The notes below the pieces were generated by a model that was given only the letters and a program-made list of their open reading frames with translations, searched no databases and was not told the origin of the DNA. Position numbers and translations under genes: made by a program. Below are positions 1 through 64,000 of a stretch of DNA of 64,000 nucleotides, piece after piece. The first letter of the stretch is position 1, and each line of letters opens with the position of its first letter. The DNA is from Proteinivorax hydrogeniformans (GTDB lineage Bacteria; Bacillota; Proteinivoracia; Proteinivoracales; Proteinivoracaceae), in the NCBI RefSeq assembly GCF_040515995.1, contig NZ_CP159485.1, forward strand, positions 1,488,001 through 1,552,000, in the 5' to 3' direction.

Positions 1-841
1 TAGCATAATGAGTAGGGTTAGTAATAACTACATCTGCTTTTGGCACGTCTTGCATCATTCTATTCATAGCCATAGATCTTTGTTGTTCCTTAATACGTCC
101 TTTGACCTGAGGATCACCTTCTACTTGCTTGTGTTCATCTTTTATTTCTTGCTTGCTCATTTTGAGGTTCTTCTCAAACTCAAACCACTGGGCTATATAA
201 TCCAAAATAGCTATTAGTATCATCGCAGAACCTGAAAACAAGGCAATCTTAGTTACAGTGCTGCCTATTTTAGATACACCTACTAGAAAATCCATCTCCC
301 ATAATAAGTATATTTCATCAAAAAAACTATTTAAAAGTACATAAACTATCGAACCTATAAACCCAACTTTCAAAAGCGATTTTACTAGTTGAATTATCGC
401 TTTTTTCGAAAATATTTTCTTGGCACCTTCTATTGGGTTAAGCCTTGATAGCTTCACCTTTAGAGGTTCACCAGTTAACAGAAAGCCAACTTGCAGATAG
501 TTAACCAATATACCAATAATTACAATAGCAACCCCAATAGGTGCAAAAATAATTAATCCTTCAACTATCATCCTTACAATTATCTGATAAACATAAATAG
601 GTTCAAAAGTAGTGTTAAAATACTCTGTCATACTAAACTTCATAAAACCTATCATTCGTTCAAACATAACCGGTGTCCAAAAGTGTAATGTGCTAAAAGC
701 AACTATCAATATAAAAGCTGAACTAACTTCAGGACTCTTTAACACCTGACCTTTTTTTCTAGCATCCTTTCTCTTTTTAGGAGTTGCTTTTTCAGTTTTT
801 TCCTGGGAGAAAAGTTGCAAGTTAAACCTTAAATTATTCAT
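1..841 (-). CDS. flhB: Flagellar export-gate/switch protein FlhB (3' end beyond window)
   Basis: FlhB is the substrate-specificity switch of the flagellar type III export gate. It starts at the ATG at 841 and runs off the left edge after 280 codons, so the C-terminal part is missing. The N-terminus has the basic, Lys-rich stretch EKTEKATPKKRKDARKKGQ typical of FlhB, followed by four hydrophobic segments. The last visible residues contain the NPTH autocleavage motif, the site where FlhB cuts itself. Its start is 3 bases past the fliR stop, so it is cotranscribed with the operon; flhA and flhF would be expected next, outside the window. Confidence 0.96.
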   Translation of the reverse strand, partial: MNNLRFNLQLFSQEKTEKATPKKRKDARKKGQVLKSPEVSSAFILIVAFSTLHFWTPVMFERMIGFMKFSMTEYFNTTFEPIYVYQIIVRMIVEGLIIFAPIGVAIVIIGILVNYLQVGFLLTGEPLKVKLSRLNPIEGAKKIFSKKAIIQLVKSLLKVGFIGSIVYVLLNSFFDEIYLLWEMDFLVGVSKIGSTVTKIALFSGSAMILIAILDYIAQWFEFEKNLKMSKQEIKDEHKQVEGDPQVKGRIKEQQRSMAMNRMMQDVPKADVVITNPTHYA

Positions 842-844
842 ACT

Positions 845-1624
845 TTAACCGCCTAAAATATATAAAAATTGAGTGATATTTTCTAGCAGGTTAGTAAATA
901 AATTAGCAACAACATTTATATAAAAAGGGAATACTAAAATTAAAGCTAAAAAACCCACTATAATTTTCAATGGAATACCTACAACGAAAACATTAATCTG
1001 CGGGACCGTTCTTGCAACCATTCCCAACCCTATATTTACACAAAATAATGTACCGATAATTGGAAGTCCAACCTGAAGACCAGTCCAAAACATTCCGGTA
1101 AATAAATTAAATATAAAAGGATATAATCCTTCAACAAACTCTACCTGACCTAATGGCATAACTTCTATGCTCTTAAAAAGACCGGCAATTAACATATGAT
1201 GACCGTCTATATGTAAAAATAGTAGGAGAGCTAATGTATATTTAAAGTTTCCAACTAAAGGTATTTGGTTACCATACTGAGGGTCTATTACATTTGCAAG
1301 TCCAAGCCCCATTTGCACATCTATAAACTGCCCTGCAAACTGTAAAGAAGAAAAAATTAAAATACTTATATAACCAATGATTAAACCGATTAGAAGTTCT
1401 TTTGTGGCCAGTAGAAATAATGCAATTCCTGCTTCTTCTAGGGATATCCCTGCATTTTGGCCTGGTAACATAATAATACTACAAAAAAAAGCAAAACCTA
1501 CCTTTAAAATAGTAGGAGTATTTCTTGCTCCAAAAATTGGGGTTCCCAAAAATAGGCCGCTGAACCTAACGAGAAGCAACAGAAAAGTAATAAACCTTTC
1601 ATCAATAAGTTGTAAAATCTCCAT
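845..1624 (-). CDS. fliR: Flagellar biosynthesis protein FliR
   Basis: FliR is an integral membrane component of the FliPQR export-gate core through which rod, hook and filament subunits leave the cytoplasm. The 259-residue protein is almost entirely hydrophobic, with about six membrane segments, and has the usual FliR length. The conserved LGLANVIDPQ region is visible near the middle. It sits in the standard order fliP-fliQ-fliR-flhB, with 2 bases between it and fliQ. Confidence 0.96.
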   Translation of the reverse strand: MEILQLIDERFITFLLLLVRFSGLFLGTPIFGARNTPTILKVGFAFFCSIIMLPGQNAGISLEEAGIALFLLATKELLIGLIIGYISILIFSSLQFAGQFIDVQMGLGLANVIDPQYGNQIPLVGNFKYTLALLLFLHIDGHHMLIAGLFKSIEVMPLGQVEFVEGLYPFIFNLFTGMFWTGLQVGLPIIGTLFCVNIGLGMVARTVPQINVFVVGIPLKIIVGFLALILVFPFYINVVANLFTNLLENITQFLYILGG

Positions 1625-1626
1625 AT

Positions 1627-1899
1627 TTACTGCCCCACAATGGTTGGAATTGTACTAAACATTTCAACTGCATACTCTACTAGAAGGTTTAACATCCATG
1701 GCCCAAATATCAAGATAGCCATAAGGACTGCTACTATTTTAGGTATAAATGCAAGAGTTTGCTCCTGTATTTGGGTGGTAGCTTGAAAAATACTTACAGT
1801 TAAGCCGACAAGCAAAGCTAAACCTAGCATAGGAGCTGCTACAAGTAAAATCATGATAAGTGCTTCGCGACCTAAATCAATAACTAACTCTGGTCCCAA
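1627..1899 (-). CDS. fliQ: Flagellar biosynthesis protein FliQ
   Basis: FliQ is a two-helix membrane subunit of the flagellar type III export gate. The 90-residue length is normal. Two hydrophobic hairpin segments flank the family-typical TQIQEQTLAFIPK stretch. It follows fliP by 14 bases and precedes fliR by 2, as in other Firmicutes, so it should be translated from the long flagellar transcript. Confidence 0.96.
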   Translation of the reverse strand: MGPELVIDLGREALIMILLVAAPMLGLALLVGLTVSIFQATTQIQEQTLAFIPKIVAVLMAILIFGPWMLNLLVEYAVEMFSTIPTIVGQ

Positions 1900-1913
1900 T
1901 TATTTCAACTCCT

Positions 1914-2672
1914 TTAAAAACTATGAAGTAAAGAATTTATAACAAGATTCCACCCATCAGCTAAAACAAATAGTAAAACTTTAAAAGGCAGAGAAATCAT
2001 AACTGGAGGTAGCATCATCATCCCCATTGACATAAGAGTGCTTGCAACCACCATATCTATTACTAAAAATGGAATATATATGATAAACCCTATAGTGAAA
2101 GCAGTTTTTAATTCGCTTATAGCAAAAGCGGGGACTAGGATGTACGTCGGTACTTCACTGGGTTCACTTACTTCCTCGATCTCAGAAAAATTTATAAATA
2201 GAGCTATTTCTTTTTCTCCAGTTTGATCAAACATAAATTGACGTATTGGGTCCATTGCTGTTTCTAAAGCTTCATCCTGCTCCATTTCCCCTTCTAAATA
2301 CGGCTGTAAAGCACTTTCGTTAACCTCACCCCAAACTGGCGCCATTACAAAAAAAGTTAAAAATAACGCTAACCCTACTAAAACCTGATTAGGTGGCATT
2401 TGCTGAGTTGCCAATCCATTTCTTACGAAGGACAAAACAATTACTGTTCTTGTAAAGGATGTCATTAAGATTAGAATTGCTGGTGCTAGTGACAGGATAG
2501 TTAAGAGGAAAAGAATTTGTAAAGAAGTAGAAAAGTCCTCCGGTCCCTCCGACTCCCCTACATCCACTGAAATTGAAGGAAAAGCATAAGCAGTTTGCGG
2601 TTGAAAACCCATATTAAAGATCAGAAGTGTAACGGCCAATATTACAATTAATAAAATTTGCTTTTTATTCAT
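1914..2672 (-). CDS. fliP: Flagellar biosynthesis protein FliP
   Basis: FliP forms, with FliR and FliQ, the entry portal of the flagellar export apparatus. This 252-residue protein starts with a hydrophobic signal-like segment (about residues 5-30), as FliP proteins do. It then has a membrane segment with the family-typical TSFTRTVIVLSFVRN motif, an acidic periplasmic loop, and C-terminal membrane segments ending in MMMLPPVMISLPFK. The start lies 7 bases downstream of the fliO stop. Confidence 0.97.
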   Translation of the reverse strand: MNKKQILLIVILAVTLLIFNMGFQPQTAYAFPSISVDVGESEGPEDFSTSLQILFLLTILSLAPAILILMTSFTRTVIVLSFVRNGLATQQMPPNQVLVGLALFLTFFVMAPVWGEVNESALQPYLEGEMEQDEALETAMDPIRQFMFDQTGEKEIALFINFSEIEEVSEPSEVPTYILVPAFAISELKTAFTIGFIIYIPFLVIDMVVASTLMSMGMMMLPPVMISLPFKVLLFVLADGWNLVINSLLHSF

Positions 2673-2679
2673 CTTCCCC

Positions 2680-3054
2680 TTACTCTCCCTTAGAATCGGA
2701 TTTAAACTTGTTTAATTGTTGTATCAAATTATCAGCAAAGCTATCCCCAACACTAGAAGATTGTAACGGAGAGCTGATTTCCTCAATAAGGTCTACTTCA
2801 TCAGGATCATTTATCTCCTTTAACAGGTTTACAGAATCTCCGATGCCGATTAGATAATACTTCGAAACAACCCTGACTAAATATAAACCTTTATTAGGAC
2901 CTATAGATAAACTGTCCACAACCTCCATGGTATTGTTAGAAGTAACAGACATTTTTTTATTTAATAACTTAATTAGAGCTATAGCTCCAATCACCAAAAC
3001 ACAAAGTATAACCATAACTAAAAATATTTCACCAATGTAGGCCCAACGACTCAT
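2680..3054 (-). CDS. fliO: Flagellar assembly protein FliO (FliZ of Bacillus)
   Basis: FliO helps FliP assemble into the export gate. The 124-residue protein has one N-terminal membrane helix (about residues 8-30) followed by a small soluble domain containing the typical VVDSLSIGPNKGLYLVRV segment. This low-conservation family is recognised by that segment and by its position directly before fliP. The tail is polar and probably disordered. Confidence 0.88.
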   Translation of the reverse strand: MSRWAYIGEIFLVMVILCVLVIGAIALIKLLNKKMSVTSNNTMEVVDSLSIGPNKGLYLVRVVSKYYLIGIGDSVNLLKEINDPDEVDLIEEISSPLQSSSVGDSFADNLIQQLNKFKSDSKGE

Positions 3055-3063
3055 AGTTACCCC

Positions 3064-3426
3064 CTAGCTTAAAGCCTTTTGTATTGCTTCTAACACTCTA
3101 TCCCCTTGGAAGGGTTTTACAATGAAGTCTTTAGCACCATTTTGTATAGCTTCAATGACCATAGCTTGTTGCCCCATTGCAGAACACATAACGATACGTG
3201 CCCCATCATCCATTTTTTTTATTTCTTGTAAAGCTTGAACGCCATCCATCTCTGGCATAGTGATATCCATGGTAACCAAATCCGGTGATAATTCTTGGTA
3301 TTTTTCAACTGCCTCTTTACCATTAGCTGCCTCTCCTATAACTTCAAATCCATTCTTTGTTAAAATATCTTTGATCATCATCCTCATAAAAGCTGCATCG
3401 TCAACAATAAGAACTGTTTTACTCAT
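3064..3426 (-). CDS. cheY: Chemotaxis response regulator CheY
   Basis: CheY is the single-domain response regulator that, once phosphorylated by CheA, binds the flagellar switch and changes rotation. The 120 residues are one receiver domain: acidic pair D9-D10, phospho-acceptor D54 in VTMDITMPEMDG, S82 at the switch position, and K104 in VKPF. It lies between fliO and fliY, its usual place in Firmicutes flagellar operons. FliM and FliY, upstream in the same transcript, both carry N-terminal CheY-binding-type peptides. Confidence 0.95.
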   Translation of the reverse strand: MSKTVLIVDDAAFMRMMIKDILTKNGFEVIGEAANGKEAVEKYQELSPDLVTMDITMPEMDGVQALQEIKKMDDGARIVMCSAMGQQAMVIEAIQNGAKDFIVKPFQGDRVLEAIQKALS

Positions 3427-3450
3427 TTTTACATACCTCCGTATAATTAA

Positions 3451-4590
3451 TTATTGTAATTTTTTAACCCTTTCCATAGGGGTTATTATATTTGTTACCC
3501 TAACGCCAAAGTTTTCGTTTATGACAACAACCTCGCCTGTGGCAATTACTTTTCCATTAGCTAATATATCTACATCTTCGCCTGCCATTTTTTCAAGTTC
3601 AATAATTGAACCCGCTCCAAAAGAGAGAATGTCTTTGATTTTCTTTTTAGTTCTTCCTAGCTCAACTGTAACTTCCAACGGAACATCCATAATTAAATCT
3701 ATATTTTGTGCCTCATTAGAGCTAGTTTGCGGTTCTAAGTCACTAAAATCTACTTTTTGGTAATCAACTGTCTTTTGCTCTCTTTGGCTGACAGATGTTG
3801 GAGAGGAATAAGCTTCCTTTTTAGAACTCATAGTGTTATCAACCTCCTCTTTTTTAGGCTCTTCACTATTTTTAGGGCTTTCTGACCCTTTGTCATCTAA
3901 ATCATTATCGGTTAGGACTTCATCACTTTCTGCCATGCCCGGTGATATGTTGCCAATTAAGTCTTTAAAAAATTCAATAGGAATTAACTGCATAATTACA
4001 CTGTCTATTAAATCGCCAATAACCATTCTAAAAGCTACTTTTACAACCTTATCTTCTGATGAGAGGGCGCCGTTAATATTTTGTTCGGCGAGGTCTACTT
4101 TTTGAGTTGAAGGTGGTGAGATGTTAATTGTTTTTCCAAACATTGTTGACATAGAGGTTGCCGAACCACCCATCATTTGATTCATAGCTTCAGAGACAGC
4201 ACTAAGCTCCATTTCTGAGATTTGGTCATTTATATCTCTGCCGTCTCCTCCTAACATTAGGTTTGCGATGATGGCTGCATCTTTTTGATCTATAACAAGA
4301 ACATTAACTCCCTCTAGCCCCTCGGTATAGTTAACTTCTACTATAATGCAAGGTTTTGGATGTTCTTCAGCAATTTGTTGCTTTGTAGTTAACTCAACGT
4401 ATGGTGTGGTTATTTGAACCTTTTGATTTATCAAAGATGACAAACTAGTAGCTGCAGCGCCAAGAGAGATATTTCCTATTTCTCCTATTGCATCTCTTTC
4501 CCAGGCCTCGATTTCAATTGTTCCTTTTTCTTCTTTATTATTGGAGGATAATAGTGCGTCAATTTCTTCTTGCGATAGTACATCACTCAT
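3451..4590 (-). CDS. fliY: Flagellar switch protein FliY (CheC-type phosphatase plus FliN domain)
   Basis: FliY is the Firmicutes version of FliN: a C-ring subunit that also dephosphorylates CheY-P. The N-terminus MSDVLSQEEIDALLSS is a CheY-binding peptide like that of FliM. Residues of about 25-215 form a CheC-like domain with two E-x-x-N active-site signatures (EIGN and EAMN). An acidic, Lys- and Ser-rich linker of roughly 70 residues follows, and the C-terminal 80 residues are a FliN/SpoA surface-presentation domain. The 379-residue length matches FliY. It overlaps the fliM end by 8 bases, suggesting coupled translation. Confidence 0.95.
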   Translation of the reverse strand: MSDVLSQEEIDALLSSNNKEEKGTIEIEAWERDAIGEIGNISLGAAATSLSSLINQKVQITTPYVELTTKQQIAEEHPKPCIIVEVNYTEGLEGVNVLVIDQKDAAIIANLMLGGDGRDINDQISEMELSAVSEAMNQMMGGSATSMSTMFGKTINISPPSTQKVDLAEQNINGALSSEDKVVKVAFRMVIGDLIDSVIMQLIPIEFFKDLIGNISPGMAESDEVLTDNDLDDKGSESPKNSEEPKKEEVDNTMSSKKEAYSSPTSVSQREQKTVDYQKVDFSDLEPQTSSNEAQNIDLIMDVPLEVTVELGRTKKKIKDILSFGAGSIIELEKMAGEDVDILANGKVIATGEVVVINENFGVRVTNIITPMERVKKLQ

Positions 4591-5578
4591 TAAGTTCCAA
4601 CTCCTCTCCTTCGACTATTTCTGTAACTTGAACAGCCAATCTATTTTTTTGTTTGCCTGGTTTTGCTTTATACTTTTCTTCTCCCTTAACCAATATAGAG
4701 ATGGGATCTGTAACAGATTTATTTAAAGTAATAACATCACCTTCATGCAACCCAATAAAATCACTGACGGTAATTTCCGTTGAACCTAATTCTGCTATAA
4801 CCTCTAAGCTAGTTTGACTTAGTTTATTAGAAATTTCACCTTTGTTTTCTGTACTAAAATTGTTTGACTGTGAAAACCAATATCTAGAGCTTAGCTTGTC
4901 AACAAGATTTTCTAGTGAAATATACGGCAGACATAAGTTTAAAAAACCCTCGTTTTCACCGATTATAACTTTTAAAGCGATTACTACTACAGTTTCATTG
5001 GGAGAAACTATCTGTAGAAATTGAGGGTTGGTTTCAACTTTTTTGGTTTTAGGCTGCAAATCACAAACGTTAGCCCAGGCGTCACTTAGTGATTTTAAAA
5101 TATGATCTGTAGTCCTTCTCATAACCCTTTGCTCAATTTCAGTAAGAGCCCTTCCTTCCTTTAGCGTTTCACCGGCCCCTCCCATTAATCTATCTATGAT
5201 AGAAAAAGTTATGGTGGGGTTTATCTCCATTAAGGCCTGTCCTTCAGTGGCTCCAATTTCAAATAAGTCAATAACTGTAGGATTTGGAACAGAGCGAATA
5301 AATTCCTCATATGTAGCCTGGTCCACAGAAGCTACAGATACATTAACAACCGATCTTAAATTAGCAGACAGGTAAGAAGTTATAAGGCGAGCAAAGTTTT
5401 CGTGAATCATTTGAAGTGTTCTAGTTTGATCCTTTGAGAATTTATCTGGTCTTCTAAAATCATAAACTTTAACTTTTTCATCTTTTTCTTGTTGTTTAGC
5501 TTCCTCTGCATCAATCTCTCCAGTAGATAAAGCAGATAAAAGCGAATCTATTTCTGACTGTGAAAGTATCTCAGACAC
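4583..5578 (-). CDS. fliM: Flagellar motor switch protein FliM
   Basis: FliM is the central C-ring protein that receives CheY-P and passes the signal to FliG. At 331 residues it has normal length, with the N-terminal CheY-binding peptide MSEILSQSEIDSLLSAL, a middle CheC-like fold with the conserved IDRLMGGAG motif, and a C-terminal SpoA domain. Its stop overlaps the fliY start by 8 bases, so the two switch subunits are probably translationally coupled. Confidence 0.97.
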   Translation of the reverse strand: MSEILSQSEIDSLLSALSTGEIDAEEAKQQEKDEKVKVYDFRRPDKFSKDQTRTLQMIHENFARLITSYLSANLRSVVNVSVASVDQATYEEFIRSVPNPTVIDLFEIGATEGQALMEINPTITFSIIDRLMGGAGETLKEGRALTEIEQRVMRRTTDHILKSLSDAWANVCDLQPKTKKVETNPQFLQIVSPNETVVVIALKVIIGENEGFLNLCLPYISLENLVDKLSSRYWFSQSNNFSTENKGEISNKLSQTSLEVIAELGSTEITVSDFIGLHEGDVITLNKSVTDPISILVKGEEKYKAKPGKQKNRLAVQVTEIVEGEELELNE

Positions 5579-5595
5579 TAGCTCACCTCCTTAGT

Positions 5596-6033
5596 CTACT
5601 GAACTATAAAGCTTTCAAAGTAGATATTTTTTACTTCACCAGAGATAAAAATTTCAATTCCCTTTGAAATTTCATTTTTTAACTCCTGCTCCCAATTCTC
5701 TGAACTAAGAGCTTCTGTTTTATGCGAGCGGATTATAGTATTTATTCTATCACGAATTTGGACACTATGCTCATTAACTTCCTCAATATAGTCCTCATCT
5801 ATTTCTATAAATATGCCCGTCCGGACGTGTCTATTAGAGTCAGCTAGGTCTGTAATAAATTCACCTAAGTCTACCAGTTCGCCAGCGACAGCTACATCAT
5901 CGACACCATTGGCGTCAGGTGGTGCTATATGCCATCTAGCTACAATATAAGCTATAGACGCTGCCAGCACTATCAAAATCAGGCCAACTATGACTAAAAA
6001 ACTTATACTTATCATTGTGTTTTCTTTTTCCAT
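5596..6033 (-). CDS. fliL: Flagellar basal-body-associated protein FliL
   Basis: FliL surrounds the MotAB stator and supports its function. The 145-residue protein has one N-terminal membrane helix (about residues 6-28) and an extracytoplasmic domain with the typical LVDLGEFITDLAD stretch near the start. It lies between motB and fliM, which fits a stator-associated role. Confidence 0.92.
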   Translation of the reverse strand: MEKENTMISISFLVIVGLILIVLAASIAYIVARWHIAPPDANGVDDVAVAGELVDLGEFITDLADSNRHVRTGIFIEIDEDYIEEVNEHSVQIRDRINTIIRSHKTEALSSENWEQELKNEISKGIEIFISGEVKNIYFESFIVQ

Positions 6034-6048
6034 ACTTTTATCGCTCCT

Positions 6049-6768
6049 TTACTGTGCCTCACTTTTCAGTATAACAACATTTACTCTTCTGTTTTTTTGT
6101 CTTCCTCTTTCAGTTTCATTAGTCGCTATTGGGTTGTACTCTCCGTAGCCAGTTGCACTTAATCTATGTGGCTTTATATCATTAGTTTGTTTTAAGTACC
6201 TAACTACAGATATAGCCCTCGAGGAAGACAGTTCCCAGTTTGACGGAAACTGTGCTGAGTTCATTGGCACATCGTCGGTATGACCCTCTACTGTAATAAG
6301 GTTGTCAACCTCAGATAAAATTTCTCCTATGTTTTCCAAAACATCATAGGATTCTTCCCTTAACTCTGCACTGCCGGAATCGAAAAGTGTGGCATTATCA
6401 AAAGTAATCTCGATACCAATCGGAGTATATCCAATAGCCACCTCTTCCTCTAAGCCGTGCTGTTTTACCAGCTCTTCGATTTCTTCAAACACATCCCTCA
6501 GCTCATCTTCTTCCTCATCTCCTTCTGCATCAGGAGGCAATAGATTATCTAAGTCATCAGCGGGATCAACAATCTTTCCACCATCTAAAACCCCTGAGAA
6601 AGACTGATTTAAAGACTGGACGAGCTGCTCAAATTTCTGAGCATCTATCGTTGAAAAAGAGTAAAGCATTACGAACATGCACAAAACTAAGGTGATTACA
6701 TCACTGTAGGTTAGTAGCCAATTTTGTTGGCCTTTTGACGACTCTTCATGACGCCTACGCCGCCTCAT
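6049..6768 (-). CDS. motB: Flagellar stator protein MotB
   Basis: MotB anchors the stator to peptidoglycan and carries the ion-binding Asp. The single membrane helix contains that Asp in LLTYSDVITLVL, and the C-terminal half is an OmpA-like domain with the EGHTDDVP peptidoglycan-binding motif and NRRVNV. I prefer the ATG at 6768 because it has GGAG upstream and gives the family-typical basic N-terminus MRRRRRHEES. In-frame ATGs at 6783 and 6792 are possible and would lengthen the overlap with motA. Ion choice, proton or sodium, cannot be decided from the sequence here. Confidence 0.95.
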   Translation of the reverse strand: MRRRRRHEESSKGQQNWLLTYSDVITLVLCMFVMLYSFSTIDAQKFEQLVQSLNQSFSGVLDGGKIVDPADDLDNLLPPDAEGDEEEDELRDVFEEIEELVKQHGLEEEVAIGYTPIGIEITFDNATLFDSGSAELREESYDVLENIGEILSEVDNLITVEGHTDDVPMNSAQFPSNWELSSSRAISVVRYLKQTNDIKPHRLSATGYGEYNPIATNETERGRQKNRRVNVVILKSEAQ

Positions 6769-7552
6769 CGTCTTCAGCTCCATCGCCTTCATTGTTTAAA
6801 CTTTCCCTTTCACCAGGGGCTAGAAATGCTTTTAACTTCTCTTCGACAATTCTTGGGTTTTCCCCAGCTTGTATAGAAAGCAGTCCTTCTACAACTACCT
6901 CTTTTAAACGAATTTCCTCTTCACTTTTAACTTTAAGTTTTCCTGATATCGGTATAAACACTAAGTTCGCTAATAAAACCCCATAAAATGTAGTAATAAG
7001 TGCAGTAGCTAGCCCAGGTCCTATGGCATCAGGATTATCCAGTCTTTCAAGCATACTAATTAGTCCAACAAGTGTACCTGCCATACCAAAGGCAGGAGAA
7101 AAAGTTCCCATTGTTTCAAAAATTCCTCTTCCTGCTCTATGTCTATCTTCTAAAAAAGTAAGTTCAGTTTCTAAAATATTTCTAACTAATTCAGGATCGG
7201 TACCGTCTACTACTAACTGCACTCCCTTTTTTAGAAAGTTATCATCAACTTCATTTAAATCGTCTTCCAAAGAAAGTAATCCTTCCCTTCTAGCCTTATC
7301 AGCAAACGAGACAATAAGTTTTATAACTCCACTAGAAGACATGCTTTGCCTAGTAAAAGCAATTTTAATAGTTTTTATTATTAGCTTTAATTGACTTAAA
7401 GGATAACTTACTGCCGTAGCAGCTAATGTACCTCCTAGCACTATCAAAATTCCATCTATACTTATAAAAGCCTCTAACGATCCTTGTAAAAAAATTGCAG
7501 TAATAAAAAGTACAAACCCTATAATAATACCTATTATTGTAGTTAAATCCAT
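6755..7552 (-). CDS. motA: Flagellar stator protein MotA
   Basis: MotA forms with MotB the ion-driven stator that turns FliG. The 265-residue protein has four membrane segments, the family-typical AGTLVGLISML stretch in the third, and a cytoplasmic loop whose charged residues contact FliG. It overlaps the start of motB. motAB are inserted in the long flagellar operon between flbD and fliL; in Bacillus subtilis motAB form a separate operon. Confidence 0.95.
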   Translation of the reverse strand: MDLTTIIGIIIGFVLFITAIFLQGSLEAFISIDGILIVLGGTLAATAVSYPLSQLKLIIKTIKIAFTRQSMSSSGVIKLIVSFADKARREGLLSLEDDLNEVDDNFLKKGVQLVVDGTDPELVRNILETELTFLEDRHRAGRGIFETMGTFSPAFGMAGTLVGLISMLERLDNPDAIGPGLATALITTFYGVLLANLVFIPISGKLKVKSEEEIRLKEVVVEGLLSIQAGENPRIVEEKLKAFLAPGERESLNNEGDGAEDDEAA

Positions 7553-7555
7553 ATC

Positions 7556-7777
7556 TTACACCTCGCCCTCTTTTTTAATTATTGGAAATTTTACCAAGTC
7601 ATGGATCTTATTTTGGTAAACGATAATTTTTTCTACAATTTCTTCAGGCGATTCTTTAATTACAATCTTCCGCCCTGTTATAAAGGTAATGACAGTGTCG
7701 GGAGTACTTTCCATAAACTCTATTAGGTTGTTATTTATATATGTACTTTTGTTGTTCAGTCTGGTCACTTCTATCAT
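7556..7777 (-). CDS. flbD: Flagellar protein FlbD/SwrD
   Basis: This 73-residue protein of the FlbD (SwrD) family starts with the typical MIEVTRLNNKS and continues with a TVITFITGRKIVIKES motif. In B. subtilis the homologue increases flagellar power, acting on stator torque. It is placed directly before motA, which fits that role. It has no signal peptide or membrane segment. Confidence 0.9.
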   Translation of the reverse strand: MIEVTRLNNKSTYINNNLIEFMESTPDTVITFITGRKIVIKESPEEIVEKIIVYQNKIHDLVKFPIIKKEGEV

Positions 7778-7798
7778 TAAGATTTCCCACCTTTGTTA

Positions 7799-7819
7799 CC
7801 CCTCCCAAAAAGGGAGGGG
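7799..7819 (-). other. Perfect 8-bp stem-loop inside the flagellar operon
   Basis: CCCCTCCC at 7799-7806 and GGGAGGGG at 7812-7819 form a perfect, very GC-rich stem with an A5/T5 loop, in the 48-base gap between the hook-type gene and flbD. In the transcript it is not followed by a U-run, so it is not a typical terminator. An RNA-processing or stability element is possible. Confidence 0.55.
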
Positions 7820-7825
7820 GTCTGT

Positions 7826-8728
7826 CTATCGTTTAAGGTTAACTAGCTCATTAAGTAATTCATCAGAAGTTGTTATAATCCTAGAGTTAGCCTGAAACCC
7901 TCTTTGAGTAATAATCATATCGGTAAATTCCTGCGAAAGGTCAACGTTTGACATTTCGATTGCTCCTGACATAACAGTCCCAAGGTTGCCCTCACCTGGT
8001 ATGCCAAAGTTTGCTTCACCAGAGTTAGCTGAAGTGGTGAATAGATTGTCACCGGTGCGCAATAACCCTCCTGGGTTGTTGAAGTAAGCTAAACCCACTC
8101 TACCTAAAGGATTTATAGTTCCATCAGGCTCTATTTCAACAACCTGTCCATCCTGGGCTATATCAAACATAACATTTCTTTCCTCATCAGCAGGAAGAAA
8201 CTCAGTTATGTTTATGGGACTTAAGTTTTCAATGTCATTATCGTCAAATGCATCATCATCAATTTGACGTATTCCGTCATCGTCTCCGTCTATACCGGCA
8301 CCCAAAACATAGTAACCATTAGTAGCAGATACTAGGTTTCCTTCTTCATCAATTTCAAAGTTGCCAGCTCTTGTATAAAAGACCTCGTCTGGGTTCCCAT
8401 CGTCATCTAGTGTTCCAACCATAAAGTAGCCATCTCCATCAACCATCAGATCAGTAGTTTTTCCAGTTACCTGACTTGCCCCTTGTTCATGATTGATAGC
8501 GATATTTGCAATATCCATACCAAGGCCAACTTGCATCGGGTTTACTCCACCCCTTGTATCCATTGGAGCTGAAGCCCCTTGAATAGTCTGGCTATAAATA
8601 TCCTTAAAATTAACATCACTCGTCTTATATGCCATGGTATTAACGTTTGCAATGTTATTACCAACCACATCCATTCTTACTTGGTGATTTCTTAAACCAC
8701 TAACTCCTGAGTACATCGATCTTAACAT
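7826..8728 (-). CDS. flgE: Flagellar hook/distal-rod protein, FlgE/FlgG family
   Basis: This axial protein begins with the rod/hook N-terminal signature MLRSMYSGVSGLRNHQVRMD and VGNNIANVNT. It has the family motif DLMVDGDGYFMV and ends in the heptad-like C-terminal helix with SNVDLSQEFTDMI. At 300 residues it is shorter than most hook proteins and a little longer than FlgG. Its position after fliK and flgD matches the B. subtilis hook gene, once named flgE and now flgG. I call it the hook protein but cannot exclude distal-rod FlgG. The central region is rich in Asp and Glu. Confidence 0.88.
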   Translation of the reverse strand: MLRSMYSGVSGLRNHQVRMDVVGNNIANVNTMAYKTSDVNFKDIYSQTIQGASAPMDTRGGVNPMQVGLGMDIANIAINHEQGASQVTGKTTDLMVDGDGYFMVGTLDDDGNPDEVFYTRAGNFEIDEEGNLVSATNGYYVLGAGIDGDDDGIRQIDDDAFDDNDIENLSPINITEFLPADEERNVMFDIAQDGQVVEIEPDGTINPLGRVGLAYFNNPGGLLRTGDNLFTTSANSGEANFGIPGEGNLGTVMSGAIEMSNVDLSQEFTDMIITQRGFQANSRIITTSDELLNELVNLKR

Positions 8729-8801
8729 TAAAAAACCTCCCTTTTCTTATGCCGCAAGCGCTTCTATCGTTCCACGCTCAAGCTTCCTCATAGAGGTCCA
8801 G

Positions 8802-9179
8802 CTACAGCAGCATTGCACTATCAATATTTGTAAAAACTTTTTCCTTTAAGTTCTGCTCATCAACAGCAGTTATAACAGTTTTGCTTTGTGGATTAACGAC
8901 ATAAGCCACATTATTTACAATTAAAAGTGAATCTTTACTACCTTTTTGTTGTAGAATCTCCATAGCCTCATCAAGTTTTTTAGCTACTTTGCTATCGATT
9001 TTGATATCTCGGCTTTGAATGCGATTTTTAGCATGCTTAGAAACTTTGATATTATCTTTTAACTGCTTTTGAAAGAGATCATTAAAAGAGGATTGGCTTT
9101 TTGTTTCTTGAAGCTGTTTAGGCTTAGACTTGACTCTCCCGGCTAACGTTGGGTTTATAATTTTAGGCATTACTTTCAC
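8802..9179 (-). CDS. Flagellar operon protein, TIGR02530 family
   Basis: This 125-residue protein matches the small 'flagellar operon protein' family found between flgD and the hook gene in Firmicutes. The diagnostic part is HAKNRIQSRDIKIDSK followed by LLIVNNVAYVVNPQSKTVITA. There is no signal peptide. Its molecular role is not established; context suggests hook assembly. The start overlaps the flgD end by 17 bases. Confidence 0.85.
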   Translation of the reverse strand: MKVMPKIINPTLAGRVKSKPKQLQETKSQSSFNDLFQKQLKDNIKVSKHAKNRIQSRDIKIDSKVAKKLDEAMEILQQKGSKDSLLIVNNVAYVVNPQSKTVITAVDEQNLKEKVFTNIDSAMLL

Positions 9180-9603
9180 CTTCCACAGCGTTCAACACTG
9201 CAACGATATTTTCGGCTTTGTGCTTATTTCCGTTTACCTCCACCTGAAAATCATTGCCGTTTTTAATAACTCTGTCAACTATGCCTACTTCTTTACCATC
9301 CTGTGTTTCAACCTCGACATTCTTGCCCACTAATGCAAAAGCATTTGTTCCAGAAAGTCCACTTGACTGGGTCGCCATTTCCAGCATTTTCTCCATTTTG
9401 CCGCCTATATTCATTACCTGCTCTAAAGAACTAAATTGAGTCATCTGGTTGATAAACTCATTATCATCTTGTGGGGCTAAAGGATCTTGATGCTTAAGTT
9501 GCGCAACCAATATTTTTAAAAAGTCATCTTTATCTAATGTAGTGTTGAACTCATTTTTTACAGCCTGCGCTTGGGCTGTTGTATCTGTATTGATTTTTAC
9601 CAT
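9163..9603 (-). CDS. flgD: Flagellar hook-cap scaffolding protein FlgD
   Basis: FlgD caps the growing hook and guides assembly of hook subunits. The 146-residue protein has the N-terminal FlgD signature DDFLKILVAQLKHQDPLAP and QMTQFSSLEQ, followed by a short C-terminal beta domain. It is shorter than enterobacterial FlgD but usual for Firmicutes. It follows fliK by 15 bases. Confidence 0.95.
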   Translation of the reverse strand: MVKINTDTTAQAQAVKNEFNTTLDKDDFLKILVAQLKHQDPLAPQDDNEFINQMTQFSSLEQVMNIGGKMEKMLEMATQSSGLSGTNAFALVGKNVEVETQDGKEVGIVDRVIKNGNDFQVEVNGNKHKAENIVAVLNAVEGESNA

Positions 9604-9618
9604 TACTTCACCCCCTAT

Positions 9619-10863
9619 CTAAATTGATACATTCGGAAGATTAGTTGTTTCCTCTTCCTCAAAAAGCTTAAAATTCCGTCGCCTTTCTTTATTTTCATTC
9701 TTTTGCCTTTCCTGTTCATCTGATTGCCCAAAGTCAAAAGCAATGTCTACGTTAGCTTCTGTAAACCCTTCCTGCTGTAATTTCTCATGTAACTGTCCGG
9801 ATTGCTGCTGAAGATTGTTGTAAGTTTGTTCATTCTGAGCTAACATTCTAACCGTTAGGTTCCCCTTTTCCATCATCATAGTAATGTTAATTTCTCCTAA
9901 GCTTTCAGGGATTAGTTTGATTTTAGTTGAGGTTTTGCCATGTTGCTGAACCATAGGCATTTTTTGTTTTATAAGCTCCATAACCTTAATATTTACAGTA
10001 GATGGTAGTGAGTAACTCTTAGTGTTAAAGTTTTGGACCTTCTCGGCAACCCCATTAAGTTTGTTTGTTTCTTCAAATTGAATTTCGTTTAGAGTGCTAT
10101 TTGCAACATCTTTGTTTGAGCTAGTGGCAATAACCTTAGATTTAGAGGTATTAGCCTGGTTCTCGTCGGTAGTGCTACCGATTTTACTATATAGGGAAAT
10201 GTCTTGAGCTTTCGTTTTTTTGCTGCTTTCCTCTGCTAATTCAACGTTTAAATGCTTTTTAATCTGTGTTAACTTTTGTAAAGCTAACTTTTCTGATTTA
10301 GGCAACGTTTTTCCATCAAGCTTGCCCAAAATCTCTTCTAATCTAGATAAAGTCTTATCATCGGCTTTATTCAATGCCTTTGCTAAATTGGATGACCTCT
10401 CTTCATTAAGGTTTTCCATAGCCATTTTCATCTGCTGCTTCACCTTATCGTTATCCATTTTTGCGATTTCTGGATTCTTTTCAGCCAAAAGTGTTTTAAG
10501 CTTGTCTAGTTTTAAATCGGAATCTACTTTTTTATCTGCAAGAATTTGGTTAAGCTTAGATTGCTCAAATATATCCTTTTTTCCATCAAGCATCTGAAGC
10601 TGACTTGTCCCTTTTTCTAGGTTCGGGCTAATCTCTGAAGCAAGCTTTTCTAGCAGGCTAGGGTCTAAGGCTATAGCTAAAAACATGATTTCCATCACAT
10701 CTAACTCGCCGTCTTGTAGTGAATGAATAAGGCTAGCTATTAGCTCATCTTCTCCTTCTCCAACGCTATCGCTTAGAGTCTTTGCAAAATCTCCTTGCTT
10801 AGCTCCCTCACCTTGTTTTGAGTTAAGAATTGGCGTCAACATTGTCATTAACTCTACTTTCAT
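9619..10863 (-). CDS. fliK: Flagellar hook-length control protein FliK
   Basis: FliK is the secreted ruler that sets hook length and triggers the FlhB switch. The long N-terminal part is low in complexity and rich in Lys, Glu and Asp. The conserved C-terminal domain is seen at roughly residues 300-390, with IKLIPESLGEINITM and LTVRMLAQNEQTYNNL. I start it at the ATG at 10863 because AGGAGGTG lies just upstream; the in-frame TTG at 10884 would place that ribosome site inside the gene. The encoded protein has 414 residues. Confidence 0.9.
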   Translation of the reverse strand: MKVELMTMLTPILNSKQGEGAKQGDFAKTLSDSVGEGEDELIASLIHSLQDGELDVMEIMFLAIALDPSLLEKLASEISPNLEKGTSQLQMLDGKKDIFEQSKLNQILADKKVDSDLKLDKLKTLLAEKNPEIAKMDNDKVKQQMKMAMENLNEERSSNLAKALNKADDKTLSRLEEILGKLDGKTLPKSEKLALQKLTQIKKHLNVELAEESSKKTKAQDISLYSKIGSTTDENQANTSKSKVIATSSNKDVANSTLNEIQFEETNKLNGVAEKVQNFNTKSYSLPSTVNIKVMELIKQKMPMVQQHGKTSTKIKLIPESLGEINITMMMEKGNLTVRMLAQNEQTYNNLQQQSGQLHEKLQQEGFTEANVDIAFDFGQSDEQERQKNENKERRRNFKLFEEEETTNLPNVSI

Positions 10864-10891
10864 CTTTTCACCTCCTTTCCACAAACTATTT

Positions 10892-11437
10892 TTACATCAT
10901 GTTTTTGGTAATGCTAGCGGCGCGAGATGGTTCAAATGACGAAAGTATGTCTGACACTGTATCAGAGTCCATAAACTTAAATATTGCTATTATTTCATCA
11001 TCGTCTAACTCTTGTAAAATAGCAGCAGCATCTCTTGTGCGCATATTTGAATACTTATCCGCTATCGTCTCTATTCTTACTTTTTTATCATTTAGCATTT
11101 CTTCTTTTTCCACTAGCTGTTCTTCTAGCTCTTTTAGATCTTGCTCCCAAAGCTCTAGCTCTTTTGCTTTTGCATTCTGGCTTTCTTTTAATTCATCATA
11201 TCGTTCTGAAAGAAGCGAAACGGAACTTTCTAAAGATTTGATTTCTTCCTCTTTCTCTGCAACTATTACTTCTAATTCTTCCTTAGCAGGGTCTTGAACA
11301 CTTAAATCTAGAAAGGGTATAGGTAAAAGATCAAGCCCAAGAGCATTTGAAATTAGAACGAATATTATAAATGCTAAAACTAATGGTATAACCACTACAT
11401 AACCAAACATCTTTAACTTTTGCGCTGTAATCGCCAT
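10892..11437 (-). CDS. ylxF: MotE/YlxF-like flagellar protein with coiled coil
   Basis: This 181-residue protein has one N-terminal membrane helix (about residues 11-31), a long charged coiled coil (about 55-125), and a C-terminal MgtE-N-like domain containing RDAAAILQELDDDEIIAIFKFM. The arrangement matches YlxF of Bacillus and MotE-type proteins encoded between fliJ and fliK. The MgtE-N fold is also related to FliG domains, so a role near the export apparatus or motor is plausible but unproven. Confidence 0.85.
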   Translation of the reverse strand: MAITAQKLKMFGYVVVIPLVLAFIIFVLISNALGLDLLPIPFLDLSVQDPAKEELEVIVAEKEEEIKSLESSVSLLSERYDELKESQNAKAKELELWEQDLKELEEQLVEKEEMLNDKKVRIETIADKYSNMRTRDAAAILQELDDDEIIAIFKFMDSDTVSDILSSFEPSRAASITKNMM

Positions 11438-11455
11438 TTTATAAACGCCTCCTTG

Positions 11456-11887
11456 CTAATGCCTAGCGGAAACAATGTCGTCTATGAAGTTTTGCTCCTG
11501 CTTTTTCAGGTTGTATCCAAACTCTTTTAATTTTTTCTCTTTCAACTTCTCTAATGTCTTTTTTTCTTTTTGTCGCATTTGAGCAATGTTTTTTAGGTTA
11601 TCTAATTGCTCTTTTTGTTTACTTTGAATAGTATAAAGGCGTTTTTCTGTATCATGTAAAAAGGAAAAGTATTTGCTATGGCAGGAAAAATTTTCTACGG
11701 TTATACCCTGGCTACACTTTTCGTTAGTCGCTTTAACTACTTGAGTTTTCCTAAGGCCCACACTTTCAATGTCTTGTTGGGTTTTATTAATTTTAGATAG
11801 CTTATCTTGTATTTTGCTAATCTCTTCATTTAAAAGAGTTTCTTTATATTCTAAAACCTTTTGCAAGCTAAAATTAAAACCTTTCAT
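11456..11887 (-). CDS. fliJ: Flagellar export chaperone FliJ
   Basis: FliJ is the central stalk of the flagellar export ATPase and links FliI to FlhA. The 143-residue protein is almost entirely an antiparallel coiled coil rich in Lys, Glu and Gln, with the family-typical start FSLQKVLEYKE. It lies 15 bases after fliI, the usual partner. Confidence 0.92.
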   Translation of the reverse strand: MKGFNFSLQKVLEYKETLLNEEISKIQDKLSKINKTQQDIESVGLRKTQVVKATNEKCSQGITVENFSCHSKYFSFLHDTEKRLYTIQSKQKEQLDNLKNIAQMRQKEKKTLEKLKEKKLKEFGYNLKKQEQNFIDDIVSARH

Positions 11888-11902
11888 AAGTAAAAAACCA
11901 CC

Positions 11903-13213
11903 TTATATTTCTTTTAAAAGTTCAACGCTGTCAGAAAGGGAGTATTTTGAATCTACACTCTGCTTTAAAAAGTTCATTATCCTGCCGTTTTTTTCAATTG
12001 CCTCGTCTATATCATTATTACTACCTTTTTTATATGCTCCTATATTTATAAGGTCCTCTGCCTTTTTGTAATTACCTAAAACTTTACGTAAGTTTGCAGC
12101 TAACTCTTTATGTTCATCATCTACAACTTCCCCCATAACCCTAGAAACACTGTTAAGAATGTCAATGGCAGGGTAATGGTTTTGACTTGCTATATCTCTT
12201 GATAGTATGATATGGCCATCTAAAATTCCCCTAACTGCATCCGTTACCGGCTCGTTAAAATCATCCCCATCGACAAGAACTGTGTAAATACCAGTAATGC
12301 TACCTAGCTCACTTGTTCCGCTACGTTCAAACAGCTTCGGTAGTAGTGTAAATACCGAAGGTGTATAACCTCTAGTGGTAGGTGGCTCTCCCAAAGATAA
12401 GCCGATTTCTCTTTGTGCCATGGCAAATCTGGTCACAGAATCCATAAGTAACATAACATCTTTTTTTTGATCCCTAAAGTATTCTGCTATACTTGTAGCG
12501 ACGAAAGCTCCTTTAAGCCTTACCAGAGGTGGTTGGTCAGAGGTAGCTACAATAACAACGCTTCGTTTTAGTCCCTCTTCTCCTAGGTCACGTTCGATAA
12601 AGTCCATCACCTCTCGACCTCTCTCGCCAATTAAAGCTATAACATTTATATCAGCTTTGGTATTTCTCGAAACCATGCCTAATAGGGTACTTTTACCTAC
12701 ACCACTTCCAGCAAAAATCCCCATCCTCTGCCCTTTACCCATTGTCAGCAGTCCGTCAATTGGTTTAACACCGACACTTAGTGGCTGTTTAATCCTTGGC
12801 CTTTTTAATGGACTTGGTGGTTCATTAACGGTAGGGTATTCAGAGTCAGTGTATATAGGTCCTTTGCCATCTAGAGGATTACCTAATCCATCAAGCACTC
12901 TCCCTAACAACTTGTCTGAAACCTTTACAGTTAGAGGATGACCGAAATTTTTGACTTCACATCCCGGCCCGATATTTTTAATGTCACCTAACGGCATTAA
13001 TAAACTACAATCAGCTTTAAATCCTACAATTTCAGCAAAAACCTCATCCCCTGCAGAGGTCCTAATTGTGCAAATGTCACCTATGTTGCCCCAAGGTCCT
13101 TTGCATTTTAGCGTCAACCCTGTAACCTCTTGAAGGGTGCCATGGGCTTTAGGAGATAGAATTTGTTCTGCTTTTTTTTGAAAATAATCAATGTTTAGTG
13201 CAGAATCAGTCAT
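11903..13213 (-). CDS. fliI: Flagellum-specific export ATPase FliI
   Basis: FliI is the ATPase of the flagellar type III secretion system and resembles the F1 beta subunit. The 436-residue protein has an N-terminal beta-barrel, then a RecA-like domain with Walker A GSGVGKST at about residues 169-176, the catalytic-Glu stretch ALIGERGREV, and Walker B in DVMLLMDSVTR. The length and C-terminal helical domain are normal. It is 1 base from fliH, its regulator. Confidence 0.98.
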   Translation of the reverse strand: MTDSALNIDYFQKKAEQILSPKAHGTLQEVTGLTLKCKGPWGNIGDICTIRTSAGDEVFAEIVGFKADCSLLMPLGDIKNIGPGCEVKNFGHPLTVKVSDKLLGRVLDGLGNPLDGKGPIYTDSEYPTVNEPPSPLKRPRIKQPLSVGVKPIDGLLTMGKGQRMGIFAGSGVGKSTLLGMVSRNTKADINVIALIGERGREVMDFIERDLGEEGLKRSVVIVATSDQPPLVRLKGAFVATSIAEYFRDQKKDVMLLMDSVTRFAMAQREIGLSLGEPPTTRGYTPSVFTLLPKLFERSGTSELGSITGIYTVLVDGDDFNEPVTDAVRGILDGHIILSRDIASQNHYPAIDILNSVSRVMGEVVDDEHKELAANLRKVLGNYKKAEDLINIGAYKKGSNNDIDEAIEKNGRIMNFLKQSVDSKYSLSDSVELLKEI

Positions 13214-13214
13214 A

Positions 13215-13922
13215 TTAATTCACCAACTGTTCTTTAATTTCATTAACTAAAGCTGTAATGTTGTATGGTATGTAGCCTTGATTAGTTACTACTTTAATTT
13301 CATCATCTCTCATTTGCCTGTCGGTAACAACTCTCACATTAGAGTCACCTATATCTTCTAGATAACTAGTTATGAGTTGTTCATTAGCTGAAGATACAAT
13401 GACTTCTTTTAAGTTTCTGGGCTTAGCCAACGGAGATAGTTTATCATAAAGGGTTTTTATCAAGTTTTTATCTTGACTTGTCACATCACCAATAACCTGT
13501 TCTAAGATAAATCCAGTCAGAGCTAAAATGTCCTTTTCCGCTTGTATCAAAAGTTCAGCTTTTAAACTTTCAGTCTGACTTAATAAGTCTTCGGTCTTTG
13601 CTATTAGCTTCTCAGCTTTAGACTTACCATCACTCATTCCTACCTGCCTGCCTTCGTCAAACCCTTTATCATAACCTTCCTTAAAGCCTTTTTCCTTAGC
13701 TTTTCTGTATATATCCTCTTTTTCTTTTTGAGCCATTCTTAAAATCTGATCTGCTTCTTTTTTAGCTTTTTGAATGTCAGTTTCAATTGGTGTTGATGTT
13801 TTTTTTGCTTCTAGTTTCTGTTTCTGGACATCGGCATTGACAGCAAAATTTGAAATATCTATTTTCCTTACATCGCTTTCCTTAACGTTAAATGACTTTA
13901 TTACGTTAGACAACGATCTCAT
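13215..13922 (-). CDS. fliH: Flagellar assembly protein FliH
   Basis: FliH binds and restrains FliI and docks it at the C-ring. The protein has a charged coiled-coil N-terminal half with the Gly-rich stretch KEGYDKGFDEGRQVGMSDGK of the FliH/YscL type, and a C-terminal domain that contacts FliI. I start it at the ATG at 13922, which follows a GGGGGTG ribosome site; an in-frame GTG at 13937 is an alternative. Either start lies inside the end of fliG, so translation is probably coupled. Confidence 0.9.
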   Translation of the reverse strand: MRSLSNVIKSFNVKESDVRKIDISNFAVNADVQKQKLEAKKTSTPIETDIQKAKKEADQILRMAQKEKEDIYRKAKEKGFKEGYDKGFDEGRQVGMSDGKSKAEKLIAKTEDLLSQTESLKAELLIQAEKDILALTGFILEQVIGDVTSQDKNLIKTLYDKLSPLAKPRNLKEVIVSSANEQLITSYLEDIGDSNVRVVTDRQMRDDEIKVVTNQGYIPYNITALVNEIKEQLVN

Positions 13923-14910
13923 CACCCCCGCCACCACGGGCTATTATAATTTCACCTGTTTCTTCTAGTTTTCTAATAAGATTCACAATCTTTTGTTGCG
14001 CTTCCTCAATATCTCGCAGTCGAACTGGTCCCATAAACTCCATTTCTTCCTTTATCATAGCTGCTTGACGTTTAGACATGTTCTTAAATACTTTTTCACT
14101 AACTTCATCGCTGGCAACTTTTAGCGCCATGGAAAGTTCTTGATTGGTTACTTCTCTAACTACCCGTTGGATTGATTGATCATCTAGGTTAATAACATCT
14201 TCAAACACAAACATTTTTCTTCTAATCTCTTCTGTAAGTTCCGGGTCTTCAATTTCAAGGTTTTCAAAAATCGATTTTTCCGTCCCTCTATCAACCTTAT
14301 TAATAATATCAACTATTACATCGATTCCGCCGGCGTTTGTATAATCTTCATTACTCATAGATGAAAGCTTTTGTTCTAGTATATCTTCAATCTCTCTAAT
14401 AACCTCAGGAGATGTTCTATCCATAGTCGCTATCCTTTTAGTTATCTCACTTTGCACTTCTGGAGAAAGCCCCGAAAGTACAATAGACGCTTGTTCCGGC
14501 TGCAAAAATGAAAGAACTAACGCAATAGTTTGTGGGTGTTCATTGGAAAGAAAGTTTAATATTTGATGTGGGTCAGCTTTTCTCACAAAATCAAAAGGCT
14601 TTACTTGCAGTGACGCAGTTAATCTCCCTATAATATCAACAGCTTTTTGTGATCCTACAGCCTTTTCTAATATTTGCTTGGCGTAATCTATACCACCTGA
14701 AGAAATATATTCATGAGCCATACACATTTCTCCAAACTCATCTAATATCTTTTCTCTTTCTTCGTTTGAAATCTTCCTTGCGTTGGCAATCTCTAAGGTT
14801 AGCTCTTCAATTTCTTCCTCGCTTAAATGTTTAAAAATTTCCGCAGAAATCTCCGGTCCCAAAGTAATCAATAACACTGCTGCTTTCTTTTTTCCTGATA
14901 AAGTTGCCAT
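13906..14910 (-). CDS. fliG: Flagellar motor switch protein FliG
   Basis: FliG is the rotor protein on which the stator exerts torque. The 334-residue sequence shows the N-terminal domain (KKAAVLLITLGPEISAEIFK), the middle domain with the EHPQTIALVLSFL motif, and the C-terminal torque domain with charged residues in FVFEDVINLDDQSIQRVVRE. The length is typical. It lies 15 bases after fliF and overlaps the start of fliH. Confidence 0.98.
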   Translation of the reverse strand: MATLSGKKKAAVLLITLGPEISAEIFKHLSEEEIEELTLEIANARKISNEEREKILDEFGEMCMAHEYISSGGIDYAKQILEKAVGSQKAVDIIGRLTASLQVKPFDFVRKADPHQILNFLSNEHPQTIALVLSFLQPEQASIVLSGLSPEVQSEITKRIATMDRTSPEVIREIEDILEQKLSSMSNEDYTNAGGIDVIVDIINKVDRGTEKSIFENLEIEDPELTEEIRRKMFVFEDVINLDDQSIQRVVREVTNQELSMALKVASDEVSEKVFKNMSKRQAAMIKEEMEFMGPVRLRDIEEAQQKIVNLIRKLEETGEIIIARGGGGDEIVV

Positions 14911-14925
14911 TATTCCACCACCTAA

Positions 14926-16419
14926 CTACTCTTCTGCTATCCAAGATTTAATAAGCTTTGATACACCTTTGGGATCTTTACTAGCAAGACGTTTTATTTT
15001 TTCTTCTTGATTGTTTTCTTGGATATCTATATCTTCCTGTTCTGTAGTTGCTGCTACTTCCTGATATCCTGTAGGTTGATTTCTGTTTTTAGTCACCATT
15101 ACTCCAAAGACCGCCGCAATTATTAATCCTAGACCTGCTAGTGCTATTAATGCTAACTCTCTAGTTAGCCAAGGTTCTTGAATTACTACAGCGTCATCTG
15201 CTTCAGAAACTTCAGCAAAATCTCCACTCATTACATTTATTTGATCTGCTCTTCCTTCTACATCAAGTCCTGCAGCTACAGCTACAAAGTCACTTATAGC
15301 TTCGCTTTCTTCTTGACCTAATTCACCGTTTACTAAAACTGCCACTGACAATCTATCCACAGAACCTGGTGCCACAACTAAATGCTCCTTAACCTTATTA
15401 ATCTCATGATTAATTATCTCATGTCTTTTTTCTGATTCAGTAGCTCCACCGTCTACACCGGGATAAGTAGGAATATCTTCCTCACCCACTGGATCAATAC
15501 CCTGACCTGTAAAGTGTTCTTCTAAAACTTCCATAGATCTAACTATCTGTTCACCATCAGTTAATGGGTCGAAAAGCTCTGATTCTCTAACTAAATGGTC
15601 GAAGTTTAACTCTGCGTTTACATTCACAGCTACGTTATCATAGTCAAAATATACCCCTAATAAAGACTCTAAGCTGTTTTGCAAATTACGTTCAAAGTCA
15701 TTTTGTATAGCGAGGTTTTCCCTGATATCCCCTACTTGTGTTGTGGGCTGAGAGCTTTCATCTAAAGGTGTCATGTCTTGATCTGTTACAAAAACTCCCT
15801 CATAAGATAAGCCTTCCACACTGTTTGCAACTAGGTGTTTAATCCCGTTTACCTGGTTTGCCGAAAGAGTAACACCATCTAAAAATAATGTAACCGCTGC
15901 TTTGGCCTCTTCTCTATTACTTGTATATATAGATTCAGTGGCTGGAGTTATATTTACTTGTGCCCTATTTACTTCCGGAAACAACTCAATATTCCTAATA
16001 ATTTCTTCCTGCAAAGCTTGTAAATACAAGATTTGTCTTTCTGACTCTGGAGCAAAGCTACTTACATTTTCCAGTCTTTCATAGCCAATCATGCCGCTGC
16101 TTCTGGGGAGCTGATTTGTGGACATAAAAACTCGAACATCATCAGCATCATTTTTAGGGACAGCTATTGCAGTGCCACCTTCTTTTACTTCGTAATCTAC
16201 TCCCATCTCCCTTAGTTTTATCGTCATTTGCGAAACATCCTGAGATGAAAGTTCTGAATAAACCACTTCCATATCTGAGCTTAAAAATAGTACTCCTAGA
16301 GATGTTGCGGTTATCAGCAAAAAGAAGATAGCTGCCATTATTTTTATTCTCTCTGGCTTGGGTCTTTCTGACCACAAGCTTTTCATTTGATTTGCAATAT
16401 TATCTTTTAGTTCATTCAT
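14926..16419 (-). CDS. fliF: Flagellar MS-ring protein FliF
   Basis: FliF forms the membrane MS ring that founds the basal body. The 497-residue protein has a membrane helix at about residues 26-46, ring-building domains with the PRSSGMIGYERLE motif, a long extracytoplasmic part, and a second membrane helix at about 418-440. A cytoplasmic tail binds FliG. The gene lies between fliE and fliG in the canonical order. Confidence 0.97.
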   Translation of the reverse strand: MNELKDNIANQMKSLWSERPKPERIKIMAAIFFLLITATSLGVLFLSSDMEVVYSELSSQDVSQMTIKLREMGVDYEVKEGGTAIAVPKNDADDVRVFMSTNQLPRSSGMIGYERLENVSSFAPESERQILYLQALQEEIIRNIELFPEVNRAQVNITPATESIYTSNREEAKAAVTLFLDGVTLSANQVNGIKHLVANSVEGLSYEGVFVTDQDMTPLDESSQPTTQVGDIRENLAIQNDFERNLQNSLESLLGVYFDYDNVAVNVNAELNFDHLVRESELFDPLTDGEQIVRSMEVLEEHFTGQGIDPVGEEDIPTYPGVDGGATESEKRHEIINHEINKVKEHLVVAPGSVDRLSVAVLVNGELGQEESEAISDFVAVAAGLDVEGRADQINVMSGDFAEVSEADDAVVIQEPWLTRELALIALAGLGLIIAAVFGVMVTKNRNQPTGYQEVAATTEQEDIDIQENNQEEKIKRLASKDPKGVSKLIKSWIAEE

Positions 16420-16433
16420 TAGAGCACCCCTTA

Positions 16434-16721
16434 CTAAATCTGCATGCGCATTAGCTCGTTATAAGCTTCCACAAGTTTATTTTGAATTTGCACTGTAAGC
16501 TGCATAGCTATATTCGCTTGCTCAGCGGCTATCATTACATTATGTATATCTATGTCTTCGCCAGAAGCAAATCTGTTAGTTAGATCATCAGCTTTTAGTT
16601 CCAAATCATTTACTTTTCTGACTGCATCATTTAAAAATGACCCAAATTCTCCACTTGTTTCAACGTTTTTAGTTCTATTGGCTTTTTGAAGGCCTGCCAA
16701 ATCAACTTTTGTTATGTCCAC
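16434..16721 (-). CDS. fliE: Flagellar hook-basal body protein FliE
   Basis: FliE connects the MS ring to the rod. The 95-residue protein has the family-typical C-terminal helix with HNVMIAAEQANIAMQLTVQ and ends in AYNELMRMQI. It has no signal peptide, as it is exported through the flagellar channel. It follows flgC by 33 bases. Confidence 0.95.
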   Translation of the reverse strand: MDITKVDLAGLQKANRTKNVETSGEFGSFLNDAVRKVNDLELKADDLTNRFASGEDIDIHNVMIAAEQANIAMQLTVQIQNKLVEAYNELMRMQI

Positions 16722-16754
16722 TACCTACACCTCCAAGCATAAACTTACTATTGG

Positions 16755-17198
16755 TTACCTACCTATCTCAAGGGATTTCATAGCCATTGATTTGGCTGTA
16801 TTAATGCTGGTTACGTTCGCTTCGTATGACCTATTGGCTGATATCATGTTCGTCATTTCAGTTACAATATTAACATTTGGTTTTTGCACTATACCATTTT
16901 CATCGGCGTCCGGATGATCAGGCTGATACTTTTGTACAAACGGAGACTGGTCTTCCACTATGCGTGAAACTTTAACTCCTGGTTGGTGTTTTTTCTCTGC
17001 ATTTATGCTGCTTCTTAAAAAGCTTTGGAAAGAGTCCTCTTCTTTTGATGCCAACACTGCTTCTTTCCTTCTATATGGACCGCCATCTTCTGTCCTAGTC
17101 GTATTAACATTAGCTATATTTTCAGAAATAACATCAAGTCTTAACCTTTGCGCTGTAAGGCCAGACGCACTGGTATTGATTGTGTTAAAAATTGACAT
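16755..17198 (-). CDS. flgC: Flagellar basal-body rod protein FlgC
   Basis: FlgC is a proximal-rod subunit. The 147-residue sequence shows the N-terminal rod signature INTSASGLTAQRLRLDVIS with ENIANVNTTRT, the PYRRKEAVL motif, and the C-terminal helix with NPNV-type PNVNIVTEMTNMISA. The length matches the family. Two bases separate it from flgB. Confidence 0.96.
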   Translation of the reverse strand: MSIFNTINTSASGLTAQRLRLDVISENIANVNTTRTEDGGPYRRKEAVLASKEEDSFQSFLRSSINAEKKHQPGVKVSRIVEDQSPFVQKYQPDHPDADENGIVQKPNVNIVTEMTNMISANRSYEANVTSINTAKSMAMKSLEIGR

Positions 17199-17200
17199 CT

Positions 17201-17614
17201 CTATCTCCTCCCTTCATTTATAACAGTTCTTAACATACCAAACTTATTATTTAGCTGCTGGGTTAAGGTTGAATGGTATATACCATTTTTAGCCATCGCT
17301 GCTGTCTCTAGCTCGATATCAACATTGTTTCCATCTTCTCTCATAGATGTGGAATAATCTCTTTGCTTTTGAGGATGAACAGCGGACAAAGTTTGTCTGC
17401 CAATAGGGCGATGGTTATGGTGAGTTACCTCACCTGGTAATCCTTTTTTGTTTAACGCTTTATGTAATTCCCCTTTAAAAGTAACATCACTTCTTTTAAA
17501 TCCAGGGGTATCAACGTTTGCAATGTTGTTTGTCAGAACGCCCTGCCTTTTTGTAGAACCTTCAATACCTTTTTCCAACACTTGAAATGTTGGCTGAGCA
17601 AATATTCCTCGCAC
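17201..17614 (-). CDS. flgB: Flagellar basal-body rod protein FlgB
   Basis: FlgB is the most proximal rod subunit and the first gene of this flagellar operon. The 137-residue protein has the rod signature NNIANVDTPGFKRSDV and the C-terminal ELETAAMAKNGIYHSTLTQQ. It starts at a GTG (17614) preceded by AAGGAG about 11 bases upstream. The 150 bases upstream hold the codY terminator and a long inverted repeat, so the operon promoter should lie there. Confidence 0.96.
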   Translation of the reverse strand: MRGIFAQPTFQVLEKGIEGSTKRQGVLTNNIANVDTPGFKRSDVTFKGELHKALNKKGLPGEVTHHNHRPIGRQTLSAVHPQKQRDYSTSMREDGNNVDIELETAAMAKNGIYHSTLTQQLNNKFGMLRTVINEGRR

Positions 17615-17679
17615 CCTAATCTCTCCTTTATCATAAGAAACCGTCTTTTATGTAAATATATCACCATTTTACTATTCGT

Positions 17680-17760
17680 CATTTTTCCCCATATTCCTGC
17701 AAGAAAATAGAGGAAGCTACATAGGACTTTAGGAGTAAGTGTAAATATTGGGGAAAATTG
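17680..17760. repeat. Long imperfect inverted repeat upstream of flgB
   Basis: CATTTTTCCCCATATT at 17680-17695 can pair with AATATTGGGGAAAATTG at 17744-17760: 15 base pairs with one mismatch and one bulge, around a 48-base loop. It fills the space between the codY terminator and flgB, where the flagellar operon promoter or 5' leader must lie. It may be an operator dyad or a leader hairpin. I found no convincing full sigma-A or sigma-D promoter to decide between these. Confidence 0.6.
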
Positions 17761-17764
17761 ACAT

Positions 17765-17798
17765 AAAAAAGAACTGGCAGTAACTCCAGCTCTTTTTT
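17765..17798 (-). terminator. Intrinsic terminator of codY
   Basis: AAAAAGAACTGG at 17766-17777 pairs with CCAGCTCTTTTT at 17786-17797, with one G-U pair in the RNA, an 8-base loop and a U-run. It sits 4 bases past the codY stop and separates codY from the flagellar operon. Confidence 0.85.
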
Positions 17799-17802
17799 GG
17801 TG

Positions 17803-18585
17803 TTATTTAGTCTTTATGCTCTTAAGTTCTTCTAAAAGGTTTTCATTTTTTATCTTAATGAATGTACCTTTCATCCCTAGTGATCTTGATTCGATAACGC
17901 CTGCACTTTCAAACTTGCGTAAGGCATTAACTATAACAGATCTTGTGATACCTACTCTATCTGCTATTTTGCTAGCCACTAGTAATCCTTCAGTTCCATC
18001 TAGCTCTTCAAATATATGTTCAATAGCTTCTAGCTCAGAGTATGAAAGAGTCGCTACTGCCAATTGTACAATTGCTTTATTTCTAGCTTTTTCTTCAACC
18101 TCTGTAGTTTTTGCTCTGATAATTTCCATACCTACTACAGTAGAACCATACTCACCTAAAAGTAAATCCTCATCGCTAAATTCTTCTCCAAACCTAGCTA
18201 AAACTAAGGTGCCAAGTCTTTCTCCACCTCCAACAATCGGAACGATTGTTGTTAGATTGTTTTCAAACAAGCACTTGTCTTCATCACTAAAAACACATAA
18301 ATCCTTTGACTGGATGTTAGAAGAGGTTTCGATTACTCTAAGTAGGTTTTGATTGTATTCTTCTGGAAAGACACCTTTTGGAAGAACCTCCTCCTTCATA
18401 ATGCTGCATTCATAATCATCCACTATTGAAGACCCAAGGATTTTACCTTTTCTACTTGCAACATAAACATTAGCAGAAATTACATCTCGCAAAACCTCTG
18501 CCACTTCCTTAAAGTCTACCGCTTGTCCACTTGATTTTTGAAGCAATTTGTTAATTCTTCTTGTTTTTGTTAATAAGTCCTGCAT
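17803..18585 (-). CDS. codY: GTP-sensing global transcriptional repressor CodY
   Basis: CodY senses GTP and branched-chain amino acids and represses nutrient-scavenging, motility and other stationary-phase genes in Firmicutes. The 260-residue protein has the N-terminal GAF ligand domain (about residues 1-155) and a C-terminal winged helix with [20 protein letters not shown]. The length matches the family. It is followed by its own terminator and preceded by two good promoter matches. The flagellar operon directly downstream is a classic CodY-linked location. Confidence 0.98.
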
Positions 18586-18606
18586 TTTTTATTTCCTCCT
18601 AGAAAC

Positions 18607-18636
18607 TTAATATTTTGGTATTTAATTTTGTGTCAA
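18607..18636 (-). promoter_or_regulatory. codY proximal promoter (P2)
   Basis: TTGACA (complement of 18631-18636) is separated by 17-18 bases from ATATTA/TATTAA (complement of 18607-18613). The -35 box is a perfect sigma-A match and the -10 box a moderate one. It lies just upstream of the codY ribosome site (AGGAGG). Confidence 0.55.
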
Positions 18637-18666
18637 TACTAAATTTTTAAAAAATAACTTATCTAA

Positions 18667-18695
18667 ATTTTACAACAACAATCTGTAATTGTCAA
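18667..18695 (-). promoter_or_regulatory. codY distal promoter (P1)
   Basis: TTGACA (complement of 18690-18695), a 17-base spacer and TAAAAT (complement of 18667-18672) form a strong sigma-A promoter. It starts only 5 bases after the xerC stop, so codY can be transcribed independently of the dprA-topA-trmFO-xerC genes. Confidence 0.75.
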
Positions 18696-18700
18696 AGAGT

Positions 18701-19585
18701 TTACGCTCTGGGGTGAAAATTATCATAAACACTTTTTAATCTTTCCTTTGTAACATGTGTATAAATTTGTGTCGTAGTTACATTGGCATGACCTAAAAGC
18801 TCTTGTACTTCTCGAAGGTCTGCACCCCTATCTAAAAGGTGGGTAGCAAAAGAATGTCTAAAAGTATGGGGCGAAACATTCATCTTAAGAGCTTGAATCT
18901 CAACATACTTATCAACTATCCTTCTAATACTCCTATCGGTAATAGGTTTTCCATAACGGTTTAAAAAAACAGCCTTTATATGGTTATTATTTAAGAAATT
19001 TTGTCGTGCATCCAAGTAGTTATGTAAAATATCTTGTGCTTGCCCCCCAATTGGACACAGACGTTCTTTTCGTCCCTTACCAAAGACTTTGACCAAGCCC
19101 CTGCCTAACTGTATATCATCTAATGACATCGAGGCTAACTCCGAAACTCTGATTCCTGACGAATATAACATTTCCATAATTGTTCTATCCCTAAGACCTA
19201 AAAAAGTGCTCGTATCAGGGGACTCTATTAATGATGTAATAGCTTCCACCGACAAAAACTTCGGTAACTTTTTTTCCTGTTTAGGAGTATATATCTTGCT
19301 GATTGGATTTTTTTCAATCAAACCATGTTTATATAGAAATTTATAAAAAGAACGTATCGCAGAAAGTTTTCTTGAGATACTCTTTCTTGAATAACCATCA
19401 TTTTGGAGATGAGCTAAGTATTTTCTTATTGTTAAGTGACTTTCTAGAGCTTTGATGTCCTCTTGTCCTTTAGTAGTAAAGGCTAAAAAAAATCTTAAAT
19501 CCCCTTCATAACTCCTTAAAGTATGAAGGGAACAGTTCTTCTCTACTTTTAAAGACTCTAAGAAATCTTCTAACCAATTAACCAT
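18701..19585 (-). CDS. xerC: Tyrosine recombinase XerC (chromosome dimer resolution)
   Basis: XerC with XerD resolves chromosome dimers at dif. The 294-residue protein has the N-terminal SAM-like DNA-binding domain and a catalytic domain with R146, K170, H240, R243, H266 and the nucleophile Y275 in QIYTHV. The neighbours trmFO-xerC-codY identify it as the XerC/CodV member rather than a mobile integrase. The hslVU genes that often follow xerC are absent here. Confidence 0.93.
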   Translation of the reverse strand: MVNWLEDFLESLKVEKNCSLHTLRSYEGDLRFFLAFTTKGQEDIKALESHLTIRKYLAHLQNDGYSRKSISRKLSAIRSFYKFLYKHGLIEKNPISKIYTPKQEKKLPKFLSVEAITSLIESPDTSTFLGLRDRTIMEMLYSSGIRVSELASMSLDDIQLGRGLVKVFGKGRKERLCPIGGQAQDILHNYLDARQNFLNNNHIKAVFLNRYGKPITDRSIRRIVDKYVEIQALKMNVSPHTFRHSFATHLLDRGADLREVQELLGHANVTTTQIYTHVTKERLKSVYDNFHPRA

Positions 19586-19634
19586 TTTAAAACCACCTTA
19601 CTTATAATAACAGAGGTATTTTTAATTGGCAATA

Positions 19635-20924
19635 CTAGTTATTAATTTTTTTAAACTCTTCTAAAGATTTTAGCGCTCTTTCTGCATATTTACTATATCT
19701 TTCTTTTTTATTTCTTTCTCTTTTTTCTAATGGTTCAAAGATCCCAAAATTAATGTTCATTGGTTGAAAATTTTTAGTTGGTGTTTTTGTAATATATCTA
19801 ATTAACGAGCCAACAGCTGTTTCATCGGGGAAGGAAAGGTTTTTGGTTAGTCCATAGGCCACAGACACACCGGTTGCTACAGCTTCTACATAACCTTCTG
19901 AACCTGTAATTTGCCCTGCAAAGTGTATGTCTTTGGTATCTTTTAGTTTAAGCTGCGAATTTAATAGCTTAGGAGAATTAATATAGGTATTTTTGTGCAT
20001 TACCCCATATCTCACAAAATCTGCATTCTCCAAACCTGGAATCAATCTAAAGACCCTTTTTTGCTCCCCCCATTTAAGATGGGTTTGAAAACCTACAATA
20101 TTATATAAGGTGCCTTCAAGATTATCTTGTCTTAACTGCACAACAGCATGAAACCTTTTACCTGTTTTAGGATCCTCCAACCCAACCGGCTTAAGTGGCC
20201 CAAACAATAATGTCTTTTCTCCTCTTTTAGCCATTTCTTCCACCGGCATACAGCCTTCAAAGTAAATCTCTTTTTCAAAATCTTTTAAAGGAGCTCGCTC
20301 AGCTGCCATTAACTCAGTATAAAAAATGTTATACTCTTCTTCAGTCATGGGACAGTTGATATAATTACCGTCCCCTTTATTATACCTAGAACCGATAAAT
20401 GCTTTGTCAAAATTAATTGATTCTTTAGTAACTATAGGAGCTGCAGCGTCAAAGAAGTATAGGTATTCATCACCAGTTACTTTTTTTATTTCAGCTGCCA
20501 AGGTTTCTGAAGTTAGAGGCCCGCTAGCAATAACAACTGGATCAGAAAATTCTAAGCCATCAACCTCTTTATTTATGATATTAATTTTAGGGTGCTGGCT
20601 AATTTTTGTGGTTACCATTTCGCTAAATTTTTCTCTATCAACAGCTAAAGCACCGCCAGCCGGTACTTTAGTGGCATCAGCACATTCCATTATCAACGAG
20701 TTTAATTCTCTAAGCTCTTGTTTGAGCAGCCCAACAGCATTAGTAGTAGCGCTTGCCCGAAGGGAGTTACTACATACTAACTCCGCAAACTTATCAGTAG
20801 TGTGTGCTGGCGTACTACTGTGTGGACGCATTTCATAAAGATCAACTTCTATTCCCATGTTTGCAAGTTGCCAAGCGCACTCACTGCCTGCTAATCCCGC
20901 TCCAATAACATTTACTTTATCCAT
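19635..20924 (-). CDS. trmFO: Folate-dependent tRNA (uracil-54-C5) methyltransferase TrmFO
   Basis: TrmFO uses methylenetetrahydrofolate and FAD to make ribothymidine at position 54 of tRNA. The 429-residue protein has the FAD-binding GAGLAG at residues 8-13 followed by the typical LYEMRP. Further family motifs are the ELVCSNSLR region and GSEGYVEA near the C-terminus. It lies 11 bases after topA in the conserved topA-trmFO-xerC-codY order. Confidence 0.97.
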
Positions 20925-20935
20925 TTATTCATCTC

Positions 20936-22993
20936 CTACTTTTTTTCATTTTTGCATTCAGAATTACTACAAACTATTTTCTTTTTCCTGCCCTTTTCCA
21001 CCATAAAACTTCCACATATATCGCATTTTTCTTTTGTTGGCTTATCCCATGATTGAAAATCGCAGTCCGGGTAGGTTGCACAACCGAAAAAGTTTCTTCC
21101 TTTTTTCGTTTTTCTCTCCACTACCTTAGCTTTACCACATTTAGGACAATTAATATCAAGCTCTTTATTGATTGCCTTTGTATTTCTACACTCTGGAAAG
21201 CCCGGACATGCTAAGAACTTACCAAACTTCCCTAACTTATAAACCATCATTCTTCCACACTTTTCACATTCTACATCACTTTCTACGTCTTTTATTTGTA
21301 TATCTTGGATATTTTCCTCTGCTTTGTCTAACTCTTCCTTAAAATCAAAATAGAAGTTTTTAACTAGCTTATCCCAAGGTTTTTGTCCTTCTTCAATCTG
21401 GTCTAGATCTTCCTCCATCTTCGCTGTAAAGGAGGTATCAACAATTTTCGGGAAGTGCTCTACCATTAGGTCATTTACAACATAACCAAGTTCAGAAGGA
21501 GTAAATGTTTTTTTATCTTTTAAAATATAGCCACGCCTTTGTATTGTGTCTATTATAGGAGCATAAGTACTCGGTCTTCCTATACCTTTTTCCTCAAGTA
21601 ACTTTACCAGCATAGCCTCAGAAAACCTAGGCGGTGGTTGTGTGAAATGTTGTTTAGGATAGTACTCTTTGAGAGTTAGAGTATCTTTTTCTTTGACATT
21701 TCCGATAAACATCTTTTCCTCTTTTTCTTCAATATCTTTTCCCTCTATATAAACTTCCATAAATCCCGCAAACTTAAGTTCTGAACCTGTTTGCCTAAAA
21801 ATGTAATCACCGTTTTCAATGTCTATTGTTAAAACATCATGCACAGCCGATTCCATTTGGCTTGCCATAGTTCTGTTCCATATAAGCCTATATAGCTTAT
21901 ACTGATCCTTAGAAAGATAATCTTTTATATCTAAAGGTATATTTTCTAGGTCCGTCGGCCTTATTGCCTCGTGGGCTTCTTGTGCACCTTTTTTATTGTT
22001 GTATCGTCTAGGCTTAGCAGGAAGATATTTTTCTCCATATTTATCCTCTATAGTATTGCGAAGGTTTTCCACAAACCCTTCCGAGAGTTTAGTAGAGTCA
22101 GTCCTTATATACGTGATTAAACCGACGGTGCCCTTTCTACCAAGCTTTACCCCTTCATAAAGCTGCTGTGCTACCATCATGGTTTTCTTGGCGGTAAAAT
22201 TCATTTTACGCGCTGCCTCTTGTTGGAGGCTTGAGGTAGTGAAAGGTGGCGATGGATTTCTCTTTCGCTCACTTCTTTTAATTTTTGAAATAACAAAGTC
22301 ATCAGGTTTTAACGATTTTATTATGTTATCAACTTGTTCTTTGTTATCGATTTCAATCTTTTTATTTTTGTATTTGCTTAGCTTACCTAGAATTACTTTT
22401 TTGTCGTCAGTTAGCAGTTCTGCTTCTAAAGACCAATATTCTTTGGGCTCAAAGCTTTGGATTTCTCGCTCTCTATCTACTATCAACCTAACTGCTACGG
22501 ACTGTACTCTCCCCGCACTTAGGCCTCTCTTTACCTTATCCCACAATATCGGGCTAATTTTATAACCTACAATTCTGTCTAACACTCGCCTAGCTTGTTG
22601 TGCATCCACAACATCTTTATTAATGTCTTTTGGATTTTTAAATGCATCCTTAACTGCCTTTTTTGTGATTTCATTAAAAACAACTCTACAACTGTTATCA
22701 GGAACTTTTAAAGCATTAGCTAAATGCCATGAAATTGCTTCCCCTTCCCTATCAGGGTCTGTTGCTAAAAAAACCTTATCTGCCTTTTTGGCTTCTTTTT
22801 TTAACTCCTGCAATACCTTACCTTTTCCACGTATGGTAATGTATTTAACCTCAAAACTATCTAGGTCGATACCCATCTGACTTTTAGGCAAATCGATAAC
22901 ATGACCCATCGAAGCTTTTACCTTATACTTTTTTCCTAAAAATTTATTTATAGTCTTAGCCTTTGATGGCGACTCAACTATGACTAAATTCAT
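20936..22993 (-). CDS. topA: DNA topoisomerase I
   Basis: This type IA topoisomerase relaxes negative supercoils. The 685-residue protein has an N-terminal TOPRIM domain with E7 and the acidic motif D79-P-D81-R-E83, and the catalytic tyrosine Y295 in LITYIRTDS. The C-terminus has three zinc ribbons: two well formed (CEKCG...CPGFPEC and CPKCG...CATYPDC) and one shorter (CDICG...CSNSEC). The length and gene order match Firmicutes TopA. Confidence 0.98.
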   Translation of the reverse strand: MNLVIVESPSKAKTINKFLGKKYKVKASMGHVIDLPKSQMGIDLDSFEVKYITIRGKGKVLQELKKEAKKADKVFLATDPDREGEAISWHLANALKVPDNSCRVVFNEITKKAVKDAFKNPKDINKDVVDAQQARRVLDRIVGYKISPILWDKVKRGLSAGRVQSVAVRLIVDREREIQSFEPKEYWSLEAELLTDDKKVILGKLSKYKNKKIEIDNKEQVDNIIKSLKPDDFVISKIKRSERKRNPSPPFTTSSLQQEAARKMNFTAKKTMMVAQQLYEGVKLGRKGTVGLITYIRTDSTKLSEGFVENLRNTIEDKYGEKYLPAKPRRYNNKKGAQEAHEAIRPTDLENIPLDIKDYLSKDQYKLYRLIWNRTMASQMESAVHDVLTIDIENGDYIFRQTGSELKFAGFMEVYIEGKDIEEKEEKMFIGNVKEKDTLTLKEYYPKQHFTQPPPRFSEAMLVKLLEEKGIGRPSTYAPIIDTIQRRGYILKDKKTFTPSELGYVVNDLMVEHFPKIVDTSFTAKMEEDLDQIEEGQKPWDKLVKNFYFDFKEELDKAEENIQDIQIKDVESDVECEKCGRMMVYKLGKFGKFLACPGFPECRNTKAINKELDINCPKCGKAKVVERKTKKGRNFFGCATYPDCDFQSWDKPTKEKCDICGSFMVEKGRKKKIVCSNSECKNEKK

Positions 22994-23056
22994 CTCCTTT
23001 ACCTCCTATAAAAGCTAAAATTTATTTTATGTAATTTTATCCATCATGTCAATATT

Positions 23057-24151
23057 TTAAATTGGTATATATCTTTGATTTCCATCCTTTTTAATAAGTC
23101 CCTTAATTTCTAGGGTTAATAGGTTAGACAACAATATATCTGAGCTAAAATTGCCATCTTCCATTAATTGATCAAAGGAAATCCTCTGCCCTTTAGCTAA
23201 CCTTAGTATTTCCTGTTCAACTTTTTCTAACTTTACACCATTTGTTTTACCGCTGTCAACAACATTATTATCTTTATTATCAGTATATTCATTTATGATA
23301 TCTTTAAAACTTGTAGCGACAATTGCTCCTTCTTTTATTAAGTTGTTGGTTCCAGTACTTAGTGGGCTATTCACATTTCCTGGGACGCTAAAAACGTCTT
23401 TACCCTGTTCTAACGCGAAGTCAGCTGTGATTAATGACCCACTTCGCTGGGCGGCTTCAACAACAATAATTCCTTTAGAAAGGCCACTTATAATCCTATT
23501 TCTAGCGGGAAAATTTCCTGACAATGGTTTTGCACCGATAGGAAATGTGCTTAGTAATAAACCCTTTTCTTCCATCTCTTTATATAATTTTTTATTTTCT
23601 TGAGGGTATATTTTATCTATGCCACACCCTAAAACCCCTATCGAGCTTCCTTCACCTGATAAAGCTCCCTGATGAGAACACGCATCGATTCCTTTAGCCA
23701 TACCACTGACAATTGTAAACCCATTTCTGCTTAATTGTTCACTTATATCTTTAGCAACTGTTTTTCCATACCACGAGGCTAACCTTGCGCCAACAACACT
23801 TATTTTATTATCATTTTGTAATAAACCTGTATTGCCTTTGCAGAAGAGCGATATCGGAAAGTCATACAATTGTCTTAAAATATCGGGGTACTTAGAATCA
23901 AATATACTAATGATTTCAACATTTTTTTGTTTATACTTAATTATGGTATCCTCAACAGAAAAATTATTCAGATATTTTTTCACCGACGATTTTAATTTCT
24001 GATGATTGCCAAGTCCTGCTTCTAAAAAAACTTGATCAAACCTATTTTTAAAGTCATTTAGAGAGGAACAACCATCTATTATATACATACTTCTTCTAGA
24101 TCCCACCCTGGGGCAATGGGATAAAAAAAGTGCCAGTTCTTTTTTCTCCAA
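23057..24151 (-). CDS. dprA: DNA-processing protein DprA
   Basis: DprA binds incoming single-stranded DNA and loads RecA during natural transformation. The 364-residue protein has an N-terminal helical domain, a Rossmann-like fold with VSGMAKGIDACSHQGAL and the NRIISGLSKGIIVVEA motif, and a C-terminal winged helix. Translation starts at a TTG (24151) behind AAAGGAGGG. Other transformation genes except comM are not in the window, so natural competence is only a possibility. Confidence 0.95.
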   Translation of the reverse strand: MEKKELALFLSHCPRVGSRRSMYIIDGCSSLNDFKNRFDQVFLEAGLGNHQKLKSSVKKYLNNFSVEDTIIKYKQKNVEIISIFDSKYPDILRQLYDFPISLFCKGNTGLLQNDNKISVVGARLASWYGKTVAKDISEQLSRNGFTIVSGMAKGIDACSHQGALSGEGSSIGVLGCGIDKIYPQENKKLYKEMEEKGLLLSTFPIGAKPLSGNFPARNRIISGLSKGIIVVEAAQRSGSLITADFALEQGKDVFSVPGNVNSPLSTGTNNLIKEGAIVATSFKDIINEYTDNKDNNVVDSGKTNGVKLEKVEQEILRLAKGQRISFDQLMEDGNFSSDILLSNLLTLEIKGLIKKDGNQRYIPI

Positions 24152-24223
24152 AACAAACCCTCCTTTACCTAACCTTCATTACCTTTTCTATAAAAACACA
24201 TGTTACACCTTTAAAAAAATGTT

Positions 24224-24270
24224 ACAAGTTAATAAATATTCTTACTAATATGCACAATTATGTAACTTGT
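24224..24270 (-). promoter_or_regulatory. Candidate dprA promoter flanked by an inverted repeat
   Basis: TTGTGC (complement of 24252-24257), a 17-base spacer and TATTAA (complement of 24229-24234) form a plausible promoter. The repeats ACAAGTTA (24224-24231) and TAACTTGT (24263-24270) bracket it symmetrically. TGTTACA also occurs twice, at 24201-24207 and 24220-24226, and GTAAC inverted at 24262-24266. An operator for the dprA-topA block is plausible. Confidence 0.45.
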
Positions 24271-24298
24271 TTTTAGAGATAACACAAAGTGTACAACA

Positions 24299-24331
24299 AA
24301 AAAACAACGACTTAAAAAGCCGTTGTTTTTT
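24299..24331 (-). terminator. Terminator downstream of the aminomutase gene
   Basis: AAAAAACAACG (24299-24309) pairs with CGTTGTTTTTT (24321-24331) around an 11-base loop, giving a stem with A/T runs on both sides. It lies 3 bases past the aminomutase stop and isolates it from dprA. Confidence 0.85.
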
Positions 24332-24333
24332 GT

Positions 24334-25578
24334 TTAATATTCGTATTTAATCTCTCTATTTTCCCAAGTTCTTAATTTTATATGATCTTCTTTAATATCT
24401 AATAAGTAATTAGGAAGCATTGGAGTCTTACCATATCCCTTAGGAGCATTAACTATATAAGTTGGTATTGCAAGCCCACTTGTATAGCCACGAAGGTATT
24501 CCATAATTTCCAATCCATCTTGAACAGTGGTCTTAAAATGACCTGTACCTGCTACGCTTTTTGCGTGGAAGATGTAATAAGGACGGATTCTAACTTTAAG
24601 AAGCTCATGATTAAGTTTTTTCATTACATGCGGATCATTATTGATAGTATTTAGTAAAACAGCTTGGTTCCCCATTACAACCCCTGCTTTAGCTAATTTA
24701 TCAGTCGCTTCTTTAACCTGTTGTGTAATTTCCTTTGGATGGTTAAATTGTGTATTTAAGTAAATTGGATGGTACTTATCTAAGATTCTACATAGCTCAT
24801 CGGTTACACGCTGCGGAACAGTAACTAATGCTCTTGTCCCTAAGCGAATTACTTCAACATGTTCAATTTTTCTTAATTCACCTAGAAGCCAGTCTAATGT
24901 GCTATCTGTGAGCATCAAAGCGTCCCCACCGGTAATTAGAACATCTCGGATCTCAGCATTTTTAGATACATACTCTACAGCTTCTTTTAACTCTTCTTTT
25001 GTTCTATTTTTATCAACTTCGCCGATGTTTCGCCTTCTTTGACAATGTCTACAATACATAGCACATTGATTTGTTACATTTATAATAAGTCGATCTGGAT
25101 ATCTTCTAGTTATTCCTTCTGCTGGCGAAGTAAACTCTTCGCCCATCGGATCTGCATCACCTTCAACAGCTGTAATTTCGGCCATTTGAGGTAGGGAATG
25201 TAATCTAACAGGGCAATTAGGGTCATCTTTGGACATTAACGCACAATAATATGGTGAAACTGTCCACCTGTTTGATTTTCCAGCTTCTATAATCTCATCT
25301 TTTTCTTTGTCAGTTAAATTGATTATTTGGCCTAAGATTTCTACGTCTGAAATTCTATTACTAATTTGCCATTTCCAGTTATTCCAATCTTCTTCTGTTC
25401 CACCTAGAACTTCTAAGATTTTCTTTTTCTGGGCTTCATATTCTTCAGTTATTTTAAAGCCAGTTGGTATGGTTTCCCTGGCCTCTAAGTAAGGTTCTAT
25501 CCTTGATTTTAGTTCTTGTGCCCTCTCTTGGGCAACCGCCTTCTTTTCTGTTCTAGTCAAGTGTTGCTCTTTTGACAT
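24334..25578 (-). CDS. eam: Radical SAM aminomutase, probably glutamate 2,3-aminomutase
   Basis: This belongs to the KamA family of radical SAM, PLP-dependent enzymes that move an amino group from C2 to C3. It starts at the ATG at 25578, behind GGAGGTG, and has 414 residues. The iron-sulfur cysteines are C172, C176 and C179, and the PLP lysine is K384. At the two positions where lysine 2,3-aminomutase has Asp residues that hold the substrate's side-chain amine, this protein has K340 and N377, 37 residues apart. That is the pattern I recall for glutamate 2,3-aminomutase, so beta-glutamate is the likely product. It is monocistronic by its own promoter and terminator. Confidence 0.85.
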   Translation of the reverse strand: MSKEQHLTRTEKKAVAQERAQELKSRIEPYLEARETIPTGFKITEEYEAQKKKILEVLGGTEEDWNNWKWQISNRISDVEILGQIINLTDKEKDEIIEAGKSNRWTVSPYYCALMSKDDPNCPVRLHSLPQMAEITAVEGDADPMGEEFTSPAEGITRRYPDRLIINVTNQCAMYCRHCQRRRNIGEVDKNRTKEELKEAVEYVSKNAEIRDVLITGGDALMLTDSTLDWLLGELRKIEHVEVIRLGTRALVTVPQRVTDELCRILDKYHPIYLNTQFNHPKEITQQVKEATDKLAKAGVVMGNQAVLLNTINNDPHVMKKLNHELLKVRIRPYYIFHAKSVAGTGHFKTTVQDGLEIMEYLRGYTSGLAIPTYIVNAPKGYGKTPMLPNYLLDIKEDHIKLRTWENREIKYEY

Positions 25579-25597
25579 ATTACGCACCTCCATAAAC

Positions 25598-25626
25598 ATT
25601 ATAACACAACCTTATAGGTTACTAAA
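25598..25626 (-). promoter_or_regulatory. Promoter of the aminomutase gene
   Basis: TATAAT (complement of 25598-25603) has an extended TG one base upstream. A weak -35 box, TTTAGT (complement of 25621-25626), lies 17 bases away. The short palindrome AACCTATAAGGTT lies in the spacer and could be a regulator site. The predicted leader is only about 13 bases. Confidence 0.6.
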
Positions 25627-25634
25627 GTTAGAAC

Positions 25635-27335
25635 CTACATTTCCTCTGGAGCTTCTATGCCCAGTAGTGACAAACCATTTTTTAACACTTGCCCAGTTGC
25701 CGCGATTAGTTTTAGTCGTGCCCCTTTTAGAGAATCATTTTCTTCTTTTAAAACTGGGCAGTTATGATAAAACCTGTTAAAATCCTTCGCTAAATCCAAT
25801 AAATATCTAGCTACAATAGATGGCTTTAAGTCACGCAAGGCATCGTTTATTACTACATTAAAGTTTGCAATTCGCTTTGCCAACCCAAACTCATATTCAG
25901 ACTTCATTAGCGACGCATCCCAATTAGTAATTTGACCTGAGTGTTTTCTAAGTATGCTACATATCCTCGCATGTGAGTACTGAACGTAGGGGGCTGTTTC
26001 TCCATTAAAGTCTAAGATTTTGTCCCAGTCAAATACAACATCTTTAACTCGATCATTACTTAAATCGCCAAATATTATAGCACCTATACCTACTTGTCTT
26101 GCAACTTCATCTTTATTAGGTAAATTAGGGTTTTTTTCTTCAATAATATCTTTAGTCAACTGTTCTGCTTTTGATAAAACTTCATCTAAAAAGATTAAAG
26201 TACCTTTACGTGTTGACATTTTTTGTTCCTTAAACCTAAACAAACCAAATGGAACATGCTGGCAATCTTTATGCCACTCAAAGCCTGCAATTGCTAAAGC
26301 TTTGAATAGTTGCTTAAAGTGAAGAGATTGTTCTGATCCAACTACATAAAGCATTTTATCAAAATCATAGGTTTCTTTTCTGTAGATGGCAGCGCATAAA
26401 TCTCTAGTGGCGTAAAGAGTAGCGCCGTCTTTTTTTCTAAGTAGTACAGGAGGGATGTCAAACATATCCAAATTAATTATTAGAGCTCCCTTACTAATTT
26501 CGGTTATTCCTTTACTGATTAGGGTTTCAATTGTATCAGTCATCTTATCATTGTAAAACTGTTCACCTTTAAAACTATCGAAAGTAACATTTAATTTTTC
26601 GTAGATTCTGTTGTATTCAGCTAAACTCAGCTCTCTAAACAGCTTCCACTTTTTAACTCTATCATCAACGCCCTCTTCAAGTTCTTTAAATACCTCTCTA
26701 GCTTCTTCTTCTAAGTCCGGATTCTTTTCAGCTTCATCATGGAACTTAACATAAAGCTGATATAAATATTTCACAGGATCACGCTCTAGTTCATCATCAT
26801 TGCCCCACTTATCGTAGGCAACAATAACCTTGCCAAACTGAGTTCCCCAGTCTCCTATATGGTTAATGCCTACAACCTTATAGCCAAAAAACTCATGTAT
26901 TTTATATAAACTATTTCCTATAACTGTAGAGCGCAAATGACCGATACCAAAGGGTTTGGCAATATTAGGAGCGGAAAAGTCTATAACTACAGTTTTGCCT
27001 TCTCCTTGATCTTCTCCTCCATAGTTTGCTCCCTTATCCAATACTTCTTTAACAGTTTTTTCAATCAAAACTGAGTTGTTGATATAGAAGTTTATATAAG
27101 GACCGACATTTTCAGCTTTTGAAATAGTTTGCGGAAGCTCTTCTAAGGAATCCACTATTTCCTTTGCAATCAAAGGTGGAGCCTTACGATACTCCTTAGC
27201 TTGAGTAAAGGTAGGAAATGCGAGATCTCCAAAACCCTTTTTATTAGGTGTTTCCACAAGTTCTTTTATTTTTTCGATATCTATATTTATATATTTACTT
27301 AATATAAGTGCCACATCGTTTTTATAACTCTCCAT
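25635..27335 (-). CDS. argS: Arginyl-tRNA synthetase
   Basis: ArgRS charges tRNA-Arg. The 566-residue class I synthetase has an N-terminal Add-1 domain. The HIGH-type motif appears as FGIGHLRST, so the first His of the motif is replaced by Gly. The KMSKS equivalent is KMSTRKG, and the C-terminal DALR anticodon-binding domain includes YVQYSHARICSILRK. The length is typical. It lies 22 bases after the amidohydrolase gene, perhaps cotranscribed. Confidence 0.96.
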   Translation of the reverse strand: MESYKNDVALILSKYINIDIEKIKELVETPNKKGFGDLAFPTFTQAKEYRKAPPLIAKEIVDSLEELPQTISKAENVGPYINFYINNSVLIEKTVKEVLDKGANYGGEDQGEGKTVVIDFSAPNIAKPFGIGHLRSTVIGNSLYKIHEFFGYKVVGINHIGDWGTQFGKVIVAYDKWGNDDELERDPVKYLYQLYVKFHDEAEKNPDLEEEAREVFKELEEGVDDRVKKWKLFRELSLAEYNRIYEKLNVTFDSFKGEQFYNDKMTDTIETLISKGITEISKGALIINLDMFDIPPVLLRKKDGATLYATRDLCAAIYRKETYDFDKMLYVVGSEQSLHFKQLFKALAIAGFEWHKDCQHVPFGLFRFKEQKMSTRKGTLIFLDEVLSKAEQLTKDIIEEKNPNLPNKDEVARQVGIGAIIFGDLSNDRVKDVVFDWDKILDFNGETAPYVQYSHARICSILRKHSGQITNWDASLMKSEYEFGLAKRIANFNVVINDALRDLKPSIVARYLLDLAKDFNRFYHNCPVLKEENDSLKGARLKLIAATGQVLKNGLSLLGIEAPEEM

Positions 27336-27357
27336 GCATTAATTCATCCTTCCTATA

Positions 27358-28902
27358 CTAATTAATTGACGCTGCAATTAAAGTTTTTGTCACCTTAACA
27401 TCTTTTATTTTCTCAGGCTTAATGGCTTCAAGGTCTGTGTCAAGAATGACCAGATCAGCGTAAAAACCTTTTTGAATTTTCCCCTTCCTTTGCTCATCAA
27501 AGGAAGCATATGCCGAACCTTGGGTATATATTTCAACTGCTTGAGTTAAATCAAGTTTTTCATCTGGCAACCAGCCATTTTTAGGGTTTTCTTGTAAGTT
27601 TTTTCGTGTCACCGCACTATATAACCCTAAAAAAGGATTAACAGGTTCCACCGGGCAATCAGAGCCTCCTGAAACAATAATACCTTCATCTAACATTGTT
27701 TTAAATGCATAGCACCCTTCGATTCTTTTGCCCAGCCTACTTTCAGCCCAATCCATATCAGTGATTAGAAAAGTAGGTTGAATTTCCGCTATAATATTTA
27801 AATCAGCCATATCACCGATTATCTTATTATCTGTCACTTGGCAATGGATAATTCTATGTCTCAAATCTGTTTTTGAGTCTGCCTTTCGAATCGATTCAAT
27901 CCCCTGCGACATCGCCTTATCCCCAATAGCGTGAAGAGCTAACTGTAAACCATTTTCCACCGCTACTTTCACCATTTCATCTAACTCTCTATCAGAATAA
28001 GTTAGAACACCTTTGTAATTGGGGCAATCTGAGTAATCCTCTTTTAAAGCTGCTGTTCTAGCCCCTAAGGAACCGTCTAAAAACACCTTTATAGATCCTT
28101 TTTTGATATAGGTGGTATCATCTATTTCCTTAAAAATTTGAGCTGCTGATATAATATCCTCAACATTATTGGCATTGTAGTGTAAATATACCCTAAGTGG
28201 TTCATTCTCAATAGCTTTTGTATAAATACTCCAAAGACTTTTATAATCTTGAGCTACTGATAGATCATCTGTTTGAACAGAGGTTATACCCATACTTTTC
28301 ACGTATCTAATTCCCTCAGTTAAAATTTCCACCAGATCAGCTTCTTGCAATTGTGGTAGTTTGACTAAATTCAACGCTTTTTCTGTTATAACGCCTGTAA
28401 GTTCACCCAAAGTATCTTTTAAAAGCTCTCCGCCAAAAACCGTGGTATTACTATCGATATTAAGAGCCTCCAAAGCCTTTGTATTCAAAACAGCTACATG
28501 ACCACACACACGATAGAATATTGCAGGACTACTGCCACAGTGTTCATCTAAAAAATTTCTATCTAAGGTAAAGTTCGAAGTAAATTTATTTTCATCATAG
28601 CCCTTAGCTACAATCCAACCTCCGTAGTTAGGTCGAGCATCGTTACAAATACTCATAAGTTTTTCTTTTGATAACTCACCTCTTACGTTTATTAACCTTT
28701 TATTTAATGATAGCGATAGTAAATGTAAGTGCGAATCGTCTAATCCAGGTAATACCGTATTATCTTCAGCATCAATCATTTGAGTAAGGTTAGATGGTTT
28801 AATAAAGCTTTCTATATTATGTATCAGCCCATCTTTTATATGTATGTCTACGCTGCTATTTTCTCCTAATAATCGGCAATTTTTTATCAGCAAATCATTC
28901 AT
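27358..28902 (-). CDS. Amidohydrolase family protein (YtcJ-like)
   Basis: The 514-residue protein is a metal-dependent amidohydrolase of the YtcJ/exoenzyme-regulatory-like group. It has the N-terminal metal-binding DDSHLHLL, the FLDGSLGARTAAL stretch, HAIGDKAM, and GGSDCPVEPVNPF near the C-terminus, where the final metal-binding Asp lies. There is no signal peptide, so it acts in the cytoplasm. The substrate cannot be told from sequence; N-acyl or cyclic amide hydrolysis is the family theme. The TTG/ATG context gives a start at 28902. Confidence 0.85.
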   Translation of the reverse strand: MNDLLIKNCRLLGENSSVDIHIKDGLIHNIESFIKPSNLTQMIDAEDNTVLPGLDDSHLHLLSLSLNKRLINVRGELSKEKLMSICNDARPNYGGWIVAKGYDENKFTSNFTLDRNFLDEHCGSSPAIFYRVCGHVAVLNTKALEALNIDSNTTVFGGELLKDTLGELTGVITEKALNLVKLPQLQEADLVEILTEGIRYVKSMGITSVQTDDLSVAQDYKSLWSIYTKAIENEPLRVYLHYNANNVEDIISAAQIFKEIDDTTYIKKGSIKVFLDGSLGARTAALKEDYSDCPNYKGVLTYSDRELDEMVKVAVENGLQLALHAIGDKAMSQGIESIRKADSKTDLRHRIIHCQVTDNKIIGDMADLNIIAEIQPTFLITDMDWAESRLGKRIEGCYAFKTMLDEGIIVSGGSDCPVEPVNPFLGLYSAVTRKNLQENPKNGWLPDEKLDLTQAVEIYTQGSAYASFDEQRKGKIQKGFYADLVILDTDLEAIKPEKIKDVKVTKTLIAASIN

Positions 28903-28945
28903 GAAATCACCCCTTATTGATAATACTAATACTGAATTTTTAAGC

Positions 28946-29344
28946 TTACTTGTTTTTTAACTTTCTAAAGTCAATGCTTCCTGCTTTTAAGCCAGCTATC
29001 AAAACTTCCGCCGTTGCAATATTAGTGGCAACAGGAATGTTGTGAACGTCACAAAGCCTCAAAAGTGCTGTGATATCAGGCTCATGGGGCTGAGCTAAAA
29101 GTGGATCTCTAAAAAACAAGACAAGATCCATGTTATCTTCAGCAATTAGAGCACCAATCTGTTGGTCCCCACCTAACGGCCCAGATAAAAAGCGATTAAT
29201 AGTTAAGCCTGTAGCTTGAGATATTACTTTTCCGGTAGTGCCTGTAGCAAAAAGTTTATGTTGAGCAAATATAGCTTTATACGCAACACAAAAGTTGACC
29301 AATAGTTCCTTTTTTCTGTCATGGGCAATTAACGCAATGTTCAT
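28946..29344 (-). CDS. mgsA: Methylglyoxal synthase
   Basis: MgsA converts dihydroxyacetone phosphate to methylglyoxal and phosphate, a glycolytic overflow route. The 132-residue protein starts at the ATG at 29344 behind GGAGG, with the typical [13 protein letters not shown]. It contains the phosphate-binding FATGTTGK, the catalytic Asp D60 in PLGGDQQIG, and a conserved HEPD. An upstream in-frame start would extend it into the divergent gene and is unlikely. Only 28 bases separate the two start codons. Confidence 0.95.
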
Positions 29345-29372
29345 TTTAAACCTCCAAAGTAAGGTGATATTA

Positions 29373-29858
29373 TTGTACCCAAGAGTGTACCAAATCAAAA
29401 AAGAAGAAGCTTCTAAAGATAAATTATATCAATTATCAGCAGTTTTGGCAAAGTATAAAGAACAGATCCAAATCTTGCGAGATACCAAGCATGAAAAAAG
29501 CAAGAAAATAGAACTGTTATTAAAGCCAGACTTAAAACAAGATGGTTATCTTCATTCCGTGACCAACAAGGATCTTGCTATTTTTAAAACAAACAGTCTG
29601 TTTGAGGTAGACTTTTATAATCCTAAAACCAAAACAGCAATAGAAATAGAGAAAAGCAATTTATATGCAAAGGTTTGGCTAGCCTTATATAAACAACTGG
29701 AGTCCCCCATTGTAGAACATGGTATTATAATGGTGCCAGAAATAAAATATGTTAAAAGCAAACAAGAAAACACCTTTGAACTGACATATAAAAGAGTGGA
29801 AAACAACACACAGTATCTTCTAGAACATCTAAAGTCACTGACAATCATTGGATACTAA
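29373..29858 (+). CDS. Unknown protein with PD-(D/E)xK-nuclease-like motif
   Basis: I do not recognise a named family. The gene is the only plus-strand gene in the first 54 kb. The TTG at 29373 follows AAGGTGAT and gives 161 residues; an ATG further upstream would lie inside mgsA. The N-terminal half is a charged helix ([13 protein letters not shown]). The middle contains [18 protein letters not shown]: an acidic residue, a short spacer, then E-x-E-K, the pattern of restriction-type nuclease folds. A FGIIMVPE-like strand (HGIIMVPE) follows. A DNA-cleaving or restriction-linked role is possible but unproven. Confidence 0.75.
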
Positions 29859-29906
29859 AAAAGCCCAGCACCAAGTACTTTAGTACTTCACGGCTCTGGG
29901 TTTTTT
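29857..29906. terminator. Bidirectional intrinsic terminator
   Basis: AAAAAAGCCCAG (from 29857) pairs with CTGGGTTTTTT (up to 29906), with an inner AAGTACT/AGTACTT hairpin extending the stem. The A-run and T-run allow use in both directions. It ends both the plus-strand unknown gene (stop at 29858) and the M42 peptidase operon (stop at 29932). Confidence 0.9.
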
Positions 29907-29931
29907 AGTGGTTTATTTGCCGTACCTTTAA

Positions 29932-30918
29932 TTAAAAATCAAACTCGGTCGTTAACTTTAAAAGTTTCACCGCATTTTTAACATCATCTTTGCTCAACAT
30001 TTCGTTACTAGTATGAATATATCTACAAGGTAACGAGATAACCCCTGCCCATGCACCTTCCCTTGATAGATGAATAGCACCAGAGTCAGTACCACCAAAC
30101 TCTAACACTTCAAGTTGATATGGTATATTATTATCTTGGGCTTTTTTAATCATCATATCTTTAATCATAGGGTTGACCATTATAGAGTTATCTTTAACTT
30201 TAATAGCCGGCCCCTTACCTAAACTCACAGCCATTCGTCTAGCCTTTGGTGTATCTCCTACGGCAGTTACATCTATTGCTATACCTAAATCTGGGTTAAT
30301 TGAGTAACTAGCTGTAGTTGCTCCCCTAAGTCCAACCTCCTCCTGTGTAGTAAATACAAAGTAAAGGTTATGGTCTGGGTTTTTAATATCCTTTAAAGCC
30401 TCTATTAGAACAGCACAACCAGCCCTATCGTCTAAAGCTTTTCCGATGTAGTGGTTTTGTTTTACTTCAAAATTAGAACAAAATGTTCCAACCTCACCAA
30501 TGGACACAAGTTCTTCGGCTTCTTCTTTTGAGTTAGCTCCTATATCAATAAACATTTTTTCTAGGTTGAGCTTGCTTATATCTGTAATTCTTTCTGTACC
30601 AATAACACCTGTCACGCCACATTCTAGTTTTATCCGTTGTCCCAATAGCAGATGTGGTGATAAACCTCCTATATTTGTAAATCGTAAAAATCCATTGTCG
30701 TCTATAAAAGTTACTAGTATTCCAATTTCATCAACATGGGCAGCATACATTATTTTTTTATCAGACTTCCCTTTTTTTAGTGCAATAAGGTTACCTAATT
30801 TATCAGTCTTAACTTCATCACAAAAGTCCATTATCTGAGATTTTATATAATCTGTAACCATCTTTTCATGTCCCGACGGCCCAAACCCCTCCGACAAATC
30901 TTTCATTAACCTATCCAT
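29932..30918 (-). CDS. M42 family aminopeptidase (third of a tandem set)
   Basis: M42 enzymes are dinuclear, dodecameric aminopeptidases that trim peptides in the cytoplasm. The 328 residues include the metal and catalytic signatures AAHVDEIG, ALDDRAG, TTQEEVGLRGA, AIDVT and RYIHTS. It is the last gene of the operon, overlapping the preceding paralogue by 8 bases. The substrate preference cannot be read from sequence. Confidence 0.93.
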   Translation of the reverse strand: MDRLMKDLSEGFGPSGHEKMVTDYIKSQIMDFCDEVKTDKLGNLIALKKGKSDKKIMYAAHVDEIGILVTFIDDNGFLRFTNIGGLSPHLLLGQRIKLECGVTGVIGTERITDISKLNLEKMFIDIGANSKEEAEELVSIGEVGTFCSNFEVKQNHYIGKALDDRAGCAVLIEALKDIKNPDHNLYFVFTTQEEVGLRGATTASYSINPDLGIAIDVTAVGDTPKARRMAVSLGKGPAIKVKDNSIMVNPMIKDMMIKKAQDNNIPYQLEVLEFGGTDSGAIHLSREGAWAGVISLPCRYIHTSNEMLSKDDVKNAVKLLKLTTEFDF

Positions 30919-31939
30919 TTATAACCCCTCCTTGATCTATTTTTTCCAAAATCTTATCGACTAAGGTTATCCCTTTTTTTACATCCTCAAGGTTTAGAAA
31001 TGAAACCGGAGAATGAATATATCTACATGGCATTGAGATGGTAAAAGTATCAACACCATCTTTTGTTAACCTAATTTTGCCGGCATCATTACCACCTACA
31101 GCAGTTTGTCTAAACTGATAATCTATATTATTTTCTTCAGCAACTTTTACTATATCTTTTAATAAATTCTTCTGTACTATGATTGATGCATCCATTATTG
31201 AAAGGGCAGGGCCATATCCCATTTTAGTTGAATATCTGTGTTCTTCACTTTCAGGTACATCCGAAGCTGAAGTTCCTTCTAACACTATTGCTAAATCTGG
31301 GTCAACGTTGTACGCAGCTACCGTAGCACCCCTAAGACCAACCTCTTCCTGCACCGTAAAAGCACCGTATACGGGAAATGGATATTCTTTTTTCAATATC
31401 TCTGCTAGTATATAACACCCTACTCTATCATCAAAAGCTTTGCCTTTGCAAAGTTTATCGTTAATTTGTGAAAACTTTGTATCAAATGATACGTAGTTCC
31501 CAATTTCTACAACTTCCATTGCTTCTTCTTTAGAAGATGCCCCAATATCTATGTATAACTGTGAGTAACCTAAAGCATTTCTTCGCTCTGTAGGCTGTTG
31601 TAAGTGAATAGGCTTTGCTCCAATTACTCCTTTTATATTGTCTGGTCCTACAACTACTGGCTTGGAAACAAGCACTCTAACATCTAACCCACCAACAGGC
31701 TTAAACTTTAGTAAGCCGTTAGATTCAATTGAAGTCACCATTAACCCAACCTCATCCATATGAGCAGATAACATAACCTTAGGCCCCTTTTTGTCTTTTC
31801 CCTTTACTGCTATCAAGTTGCCTAATGAATCATATTTAAATTCATCAACACTCTCTTTTAAATAATCCTTAATTAATTTGGAAACATCTACCTCATCACC
31901 TGCAACTCCGTGGCATTCAGACAATAGTTTTAAAAACAT
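30911..31939 (-). CDS. M42 family aminopeptidase (second of a tandem set)
   Basis: The 342-residue protein is a paralogue of its neighbours with SAHMDEVG, AFDDRVG, TVQEEVGLRGA and RYIHSP. At the position where the flanking copies read AIDV it has VLEGTSASDVPE, with Glu replacing the Asp ligand; this is a recognised M42 subgroup trait and may change metal or substrate preference. It overlaps the upstream paralogue by 10 bases and the downstream one by 8, so the three are probably made together. Confidence 0.93.
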   Translation of the reverse strand: MFLKLLSECHGVAGDEVDVSKLIKDYLKESVDEFKYDSLGNLIAVKGKDKKGPKVMLSAHMDEVGLMVTSIESNGLLKFKPVGGLDVRVLVSKPVVVGPDNIKGVIGAKPIHLQQPTERRNALGYSQLYIDIGASSKEEAMEVVEIGNYVSFDTKFSQINDKLCKGKAFDDRVGCYILAEILKKEYPFPVYGAFTVQEEVGLRGATVAAYNVDPDLAIVLEGTSASDVPESEEHRYSTKMGYGPALSIMDASIIVQKNLLKDIVKVAEENNIDYQFRQTAVGGNDAGKIRLTKDGVDTFTISMPCRYIHSPVSFLNLEDVKKGITLVDKILEKIDQGGVING

Positions 31940-32982
31940 TTTAATCCCTCCACATCTTTATAATCAATTAGGGAGATAAACATTGCTAAAAGTTTACCTG
32001 CATTTTTAATATCTTTTAGGCTAACAGATTCTACAGATGTGTGCATATAACGCTGAGGCAATGAAACTAGGGCTGTAGCTATACCACCGCGTGTTATCTG
32101 CATAGCGGAAGCATCGGTACCAGATTGCATCGGCTCAGTTTCGATTTGAAATGATATGCCCCATTCTGCCGCTACCTCTTTAAGCTTTTTTAATATATTT
32201 GGATGTATATTAGGACCTATAGCCAGCGCAGGTCCAGCACCAAGTTTTGAGCTGTTTTGAGGATCAACACCAGGCATATCCCCGAAGGAAACATCTATTG
32301 CTATACCAATATCAGGAACGATCCCATATGTACTTACCATTGCCCCTCTGATTCCAACCTCTTCCTGAACAGTAGCTACCGTATAAACATCACATTGGTG
32401 TTTAATTCTTTGTAACTGCCTTAAGCACTCGATCATTACACATACGCCCGCTCTATCATCAATGGCCTTTCCCGCTACTCTATCTGATAGTAGGTCTGTT
32501 AGTTCTCTGTTTACAACTGCAATATCTCCAACTCTTACTTTTTTCTTAACCTCTCCTCCTGAAAGACCGGTGTCTATAAATAAATCATACATATCGATAG
32601 CTTTTCCTCTTTCAGAAGGGTGAGTTAAATGAGGAGGTTTAGCACCGATTATGCCAAACACTTCTTCTGCGCCATATACTGTGACCTCCTGCGATGGTAA
32701 AGTTCTAGGATCAATCCCCCCAACAGAAGTGAATCGAATAAAGCCATCATCATCAATTTCTGTTACCATAAGTCCTATCTCGTCCATATGAGCCGCGAGC
32801 ATGACCTTAGGACGGTTTTTGCCTTCACCACTTTTTTTACCAATAACATTGCCAAGCCTATCCATATTAACTTCATCGCATAAGTTCTTAATATGCTTGT
32901 CTACCTTTATCGCCACATCCAACTCATATCCAGAAACACCTGTAGTTTCCGTTAGTTCTTTTAGAATTGCTTTTGTATTCAT
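31930..32982 (-). CDS. M42 family aminopeptidase (first of a tandem set)
   Basis: The 350-residue protein starts at the ATG at 32982, behind AGAAGGAGGG. It has the M42 signatures AAHMDEIG, AIDDRAG, TVQEEVGIRGA, AIDVSFGD and RYMHTS. It closely resembles YsdC/FrvX-type aminopeptidases. It is the first of three consecutive M42 genes, placed after a phospholipid synthase gene in one long transcript. The set suggests active use of peptides. Confidence 0.93.
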   Translation of the reverse strand: MNTKAILKELTETTGVSGYELDVAIKVDKHIKNLCDEVNMDRLGNVIGKKSGEGKNRPKVMLAAHMDEIGLMVTEIDDDGFIRFTSVGGIDPRTLPSQEVTVYGAEEVFGIIGAKPPHLTHPSERGKAIDMYDLFIDTGLSGGEVKKKVRVGDIAVVNRELTDLLSDRVAGKAIDDRAGVCVMIECLRQLQRIKHQCDVYTVATVQEEVGIRGAMVSTYGIVPDIGIAIDVSFGDMPGVDPQNSSKLGAGPALAIGPNIHPNILKKLKEVAAEWGISFQIETEPMQSGTDASAMQITRGGIATALVSLPQRYMHTSVESVSLKDIKNAGKLLAMFISLIDYKDVEGLKCF

Positions 32983-32999
32983 TAATGTCCCTCCTTCTA

Positions 33000-33533
33000 T
33001 CATTCAGCTATTTTTTTGTTATATATTTTCCTCAAGAAAATATTTATGTATACAATCGTGACAAAAATCAAATATCCCACAAAAACTCGAGCCAACACCG
33101 GGGCATACTCCCAATCAAAAGCATAGGTAATAATCAGTAAATAAACGAAACAAGTGTTTAACTTGCCAAAATAATTGGCGCTTATCGCTATTTTTGTGTA
33201 AAGATAGTTTATAACACCGCCTAAAATCATTATAGTTTCTCGACCTATCAAGATTACAAGCAACCATGCTGGTAGATAGCCTTTTAAATGAAGCCCCAGG
33301 GCAATACTAAGTAATAACAGTTTGTCGGCTAACGGGTCAAGCATCGCTCCAATATTTGTAACCATATTAAATCTTCTTGCTATAAATCCATCTAAGACGT
33401 CTAAAGCGCCTCCCCCAAGCAAAAAGTATAACGCCCCAACCCAATGCCTATCCCCTTCGTAAATTATAAAGAATATTATGTAACAGGGAACCAATAATAA
33501 GCGAATCAAAGTTATAAAATTAGGTATATTCAT
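33000..33533 (-). CDS. pgsA: CDP-alcohol phosphatidyltransferase (PgsA-like)
   Basis: This integral membrane enzyme transfers a phosphatidyl group from CDP-diacylglycerol to an alcohol, most likely glycerol-3-phosphate. The 177-residue protein has the family signature D-x2-D-G-x2-A-R-x8-G-x3-D-x3-D as DVLDGFIARR followed by GAMLDPLAD, with about five membrane segments. The length and NIPNFITLIRL start are PgsA-like, but a cardiolipin or other head-group role cannot be excluded. Its stop lies beside the ribosome site of the first M42 gene. Confidence 0.85.
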   Translation of the reverse strand: MNIPNFITLIRLLLVPCYIIFFIIYEGDRHWVGALYFLLGGGALDVLDGFIARRFNMVTNIGAMLDPLADKLLLLSIALGLHLKGYLPAWLLVILIGRETIMILGGVINYLYTKIAISANYFGKLNTCFVYLLIITYAFDWEYAPVLARVFVGYLIFVTIVYINIFLRKIYNKKIAE

Positions 33534-33563
33534 AAAATGTTTCTCCTCCCCACAGCTATCTAC

Positions 33564-34121
33564 TTACTTCTTTTGTATGAGTAAAAGTTGTGGAGAATTA
33601 CTGCTTTTGTTAAGAAAATGATAGTGAAGTGCAGTATAATATTTTGGTGGAAGCATTTTAGCAAAGCGAATTAGACTTTCTGTTTCTGCTCTTCCGCCAT
33701 AATGCCCTGGATAGAGCATCAAACTCATAACGCCTCCTTTTTTTAATAAGCCTAAACCTCCATCAACAGCGGGCAAAGTATTCTCCAACTTTGTAATTAC
33801 CTTATGACTTCCACCTGGTAAATAGCCGAGATTAAACATAACTGCAGCTAATTCTTTGTTCGTATATTCAGTTAAGTGAGCGTGACTTGATTTAATTAAA
33901 GTAACTTGTTTTTCCAATTCACGCTCTTTTAAACGAAGCAATGTATTATCAAGAGCCTCTTTCTGAATATCAAACGCTAAAACCTGACCGCTTTCTCCAA
34001 CGCACTCCGCTAAAAACACCGTGTCGTGACCATTCCCTGCTGTACAATCCACCACACAATCTCCCGGGTTTATAGCCTCTTTTAAAACCTGTTTGGAAAA
34101 TTGCAAACTATACTCAATCAT
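33564..34121 (-). CDS. mnmM: tRNA methyltransferase MnmM (YtqB family)
   Basis: The 185-residue protein is a class I SAM methyltransferase with the SAM loop VVDCTAGNGHDTVFLA and the family motif FNLGYLPGGSH. YtqB/MnmM is known to methylate the wobble nm5s2U of tRNA in Firmicutes that lack the MnmC methyltransferase domain. I start it at the ATG at 34121, behind AGGAGGTGG; a GTG within that ribosome site is unlikely. It overlaps the PAP2 gene by 8 bases. Confidence 0.85.
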   Translation of the reverse strand: MIEYSLQFSKQVLKEAINPGDCVVDCTAGNGHDTVFLAECVGESGQVLAFDIQKEALDNTLLRLKERELEKQVTLIKSSHAHLTEYTNKELAAVMFNLGYLPGGSHKVITKLENTLPAVDGGLGLLKKGGVMSLMLYPGHYGGRAETESLIRFAKMLPPKYYTALHYHFLNKSSNSPQLLLIQKK

Positions 34122-34656
34122 TAAAACCACCTCCTAGCTGTGATTTTTTATGTTGCAACAAGAACAATTCAAAGAGTTTGAAAATAGCTAGTGCCAACAA
34201 TGCACCTGCAATTATATCAGAAGGATAGTGTACTCCTACATAAACTCGCGATAAAGAAACAAAGCCCGCTAAGAAAAGAAAGTACTTACCTATCTTAGGA
34301 TTCAACCTATATATAGTTAGCGCAACAATAAAGCTCATAGCAGCATGGTTGCTCGGAAAGGAATAACTTGCTGAGTGTTCTATTAATGAATCGAATTGAT
34401 TTACTACAAAAGGTCTTTCTCTTTGAACTAATCTTCTTAAGATTTGGTTTGTGATAAATGTTGAGAGAATAACGAAACAATAGCTCAAAACTTTAAAAGC
34501 TAACCCTTTATTTTTAAAAACTTCTACCCCGATAACAATACTAAAAGATAAAATAAAAAAGATAGAAGAGTATTCTGCTAGTACGTAGAAAAAATAATCC
34601 AAAAAAGTTATTGTTCCTCTAAAGTTGTATATATGCTCTGATAAATTAAATGTCAT
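34114..34656 (-). CDS. PAP2 family phosphatase (undecaprenyl-diphosphatase type)
   Basis: The 180-residue membrane protein has about five hydrophobic segments and the three PAP2 motifs: RRLVQRERP, a PSNHAAMS variant of PSGH, and SRVYVGVHYPSD. BcrC-type members recycle undecaprenyl pyrophosphate for cell-wall synthesis; others act on phosphatidylglycerol phosphate. Since a PgsA-like enzyme lies two genes downstream, a phosphatidylglycerol-phosphatase role is an alternative. Confidence 0.88.
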   Translation of the reverse strand: MTFNLSEHIYNFRGTITFLDYFFYVLAEYSSIFFILSFSIVIGVEVFKNKGLAFKVLSYCFVILSTFITNQILRRLVQRERPFVVNQFDSLIEHSASYSFPSNHAAMSFIVALTIYRLNPKIGKYFLFLAGFVSLSRVYVGVHYPSDIIAGALLALAIFKLFELFLLQHKKSQLGGGFND

Positions 34657-34686
34657 CTCTTTCCTCCACCTGTAGTTAAATTTGTT

Positions 34687-36213
34687 TTAAGATAATGCTG
34701 TATCTAAACTTCTATATTGAATAGCTTCTGCCACATGATGTTTCTGTATGTTTTGCTTATTTTCTAGGTCGGCTATAGTTCTAGCCACTCGGAGAATCTT
34801 GTCATATGCCCTAGCACTTAAACCCAAGTTATCAAAGGCTAATCTCATTAGATTTTCTGAGTCACTGTCTAGTTTGCAAAAGGTTTTTAACTCCTGTGAT
34901 GTCATTTGGCTATTTACAGTACCGTCAGAAGATTTATCGAATCTGCTTTGTTGTCTATCCCTAGCAAATAAGACCCTTTCCTTAATTTGTGCAGATCTTT
35001 CCTCCTCCGACTCATTGCTTACTAGGTCATCAAAGCAGATCGACGGAACCTCTATGTGTATGTCCATCCTGTCAAGTAAGGGGCCGGATATTTTAGACCT
35101 ATATTTTTCAACTTTCTGAGGAGGGCAACTGCATTTATTAGAGTCTGTTCCATAATAACCACAAGGACAAGGGTTCATAGTTGCAATAAGCAGAAAATCT
35201 GCTGGGTAGCTGATACTTCCCTCTACCCTAGAAATAACAACTTGCTTATCTTCTAAAGGTTGTCTTAACACTTCTAAGACATCTCTGTTAAATTCAAGTA
35301 GTTCGTCTAAAAAAAGAATTCCCTTGTGAGCTAAGCTTATTTCACCTGGCTTAGGCTTTCTTCCCCCTCCAACTAGGCCACCATTTGAGATAGTATGATG
35401 GGGGCCCCTAAATGGGCGCGACTCCAACAATCCATTATTTTTCAATAAACCCGCTACAGAATAAATCTTTGATACTTCCAGCACCTCATTATAGCTTAGT
35501 TGTGGCAATATAGTAGCAAATCTCTTCGCTAGCATCGATTTTCCTGTGCCTGGAGGACCTATCATCAATATGTTGTGTCCGCCAGCTGCAGCTACTTCCA
35601 ACGCCCTTTTTACCGCTTTTTGTCCTTTAACTTCGCTAAAATCAACTTGACCTTTTGTTTCGCTTATAATCTCAATCTCCTTTTGGTAGCTAGGAATTTG
35701 TTGTATCCCTTGTATATGATTTACTACTTGTTTTAGGTTTGTAACTGGCAAAACTTCTATGCCTTGAACTAAGGCAGCTTCTTCTTTGTTTTTATCTGGA
35801 ACAAATAGCTTTTTTTCGTTATTTTCTTTTGCAAACACAGCCATTGGGAGAAGTCCGTTGATTGGTCTAACTCGACCATCTAATGCTAACTCACCACACA
35901 GAACATAATGACTAACAACGTTAGGAGGCCACTTATAGCAAGCAGCAAGTATCGCAATCGCTATTGGCAGATCATAAATCGGCCCTTCCTTTTTTATATC
36001 AGCTGGAGCTAAGTTAACTATTATTTTTTTTGTAGGCAACTTAAAGCCACTATTTTGTATAGCTGCCTTAACTCTTTCTTTAGCTTCCTTCACAGCGGCA
36101 TCTGGCAACCCAACTATTTCTATATTAGGTAGCGCACTTGTTAAGTGGACTTCCACTTCAATTAAATGCCCTTTAAGTCCAACTACTCCTAAACTTTTAA
36201 CTGTAGATAACAT
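34687..36213 (-). CDS. comM: ComM/YifB-family AAA+ ATPase (Mg-chelatase-like)
   Basis: The 508-residue protein has an N-terminal Lon-protease-like (ChlI) fold, an AAA+ domain with Walker A GPPGTGKS and Walker B ILFLDELLEF, a Cys-rich insert (NPCPCGYYG and CSCPP), and a C-terminal Mg-chelatase domain. ComM of Vibrio is a helicase aiding branch migration in transformation. It starts at the ATG at 36213 behind GGAGGG. Together with dprA in this window it hints at DNA uptake or recombination. Confidence 0.92.
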   Translation of the reverse strand: MLSTVKSLGVVGLKGHLIEVEVHLTSALPNIEIVGLPDAAVKEAKERVKAAIQNSGFKLPTKKIIVNLAPADIKKEGPIYDLPIAIAILAACYKWPPNVVSHYVLCGELALDGRVRPINGLLPMAVFAKENNEKKLFVPDKNKEEAALVQGIEVLPVTNLKQVVNHIQGIQQIPSYQKEIEIISETKGQVDFSEVKGQKAVKRALEVAAAGGHNILMIGPPGTGKSMLAKRFATILPQLSYNEVLEVSKIYSVAGLLKNNGLLESRPFRGPHHTISNGGLVGGGRKPKPGEISLAHKGILFLDELLEFNRDVLEVLRQPLEDKQVVISRVEGSISYPADFLLIATMNPCPCGYYGTDSNKCSCPPQKVEKYRSKISGPLLDRMDIHIEVPSICFDDLVSNESEEERSAQIKERVLFARDRQQSRFDKSSDGTVNSQMTSQELKTFCKLDSDSENLMRLAFDNLGLSARAYDKILRVARTIADLENKQNIQKHHVAEAIQYRSLDTALS

Positions 36214-36295
36214 AACTATCCCTCCATAATAATCCCTCATGAGATAGTTCTACAAAAATTTACATTTTCCTTTATTTTCAGATAAAGGAAACGTT

Positions 36296-36649
36296 CTAAC
36301 TTGTACAATTTTTTATCCATTTTATGCGTGGGTCCCCGTTGGCAAAATATATCGCGATAGCATCTATACGATAATCCACATCTATTAAATTGTTTTTAAT
36401 CAAAAATGTTTGGCCAACCTTTGAAATGGTGTTAAGCTTGCGAGGAGTTATCGCGTCAAAAGGATGGATAGTGTTCTTATTTTTCCTTGTCTTTACTTCA
36501 CAAAAAACAATAACACCTCTATCCTTGGCAATAATATCAACCTCACCTAACTTACAACTATAGTTAACATCTAAAATCTTAAGCTTTTCATCTTTTAAAA
36601 ATTGTACTGCTAATCGCTCTCCATATTGAGCTAACTCTTGATTACTCAT
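36296..36649 (-). CDS. YraN/UPF0102 family protein
   Basis: The 117-residue protein is a YraN-type member of the restriction-endonuclease-like fold, with GEVDIIAKDRGVIVFCEVKTR holding the D-x(n)-E-x-K arrangement. The family is found beside rnhB and comM in many bacteria; its function is not settled. I start it at the ATG at 36649, giving the typical MSNQELAQYGERLA and an 8-base overlap with the HD-GYP gene. The ribosome site is weak, as expected for coupled translation. Confidence 0.9.
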   Translation of the reverse strand: MSNQELAQYGERLAVQFLKDEKLKILDVNYSCKLGEVDIIAKDRGVIVFCEVKTRKNKNTIHPFDAITPRKLNTISKVGQTFLIKNNLIDVDYRIDAIAIYFANGDPRIKWIKNCTS

Positions 36650-37700
36650 AAAAACCCACAATATCAAGGGTTTCGGCATTAGCTAGACGAATTTCATACC
36701 CCTGTTGAGAGTTTATAGGTTTTACTATTGGCTTTAATGATAAGGTATCTTGCTTGACAACTTTAGCTAGCACACCGTTACTTAATTTTACTTTTGAGCC
36801 GTTAGGGTATGCAACAACAGCGTCTAAAAAAGCTTTAACTATTTCAGTTGGAAATAAAGAGTTACAAGTCCCCATAAATAGCTCCATCGCTTCTTTAGGT
36901 GAGAACGCTTTTCTATAGCTTCTATGTGAAGTAATAGCGGTATACATGTCACAAATTCCTACTACGTAGGAAAGCTTGTGTGTCTTATTCTCCTTCAACC
37001 CTCTAGGATAGCCTGAGCCGGAAAATCTTTCATGGTGTTGCAAAGCAATCTGGCAGCATACCAGTGGTATATTATCTTCTAATTCCTTTAAAATCACAAA
37101 TCCTAAAGATGGGTGCTTTTTTATTTGTGCAAACTCTTCATCGCTCAATTTGCCGGGGTTTCTTGAAATTTGCAATGAAACTTTTGTCTTGCCTATATCA
37201 TGTATTAGCGCCCCTAACCCTAAATTGAATAATGTTGTACGTGTTAATCTTAACTTCTCACCTACTACCAGAGATAGTGCGCATACGTCCAAAGAGTGTT
37301 CATACGTATAATTGTCTATCAAGCGTAAGTGCGCAAAATGAACTAGCAAAGAAGTTTTATTGAGCATAAATGAGACAATCTCTTCAATAACTTCGTTAAG
37401 AATAACTGATCTAGTATTAGATTTACTAAATGTATTAGCTTTTTGTAATAAAATGTCTTTTAAAGGCTGTCTTGATATCGCTTTTATCGCTTCATCTCTA
37501 TTTCCTTCTAAAGGCTGTATAAGGCCAAGATCCTCACCAGTAGTTACATAAATAGTTCTAACTCCATGTTTGGATAGCTTATCCTTAGTTGCTTTTCTCA
37601 ATTTAGTGCCTTCAGCTAGTAGAATGTTACCGTTACTATCTTTAACTGGCATAGCTAATGTATCTCCCTCATTAGCTAAGTCGATAAAAACTCTACGCAT
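36642..37700 (-). CDS. HD-GYP domain protein (probable c-di-GMP phosphodiesterase)
   Basis: The 352-residue protein has an N-terminal beta-rich region of about 50 residues and a C-terminal HD-GYP domain with the metal-binding IHDIGK, HHERFSGSGYPRGL and a conserved CDMYTAITSHRSY. HD-GYP proteins hydrolyse cyclic di-GMP, linking to motility or sporulation. There is no membrane segment. It lies between rnhB (overlap 8 bases) and yraN, an insertion into an otherwise conserved rnhB-yraN-comM neighbourhood. Confidence 0.9.
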   Translation of the reverse strand: MRRVFIDLANEGDTLAMPVKDSNGNILLAEGTKLRKATKDKLSKHGVRTIYVTTGEDLGLIQPLEGNRDEAIKAISRQPLKDILLQKANTFSKSNTRSVILNEVIEEIVSFMLNKTSLLVHFAHLRLIDNYTYEHSLDVCALSLVVGEKLRLTRTTLFNLGLGALIHDIGKTKVSLQISRNPGKLSDEEFAQIKKHPSLGFVILKELEDNIPLVCCQIALQHHERFSGSGYPRGLKENKTHKLSYVVGICDMYTAITSHRSYRKAFSPKEAMELFMGTCNSLFPTEIVKAFLDAVVAYPNGSKVKLSNGVLAKVVKQDTLSLKPIVKPINSQQGYEIRLANAETLDIVGFYE

Positions 37701-38460
37701 TTTTACCCACCTCTTTTACTCCTTTAAAAGTAATTCTATGAATTGGGGTTACGCCATAAGTTTGAATAGCATCTAAGTGCTCCTTAGTTGGGTAGCCTTT
37801 GTTTTGGCTAAATCCATACTCCGGATAAAGCTTGTCCATTTCTTCCATATAGCGATCCCTATACACTTTCGCTAAAATAGAGGCAGCAGCTATGCTGCCA
37901 CACTTGTCATCACCTTTTATAATAGATTTTTGTTTTAATTTAGTCTCTATCGCAAAATTTCCGTCTATTAATATTAGGCTATCAGGTTTAGCTACCCTCT
38001 CGACACTATTTTTCATCGCTAATTTAGTAGCATTTAATATGTTTAGCTCATCGATGATATCATTGTCAATAAACTGTACATCGAAGTAAAGGGCTTGCTC
38101 CTCAATTTCAGAAGCTAAAGCTTCTCTTTGTGACGAATTTAATCGCTTTGAGTCTTTAACTCCCACAAGATTAGGCCTATTATTAAACGTTACTGCCGCA
38201 GCAACTACCGGCCCGGCAACTGGGCCTCTCCCTGCTTCGTCACATCCAACCACTTTATAGTTGGATGATTCTTCCCACTCCCATAGCTTTAAATAACTTT
38301 TGTAGCCATTAATTTTTCTATTTAAAGAAGCTAATATTTTTTGTACTCCCTTTCGACTGTCATTCTTTAGCTGAGGTATAAGAGCATTTAATTGGTCTAT
38401 CGAGCTTTCATTAACTCTTTGTTTAATCTGTTGTATCGAAGCATCTTGTACTTTAATAAT
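37693..38460 (-). CDS. rnhB: Ribonuclease HII, probably starting at AUU
   Basis: RNase HII removes ribonucleotides from DNA. The catalytic acidic motif is in VGCDEAGRGP, followed by DSKRLN, and IIKGDDKCGSIAAASILAK and KGYPTKEHLD downstream. A GTG at 38253 would start just before the motif. However, the frame is open upstream to a stop at 38464-38466 and encodes a region that I match to the N-terminal extension of Bacillus-type RNase HII, including NDSRKGVQ. No ATG, GTG, TTG or CTG lies in that 210-base extension. AAAGGGGTGA precedes two ATT codons at 38460 and 38457, so AUU is the likely start. Confidence 0.9.
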   Translation of the reverse strand: MIKVQDASIQQIKQRVNESSIDQLNALIPQLKNDSRKGVQKILASLNRKINGYKSYLKLWEWEESSNYKVVGCDEAGRGPVAGPVVAAAVTFNNRPNLVGVKDSKRLNSSQREALASEIEEQALYFDVQFIDNDIIDELNILNATKLAMKNSVERVAKPDSLILIDGNFAIETKLKQKSIIKGDDKCGSIAAASILAKVYRDRYMEEMDKLYPEYGFSQNKGYPTKEHLDAIQTYGVTPIHRITFKGVKEVGKNA

Positions 38461-38525
38461 AATTCACCCCTTTGTATAGTATATTTTTTCGACCTTTTTT
38501 AGCAAAAACCCTTTTTAAAATGAAT

Positions 38526-38553
38526 ATATTAAATGGCACATTGAAAATATCAA
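38526..38553 (-). promoter_or_regulatory. Promoter of the rnhB operon
   Basis: TTGATA (complement of 38548-38553), a 16-base spacer and TAATAT (complement of 38526-38531) form a good sigma-A match. It lies between the rbgA terminator and the rnhB ribosome site, leaving a leader of about 60 bases. Confidence 0.6.
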
Positions 38554-38554
38554 T

Positions 38555-38588
38555 TAAAAATAACCACTTAATGATAGGTTAAGTGGTT
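38555..38588 (-). terminator. Intrinsic terminator downstream of rbgA
   Basis: AACCACTTAA (38562-38571) and TTAAGTGGTT (38579-38588) form a perfect 10-bp stem with a 7-base loop, followed in the minus-strand transcript by a U-rich tract. It ends the ffh-rplS-lepB-rbgA region. Confidence 0.85.
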
Positions 38589-38600
38589 AGTGTAGTGGGC

Positions 38601-39452
38601 TTAATCAACCTCACTAATATTATCTAAAGTAACATTACCTAACAATCCTTTGCGGAATTCTCGAACCAAAATTTCGCTTATTTTTGCAAGGTCAGGGTGT
38701 CCCTGTGGTAGCAATATTCTCCGATTTATCGCCGCCTGCTCTATAAAATGATCAGGACCTAAGGACATATCTATGTCATATCTTTTACTTAGGTCACTTT
38801 GATAGTCCCTTATCAAAACCTTGATAAGCCTCCTTGCCATATCCTCCACATTAACAATTTCATCTTTTATGGCGCCAGTAACCGCTAAGCGAAAGCCAAC
38901 TTCATCATCATCAAACTTAGGCCACAACACTCCTGGTGTATCCATAAGCTCTATTTTATCTTTAGTGCGTATCCACTGTTTCTGCTTAGTAACACCTGGT
39001 TTATCTCCCGTTTTTGCAGCTGCTCTGCTAGCAACTTTGTTAATAAAAGTTGATTTGCCTACATTCGGTATGCCAAGAACCATAGCTCTTGTTGGTTTAT
39101 TTATTTTAATGTTTAGTTTTTTATACTTGCTTTTTGAAACAGCTTTTTTCTTTGCTAACTCAATAACCTTTTTCCATTGATTTTGGGAATTTAAGTTTAC
39201 AGCTATTGCGTCAGTATTCATGTCTTTAAAATATTCAAGCCAAATATTTGTTTTGGTTGGGTCGGCTAAGTCAGACTTAGTTAAAGCGATCACCTTAGGT
39301 TTATCTTTAACAATCTCGTTAATGTCAGGATTTCTACTACTTAACGGTATTCTTCCATCAACTAATTCCACAATTACATCGCAAAGCTTTAAATTCTCCT
39401 TTATTAATGCTTTGGTCTTGACCATATGTCCAGGGTACCATTGATATTGCAT
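38601..39452 (-). CDS. rbgA: Ribosome biogenesis GTPase RbgA (YlqF)
   Basis: RbgA assembles the late 50S subunit. The 283-residue protein is a circularly permuted GTPase with the G-motif order G4-G1-G3: TKSDL, then GIPNVGKST, then DTPGVLWP. The typical MQYQWYPGHM start is at the ATG at 39452, behind AAGGAAGTGAT; the GTG 9 bases upstream lies in the ribosome site. It follows lepB, as in many Firmicutes. Confidence 0.96.
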   Translation of the reverse strand: MQYQWYPGHMVKTKALIKENLKLCDVIVELVDGRIPLSSRNPDINEIVKDKPKVIALTKSDLADPTKTNIWLEYFKDMNTDAIAVNLNSQNQWKKVIELAKKKAVSKSKYKKLNIKINKPTRAMVLGIPNVGKSTFINKVASRAAAKTGDKPGVTKQKQWIRTKDKIELMDTPGVLWPKFDDDEVGFRLAVTGAIKDEIVNVEDMARRLIKVLIRDYQSDLSKRYDIDMSLGPDHFIEQAAINRRILLPQGHPDLAKISEILVREFRKGLLGNVTLDNISEVD

Positions 39453-39483
39453 AATTATCACTTCCTTTGTGCTATGTTAGGTT

Positions 39484-40008
39484 CTATTGTTTTACAGCAA
39501 AGTAGTTTAGCTGAGAAAGCGGCCAGTAGCGCAAAAATGTCTTACCTCTAACATCGTCTGTAGAAATAAAGCCAACCTCATTATTTCGGCTATCAACACT
39601 GTTACTTCTGTTGTCACCAAGCACAAAAATCATTCCTTCAGGCACATTCACTGGTCCATAATTTTGTCCTGAGTACCCTTGCAAAATATACTCTTCTGTA
39701 ACTGGCTCTTTGTTGATAAACAAAGCTCCATTTTTAATTTCTATCTTATCGTTTGCAGTACCTATAACCCTTTTAATCAACACTCTTTCTTCATCCACAG
39801 GATAAGGGAATACCACTATATCACCAAAGTCAGGGTCCCTAAAGTTATATATAAATTTGTTAACTAAAACCCTCTCTTGATTAATAAAAGTAGGCTCCAT
39901 TGATCTGCCGTCAACAATAAAGCTTTCCATAAAAAAACCTCTTATAATCAACGCAAGTATTATTGCAACAGCAATAGACTTGCCCCACTCTTTAAGTTCA
40001 TTGAGCAT
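39484..40008 (-). CDS. lepB: Signal peptidase I (LepB paralogue 1)
   Basis: This type I signal peptidase cleaves secretory signal peptides. The 174-residue protein has one N-terminal membrane helix (about residues 10-27), the nucleophile S36 in DGRSMEPT, the general base K79 in VLIKRVIG, and the conserved GDNRSNSVDSR box. It lies just downstream of a shorter lepB paralogue, with 24 bases between them. Confidence 0.95.
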   Translation of the reverse strand: MLNELKEWGKSIAVAIILALIIRGFFMESFIVDGRSMEPTFINQERVLVNKFIYNFRDPDFGDIVVFPYPVDEERVLIKRVIGTANDKIEIKNGALFINKEPVTEEYILQGYSGQNYGPVNVPEGMIFVLGDNRSNSVDSRNNEVGFISTDDVRGKTFLRYWPLSQLNYFAVKQ

Positions 40009-40032
40009 AGCTATAACACCTCTACTTTATAT

Positions 40033-40482
40033 TTACAGGGGCGGCCAAAATTTTAATAATATTTTTCCGATGACCTTATCTTCTTTTACCGGTCCATTGT
40101 GTCTACTATCTATACTAACAGAGTGATTTTTCCCTAATACAAAAAATTCATCGTTTGCCAAACTGTATGCAAATTCACCTGTTTTATTATATCCAACCTT
40201 TGCATCATTCACATATAATTTTCTTCCATCAGAAGATACGTAGTCACTAGGACCAGCAACAACTTTCTTGATGTTAATTACACCACTTTCGTCAAAAAAA
40301 GCTATTATATCCCCTTGCGAAGGGTTAACCCTTTTATAGCTTAACACTAAGTCACCTTCTGAAAATAGCGGCTTCATAGAGTCTCCATAAACTTTATAAG
40401 CATTAAATAGATAAGTGTTAACTACTGTAGTCAATACTAAAACTATCACAGCTATTTCTATAAACTCTATCCATTTACGCAA
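40033..40482 (-). CDS. lepB: Signal peptidase I (LepB paralogue 2, TTG start)
   Basis: This 149-residue paralogue has one membrane helix (about residues 8-26), nucleophile S35 in YGDSMKP, general base K72 in INIKKVV, and GKNHSVSIDSRHNG. The GDN box reads GKN, with Asp replaced by Lys. The start is a TTG at 40482 with AAGGGGAG 7 bases upstream. A longer frame reaches into rplS, but that part merely reads the rplS sequence in another frame. A terminator separates it from rplS, and no own promoter is seen, so expression probably depends on read-through. Confidence 0.9.
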   Translation of the reverse strand: MRKWIEFIEIAVIVLVLTTVVNTYLFNAYKVYGDSMKPLFSEGDLVLSYKRVNPSQGDIIAFFDESGVINIKKVVAGPSDYVSSDGRKLYVNDAKVGYNKTGEFAYSLANDEFFVLGKNHSVSIDSRHNGPVKEDKVIGKILLKFWPPL

Positions 40483-40515
40483 AAAAGGTCTCCCCTTTAT
40501 AGAAATTTTATGTAT

Positions 40516-40548
40516 AAAAAAGGGGCTGAATAACAGCCCTCTTTTTTT
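40516..40548 (-). terminator. Terminator between rplS and lepB
   Basis: GGGCTG and CAGCCC form the core of a stem (about 40523-40539), with A-runs before and U-runs after in the transcript. It overlaps the rplS stop and may limit expression of the downstream lepB genes relative to rplS. Confidence 0.75.
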
Positions 40549-40894
40549 ATCGTCTAACGGCATCTTTAATTCTTGCAGCTTTACCTGTAAGGTTACGCAG
40601 GTAATATAGCTTAGCTCTTCTAACTTTTCCGCGACGCTTAACTTCAATTTTGTCAATTCTTGGAGAATGTACTGGAAAGGTTCTTTCCATGCCAACTCCA
40701 TAAGAGATTCTACGCACAGTAAAAGTTTCTCTTGCTGAGCCACCTTGCCTCTTAATAACAACTCCTTCAAAAACCTGAATTCTCTCTCTGTTACCCTCCA
40801 CTACCTTAACGTGAACTCTAACAGTGTCTCCAGCTTTAAAGTTAGGAATGTCATTTTTCATTTGCTCTTTTTCAAGCTCTCTTATAATTTCCAT
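40547..40894 (-). CDS. rplS: 50S ribosomal protein L19
   Basis: L19 sits at the 30S-50S interface. The 115-residue protein matches the family with [28 protein letters not shown] and [14 protein letters not shown]. It starts with GGAGG upstream. It has its own strong promoter and a structured leader after trmD, so it can be regulated separately from the trmD genes. Confidence 0.98.
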
Positions 40895-40956
40895 GTTCTG
40901 TTGCCTCCTTCCTTCATAGCCGTTCTTGTCCGCAGACAGAGGACCGTCCGTAATCC
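40895..40956 (-). promoter_or_regulatory. Probable L19 leader RNA
   Basis: The untranslated leader from about 40956 to the rplS ribosome site includes GGACGGTCC and the complementary stretches GTCTGCGGAC and AGAACGGCT, which can form one or two stems. Ribosomal L19 leaders in Firmicutes have a similar size and place upstream of rplS, and are thought to allow feedback by L19. I recognise it by position and motifs; the full consensus was not compared. Confidence 0.55.
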
Positions 40957-40962
40957 CACTAA

Positions 40963-40991
40963 ATTATAGCATAATATTTACGTTTTTACAA
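40963..40991 (-). promoter_or_regulatory. rplS promoter with extended -10
   Basis: TTGTAA (complement of 40986-40991), 17 bases and TATAAT (complement of 40963-40968) with an upstream TG one base before the -10 box form a strong sigma-A promoter in the gap between trmD and rplS. Confidence 0.8.
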
Positions 40992-40999
40992 ACGTTTTT

Positions 41000-41686
41000 T
41001 TAGTTGTTTGTTTTAAAACCCAATAAATCAGGACGCTTTTTTTTAGTTATCCTTACAGATTGGTTGTGACGCCATTTATCTATCTCAGCATGATTACCTG
41101 ATAGCAAAACATCAGGAACTTTTAGCCCTCTAAACTCCATTGGCCTAGTATAATGCGGGTGTTCTAATAGCCCATTTTGAAAGGAATCATTTAGGTATGA
41201 TTCTTGTTTTGGCAAAACACCCGGGATAACTCGGGTTATAGCGTCAATTACCACCATAGCCGGCAGCTCTCCGCCTGTCAAAACATAGTCACCGATAGAA
41301 ATTTCCCTTGTTACGAATTGATCAATAACTCTTTGATCGATTCCTTCATAATGTCCACATAATATAATCATATGCTTTTTTTGTAAAAGCTTGTGACACA
41401 GCTGTTGTTGAAACTGCTGACCTGTAGGGGTCATTAGCACAATTTCAGTTTCTTTATCATAGCCAATGTCTTCTATAGCCCGAAAAAATGGTTCTGGTTT
41501 CATAACCATCCCAGCGCCGCCGCCATAAGGATAGTCATCTACCTTATTATGCTTATCTCGGCTATATTTTCTTAGGTCATGAATATTTAACTGTATATGC
41601 TCTTCTGTAATAGCTCTTTTAATAATACTTTGAGAAAAGGGAGATTCAAACATTTCTGGAAAAATAGTTATTACATCAACTATCAA
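41000..41686 (-). CDS. trmD: tRNA (guanine-37-N1) methyltransferase
   Basis: TrmD methylates G37 of tRNA to keep the reading frame. The 228-residue SPOUT enzyme has VDVITIFPEMF at the start, the knot motif LCGHYEGIDQRV, and SIGDYVLTGGELPAM. It overlaps rimM by 4 bases, the usual order rimM-trmD-rplS. Confidence 0.98.
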   Translation of the reverse strand: MIVDVITIFPEMFESPFSQSIIKRAITEEHIQLNIHDLRKYSRDKHNKVDDYPYGGGAGMVMKPEPFFRAIEDIGYDKETEIVLMTPTGQQFQQQLCHKLLQKKHMIILCGHYEGIDQRVIDQFVTREISIGDYVLTGGELPAMVVIDAITRVIPGVLPKQESYLNDSFQNGLLEHPHYTRPMEFRGLKVPDVLLSGNHAEIDKWRHNQSVRITKKKRPDLLGFKTNN

Positions 41687-42177
41687 TCTAACAAGCCCTC
41701 CATAGGAGTAATGATTATCTGTTTCTTGCTTGTATCTACTTTTTTTACAACTTTTTTAAGTGCTGGAATTAAATATTCCTTTTCTCCCTTTACTACATAA
41801 ACATCATTACTGCCAGTTTGTTTTACTGAAGTGAGAACACCTAAATACTCCCCTGCGTCAGTATAGACCTTACAACCTTCTAGATCAAAGACATAAAATT
41901 TCCCTTCAGGCAAAGGCTTAACATCTGTCTTGTTTATTTCTAGGTACTTATTTACTAGATGGGTAACTTCATTTATATTATCATACCCACTAAACTTTAT
42001 ACAAAACTGGTTCTTGTGGGGTCTGCTTTTTTCAATTGTAAAAATTTCATTTTCTATATATAACTCTTCTCCACTACAAAATCTTTCTTCAAATTCTGTT
42101 AACGAAACTACTTTAACTTCGCCTTTAACTCCGTGGGTAGTTACAATTTTACCAACTTTTACTTTCTCATCAATCAT
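41683..42177 (-). CDS. rimM: 16S rRNA processing protein RimM
   Basis: RimM binds S19 and helps mature the 30S head. The 164-residue protein has the N-terminal beta-barrel with VGKIVTTHGVKGEVKV and a C-terminal PRC-barrel with YLIPALKKVV. I start it at the ATG at 42177 behind GGTGAT; an upstream in-frame ATG at 42198 has no ribosome site. A strong terminator separates it from khpA, so its own promoter or read-through is needed. Confidence 0.95.
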   Translation of the reverse strand: MIDEKVKVGKIVTTHGVKGEVKVVSLTEFEERFCSGEELYIENEIFTIEKSRPHKNQFCIKFSGYDNINEVTHLVNKYLEINKTDVKPLPEGKFYVFDLEGCKVYTDAGEYLGVLTSVKQTGSNDVYVVKGEKEYLIPALKKVVKKVDTSKKQIIITPMEGLLD

Positions 42178-42202
42178 ATTATCACCACTTTTTTTCATCT
42201 AA

Positions 42203-42234
42203 AAATAGGGTTAGAATTTAATCTAACCCTATTT
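42203..42234 (-). terminator. Intrinsic terminator between khpA and rimM
   Basis: AAATAGGGTTAGA (42203-42215) and TCTAACCCTATTT (42222-42234) form a perfect 13-bp stem with a 6-base loop, followed by a U-stretch in the minus-strand transcript. It overlaps the khpA stop codon. It splits the usually continuous rpsP-khpA-rimM-trmD unit. Confidence 0.85.
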
Positions 42235-42462
42235 GTCAACAATATCCACAATTACTTTTTGGTTGTTTCTTGAGGCTGCAGCATTAACCACAGTTCTTAG
42301 TGCTTTGGCAATTTTTCCTTTTTTGCCAATAACCTTCCCCATATCTTCTTTAGCTACCTTTAAAGAAATTATAGATTCATTGCCATTTTGCTTTTCGATA
42401 ACCTCTACCTCATCACTTTTAGCAACTAAAGATTTTGCAACAAATTCAACAAGATCCTTCAT
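42229..42462 (-). CDS. khpA: KhpA-type KH-domain RNA-binding protein (YlqC)
   Basis: The 77-residue protein is a single KH domain with the RNA-binding loop GKVIGKKGKIAKALRTVV. KhpA pairs with KhpB in RNA binding in Gram-positives. It lies between rpsP and rimM, as in most Firmicutes. Confidence 0.94.
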   Translation of the reverse strand: MKDLVEFVAKSLVAKSDEVEVIEKQNGNESIISLKVAKEDMGKVIGKKGKIAKALRTVVNAAASRNNQKVIVDIVDK

Positions 42463-42485
42463 CCTAAAGACCTCCTAACAGATAT

Positions 42486-42731
42486 CTAGCCAATTATCTC
42501 AGCTTTTTTAAGTAAGGTCTTAACAGTATCTGATGGCTGAGCTCCTTTGTTTAACCAATCTTGTGCTTTATCTGCATCGATTTTAAGTTCAACCGGTTCA
42601 GTTCTAGGGTTGTAGTAACCTAACTCCTCGATAAAACGACCATCTCTTGGTGCTCTTGAATCAGCCACTACCACTCTATAAAAAGGTCTCTTTTTAGAAC
42701 CCATTCTTTTAAGTCTCATTTTTACTGCCAT
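42486..42731 (-). CDS. rpsP: 30S ribosomal protein S16
   Basis: S16 is a small assembly protein of the 30S subunit. The 81 residues show the family pattern [20 protein letters not shown] with [21 protein letters not shown]. It follows ffh by 32 bases, as expected, and has an AGGAGG ribosome site. Confidence 0.98.
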
Positions 42732-42763
42732 ACTTTCACCTCCTTTACAATGCTAAAAACTAT

Positions 42764-44095
42764 CTAAAAGAAAGGTAATCCGCCCTTCCCTTTTTGCATA
42801 CTTTTTTCCATCGAGCTAAACTGTTTCATCATTTTTTTCATCTGATCAAACTGTTTTAGCAGCCTATTAACATCTTGCACTTTTGTTCCACTTCCTAGGG
42901 CTATCCTTTTCCTTCTACTACCGTTAATAACTGAAGGGTTTGTTCTCTCTTCCTTAGTCATTGACTTAATAATAGCTTCTATTTTTACCAAATCTGCATC
43001 ATCTACAGATAGGCCTTTTAATTTTTTACTAGGCAACCCAGGAATCATACCTAGAATTTGATCTAATGATCCCATTTTTTTAATTTGCTCTAGCTGACTC
43101 ATAAAGTCATCAAATGTAAACTGCTGACTCTTCATTTTCTCTTGCAGTTCTTGGGCCTTTTCAACATCAATAGCCTGTTCAGCCTTTTCAATCAGTGATA
43201 GTACGTCACCCATACCTAAAATTCTTGATGCCATTCTATCAGGATGGAAAGGCTCAAGGTTTTCAACCTTTTCACCGGTTCCAATATATTTTATTGGTGC
43301 GCCAGTAACAGCTTTAATTGAGATAGCAGCTCCACCACGGGTATCGCCATCTAATTTTGTTAACACCACACCGGAAATGCCTAGTTTTTCATTAAAGTTT
43401 TGAGCGACATTTACAGCATCCTGTCCTGTCATTGAATCTACAACCAATAAAGTCTCACAAGGAGAAGTAGCCTTTTGGATTTCTTCTAGCTCAGACATCA
43501 ACTTTTCATCAACATGAAGCCTTCCGGCAGTATCAAAAATTAATATGTCGTGTCCATATTTTTTTGCATGCTCCATAGCCGCTTTACATATATTTACCGG
43601 ATTATTGTTAGTACCTAGTTGGAAAAAATCTATTTCCTCTTTTTCTGCCATTGATTCTAACTGTTTAATGGCTGCTGGTCGATAAATATCTGCAGCAACT
43701 AATAAAACCTTCTTATTATCGTCACTTAACTTTTTAGCAAGCTTTACCGACATTGTAGTTTTACCAGCACCTTGTAGGCCAACTAACATTATCGGAGCTG
43801 GATGAGAGTTCAGATTTAGACCTTCATTTTCTCCACCCATTAGCTCTTGGAGTTCATCTCTAACAATTTTTATTACTTGTTGACCAGGAGTGAGGCTGTT
43901 TAATATCTCTTGGCCCGTACTTTTCTCTCTTACAGTTTTTATGAATTTTTTTACAACCTGAAAGTTAACGTCAGCTTCTAAAAGGGCAACACGAACTTCA
44001 CGCATAGCTTCCTTGACATCTTTTTCAGATAGCTTTCCTTTTTTCTTAAGATTAGCAAAAACTCCTTGAAGTTTCTCTGATAAACCTTGAAGCAT
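42764..44095 (-). CDS. ffh: Signal recognition particle GTPase Ffh
   Basis: Ffh binds SRP RNA and signal sequences at the ribosome. The 443-residue protein starts at the ATG at 44095, behind AGAGGTGA. It has the N domain, G1 GLQGAGKTT, DTAGRLHVDE, TKLDGDTRGGAAIS, and the Met-rich C-terminal M domain ending in MKKMMKQFSSMEKSMQKGKG. It follows ylxM by 10 bases. Confidence 0.98.
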   Translation of the reverse strand: MLQGLSEKLQGVFANLKKKGKLSEKDVKEAMREVRVALLEADVNFQVVKKFIKTVREKSTGQEILNSLTPGQQVIKIVRDELQELMGGENEGLNLNSHPAPIMLVGLQGAGKTTMSVKLAKKLSDDNKKVLLVAADIYRPAAIKQLESMAEKEEIDFFQLGTNNNPVNICKAAMEHAKKYGHDILIFDTAGRLHVDEKLMSELEEIQKATSPCETLLVVDSMTGQDAVNVAQNFNEKLGISGVVLTKLDGDTRGGAAISIKAVTGAPIKYIGTGEKVENLEPFHPDRMASRILGMGDVLSLIEKAEQAIDVEKAQELQEKMKSQQFTFDDFMSQLEQIKKMGSLDQILGMIPGLPSKKLKGLSVDDADLVKIEAIIKSMTKEERTNPSVINGSRRKRIALGSGTKVQDVNRLLKQFDQMKKMMKQFSSMEKSMQKGKGGLPFF

Positions 44096-44105
44096 ATTTT
44101 CACCT

Positions 44106-44429
44106 CTAATTTTTATTAAGGTTTTGGTAAATCTTTTGTAACCTTGAATCATTTGTTACAGAAATTATGTCTTCTAAATCACCAATTGTTTTTTGAATAA
44201 GTTCTTCTTTAGCCAGTAAACCTAGCTTAGTTTCGTAATCATCTAAAAGGGAGGTTACCCTTTTTAATGTATCGTAAACAGCTTGACGACTAATATTAAC
44301 TTGTTTTGCTATTTCACCTAATGATAAGTCATGATGATAGTAAAGTTTAAATAGTTCTCTTTGTTTTTTAGTCAATAAAGGTTCATAGCAATCAAATAAA
44401 TCATTGAGATGTGTGATCTTTTCTAACAT
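44106..44429 (-). CDS. ylxM: YlxM family DNA-binding helix-turn-helix protein
   Basis: The 107-residue protein matches the YlxM/p13 family, which in Firmicutes is encoded next to ffh and is thought to assist the SRP system. The sigma-4-like helix-turn-helix LSLGEIAKQVNISRQAVYDTLKR is visible. It has its own promoter match at 44475-44503. Confidence 0.92.
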   Translation of the reverse strand: MLEKITHLNDLFDCYEPLLTKKQRELFKLYYHHDLSLGEIAKQVNISRQAVYDTLKRVTSLLDDYETKLGLLAKEELIQKTIGDLEDIISVTNDSRLQKIYQNLNKN

Positions 44430-44474
44430 CTAACACACCACTCTCTCTGTTAAGTTGTTTTACTTTACATAGAA

Positions 44475-44503
44475 ACTTTACCATGTTTATTTATGTTTGT
44501 CAA
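44475..44503 (-). promoter_or_regulatory. Promoter of ylxM-ffh
   Basis: TTGACA (complement of 44498-44503), 17 bases and TAAAGT (complement of 44475-44480), with TG one base before the -10 box, form a strong sigma-A promoter upstream of ylxM. Confidence 0.75.
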
Positions 44504-44554
44504 ACTTAGAATAACAATTTTTTAAATGGGTTTTAGCAATTCTCAAAAACGTCC

Positions 44555-44620
44555 ATAAGTTGTAAATGGGGGCAGCATCCAGTAAAAGACCTTGGTTTAC
44601 TGTATGTTGCTCCCACTTAT
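44555..44620. repeat. Unexplained 20-bp imperfect inverted repeat hairpin
   Basis: The arms at 44567-44586 and 44596-44615 match at 17 of 20 positions around a 9-base loop. ATAAG at 44555-44559 and CTTAT at 44616-44620 extend it past an asymmetric bulge. It lies between the ECF sigma gene stop and the ylxM promoter. No U-run follows on either side, so it is unlike the other terminators here. Confidence 0.75.
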
Positions 44621-44632
44621 TGAAGGTTCATT

Positions 44633-45157
44633 TTATAATTTTAGATTCTCCTTAACTATCTTACGTCCTCTGTACAACCTTGTTCTGACTGATTCTACCG
44701 AAACCTTAAGTATATCTGAAATCTCGGCATATGAATATCCATAGTAGTCTTTTAACAACATTGTTTTTTTTGTAAGGTTAGGAAGCTTTTCTAGTTGGTC
44801 TTTTACTGCGATGTGGGTGTCCTTTATTTCGAAGCTTCCTATGGTATCCCCAACTTCTTTAACAAACTCACCAATCTGCTCTAATGATACGGTCTTTATT
44901 TTGCTATATTTAGAGCATTGGTCCTTGTATAAGTTAAGAATAATTTGGTATAACCAAGACGTAAAAGAACATTGCCCTCTATAGTTTTTTATGAACCTAA
45001 ACACCCTAATAAAAGCTTCTTGGATTAAGTCCTCTGCTTCTTCTAAGCACCCAGTTAACTTAAAAGCCATTTTTAATGCTGTATTTCTGTGCTCACCTAC
45101 TAACTGCTCAAACGCTTTCATGTTTCCTGCCTGAGCCTTCATAATTAGTTCATTCAT
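44633..45157 (-). CDS. ECF-type RNA polymerase sigma factor
   Basis: The 174-residue protein has the sigma-70 region 2 (AEDLIQEAFIRVFRFIKNYRGQCSFTSW, about residues 41-68) and region 4 with YSYAEISDILKVSVESVRTRL. It lacks regions 1 and 3, as ECF sigmas do. It lies 2 bases after the ftsY stop, so it is cotranscribed with smc and ftsY. No anti-sigma gene is adjacent, which leaves its signal unknown. It is not part of the canonical ftsY-ylxM-ffh order. Confidence 0.92.
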   Translation of the reverse strand: MNELIMKAQAGNMKAFEQLVGEHRNTALKMAFKLTGCLEEAEDLIQEAFIRVFRFIKNYRGQCSFTSWLYQIILNLYKDQCSKYSKIKTVSLEQIGEFVKEVGDTIGSFEIKDTHIAVKDQLEKLPNLTKKTMLLKDYYGYSYAEISDILKVSVESVRTRLYRGRKIVKENLKL

Positions 45158-45159
45158 AG

Positions 45160-46077
45160 TTATCCCCTGTCAAAAAGAGCTTGAATAAAGTGTTGGCCTT
45201 CAAATTCTTGAAGGTCCTCTATTTTTTCACCAAGTCCTACATACTTTATTGGAACCTTTAGCTCCTTATTAATTGCTATTACCACCCCACCTTTAGCGGT
45301 CCCATCAATTTTATTTAGAACTATCCCTGATAGTTCTGTTGCCTCTCCAAAAGCTTTTGCTTGATTTATGGCGTTTTGCCCTGTTGTTGCATCTAATACG
45401 AGAAGGCTTTCATGTGGAGCATCAGGGATTTCTTTTTTTATTACTCGATTCACTTTTTTTAGCTCTTCCATAAGGTTACTTTTTGAGTGAAGTCTTCCTG
45501 CCGTATCACAGATAACATAATCTACCTTTCTAGCTTTTGCAGCTTGCATACCGTCGTAGATAACTGCCCCTGGATCACTACCCATTTGGTGGCTGATTAC
45601 ATCTACGTTATTTCTATCTCCCCAAACTTTTAGCTGTTCAATTGCCGCAGCTCTAAAGGTGTCAGCAGCTACTAAAAGGACTTTGTTACCTTCCTTTTTT
45701 AGTTTGTGGGTAAGCTTGCCTATAAACGTCGTTTTCCCTACACCATTTACGCCACAAACAAATATAACAGTAGGTTTTTTTTCAGAAACATTCAATTGAG
45801 TATGCCCCTCGCCAAACTGGGTTATCAAACGGTCTTGAAAAAAAGTCTGAATTTCCTGGCTGTCTTTAACATTATTTTCATCACAATATTCCCTTAACTC
45901 ATCAATTAACTCCATAGTAGTTTTAACGCCCACATCAGCTTCTAATAAAACTTCTTCAAGTTCTTCAAAAAACTCTTCATCTACACTAGAAAAACCACTA
46001 AAAACCTTTTCGATTCCCCCTAGCAAATTTTTCCTAGTTTTATTTAGCCCACTTTTAAATTTATTTAATATTGACAT
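45160..46077 (-). CDS. ftsY: Signal recognition particle receptor FtsY
   Basis: FtsY is the membrane receptor of SRP. The 305-residue protein starts at the ATG at 46077, behind AAGGTGGG. It shows the NG domain with GVNGVGKTTFIGKL, DTAGRLHSK and NKIDGTAKGG; the acidic N-terminal A domain is short, as in many Gram-positives. The start lies 1 base after the smc stop. Confidence 0.97.
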   Translation of the reverse strand: MSILNKFKSGLNKTRKNLLGGIEKVFSGFSSVDEEFFEELEEVLLEADVGVKTTMELIDELREYCDENNVKDSQEIQTFFQDRLITQFGEGHTQLNVSEKKPTVIFVCGVNGVGKTTFIGKLTHKLKKEGNKVLLVAADTFRAAAIEQLKVWGDRNNVDVISHQMGSDPGAVIYDGMQAAKARKVDYVICDTAGRLHSKSNLMEELKKVNRVIKKEIPDAPHESLLVLDATTGQNAINQAKAFGEATELSGIVLNKIDGTAKGGVVIAINKELKVPIKYVGLGEKIEDLQEFEGQHFIQALFDRG

Positions 46078-46078
46078 T

Positions 46079-49000
46079 TTAACCCACCTTTTCGTCATCA
46101 AATTTCACTGATATTAGCTTTGACACTCCCGAATCCTCCATTGTGACACCATAAAGCATATCGGCATAACTCATAGTCCCCTGTCTATGTGTTACTACCA
46201 AAAACTGAGATTTATTAGATAACTCCTTTAAAAATGATGCAAACCGATTTACGTTAGCTTCATCTAGCGAGGCTTCAATCTCATCTAGAACGCAAAAAGG
46301 CGAAGGTCTTGTCATGAGTATAGAAAAAAGCAAAGTTATAGCTGTTAAAGCTTTTTCTCCTCCTGAAAGTAAGGACATAGACTGCATTTTTTTGCCGGGT
46401 GGCTGCACAAAAATTTCAACTCCACTTTCTAAGATTTGATTTGGCTCGGAAAGCTTTAGATAGCCCTGACCTCCACCAAATAACTTCTTAAAAATTTCAT
46501 TAAAGAAATCATTTATTTTGTTAAATGTTTCTTCAAATTGTACTGCCATTTGCTTGTCCATTTCCACAATTATTTTCTGTAAATCCAACCTGCTTTTGCT
46601 CAGATCGTTTTTTTGCTTTTTAAGAAATTCAAGTTTTTTTGTTAATCGTTCGTATTCCTCAATAGCACCTAAGTTTACATCACCCATGCCTTTAATATCT
46701 TCCCTTAACCTATTTACTTCCCTTTGACCGCTACGGGATGAAACCGGTTCAAACCCGTGATCTATCGCTTCTTTAACAGTTAAATAATATTCACCTAAAA
46801 GCTTTTCAGTATGCTGCTCTATTTCCATTAACACCCTTGATTTTTTTAAATTCAAACTGTTTATAGCATCTTTAAACTTATCTAAATTATTACTTGCTTC
46901 AGTTAAATGCTGATTCTTAGATTGAATTTTTAGTTTTATTGATTGGATTTTTCCATCAAATATAAGTTTTTGCTTTTCAATCTCGCCTATTTTTTGTTGT
47001 AGGTTAAAAGATTCTTCAGTTAAAGAATCTATCTGTGTACTGCCGTCTAAAATTTCCTTTTCCATCTCTTTTAATGAGTCTTGGTTTAGTTTGTAGGACT
47101 TCTCATTTTCCTCAACTCTTTCTTCTGTACGTTTAATTTCACGTGATGTAGCAGAAATCTTTTCTTTTAAAGAAGCTATAGTTATTTTCTGACTCACCTG
47201 TCTAGATTGTACTTCCCCTAGGTTTTCTTCTAGTGTTGATAGCTTTGTTTGAAGTTCTTTTACCTCTTCATTTAACTTTATTTCATTTGAATTCATTTTT
47301 TCAATGTCTAATTTTTTTTCCGAAAGGTTACTGCTATACTTTTCTACGTCTATGTTTAAGCTCTTAGTTTCATTAAGTAGAAGATCTATATTTTCTTGAA
47401 CTGAAGATGCCTTTTGTTCAAGCAACATTTTTTGCTGGTCCAGCTCATTTATCTCCACTTTTTGAAGTTGTTCTTGATCTTTTAGCTGCTCCAATTCATT
47501 TTTAAGAATATCCAGCTCATTAACCTGCTTTTTAAGACTTTGCATGTTTTGATCATACTTTTTTTGTTGAGTAATTATAAGCTCAGAGGTCTCTTTCATT
47601 TGAGAGTTTCTATTTAGAAGACCGGCATTTTTGCTTTTATACCGCCCTCCTGACATTGACCCTCCTGCATTAATTAACTCTCCATCTAATGTAACTATCC
47701 TATAACGATACCCCTGAGATTTTGCTAGATGCAATCCACTATCTAGGTTTTCCACAACAAATATTCGTCCTAGCAGAAAGTCTTTAATTCCTTCTAATTT
47801 TTCTGGGCAGCTTACTAAGTCAGAAGCAATTCCTATAACCCCTTTTTTATCAATAGGCTTTACCTTTTTACCTTTTATTATATCTAACGGCAGAAAAGTT
47901 GCTCTCCCTGCTTTGTTAGCTTTTAAGTAGTCTATGCATTTTTTAGCAGCTTTTTCATCACCTACCACAACGTTTTGCAGGCTTGCTCCTAATACAGTTT
48001 CTATTGCTAGGCTATATTTTTTGTCCACGTCAAAAATCTGTGCTACCGCCCCGAAAACTTGTGGATCTTCAGAAAACTTTTTCAGCACCTCTTTAGGACC
48101 AAGATTATAACCAGCGAAATTGTTTTCAAGATGTTTAAGTCCTTGCAGTTGTGACTCTAGTGCATTCAGCTTCTTAGATATTTCAGCAACTTGCTCCTGC
48201 TGTATCTCTTTGTTATATTCAGCAGATTTATATTGTTCAACCCTTTTTTTATAATCTTCTAGAATTTCACGATGACGTTTGTTAGCTATATCTTTTTTTT
48301 CTACTATCATGCTATGCTTTGAAAAAACCTCTTGCTGCTTACTCTTGTGATCTTCTAACTCTTTTTCTTTTCTCTCCACATCACTGTTTAACCTTTGTAT
48401 ATAGCCGTCTATATTTTTAACATCATTCTTGGCGGTTGCTAAATCATTGAGCAACGTTATCAAATTGTTTTTTTTATTTTCCAAATCATTCTTTGTTCTA
48501 ACTATCTGCTCACTCAATTGCGTAGTCTGTCTATTGAAATCTTCTATTTCTTCGGTATGTTTTTTTAAAGCAACCTCGTACTCATTTTTGTTTTCAAGTA
48601 ACTTAGCACTTTGTTCCTTTAAGTTAGAGATTTCGCTTTTTATCTTCTTGTTTAAAAACTTCTTTTCGTCAGTTTTTTCTCTTAAATCTTTTACTTTTTC
48701 TTTAAGGTATTCCAACTTATATTTTAAGTTTTCCACTTGACTTTTAGTATCTAGGTGAAGCTGAACAACGTTTTGCGTGGATTTTTCTAGTTGTTCTAAA
48801 TAGCTTTTATCCTTATCTAATAGATTGCTTATGGCCTCCACTTCATCTTGCTCATGGGCTAGTTTCTCCTTGTGACTCTCCAGTTGCTTTTCAGTATTCT
48901 CGTATGTTTTTTCTAACTCATCTAACTTGTAGAGCACTATACCTACTTCGTTTTGCTTGAGTTTATCTTTTAAAGATTTATACTGACTAGCTTGTGTAGC

Positions 49001-49624
49001 CTGCTCCTTAATTTTAGGGAGAGATTCCTCAATTTCTATAATTATATCCTCAACCCTTTGTAAATTTTGTTGAGTCTGTTCGAGTTTTTTTATAGAGTCT
49101 AGCTTTTTACTCTTATATTTAACTATTCCTGACGCTTCTTCGAAAATTATTCTTCTTTCTTCAGGGCGACTATTTAAAATCTGATCTACTTGTCCCTGCC
49201 CAATGATTGAATAGGCTTCTTTACCCAGGCCAGTATCCATAAAAAGTTCATGGATATCCTTCAACCTGCATTCAGTGTTATTTATAAAGTATTGACTTTG
49301 CCCATCCCTAAAGTATCGTCTAGAAATATTCACTTCCGAATAATCTAAAGGTAGGCGCTGATTAGTATTATCTAAAGTTAAAATTACCTGTGCATAATTT
49401 TTCTGTCTTGCATTAGTGGAGCCAGAAAAGATCACATCTTCCATCTTTGAGCCCCTAAGGCTCTTGACGCTCTGTTCCCCTAGAACCCACTTTATAGCAT
49501 CTATTACGTTACTCTTGCCACTGCCATTTGGTCCTACTATGGCAGTTACACCCCTATCAATTTGAAGAATGGTTTTATTTGCAAAAGACTTAAACCCATA
49601 AAGCTCTATTTTTTTTAAAAACAA
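46079..49624 (-). CDS. smc: Chromosome segregation ATPase SMC
   Basis: SMC compacts and segregates the chromosome with ScpAB. The 1181-residue protein has the Walker [10 protein letters not shown] near residue 32, long coiled coils, a hinge at about 515-640, and C-terminal [10 protein letters not shown] signature and Walker [13 protein letters not shown]. The length is typical. It belongs to the conserved rnc-smc-ftsY unit. Confidence 0.98.
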
Positions 49625-49654
49625 CTAACTCCCCCCTTTTAACCAGCAATTACT

Positions 49655-50341
49655 TTATTGTTGGCCGTAAAAATTTAAAAGTCCCTTTCTCGCTGCTTGT
49701 TGTTCCGATTGTTTTTTTGTTTTTCCTTCACCCTCACCAATTTTTCTTCCATTTAAAAACACTGCTGATCTAAATCTTTTGTCATGGTCAGGGCCTTTTT
49801 CTTCTATAATTTTGTAAGTTAGACTGTTTACGCCATTTTTTTGTACATACTCCTGTAGTTGTGTTTTAAAATCATTTTCGCCGCCGATTAAAGATTTGTT
49901 AATTTGTGGCCTAAGTATGTCCAAAACAATATCGTAACTCCTCTCAAATCCCACATCCATGTATAAAGCCCCAACAAAAGCTTCAAATGTATCAGCTAAA
50001 ATTGAACTTTTTTCACGACCACCTGTTTTTTCCTCTCCTTTACCTAGCCATAACAACTCACCAAATTCTAGCTCCCGAGCTACACTAGCAAGCGAGTTTT
50101 CACAGACGATTTGCGCCCTTAACCTAGTCATTTCTCCTTCTGTTATGTTTTTTGTGAAAGTATATAAGTATTCGCTAATTATCAATTCTAAAACTGCATC
50201 TCCTAAAAACTCCAGTCTCTGATTATGTGCTTTAAACCCAAGACTATTTTCAAAGGCATACGATGAATGAGTAAAAGCTTTCTTATAAATTTCTCCTTTA
50301 TCTAATCCAAGTTCTTCAAGAAAATATTCTAGCTTTGTCAC
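49655..50341 (-). CDS. rnc: Ribonuclease III
   Basis: RNase III cuts double-stranded RNA and matures rRNA. The 228-residue protein has the catalytic motif HNQRLEFLGDAVLELI, the second DTFEAFVGALYMD, and a C-terminal dsRNA-binding domain with GRKIGEGEGKTKKQSEQQAA. I start it at the GTG at 50341, behind TAGGAGTGAT; an upstream GTG at 50380 lies in the terminator of acpP. Confidence 0.97.
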   Translation of the reverse strand: MTKLEYFLEELGLDKGEIYKKAFTHSSYAFENSLGFKAHNQRLEFLGDAVLELIISEYLYTFTKNITEGEMTRLRAQIVCENSLASVARELEFGELLWLGKGEEKTGGREKSSILADTFEAFVGALYMDVGFERSYDIVLDILRPQINKSLIGGENDFKTQLQEYVQKNGVNSLTYKIIEEKGPDHDKRFRSAVFLNGRKIGEGEGKTKKQSEQQAARKGLLNFYGQQ

Positions 50342-50368
50342 GTGATCACTCCTAAAGTAGTTATAAAT

Positions 50369-50400
50369 AAAACCCCGCACTTACTGCAGGCGGGGTTTTA
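50369..50400 (-). terminator. Intrinsic terminator downstream of acpP
   Basis: AAAACCCCGC and GCGGGGTTTT form a GC-rich stem with A/T flanks between acpP (stop at 50407) and rnc. It should lower expression of rnc-smc-ftsY relative to acpP. Confidence 0.88.
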
Positions 50401-50406
50401 TGTTAT

Positions 50407-50640
50407 CTAAGAATTTTCCTCTATAAAATTTACGATATCTCCTACAGTATTCATAGTTTGTAGTTTCTCATCAGGTATTTGAAGCTCAAATTCTTCCTCT
50501 AAAACCATTAATAAATCCATAATATCCAAAGAATCAAGCTCTAAGTCCTCCTGAAAGCTAGTTTCTGGCTTTATATCTTTTTCATTTAACCCTATATTAG
50601 AAGCGATAATTCCTTTTACTTTTTCAAACAATTCCACCAA
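50407..50640 (-). CDS. acpP: Acyl carrier protein
   Basis: ACP carries acyl chains during lipid synthesis. The 77-residue acidic protein has the phosphopantetheine serine in the motif LDSLDIMDL. fabD and fabG, usually between plsX and acpP, are absent; a DegV-family gene is there instead. Confidence 0.95.
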   Translation of the reverse strand: MVELFEKVKGIIASNIGLNEKDIKPETSFQEDLELDSLDIMDLLMVLEEEFELQIPDEKLQTMNTVGDIVNFIEENS

Positions 50641-50654
50641 AACGCACCTCCTTT

Positions 50655-51506
50655 CTACTCGTTTACCGGTTGTGCCACAAGACCTAAAACGCCTGGACCT
50701 GTATTTGTTCCTATAACACTTCCGATGTCACTTTCAAGACAAAATCTTATATTTAACTCTTTATTTGCAAGCTGAACTAACTTTTCCTTTTTTTCAGAGC
50801 TTGCAGCATGACCGACAATAATATCTATTGGTCGGTTTTCATATTTATCCTTTATTTTCTGAATCAGATATGAAAAAATTTTGCTGTTACCCCTTATTTT
50901 CCCCATAGGAGCTACTAGCCCCTCACTGTTCACAGTCAGTATGGGTTTTACATTTAATAAAGTACCTATCATCGCAGAAGCTTTACCAATTCTACCACTG
51001 CGATTTAGAAATTCTAAGGTGTCCACTCCAAAAATCACCATCTGTTCATCGGCTAACTGCTCAATGAGTTTTAAAATTTGTGTTTTATCGGCACCTTTTT
51101 CTATTTCCTGGCAGCATCTATATGCGATCATGCCTAAGCCTACTGAAGCTGTTTTGCTATCAAAAACTGTTATGTCAGCATTTTCATCGAACATATTGCT
51201 TGCAATTACCGCAGATTGATACGTTCCGCTAAGCTCCTTAGATATATGAATGGAGATTATTGTATCCCCCCGCTCCACTAAGGGTTTGTACACCTTGTGG
51301 AAATCTGCAGGACTGGGCTGAGACGTTCTTGGGATTACTTTTGAAGCCTTAAGTTTATGAAAGAACTCCTCAGAACTTAAATCGACCCCATCTTTGTATA
51401 AACTTTCGCCAAAATGAACATTAAGCGGGACCACATTAACACTATATCTATTTATTTCTTCTATAGGAAGATCTGCTGTGCTATCTATAACAATACTAAC
51501 TCCCAT
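50655..51506 (-). CDS. DegV family fatty-acid-binding protein (FakB-like)
   Basis: DegV-fold proteins bind a fatty acid and, as FakB, present it to the kinase FakA. The 283-residue protein starts at the ATG at 51506 behind GGGTG. It shows IVIDSTADLP at the N-terminus, RTSQPSPADF, and IIVGHAAS near the C-terminus. It lies between plsX and acpP, a strong hint that it serves fatty-acid activation, since PlsX interconverts acyl-phosphate and acyl-ACP. The lipid specificity is not readable. Confidence 0.9.
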   Translation of the reverse strand: MGVSIVIDSTADLPIEEINRYSVNVVPLNVHFGESLYKDGVDLSSEEFFHKLKASKVIPRTSQPSPADFHKVYKPLVERGDTIISIHISKELSGTYQSAVIASNMFDENADITVFDSKTASVGLGMIAYRCCQEIEKGADKTQILKLIEQLADEQMVIFGVDTLEFLNRSGRIGKASAMIGTLLNVKPILTVNSEGLVAPMGKIRGNSKIFSYLIQKIKDKYENRPIDIIVGHAASSEKKEKLVQLANKELNIRFCLESDIGSVIGTNTGPGVLGLVAQPVNE

Positions 51507-51529
51507 ATTTTCACCCATTCTTTATAAAT

Positions 51530-52528
51530 TTAAATAGTATTATTAAACTGCTCTAACACCTTAGATTCTATTAGCCCTTTTCCTTGCTTCAAAATTGCAT
51601 TCTTTATAGCCTTAGCATCTGAGGAACCATGACTTTTTATAAGCGCACCTTTTACTCCTAAAAGGGGTGCTCCACCGTGCTCAGTGTAGTCCATCTGCTT
51701 GGCAAAATCCGAAAATGCAGACTTCAACATAACAGCACCTACTTTTCTGCTAAAGCTTTTTGTAATTTCTTTTTTTAGCGACCCAAATATAAACGAGGCT
51801 GCCCCTTCCATGAACTTTAACATCACGTTCCCGACAAACCCATCGCATACAACTACATCAACTGCGCCACCTGGCACATCTCTAGCTTCTATGTTTCCTT
51901 TAAAATTGATATCATCTGCTTCTTTTAAAAGATCATATGCTTTTTTTGTCAGTTCGTTTCCTTTACCTTCTTCTGTTCCAACATTTAATAAGCCTACTGT
52001 AGGTTTTTCTATTTTAAAGACGCCTTTAGCATAAATAGAGCCCATTTTAGCGTATTGTAAAAGGTGCTCTGGTTTCGCATCCATATTTGAGCCTACATCT
52101 AATACTATGGTATAGCCACTTGCTGAAGGAAAAATTGGAGCTAAAGCTGGTCTATCTATACCTTTTATTCTTCTTAGCACAAAGTAGCCAGCAGCCATAA
52201 AAGCACCGGTGCTGCCAGCTGTTACTGCTGTATCTGCCTCATTATCTCTAACTAGAGAAACCGCTTTAACAAGTGAAGAATCTTTCTTTTTTCTTATTGC
52301 TTCTACCGGTTTTTCCTCATTCGTAATTACCTCAGAAGCCTCAACTACTTCAAAACGGTCTTTAATATCATCTACACCAAATTCATCTAGTTTTTCGTTA
52401 ATTTTAGTGCTAGGTCCGACAAAATAGATGAAAATATCATCACATTCCTTTAATGCATCAAGGCCACCTTCTATAGTTGAATCAGGTGCGTTGTCTCCCC
52501 CCATTACATCTAATGCTATTTTAATCAC
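51530..52528 (-). CDS. plsX: Phosphate acyltransferase PlsX
   Basis: PlsX makes acyl-phosphate from acyl-ACP, the donor for phospholipid synthesis. The 332-residue protein shows IALDVMGGDNAPD, TAVTAGSTGAFM and GFVGNVMLKFMEG. It has a promoter of its own upstream. The fapR repressor gene that often precedes plsX is missing here. Confidence 0.97.
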   Translation of the reverse strand: MIKIALDVMGGDNAPDSTIEGGLDALKECDDIFIYFVGPSTKINEKLDEFGVDDIKDRFEVVEASEVITNEEKPVEAIRKKKDSSLVKAVSLVRDNEADTAVTAGSTGAFMAAGYFVLRRIKGIDRPALAPIFPSASGYTIVLDVGSNMDAKPEHLLQYAKMGSIYAKGVFKIEKPTVGLLNVGTEEGKGNELTKKAYDLLKEADDINFKGNIEARDVPGGAVDVVVCDGFVGNVMLKFMEGAASFIFGSLKKEITKSFSRKVGAVMLKSAFSDFAKQMDYTEHGGAPLLGVKGALIKSHGSSDAKAIKNAILKQGKGLIESKVLEQFNNTI

Positions 52529-52594
52529 TTAGCTCCCCCCTTAAGAATTTTTGAGGTCCCTTTAATAATATGTACATAGTTTGACATATCTATA

Positions 52595-52623
52595 ATTATA
52601 GTCAAGATTTTGCAAAAAAGCAA
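52595..52623 (-). promoter_or_regulatory. Promoter upstream of plsX
   Basis: TTGCTT (complement of 52618-52623), 17 bases and TATAAT (complement of 52595-52600) form a good sigma-A promoter right after the rpmF terminator. Confidence 0.7.
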
Positions 52624-52628
52624 ATGAA

Positions 52629-52665
52629 AAAAAGGATAGCCACCTCTATGGCTATCCTTTTTACT
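52629..52665 (-). terminator. Intrinsic terminator downstream of rpmF
   Basis: GGATAGCCA (52634-52642) pairs with TGGCTATCC (52649-52657) within long A and T flanks. It ends rpmF and precedes the plsX promoter. Confidence 0.9.
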
Positions 52666-52667
52666 TA

Positions 52668-52850
52668 CTATTTATCATTAACTTCAATAACTTGTTTACC
52701 TTTATAGAATCCACATTCTGGGCACACTCTATGAGGTAATTTTGGTTCATGACATTGCGGACAGCTTACACTGCCTGGTATATTCAATTTCCAGTTAGCT
52801 CTTCTTTTTGCCTGACGAGCTTTTGAATGTCTACGCTTTGGTACTGCCAT
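52668..52850 (-). CDS. rpmF: 50S ribosomal protein L32
   Basis: L32 is a small 50S protein. The 60-residue protein starts at the ATG at 52850 behind GAGGAGGTGG. It shows [18 protein letters not shown] and the zinc form: two Cys pairs, CPQC and CPEC. Zinc-dependent and zinc-free versions exist in some Firmicutes; this is the zinc-binding type. It follows the YceD-family gene, as usual. Confidence 0.97.
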
Positions 52851-52878
52851 TACTTCCACCTCCTCTTACTGGAACAAC

Positions 52879-53412
52879 CTATTCTTCATTATAGAATTTT
52901 TTTAGAACAGCCAGTCTTGGATCGATACTCTCCTTATCACAATCACACTGACTTTCATTAAGATTTGTACCGCAGTTATTACATAACCCTAAACAATCTT
53001 TTTGGCACAAAAATTTAGAAGGTATGGCAAACTCTATCACTTCTTGTAATAGTTCTTGCAACTGAAGGCGTGCAACCGAGATTCGATAGAATCCTTCAGC
53101 ATCCTCTTCCTTTAAGTCAACTTGCTCATCGGTTACTAAAACCTTCTTTTTAAAAGATTCATCCAACTCTAGCTTGTCTAGACTTAAGCATCTATCACAA
53201 GGAAGTTTTAACTGAGTTCGCATATATCCTTCAACTAAGTATGTTTGTTCTTCTTTAGAAACCACTACCGAAACAACGATCGGCTCAACTAAGTCAACAT
53301 TGGGTACTCCTAGATTAAAAGAACCCTCAGGCAAAGTATAGTCATACTTTTTAGTCAAATTTTTTTCAGTTTCTAGCTCCATTAAATCAATTGTTAAAAG
53401 ATTATTTACCAC
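52879..53412 (-). CDS. YceD/DUF177 family protein
   Basis: The 177-residue protein is a DUF177 family member, linked to 23S rRNA accumulation in other bacteria. It has four Cys in the C-terminal part (CQKDCLGLCNNCG) that may bind metal. It begins at a GTG (53412) behind AGGATGG. Its position directly before rpmF is conserved in bacteria. Confidence 0.9.
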   Translation of the reverse strand: MVNNLLTIDLMELETEKNLTKKYDYTLPEGSFNLGVPNVDLVEPIVVSVVVSKEEQTYLVEGYMRTQLKLPCDRCLSLDKLELDESFKKKVLVTDEQVDLKEEDAEGFYRISVARLQLQELLQEVIEFAIPSKFLCQKDCLGLCNNCGTNLNESQCDCDKESIDPRLAVLKKFYNEE

Positions 53413-53427
53413 GATAAACCATCCTCA

Positions 53428-53456
53428 ATTATATATTAGCACACCCTTTTTGTCAA
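53428..53456 (-). promoter_or_regulatory. Consensus promoter of yceD-rpmF
   Basis: TTGACA (complement of 53451-53456), exactly 17 bases and TATAAT (complement of 53428-53433) make a perfect sigma-A consensus, right after the ackA stop and before yceD. Confidence 0.9.
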
Positions 53457-53466
53457 ATGAGGTCTA

Positions 53467-54660
53467 CTAACCAACTAAGTTCTTAGTGTCTCTTGCTATC
53501 ATTAATTCTTCGTTGGTAGGGATTAACAATGTCTTAACTTTACTTCCTTCTGCGGAGAAGTCAGTAGCTTTTCCTCTTACATTATTTTTCTCTTTATCAA
53601 CTTCTACACCTAAGTAGGTGAAACTACTAAGCACTTGCTCTCTAGTCTCTGGTGAGTTTTCACCTAACCCCGCGGTAAATACAATAGCGTCCACTCCATT
53701 TAATACAGCTGCATAGCTACCAATGTATTTTTGCACTCTATGGGAGAAAATGTCTAAAGCTAAAGCGGCGCGCTTATTTCCTTTTTCGCTAGCTTCCTCA
53801 AGATCTCTAAAATCACTACTAACTCCTGAAATTCCCATAACGCCAGATTTTTTATTCATATAATTGTTAAGTCCATCAGCATCTAAGTCTAGTTTCTTCA
53901 TCAAAAACGGTACAATAGCAGGATCAATGTCACCACAGCGGGTTCCCATAACTAATCCTTCTAATGGCGTTAAACCCATTGAAGTATCTACTACTTGTCC
54001 ACCATCTATTGCTGCAATACTAGCACCATTTCCAAGGTGGCAAGTAATAAGTTTTAAGTCTTCAACGTTTTTGTTTAAAAGCTTTGCAGCTTGTTGAGTT
54101 ACAAATTTATGGCTTGTTCCGTGGAAGCCATAACGTCTAATTGCATGTTCTTCGTATGCTTCATATGGCAATCCATAAATGAAAGACTTCTCCGGCATTG
54201 TTTGATGGAAAGCAGTGTCGAAAACAGCTACCTGCTCAACGCCTGGTAAAACTTCTGAGCAAGCTTCTATACCCATAATGTTAGGTGGGTTATGTAACGG
54301 AGCTAAATCAATACATTTGTTTATAGCGTCCATTACCTTATCATTGATAAGTACAGATTCAGAAAACTCTTCTCCACCGTGCACAACTCTATGCCCTACT
54401 GCCTGAATCTCATCCATTTTGCTAATAACACCTACAGAATCATCTACTAAGGTTTCTATAACCATCTTTATAGCAATTTTATGGTTGCTAATTTCAGCAG
54501 GTATTTTCACCTTGTCAGACTGCCCAGGCTGATGCACAAGCTGGGCACCCTCTAAACCAATTCTTTCCACTAACCCCTTTGCTAAGACATCTTCATTTTT
54601 CATATCAAATAACTGATATTTCAAAGAAGAACTTCCACAGTTTACTACTAAAATTTTCAT
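53467..54660 (-). CDS. ackA: Acetate kinase
   Basis: AckA converts acetyl-phosphate and ADP to acetate and ATP, the main energy step in many anaerobic fermenters. The 397-residue protein shows [12 protein letters not shown] at the N-terminus, [20 protein letters not shown], the adenine-side [12 protein letters not shown] and [11 protein letters not shown], and [12 protein letters not shown]. The length is normal. No pta gene is adjacent. It is divergent from tmcAL. Confidence 0.98.
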
Positions 54661-54697
54661 AAGTAAATCCTCCTTTAATTATTATTATGTAAAATAC

Positions 54698-54725
54698 ATT
54701 CTATACTATTTTATAAGTTTCTCAA
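54698..54725 (-). promoter_or_regulatory. Promoter of ackA
   Basis: TTGAGA (complement of 54720-54725), 16 bases and TAGAAT (complement of 54698-54703) form a reasonable sigma-A promoter, leaving a leader of about 30 bases before the AGGAGG site of ackA. Confidence 0.65.
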
Positions 54726-54804
54726 CACATTTTCAATAGCAAATAACATTTTATAATATCTTTTTGTTAAATATTTAACAAACTTTTTTATTTTTACTTG
54801 TCTA

Positions 54805-54813
54805 TGTTATACT
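54805..54813 (+). promoter_or_regulatory. Extended -10 promoter of tmcAL
   Basis: TGTTATACT (54805-54813) is an extended -10 box on the plus strand, about 30 bases before the start codon. The -35 region is only a T-run, as expected of extended -10 promoters. It lies divergent to the ackA promoter. Confidence 0.55.
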
Positions 54814-54844
54814 TATAAAAAAGTTTTGAAAGATGGTGTATATA

Positions 54845-56062
54845 TTGAATACAGTCGGAATAGTCGTCGAATATAACCCATTCCATAACGGACATTATTA
54901 TCATATAGCTGAATCAAAAAAGAAAGCTGAGGCTGAATTTGTAGTGGGCATCATAAGCGGAAACTATGTCCAGCGTGGAGAGCCGGCAATCATTAACAAG
55001 TGGGCACGAACAAAAATTGCCTTAATGCACGGTGTGGATATGGTAATTGAGTTACCTACTATATACTCCACACAAAGTGCTGAAGGCTTTGCAAGGGGAG
55101 CAATTAGTACTTTGGCTTATAGTGGCATAGTGGATAAAGTGGTGTTTGGATCAGAGGCAGGAGAGGTTTTTCCTCTTGAGAAGGTTGCGGATAGGCTTTT
55201 AAACATTGAAAACTCACCCAAATCAATCACTAGCAAATTAAAAGAAGGTAAGAGTTATTCCCAATCTTTACAACAAATGGTAGGCGATACAGCTTATTTA
55301 ACAGGTTCAAATAATATTTTGGGTATTGAATACATTAAACAAAATATTAAACTAGGCTCCCCTATACAAATGCAAACAATTAAACGTACTAGCTCAAACT
55401 ACAATGAAGAAAATCCAAGTGATGACTATTTTGCCAGTGCAACCTCCTTACGCCCAATGATTAAAAACTCTTCCCCTAAACTTAAGCAGTATATGCCTCC
55501 TAAAGCTTTGTCTATTTTAAAGTATGCCCTAAATGAGCAACAATTTATTGATTTAAATTCCTTTACAGGTCATTTATTTCCGTTGCTTTTAAGAGATGGG
55601 CAGAGCATTCTACCTTCAGTGCAAGGATATGAACAAGGATTAGAAAACAGATTGCTTAGCATACTCCAAGATGAATGCCCTATAAATTTAGAGGGTTTAG
55701 TTTCAAAAGCTCGCTCAAAAAGATACTCTAAAAGCAGGATAAAAAGGCTCCTCTTACATTTTATGCTTGGTATCAATAGCGAAGCTGTAAAAGAAGCTAA
55801 TAAAAGACCTACATACATTAGAATATTAGGGTGTACTGAAAAGGGTTTAACTCTTTTAGGCCATCTTAAAAAGAGGTCGGAGCTCCCATTTTCGCTTAAT
55901 TACAATAATTTATTAGAGTCCTTACCTACTGAATCCATTGGATATAATAATTTAGTTAAAGAAAATATATTCTCTAACATCTACATCAACAAAAGTTTTT
56001 ACCAGAAAAAATATAACTTGGACTACAGAAAAAAGCCTATAATTATTAAAGGTCAGAGCTAA
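54845..56062 (+). CDS. tmcAL: tRNA(Met) cytidine acetate ligase TmcAL (YlbM)
   Basis: TmcAL makes N4-acetylcytidine at the wobble position of elongator tRNA-Met from acetate and ATP. The protein shows the nucleotidyltransferase motif VEYNPFHNGHYYH and SGNYVQRGEPAI with INKWAR. A TTG at 54845 gives MNTVGIVVEYNPF, the usual family start; an ATG at 54833 is in frame but lacks a ribosome site. It reads away from ackA, whose product is acetate. Confidence 0.93.
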   Translation: MNTVGIVVEYNPFHNGHYYHIAESKKKAEAEFVVGIISGNYVQRGEPAIINKWARTKIALMHGVDMVIELPTIYSTQSAEGFARGAISTLAYSGIVDKVVFGSEAGEVFPLEKVADRLLNIENSPKSITSKLKEGKSYSQSLQQMVGDTAYLTGSNNILGIEYIKQNIKLGSPIQMQTIKRTSSNYNEENPSDDYFASATSLRPMIKNSSPKLKQYMPPKALSILKYALNEQQFIDLNSFTGHLFPLLLRDGQSILPSVQGYEQGLENRLLSILQDECPINLEGLVSKARSKRYSKSRIKRLLLHFMLGINSEAVKEANKRPTYIRILGCTEKGLTLLGHLKKRSELPFSLNYNNLLESLPTESIGYNNLVKENIFSNIYINKSFYQKKYNLDYRKKPIIIKGQS

Positions 56063-56073
56063 AGCTCTGACCT
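56050..56073. terminator. Perfect palindromic bidirectional terminator
   Basis: AGGTCAGAGCT (56050-56060) and AGCTCTGACCT (56063-56073) form an 11-bp perfect stem with a 2-base loop. The loop holds the last two bases of the tmcAL stop codon TAA (56060-56062), and the ylbL stop is at the other foot. It separates the two convergent genes. Confidence 0.8.
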
Positions 56074-57070
56074 ATTTATTTTCGTTTAAAAAATTTACGA
56101 TATCGTCAAAATGGTTAACTTTTACTACTTCGACTTCTGTGGCATAAGCTATCGCCTCTTCGTAGTTTTCTATAGGACAAAACAATACATCTGCTTGTTT
56201 GTTTTCCGCAGCATACACCTTTTGTTTCATCCCCCCAATGGCGCCAACACTTCCGTCAAAGTTAATTGTCCCCGTCCCAGCCACAACTAAGTCTCCTATT
56301 ATATCTTCTTCAGTCAATTGGTTGTATATTTCAAGCACAAACATCATTCCCGCAGAAGGTCCACCTATTTGACCTGTATCAAAAGAGATGTCTATAGGAT
56401 AAACCGGCTCCCAATTTAAAGTCTGAATAAACACTCCCAACGCAGGAACTTTTGGATCAGATTCGCTCCGGCCGACCTTTAGTGCTAGCTCTTTCTCAAC
56501 TTCATTTCTAACAATGGTTGTAGTGATTTCATCGCCTACATTTTTGCTTTGTACAATGGATATAAGTTGGTCTGATAGCATAACCTTTTCACCATCTAAA
56601 ACTTTAAAAATATCTCCTACTTGTAGTACTTCTTTAACAGTGCTGGTAGGAAGAATGTCCACAATTTCAACACCATCTGAAGTCATTGGAACATCATAAC
56701 CTGCTTGCTGTAAAGCGACAACTTTAGCATTATCTTGACTTTCTTGCATCCTCTGTCTATTTAATTTATAGTATTCTTCCATATCCATATCAGGAGGAAT
56801 TACTACAGAGTGATGCATTAAATCCATTCTAGGACTAAACACCCCCAAAAGATAAGCTAATGGTGAAGCTGTGAATTGACTAACAGTTAAAAGATACACG
56901 CTGGAATCATGTCCATACGAATTTTCAATTTCTACCATATCTCCAATTAGTATTGCATCTCCTGGTCTAACCACCAGATATCCGGTATCATAACCGATAA
57001 ATAAAAAAACCATCAACAATAGCGCTAATGCTATGGCAATGGTTTGGAGCTTTCTTGCATTAAAGTTCAA
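56072..57070 (-). CDS. ylbL: Membrane PDZ/Lon-type serine protease (YlbL/SepM family)
   Basis: The 332-residue protein has an N-terminal membrane helix (about residues 8-27), a PDZ domain at roughly 130-200, and a C-terminal Lon-protease domain with catalytic S239 in GGPSAGMMF and the lysine in GGMKQKV (282-284). YlbL of B. subtilis is a DNA-damage-recovery protease that degrades the cell-division inhibitor YneA. It shares 4 bases with ylbK. Confidence 0.92.
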   Translation of the reverse strand: MNFNARKLQTIAIALALLLMVFLFIGYDTGYLVVRPGDAILIGDMVEIENSYGHDSSVYLLTVSQFTASPLAYLLGVFSPRMDLMHHSVVIPPDMDMEEYYKLNRQRMQESQDNAKVVALQQAGYDVPMTSDGVEIVDILPTSTVKEVLQVGDIFKVLDGEKVMLSDQLISIVQSKNVGDEITTTIVRNEVEKELALKVGRSESDPKVPALGVFIQTLNWEPVYPIDISFDTGQIGGPSAGMMFVLEIYNQLTEEDIIGDLVVAGTGTINFDGSVGAIGGMKQKVYAAENKQADVLFCPIENYEEAIAYATEVEVVKVNHFDDIVNFLNENK

Positions 57071-57858
57071 GCTTTACCACCTCCATCTAATAGCTTAAGT
57101 ATTTCATCTGCCTTTTCTTGAACTGCTTTTTTTCCAGCAACCACGCCTTCTTCTACTTTATCAAACTGCATAGAATCAATTTCTGCAACATTAGGTTTTA
57201 TTATGACATCATAGTCTATTATTTTATACCTTAAAAGTTGGTCCTCCATAATCCCGAATGTTTGCATTAACACACTAAAAATATTGTTTACCTGAGCATC
57301 CTTTTTAAAGCTGGTAACATCTACCGCTATAACTATATCAGCTCCCATCTTTTTGACGATGGATATAGGTACCCTCTCCACAACAGCACCATCAACTAAT
57401 ACTCTGTTAAGATATTCTACTGGCTTAAATATCCCAGGTATGCTTATGCTCGCTCGCACCCCTTTATAAATAGGTCCTTCATCAATAACAACACAATCCC
57501 CATTAGTTATGTCCGTTGCTACAACCTTAAATGGAATATTAGTTTGATCAAAAGACTTCCCTTTAGTTAAAATTTTAAGCATTTGCTCAATTTTATCCCC
57601 AGCTATTAAGCCTTTTTTAGGGATAGACCAGTCGGTCCACGATCCAGAACTTAGATTTAGGGCTAGTTTTGAAATCATTTCCGGATCAATCCCTACGCTA
57701 TATAGGCTCCCTACTAAAGCACCCATACTTGTGCCCGCTATATAATCGATTGGTATATTTAATTTTTCTAATTCTTGCAATACACCTATATGAGCTAAAC
57801 CTCGCGCTGACCCTGCCCCTAACGCTAATCCTATCTTTGGCCTACTATCATTTTTCAT
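57067..57858 (-). CDS. ylbK: Patatin-like phospholipase family protein (YlbK/RssA type)
   Basis: The 263-residue protein has the patatin fold with oxyanion loop GAGSARGLAH, nucleophile S44 in GTSMG, and D156 in VDGAV, forming the Ser-Asp dyad. YlbK's substrate in Bacillus is unknown. It lies directly before ylbL, in the conserved ylbJ-K-L-M order. Confidence 0.92.
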   Translation of the reverse strand: MKNDSRPKIGLALGAGSARGLAHIGVLQELEKLNIPIDYIAGTSMGALVGSLYSVGIDPEMISKLALNLSSGSWTDWSIPKKGLIAGDKIEQMLKILTKGKSFDQTNIPFKVVATDITNGDCVVIDEGPIYKGVRASISIPGIFKPVEYLNRVLVDGAVVERVPISIVKKMGADIVIAVDVTSFKKDAQVNNIFSVLMQTFGIMEDQLLRYKIIDYDVIIKPNVAEIDSMQFDKVEEGVVAGKKAVQEKADEILKLLDGGGKA

Positions 57859-57977
57859 TTACTTCACCTACCTAACATTATGGTAAAAAAAATTATAATA
57901 TAACATAAAAAGTATTACAAAGCCATATTATTTAATAAAAATATCTAAAAAGTAGCTAAAAGAAAGGACTGCTGCAT

Positions 57978-59198
57978 ATGTACAGAAAAAATATCATGGT
58001 ATATGGTATAGCTCTATTTACTACTTTTATGGCTATTTCTATGGTTTTGTTCCCAGAAAATGCTTTCGAAAGTGCCTTAGAAGGTTTAAATCTTTGGTGG
58101 AATGTAGTATTCCCAGCTTTGCTCCCTTTTTTCATGGTTGCACAATTATTGATCGGATTAGGAGCTGTTCATTTCATGGGCGTACTGTTGGAGCCTTTTA
58201 TGCGACCGGTATTCAACGTTCCAGGATCCGGTGGTTTTGTAATGGCAGTGGGTTTGGCCTCAGGGTTCCCACTAGGTTCAGTTCTTACAGCAGATGTACG
58301 CAAAAAAAACTTAATTAATAAAACAGAAGGAGAAAGACTCGTTTCCTTCACTAACACAGCAGACCCACTATTTATGTTTGGTGCTGTAGCAGTTGGGATG
58401 CTAGGAAGGGTTGAGATGGGGATTTTAATTGCCGTTGCCCATTACCTTTCTTCAATCTCTGTAGGAATTATTATGCGTTTTTATAAGATGAATGCACCAA
58501 AGACAGTCCAGCAAGATAAAATCAAACGAAACATTCTAATTAAAGCATTACTTGCTTTAAAAAAAGGCCGGGATGAAGATGGTAGGTCATTTGGAAAACT
58601 CTTAGGTGATTCAGCAAAAAAGTCCGTCAATACGCTTTTAGTGATTGGTGCCTTTATAGTAATGTTTTCTGTAATGATAGAAATTTTGTTAAATGTAGGT
58701 GTTATTGATTTGATTGCAAATGCCTTACTTAAGTTTTTAGGTCCCTTAGGAGTTAACTTTGAGCTTTTAGTCGCTTACATAAGTGGTATTTTTGAGGTTA
58801 CCTTAGGATGCCAAAAGGCAGCAGAAGCAGCTATGGTATCACCCACTGCTCAAATGGTTGCAATTAGTTTTATAATTGCATTTAGCGGACTTTCAGTAAC
58901 AGCTCAAGTTGCCAGTATGATCGGAGATACAGATATTAGCATCAAACCTTTTATAATAGCAAGAATAATACATGGATTTTTAGCGGGGCTTTATACATAC
59001 CTATTAGTCAAGTTTGGAATGTTTAAACTTGTTCCACAGGCAATTCCAGCCTTTTTTGCCCAAACGCCAAGCTTTTCTATAGATTTTTTGATTATTAGGT
59101 TCGTAATTTTTAGCATTCCAATTCTACTAATGTTGTTAGTGATACTGGCTTTTTTAATATACAAGACCACTAAACTTGTAGCGTTTAGAGTTAAGTAG
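57978..59198 (+). CDS. ylbJ: Sporulation integral membrane protein YlbJ
   Basis: YlbJ is needed for spore-cortex formation and is made under sigma-E in the mother cell of B. subtilis. The 406-residue protein has about 8-10 membrane segments in a nucleoside-transporter-like (Gate) fold, with GSGGFVMAVGLASGFPLGS and FTNTADPLFMFGAVAVGML. CATATTAT in the upstream gap (about 57930) resembles a sigma-E -10 element, but no clear -35 box is seen. It converges on coaD with 5 bases between stops. Confidence 0.92.
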   Translation: MYRKNIMVYGIALFTTFMAISMVLFPENAFESALEGLNLWWNVVFPALLPFFMVAQLLIGLGAVHFMGVLLEPFMRPVFNVPGSGGFVMAVGLASGFPLGSVLTADVRKKNLINKTEGERLVSFTNTADPLFMFGAVAVGMLGRVEMGILIAVAHYLSSISVGIIMRFYKMNAPKTVQQDKIKRNILIKALLALKKGRDEDGRSFGKLLGDSAKKSVNTLLVIGAFIVMFSVMIEILLNVGVIDLIANALLKFLGPLGVNFELLVAYISGIFEVTLGCQKAAEAAMVSPTAQMVAISFIIAFSGLSVTAQVASMIGDTDISIKPFIIARIIHGFLAGLYTYLLVKFGMFKLVPQAIPAFFAQTPSFSIDFLIIRFVIFSIPILLMLLVILAFLIYKTTKLVAFRVK

Positions 59199-59209
59199 CG
59201 CTACTAACT
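59189..59209. other. Dyad between convergent ylbJ and coaD stops
   Basis: AGTAGCGCTACT (59194-59205) is a 12-base perfect palindrome, extended by AGTTA and AACT on the flanks. It straddles the 5-base gap between the two stop codons. There is no T-run, so it may be a weak terminator or just the compact junction. Confidence 0.4.
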
Positions 59210-59692
59210 ATCTAAGTGCCCAAACTTTTCTTTTAAGCTCCATTCAACATGCCCCGGAACCAGCTCTTTTACACAACCATCCCATTTGGCAATTTCCTTT
59301 ACCAAGCTAGAGCTTAAAAAGGAATATTGATTGTTAGTCATCATAAACAAAGTTTCAACATTTTTTTCTAGCTTTTTGTTTATTGAGGCCATTTGAAGCT
59401 CGTATTCAAAATCAGAAACTGCCCTTAAGCCTTTTACAATTACGTTAGCACGGTATTTTGCGCAGTAATTAACTAATAGCCCATCAAATGTATCTACAAT
59501 TACATTATCAAAATCTTTAGTTGCTTTTATTAACATATTAACTCGCTCTTCTTTACTAAATAACGGCCTTTTATTTGAGTTATGTGCTACAGCTACGATT
59601 ACACTGTCAAAAGTTTTTGTCGCTCTTTCAATTATATCTAAATGCCCATTAGTAACAGGGTCAAAGCTTCCTGGATAAACAGCCTTAGTCAT
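59204..59692 (-). CDS. coaD: Phosphopantetheine adenylyltransferase
   Basis: CoaD makes dephospho-CoA from phosphopantetheine and ATP. The 162-residue protein shows the nucleotidyltransferase motif [16 protein letters not shown] and the ATP loop [11 protein letters not shown]. It overlaps rsmD by 8 bases, the universal rsmD-coaD order. Confidence 0.98.
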
Positions 59693-60260
59693 TATTACAT
59701 CCCCTTTTTAATAAACCATTTTTTTTATAAACAGAAATTGTTGTATCACCATATAGCTTTTGCTTAAATAAAGTAAAGTAAGCTATTGAGGCACAAACTT
59801 CTTCATTTTTGCTATGCTCTATTACCACAATACCATCATTATTAAGAAGGTCTTTCTCCTTAACATCATCCATCATCTTCTGAGCTAACCCTCTATTATA
59901 GGGAGGATCTATAAAAATACAATCGTACTTTTCTTCATTTTTAATAACTTTGTATACATCTCCCTTTATAAGGTTAAACTTTTTGCTCTCAAAGCCTAAT
60001 TTGTCAAGATTTTCTTTTAAACACTTATAACTTAAATAGTTTAATTCTACAAATTTACAAAATGATCCTCCGCGACTTAAAAATTCTATACCCAGGCCGC
60101 CACTTCCAGCAAAACAATCAAGTGCTTTAACTTCACTTGACATTAGAGGGGCAATCATGTTGAAAATAGCTCCTTTAACTTTTCCAGAAGTTGGGCGGGT
60201 ATTGGTTCCTTTAATATTTTTTATTGGGAATCCTTTTTTGTCCCCTGCTATTACTCGCAT
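59685..60260 (-). CDS. rsmD: 16S rRNA (guanine-966-N2) methyltransferase RsmD (YlbH)
   Basis: RsmD methylates G966 of 16S rRNA. The 191-residue protein starts at the ATG at 60260 behind GAGGTGA, giving [10 protein letters not shown]. It shows [16 protein letters not shown], the SAM loop [17 protein letters not shown], and the catalytic DPPYNRG. Its upstream region holds the probable csfG RNA on the other strand. Confidence 0.96.
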
Positions 60261-60341
60261 TTTTTTCACCTCGCCTTTTGATTTTACCACAGTTGTTTTA
60301 TCCCTTCAAATTCCAATATATTTTCCAAAATTTATTTTTTT

Positions 60342-60372
60342 TGTATAAATGAGGAGTACTAGGGACAGTATA
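60342..60372 (+). promoter_or_regulatory. Candidate forespore promoter of csfG
   Basis: TGTATA (60342-60347), 18 bases and CAGTATA (60366-60372) weakly resemble a sigma-G type promoter on the plus strand and would start the RNA near 60380, exactly at its first helix. The -10 box fits only partly, so this is tentative. Confidence 0.35.
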
Positions 60373-60377
60373 TATAT

Positions 60378-60535
60378 TGAACCGGAGAGTTGCCGCAAAG
60401 ATATTTTCCCCAAAATCTTTGCAGCATCATAACCATTTCCCCATAACTCTTCCTCCGGTTTCTCCTCTCCCAGACCGGCGGCCCCCACCGCCGGTATATT
60501 AAAGGGATGCACCTTTTAGATGCATCCCTTTTTTA
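60378..60535 (+). ncRNA. csfG: Probable CsfG sporulation small RNA
   Basis: Between rsmD (ylbH) and the spore protein genes is a GC-rich structured region unlike its AT-rich surroundings. On the plus strand it forms a long stem AACCGGAGAGTT (60380-60391) with AACTCT (60445-60450) and CCGGTT (60455-60460). Next come an inner hairpin GCAAAGA...TCTTTGC with a CCCC loop, an 8-bp hairpin ACCGGCGG/CCGCCGGT with loop CCCCCA, and a terminator with six T. The pyrimidine-rich loops and the place beside ylbH match, from memory, the CsfG RNA of endospore formers, made under sigma-F and sigma-G in B. subtilis. Orientation is inferred from the T-run and C-rich loops. Confidence 0.68.
60501..60534. terminator. 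Bidirectional terminator between csfG and spore protein gene
   Basis: AAAGGGATGCA (60501-60511) pairs with TGCATCCCTTT (60521-60531), 11 bp, with a 9-base loop and a T-run on the plus strand. It ends the csfG candidate and can also serve the minus-strand spore protein gene, whose stop is at 60540. Confidence 0.85.
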
Positions 60536-60539
60536 TAAG

Positions 60540-60857
60540 TTAACTCATTTGGTTTTGTTGAGTTTGCTGGGTTTGTTGAGTAATTTGTTGAGTTGAAGGA
60601 GATTCTTGCATCGTAGCTGGCTTTGGAGTTGTTCCATTAGACATATTGCTTTCAGCCATCTCGATTAGTCTCTTAACCATTTGACCACCTATTTGGCCAA
60701 CTTCATAAGGAGACATGTTAGCGTATCCTTGAGTTTGAATTTTTTGATTTAAACCCAGTTCTGTAGCTACTTCGTTCTTGAGATTTTCCAAAGCTTGCTC
60801 AGCTTGTGGAACAAGAACTTTTTGACTTTCAAATCCTTGCTGTCTTTCTGTTCTCAT
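60540..60857 (-). CDS. Alpha/beta-type small acid-soluble spore protein with Gln-rich tail
   Basis: SASPs coat and protect spore DNA. The 105-residue protein shows the DNA-binding pattern TELGLNQKIQ and YEVGQIGGQMVKRLIEMAE. It is longer than the usual 60-75 residues because of a C-terminal tail rich in Gln, Thr and Ser (about residues 78-105). It lies 33 bases after a second SASP gene and is probably cotranscribed in the forespore. Confidence 0.93.
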   Translation of the reverse strand: MRTERQQGFESQKVLVPQAEQALENLKNEVATELGLNQKIQTQGYANMSPYEVGQIGGQMVKRLIEMAESNMSNGTTPKPATMQESPSTQQITQQTQQTQQNQMS

Positions 60858-60890
60858 AAGTTTTGCACCTCCTGATTTTTTTATTATTTA

Positions 60891-61121
60891 TTATCGGTTT
60901 CCATTACCACCATTTAACTGTTGTTCAGCATCTTGAATCATTCTTTTAACCATTTGGCCACCTATTTGACCTACTTCTCTAGTTGTCATGCTATTCCATC
61001 CACCACTTTGGATTTTCTGATTTAACCCAAGTTCAGAGGCTACTTCATACTTATATTGATCTAGCATTTGTTCTGCACCTGGAACTACAGAGCGTCTTCT
61101 ACGTCTAGAATTACGAGCCAT
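60891..61121 (-). CDS. Alpha/beta-type small acid-soluble spore protein
   Basis: The 76-residue protein is a typical SASP with EVASELGLNQKIQ, GWNSMTTREVGQIGGQMVKRMI, and a short Gly/Asn tail. The N-terminus is unusually basic (NSRRRRRSV). It has a strong AGGAGGTGA ribosome site. The SELGL stretch is where the germination protease GPR cuts the family. Confidence 0.95.
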   Translation of the reverse strand: MARNSRRRRRSVVPGAEQMLDQYKYEVASELGLNQKIQSGGWNSMTTREVGQIGGQMVKRMIQDAEQQLNGGNGNR

Positions 61122-61212
61122 TTAATTTCACCTCCTTTTTTTGTGTTCATTTCTAGTTTGCACCGATATCATCTTTGTATGCTAGAAGTGTTTTCCTTAG
61201 GTGGAAAAGGAC

Positions 61213-61240
61213 TATAATAATTTCTAGAGATTTCATATTC
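61213..61240 (-). promoter_or_regulatory. Candidate sigma-G promoter of the spore protein pair
   Basis: GAATA (complement of 61236-61240), 16 bases and TATTATA (complement of 61213-61219) fit the sigma-G pattern (GAATA / CATNNTA) at all but one position of the -10 box. The predicted leader is about 85 bases, longer than usual. Confidence 0.4.
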
Positions 61241-61269
61241 GAATCTTAAATAAATTAAAAAGCAACAAA

Positions 61270-61305
61270 AAAAAAGCGCCTTTAAACTTAAATTGGCGCT
61301 TTTTT
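61270..61305 (-). terminator. Intrinsic terminator downstream of recG
   Basis: AAAAAGCGCC (61271-61280) and GGCGCTTTTT (61295-61304) form a 10-bp stem with a 14-base loop, 8 bases past the recG stop. It isolates the housekeeping recG transcript from the spore genes. Confidence 0.88.
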
Positions 61306-61312
61306 CGATGCT

Positions 61313-63340
61313 TTAGTCAAAATAATTATCAGCAAATTGATGTATTTTTTTTAGAAATCGGTGGTAGCTTTCTTTACTTAAATTCTCTAAAACAAGTTGC
61401 GCAGCCTCGGTTGCTGGTTGAATATAATCCATATGGTTTAGCATATCAAAATACTTAAACTCTGGGACACCGTGCTGCCTAGTACCGAAAAATTCACCTG
61501 GCCCTCGAAGTTTAAGGTCAGCTTGTGAAATCTTAAAACCATCACTAGTTTCAGTCATGATTTTCATTCTTTTATTAGCGGTACTACTGTTAGTATGACA
61601 AATTAAGATGCAGAAACTTTGAAACTGTCCTCTACCTACTCTTCCTCTTAACTGGTGCAGCTGAGATAAACCGAACTTTTCAGAGTTTTCTATCACCATT
61701 ATGTTAGCATTTTTAACATCTACCCCAACTTCAATTACAGTAGTGGCAACCAGAATTGAAATTTCACCATTTTTAAACTGAGTCATAACTTGCTCTTTTT
61801 GTTGAGAGCTCATCTTACCATGTAAGAGGCCTACACTTATATCCCCAAAATACTCATCAACCAACTGAAAGTACTGTGTAGCAGCTAGACCACTAACTTT
61901 TTCTGACTCATCCACCAAAGGACATACAATATAACATTGTTGTCCTTTTTCCACTTCCTTTTTTATAAATTCAAATACTCGGTTGCGGTTATTAGGAGTA
62001 GTTGAGTATGTCTTTATAGGTTTCCTACCTTTAGGGAGCTGTTTTATTGATGATATATCTAAATCTCCATAAAGCATTTGTGCCATAGTTCTAGGAATTG
62101 GAGTCGCAGACATTACCAAAACATCAGGGAAACTGCCTTTCCCTCTAAGTACTGCTCGTTGCTTAACGCCAAAACGATGTTGTTCATCAGTTACTATTAA
62201 CGCAAGCTTATTAAATTTCACTCCCTCTTGCAAAATAGCATGAGTTCCTACCACTATGTCAACTTCACCTTTTTTTAGTCTTTCATATACCTTTATTTTA
62301 TCCTTGCTACTTGAAGTTAATAGTTCTACGTTAATATTAAAATAATTAAAAATAGACTTTAGATTATAGTAATGTTGTTCTGCTAAAATCTCAGTTGGCA
62401 CCATCAAGACTCCTTGACAACCACTAACTACAGTTAAGTAAAGTGAGTATGCTGCCACTATGGTTTTACCGCTTCCCACATCTCCTTGTAGCAGTCGGTT
62501 CATTGGGGTTGAGGAAGCCATATCTTTAGAGATTTCAGACATTACTTTTTTCTGATCTCCAGTAAGCTCAAACCCTAGTACCTTCGAAAAAACTTCCATA
62601 CTATCTTTCTTTATGTAATGCTCGATACCTTGTTGTTCATTATAACGTTTCTTCGCAATCAACAAAGCTGATTTAAAAGTCAAAAGCTCCTCAAAAATAA
62701 ACCTTTTTTTCCCTTTCAGCCATTGGTCTTTACTTTTAGGCTGGTGAACTGCTAGCAAACTATCTCTTAGCCCCAAAAGTTTATATTTTTCTATAATTTC
62801 TTTGGGTATAGGGTCTGTTAGATTATTGATATGATTTTTTAAGGCAATAGAAATACTTTGCTGTATTAACTTTTGATTTAGCCCCTCAGTTATGGGGTAA
62901 ATAGGCTGTAAGGATCCTGTTGACTGCTGAGAGTTTATATTTTGATTTGAAAAGTTATACTCATTTACAGTTATTTGTCTATATTTTTTGTTATAAACTC
63001 CTTTTACTTTAATCGTTTTACCCACCGCTAGCTTGCTTTTCAAAAAGGGTTGGTTAAACCAAACTAACTTATACCTTCCTAAACTATCCGACACTTCAGT
63101 AGTTAACATGCTCAAATTGCCCCTAATACGTCTAACAGATGGTGCTGTAACTACAACACCTGTAAGAGCTACCTTAGCTTTGTCTTCTATTTTTGAGCCT
63201 GCGGACGATACATTTTGCACATTTTCTACTTCACGAGGAAGGTAAAAGAGTAAATCTTTGATAGTTTCAATTCCAAGACTTCTAAAAAGTCGGGCCCGTT
63301 TGGGCCCAACTCCTTTTAAGTACTGTATATCTCTATCCAT
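61313..63340 (-). CDS. recG: ATP-dependent DNA helicase RecG
   Basis: RecG remodels stalled forks and branched DNA. The 675-residue protein has an N-terminal OB-fold wedge domain, the helicase motifs GDVGSGKT (Walker A), TDEQHRFG (DExH), SATPIPRTMA, and the C-terminal QLHQLRGRVGRG. The length is typical. It lies 3 bases after sdaAA. Confidence 0.98.
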   Translation of the reverse strand: MDRDIQYLKGVGPKRARLFRSLGIETIKDLLFYLPREVENVQNVSSAGSKIEDKAKVALTGVVVTAPSVRRIRGNLSMLTTEVSDSLGRYKLVWFNQPFLKSKLAVGKTIKVKGVYNKKYRQITVNEYNFSNQNINSQQSTGSLQPIYPITEGLNQKLIQQSISIALKNHINNLTDPIPKEIIEKYKLLGLRDSLLAVHQPKSKDQWLKGKKRFIFEELLTFKSALLIAKKRYNEQQGIEHYIKKDSMEVFSKVLGFELTGDQKKVMSEISKDMASSTPMNRLLQGDVGSGKTIVAAYSLYLTVVSGCQGVLMVPTEILAEQHYYNLKSIFNYFNINVELLTSSSKDKIKVYERLKKGEVDIVVGTHAILQEGVKFNKLALIVTDEQHRFGVKQRAVLRGKGSFPDVLVMSATPIPRTMAQMLYGDLDISSIKQLPKGRKPIKTYSTTPNNRNRVFEFIKKEVEKGQQCYIVCPLVDESEKVSGLAATQYFQLVDEYFGDISVGLLHGKMSSQQKEQVMTQFKNGEISILVATTVIEVGVDVKNANIMVIENSEKFGLSQLHQLRGRVGRGQFQSFCILICHTNSSTANKRMKIMTETSDGFKISQADLKLRGPGEFFGTRQHGVPEFKYFDMLNHMDYIQPATEAAQLVLENLSKESYHRFLKKIHQFADNYFD

Positions 63341-63343
63341 ATC

Positions 63344-64000
63344 TTACTCACCCCTCAATACCTTTTCAATCCTCCTTGCTGATGATGTGTTTGCCAGACC
63401 ACCCATGGAGGTTTCCCTAAGCTCCTCAGGTAACATTTTCCCTACTTCTGCCATAGCGTCAATTACTTCATCTACATCGATTACGCTATGCACATCTGCC
63501 AAAGCCATTTGAGCTGAAATCATAGCAGCTGCCGCGTAATGACCATTTCTTTTTATGCACGGAACCTCCACTAAGCCTGCTACAGGATCACAAACTAGGC
63601 CCATCACATTCTTTATGGATATAGCAACTGCATTTTCTATTTGCTTTAAACTTCCCCCTAGTAGGTAAGTAACAGCTCCCGCTGACATAGCTGATGCACT
63701 GCCACATTCTGCTTGGCAGCCACCTTCCGCTCCAGCCACTGTCCCTTTATATGCAATAATTTTACCTATCATAGACGCCACAAAAATAGCATTAACTACT
63801 TCTTCTTGATTTATATCAAATTCCTCTTCTACTGCCATCAACACTCCCGGCATGATCCCACAAGATCCTGCCGTTGGTGTGGCGACTATTTTTCCCATCG
63901 AAGCGTTAACTTCAGCCATTGCCATTGCATATGCCATGGCTTTTTTAGGGGGTTTACCTATAAGCGATTGCGAATCTTTTAGCAATTTATACGCGTCTCC
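63344..64000 (-). CDS. sdaAA: L-serine dehydratase, iron-sulfur alpha subunit (5' end beyond window)
   Basis: SdaAA with SdaAB converts L-serine to pyruvate and ammonia, using a 4Fe-4S cluster. The visible 218 residues lack the N-terminus, about 70 residues judging by family length, because the frame is open to the right edge. It shows AEVNASMGKIVATPTAGSCG with a cluster Cys, EGGCQAECGSASAMS, and CDPVAGLVEVPC. In Bacillus sdaAB and fakA lie just upstream, i.e. probably beyond 64000. Confidence 0.95.
   Translation of the reverse strand, partial: GDAYKLLKDSQSLIGKPPKKAMAYAMAMAEVNASMGKIVATPTAGSCGIMPGVLMAVEEEFDINQEEVVNAIFVASMIGKIIAYKGTVAGAEGGCQAECGSASAMSAGAVTYLLGGSLKQIENAVAISIKNVMGLVCDPVAGLVEVPCIKRNGHYAAAAMISAQMALADVHSVIDVDEVIDAMAEVGKMLPEELRETSMGGLANTSSARRIEKVLRGE

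Follow-up and report, generated by a model that had tools for sequence, protein, structure and literature searches.

The GC-rich element located at positions 60378-60535 (plus strand) of the window, that is, the whole stretch of 64,000 nucleotides of Proteinivorax hydrogeniformans DNA analyzed in this work, is identified as the gene of the small RNA CsfG, with a probability that we set at roughly 0.95. CsfG is an already known RNA, produced within developing bacterial spores, and the one described here is a further, strikingly conserved orthologue, about 120-158 nt long according to the 3′ end used, recognized from the stability of its fold, its identity to relatives, and the presence of an invariant core. 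If identity, plus strand, and the sigma-F/sigma-G class of its promoter are considered jointly, the whole reading is still very likely. The finding confirms csfG in a clostridial-type lineage that is missed by the Rfam gathering threshold, and adds computational evidence, independent of northern blots, that Rfam has placed its "ylbH leader" on the wrong strand.

Composition and structure of the element

The element lies in a 250-nt gap flanked on the left by rsmD and on the right by two genes for alpha/beta-type SASPs, all on the minus strand. The rsmD (ylbH) gene (59685-60260), encoding the 16S rRNA G966 methyltransferase, matches TIGR00095 with 150.9 bits (cut-off 117.5); its reading frame is open up to a GTG at 60290, the ATG at 60260 being the likelier start. 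The two SASP genes (60540-60857, convergent with csfG, and 60891-61121) match PF00269 with E values of 6e-20 and 1e-23, in agreement with the neighbours named in the initial annotation, and the short open reading frames of the gap (60306-60512 on the minus and 60157-60348 on the plus strand) gave no Pfam match. The GC content, described at the outset as far above that of the surroundings, is indeed 0.49 (0.54 across 60378-60495) versus 0.36 in the whole window, a value matched by only 0.05% of 158-nt windows.

The folding of the plus strand (60378-60536) yielded -58.0 kcal/mol (z = -9.1), and none of 200 shuffles was equally stable. The minus strand of the element is also stable (z = -7.4); since both strands fold well, the strand is not decided by folding alone. 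The predicted plus-strand structure consists of the helices P1, P2, and P3 followed by an 11-bp hairpin with T6, which bears out the fold initially described, and its C-rich stretches are mostly unpaired. In place of the three C-rich loops reported by the initial annotation, four single-stranded C-rich stretches were counted, namely TTCCCC at 60406-60411 and again at 60437-60442, TTTCTCCTCTCCCA at 60459-60472 (whose first bases belong to P1), and CCCCCA at 60482-60487.

P1 (60379-60461) is formed by the pairing of 60379-60390 with 60446-60449 and 60454-60461, and its outer eight pairs are GAACCGGA/UCCGGUUU. These pairs form in all ten class members (100% paired; 62.5% at best if the alignment is slid by one column), and a formal pair count revealed no compensatory change in them among the same ten members, because the 3′ arm of P1 belongs to the invariant core. 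In a second family P1 has a different inner part, in which the pairing is retained (GUUAAGGG with CCUUUAAC in L150, GAAGGG with CCCUUC in L151). As to the covariation analysis that had been suggested as a check, the helices are retained across the class, but formal P1 covariation is nil, its 3′ arm being invariant.

The P2 hairpin (60391-60426; 60391-60402 paired with 60415-60426), whose loop is UUUUCCCC, is confined to this lineage, and the CCCC of this loop is not retained in G003 and G004. It is followed in the predicted fold by an unpaired C-rich stretch around AUUUCCCCAU (60432-60445); CCCCATAA is retained in most Bacilli and Clostridia, and CCCCAU, ahead of the P1 3′ arm, is unchanged in most loci. 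The invariant core TCCTCCGGTTTCTCCTCTCCCA (60451-60472) spans 22 nt, the second half of which is unpaired. A core variant, CTTCCTTCAATTTCTCCTCTCCC, was observed in G094, G240, G353, G386, and G402 (families f67 and f139), its P1 half being altered and its unpaired half intact.

The P3 hairpin (60474-60495; 60474-60481 paired with 60488-60495, with the C-rich loop CCCCCA) varies in sequence between lineages and cannot be aligned column by column, so that the presence of a hairpin was compared with shuffled sequences: of 146 loci, 75% have a hairpin of at least eight pairs immediately 3′ of the core, versus 12% of shuffles. Lastly, an intrinsic terminator (60501-60534) is formed by a perfectly paired 11-bp hairpin (60501-60511/60521-60531) and T6 (60529-60534). 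The convergent SASP gene probably uses this hairpin too, in the reverse direction; the scan for sigma-70 promoters and terminators missed it, its loop being longer than the scan permits. All these features lie on the plus strand.

Orthology and gene neighbourhood

A DNA search of 61 genomes revealed an identity of 94% within the same genus and of 84-85% within the family over 130-145 nt, and beyond the family the short core is present in most other families tried. The exact core TCCTCCRGTTTCTCCTCTCCC was retrieved from at least 118 GTDB stretches of Bacilli and Clostridia (one genome per species), with carriers as far apart as Bacillus, Brevibacillus, and Alicyclobacillus on the one side and Syntrophomonadaceae and Thermoanaerobacterales on the other. 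As a sporulation RNA, CsfG is conserved very widely. When 76 diverse loci were aligned with MAFFT, RNAalifold derived no consensus from them, their 5′ domains being unalignable; the distribution of the element was therefore established with a mismatch pattern rather than a covariance model.

The neighbourhood is conserved as well. The rsmD gene is divergent from the core and within 700 nt of it in 137 of the 148 loci with enough flank (neighbours assigned by tblastn). Past rsmD lies coaD and then, in the window, a gene for a YlbJ-family sporulation membrane protein (57978-59198; TIGR02871, 350.7 bits) adjoining coaD and rsmD, an order that matches ylbH-ylbI-ylbJ of B. subtilis. Bacilli and Clostridia share the 22-nt core and, next to it, a divergent rsmD, and the same core in the same place indicates that the element is the CsfG orthologue, as originally claimed.

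In B. subtilis, the gene of CsfG is flanked by ylbG and ylbH (Marchais et al. 2011, as cited in PMC3574147 and PMC8216469; PMC4409812 is cited as further literature on this RNA). The two RNAs have in common the core sequence, the opposite-strand rsmD (ylbH) neighbour, a sigma-F/G-type promoter, CU-rich unpaired regions, 3′ terminator hairpins, and the confinement to spore formers. Unlike its B. subtilis counterpart, however, the RNA described here has an additional P2 stem-loop with UUUUCCCC inside P1, an AACCGGA/UCCGGUU clamp in P1, and, on its other flank, convergent SASP genes where B. subtilis has ylbG.

Link to sporulation

The distribution of the core, allowing up to three mismatches, was examined in an even set of 398 genomes of the phylum, 179 of which carry the core and 340 SpoIVA. 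All the 179 core-bearing genomes are spoIVA-positive, so that the core occurs in 179 of 340 spoIVA-positive versus 0 of 58 spoIVA-negative genomes (Fisher P = 2e-17, a value overstating the number of independent events since the genomes are related); this agrees with the idea, already put forward in the initial annotation, of an RNA conserved in endospore formers. Moreover, in several families the members devoid of SpoIVA are also devoid of the core and their relatives carry both, examples of the joint absence being G399 (f88), G112 (f25), G179 and G323 (f13), and G374 (f55). The pattern undercounts the RNA, which is carried with four mismatches by G006 and G010, the latter a 90% complete assembly scored as SpoIVA-negative. 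Nearly half of the spoIVA-positive genomes sampled (161) have no recognizable core, entire families (f18, f82, and f95) among them.

The genome to which the window belongs harbors hfq and a sigma-G gene above the respective curated cut-offs and a sigma-F-like gene below it. In G000, sigG is located at 1591745-1592506, and a second sigma-G-like gene (G000:C1:2714160-2714918) scored 360 bits, below the cut-off.

Promoter, strand, and the ylbH leader

A sigma-F/sigma-G-type promoter is recognizable on the plus strand at 60343-60372, with GTATA (60343-60347), an 18-nt spacer, and CAGTATA (60366-60372), so that transcription is expected to start near 60378; it coincides with the promoter previously surmised near 60342-60372. 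Scanning 147 loci ahead of the core with GNATA-N17-19-CATNNTA, which we take to be the sigma-F/sigma-G consensus, gave a score of at least 8.5 in 64% of them versus 8% of shuffles (eightfold), and the stronger motif (score of at least 9) in 29% of loci versus 0.4% of shuffles. Intrinsic terminators located 3′ of the core in 147 loci are oriented forward in 97 and backward in 38 (forward only in 71, backward only in 12), the backward ones being consistent with the convergent SASP genes. The non-Watson-Crick positions in P3 stems (26 G-U, 10 A-C) also point to the plus strand; those of P1 (7 G-U, 11 A-C) do not favor it. In B. subtilis, a northern blot revealed the CsfG strand only, the supposed ylbH leader being unseen (PMC3574147). 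On these grounds, and on that of the separate rsmD promoter motif described below, CsfG is with high probability transcribed from the plus strand, i.e., the strand opposite to rsmD, in line with the initial proposal.

At the gathering threshold, Rfam gave no match anywhere in the window. Its sole match is to RF00516 ("ylbH leader"), on the opposite strand, with 42.8 bits over the full model (gathering score 50; E = 1.1e-7 in a 621-nt search and 1e-5 in 58.8 kb), and G001-G004 scored 33.6-48.7 bits. Thus, the covariance-model search that had been recommended did find a match, but below the gathering threshold and on the mirror strand. RF00516 and the element share locus and sequence family; however, the model was built on the opposite strand and named a leader, and it describes the mirror strand of CsfG in the window (60417-60536) as well as in L163, L161, and L017. 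Three Bacilli-like loci (115, 92, and 66 bits) are the only ones among the 20 tried that reach the gathering score, and clostridial csfG loci score 33-49 bits or are missed; the model is tuned to Bacilli, which explains why the member in the window falls below 50.

According to its Rfam name, the element would be a cis-regulatory 5′ leader of rsmD transcribed from the minus strand, and both the Rfam model and the good minus-strand fold speak in its favor. We consider this very unlikely, since a putative extended -10 promoter of rsmD, TGTGGTAAAAT on the minus strand (60281-60291), lies outside the RNA element and between it and the start codon. On the minus strand, 100 of 156 loci have a motif of this class some 150 nt upstream of the core (12 expected; 6 on the plus strand), and an rsmD mRNA starting from it would not contain the element. 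In addition, the T-tracts and the sigma-F/G promoter are oriented the opposite way, the northern blot mentioned above detected only the CsfG strand, and the core is strictly nested in the distribution of sporulation genes, to which rsmD does not belong. Even less credit can be given to the idea that the region only terminates transcription in both directions, by means of GC-rich hairpins that separate convergent units, and has no RNA function. The 60501-60531 hairpin might well serve either direction, but the 22-nt core is conserved phylum-wide upstream of any terminator and together with an enriched promoter motif, and the B. subtilis orthologue is expressed (PMC3574147); the probability of this explanation appears close to nil.

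Possible mode of action of CsfG

As the csfG gene of this spore former, the element would be transcribed rightward in the forespore by RNA polymerase carrying sigma-F and, later, sigma-G, from the promoter at 60343-60372 with a start at about 60378, and the transcript would end at either the P3 hairpin or the 60531 terminator. The RNA would then fold into P1, which encloses the lineage-specific P2, followed by P3 and the terminator, displaying as C/U-rich single strands AUUUCCCCAU, UUUCUCCUCUCCCA, and the CCCCCA loop. These strands might pair with the GGAG/GGGG Shine-Dalgarno sequences of several mRNAs, thus blocking their translation, the core strand considered for this pairing being UCUCCUCUCCC. 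Hfq would probably aid the pairing of CsfG with the mRNAs; CsfG of B. subtilis was co-immunoprecipitated with it (PMC3574147).

This mode of action has been put forward by analogy with RoxS/RsaE and FsrA, which are likened to CsfG by features, not by sequence: like the RNA described here, they are structured Firmicute sRNAs with C-rich single-stranded regions, whereas they are under vegetative control (ResDE, Fur) and their mRNA targets are known. The blocking of Shine-Dalgarno regions by CsfG seems somewhat more probable than its opposite. The introduction of PMC12456014 (2025) states that CsfG regulates mRNAs, citing the discovery paper, and the accessible literature shows no published mRNA target or role for this RNA. 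Searching five genomes of the family for 14-15 nt complements of the unpaired stretches, with up to two mismatches, revealed no excess over reversed-pattern controls. The complementary sites common to G000 and G001 fall mostly within coding sequence or repeats and, in view of this and of the lack of enrichment, no target supports the mechanism; this search for long sites speaks neither for nor against pairing through short seeds.

A different possibility is that CsfG acts chiefly via a conserved protein or the ribosome, as an anti-Shine-Dalgarno-like decoy or sequestering RNA, rather than via mRNA targets. Indeed, the conserved core, one half of which is unpaired, varies less than one would expect of a sequence that pairs with drifting mRNAs, complementary sites are not enriched, and the core contains CCUCC, a sequence found also in the 16S anti-Shine-Dalgarno. 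Nevertheless, RoxS and FsrA, C-rich sRNAs of the same type, target mRNAs (PMC8216469), Shine-Dalgarno sequences are conserved too, and short seeds would escape 14-15 nt patterns; we therefore regard this mode of action as rather improbable.

Since UUUCUCCUCUCCCA stays nearly invariant from Bacilli to Clostridia while P3 and the 5′ arm change their sequence, one can also speculate, with considerable doubt, that UUUCUCCUCUCCCA binds one ancient and equally conserved forespore partner, which may be a single universal spore mRNA or a site on the ribosome or on a protein. If this were true, CsfG would not be merely another multi-target C-rich sRNA. The separation of the invariant parts (CCCCAU and the unpaired UUUCUCCUCUCCCA) from the changeable ones narrows the search for a partner.

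Atypical csfG loci

Some loci depart from the common arrangement. In L126 and L166, csfG immediately adjoins coaD with no rsmD match in between, which suggests that the RNA stays in place where rsmD is absent or unrecognized. Two stretches titled Acetobacteraceae and Desulfovibrio (L087 and L088) embed csfG and rsmD of spore-former type, and are probably mis-binned metagenome contigs. Two core matches were detected in G060, G251, and G333. In addition, G115 harbors a second csfG copy away from rsmD (L154, core at 1267 on the minus strand of that locus; compare L153), which has its own hairpins and a promoter-like GTATA-N18-CACAATA and is a possible paralogue.
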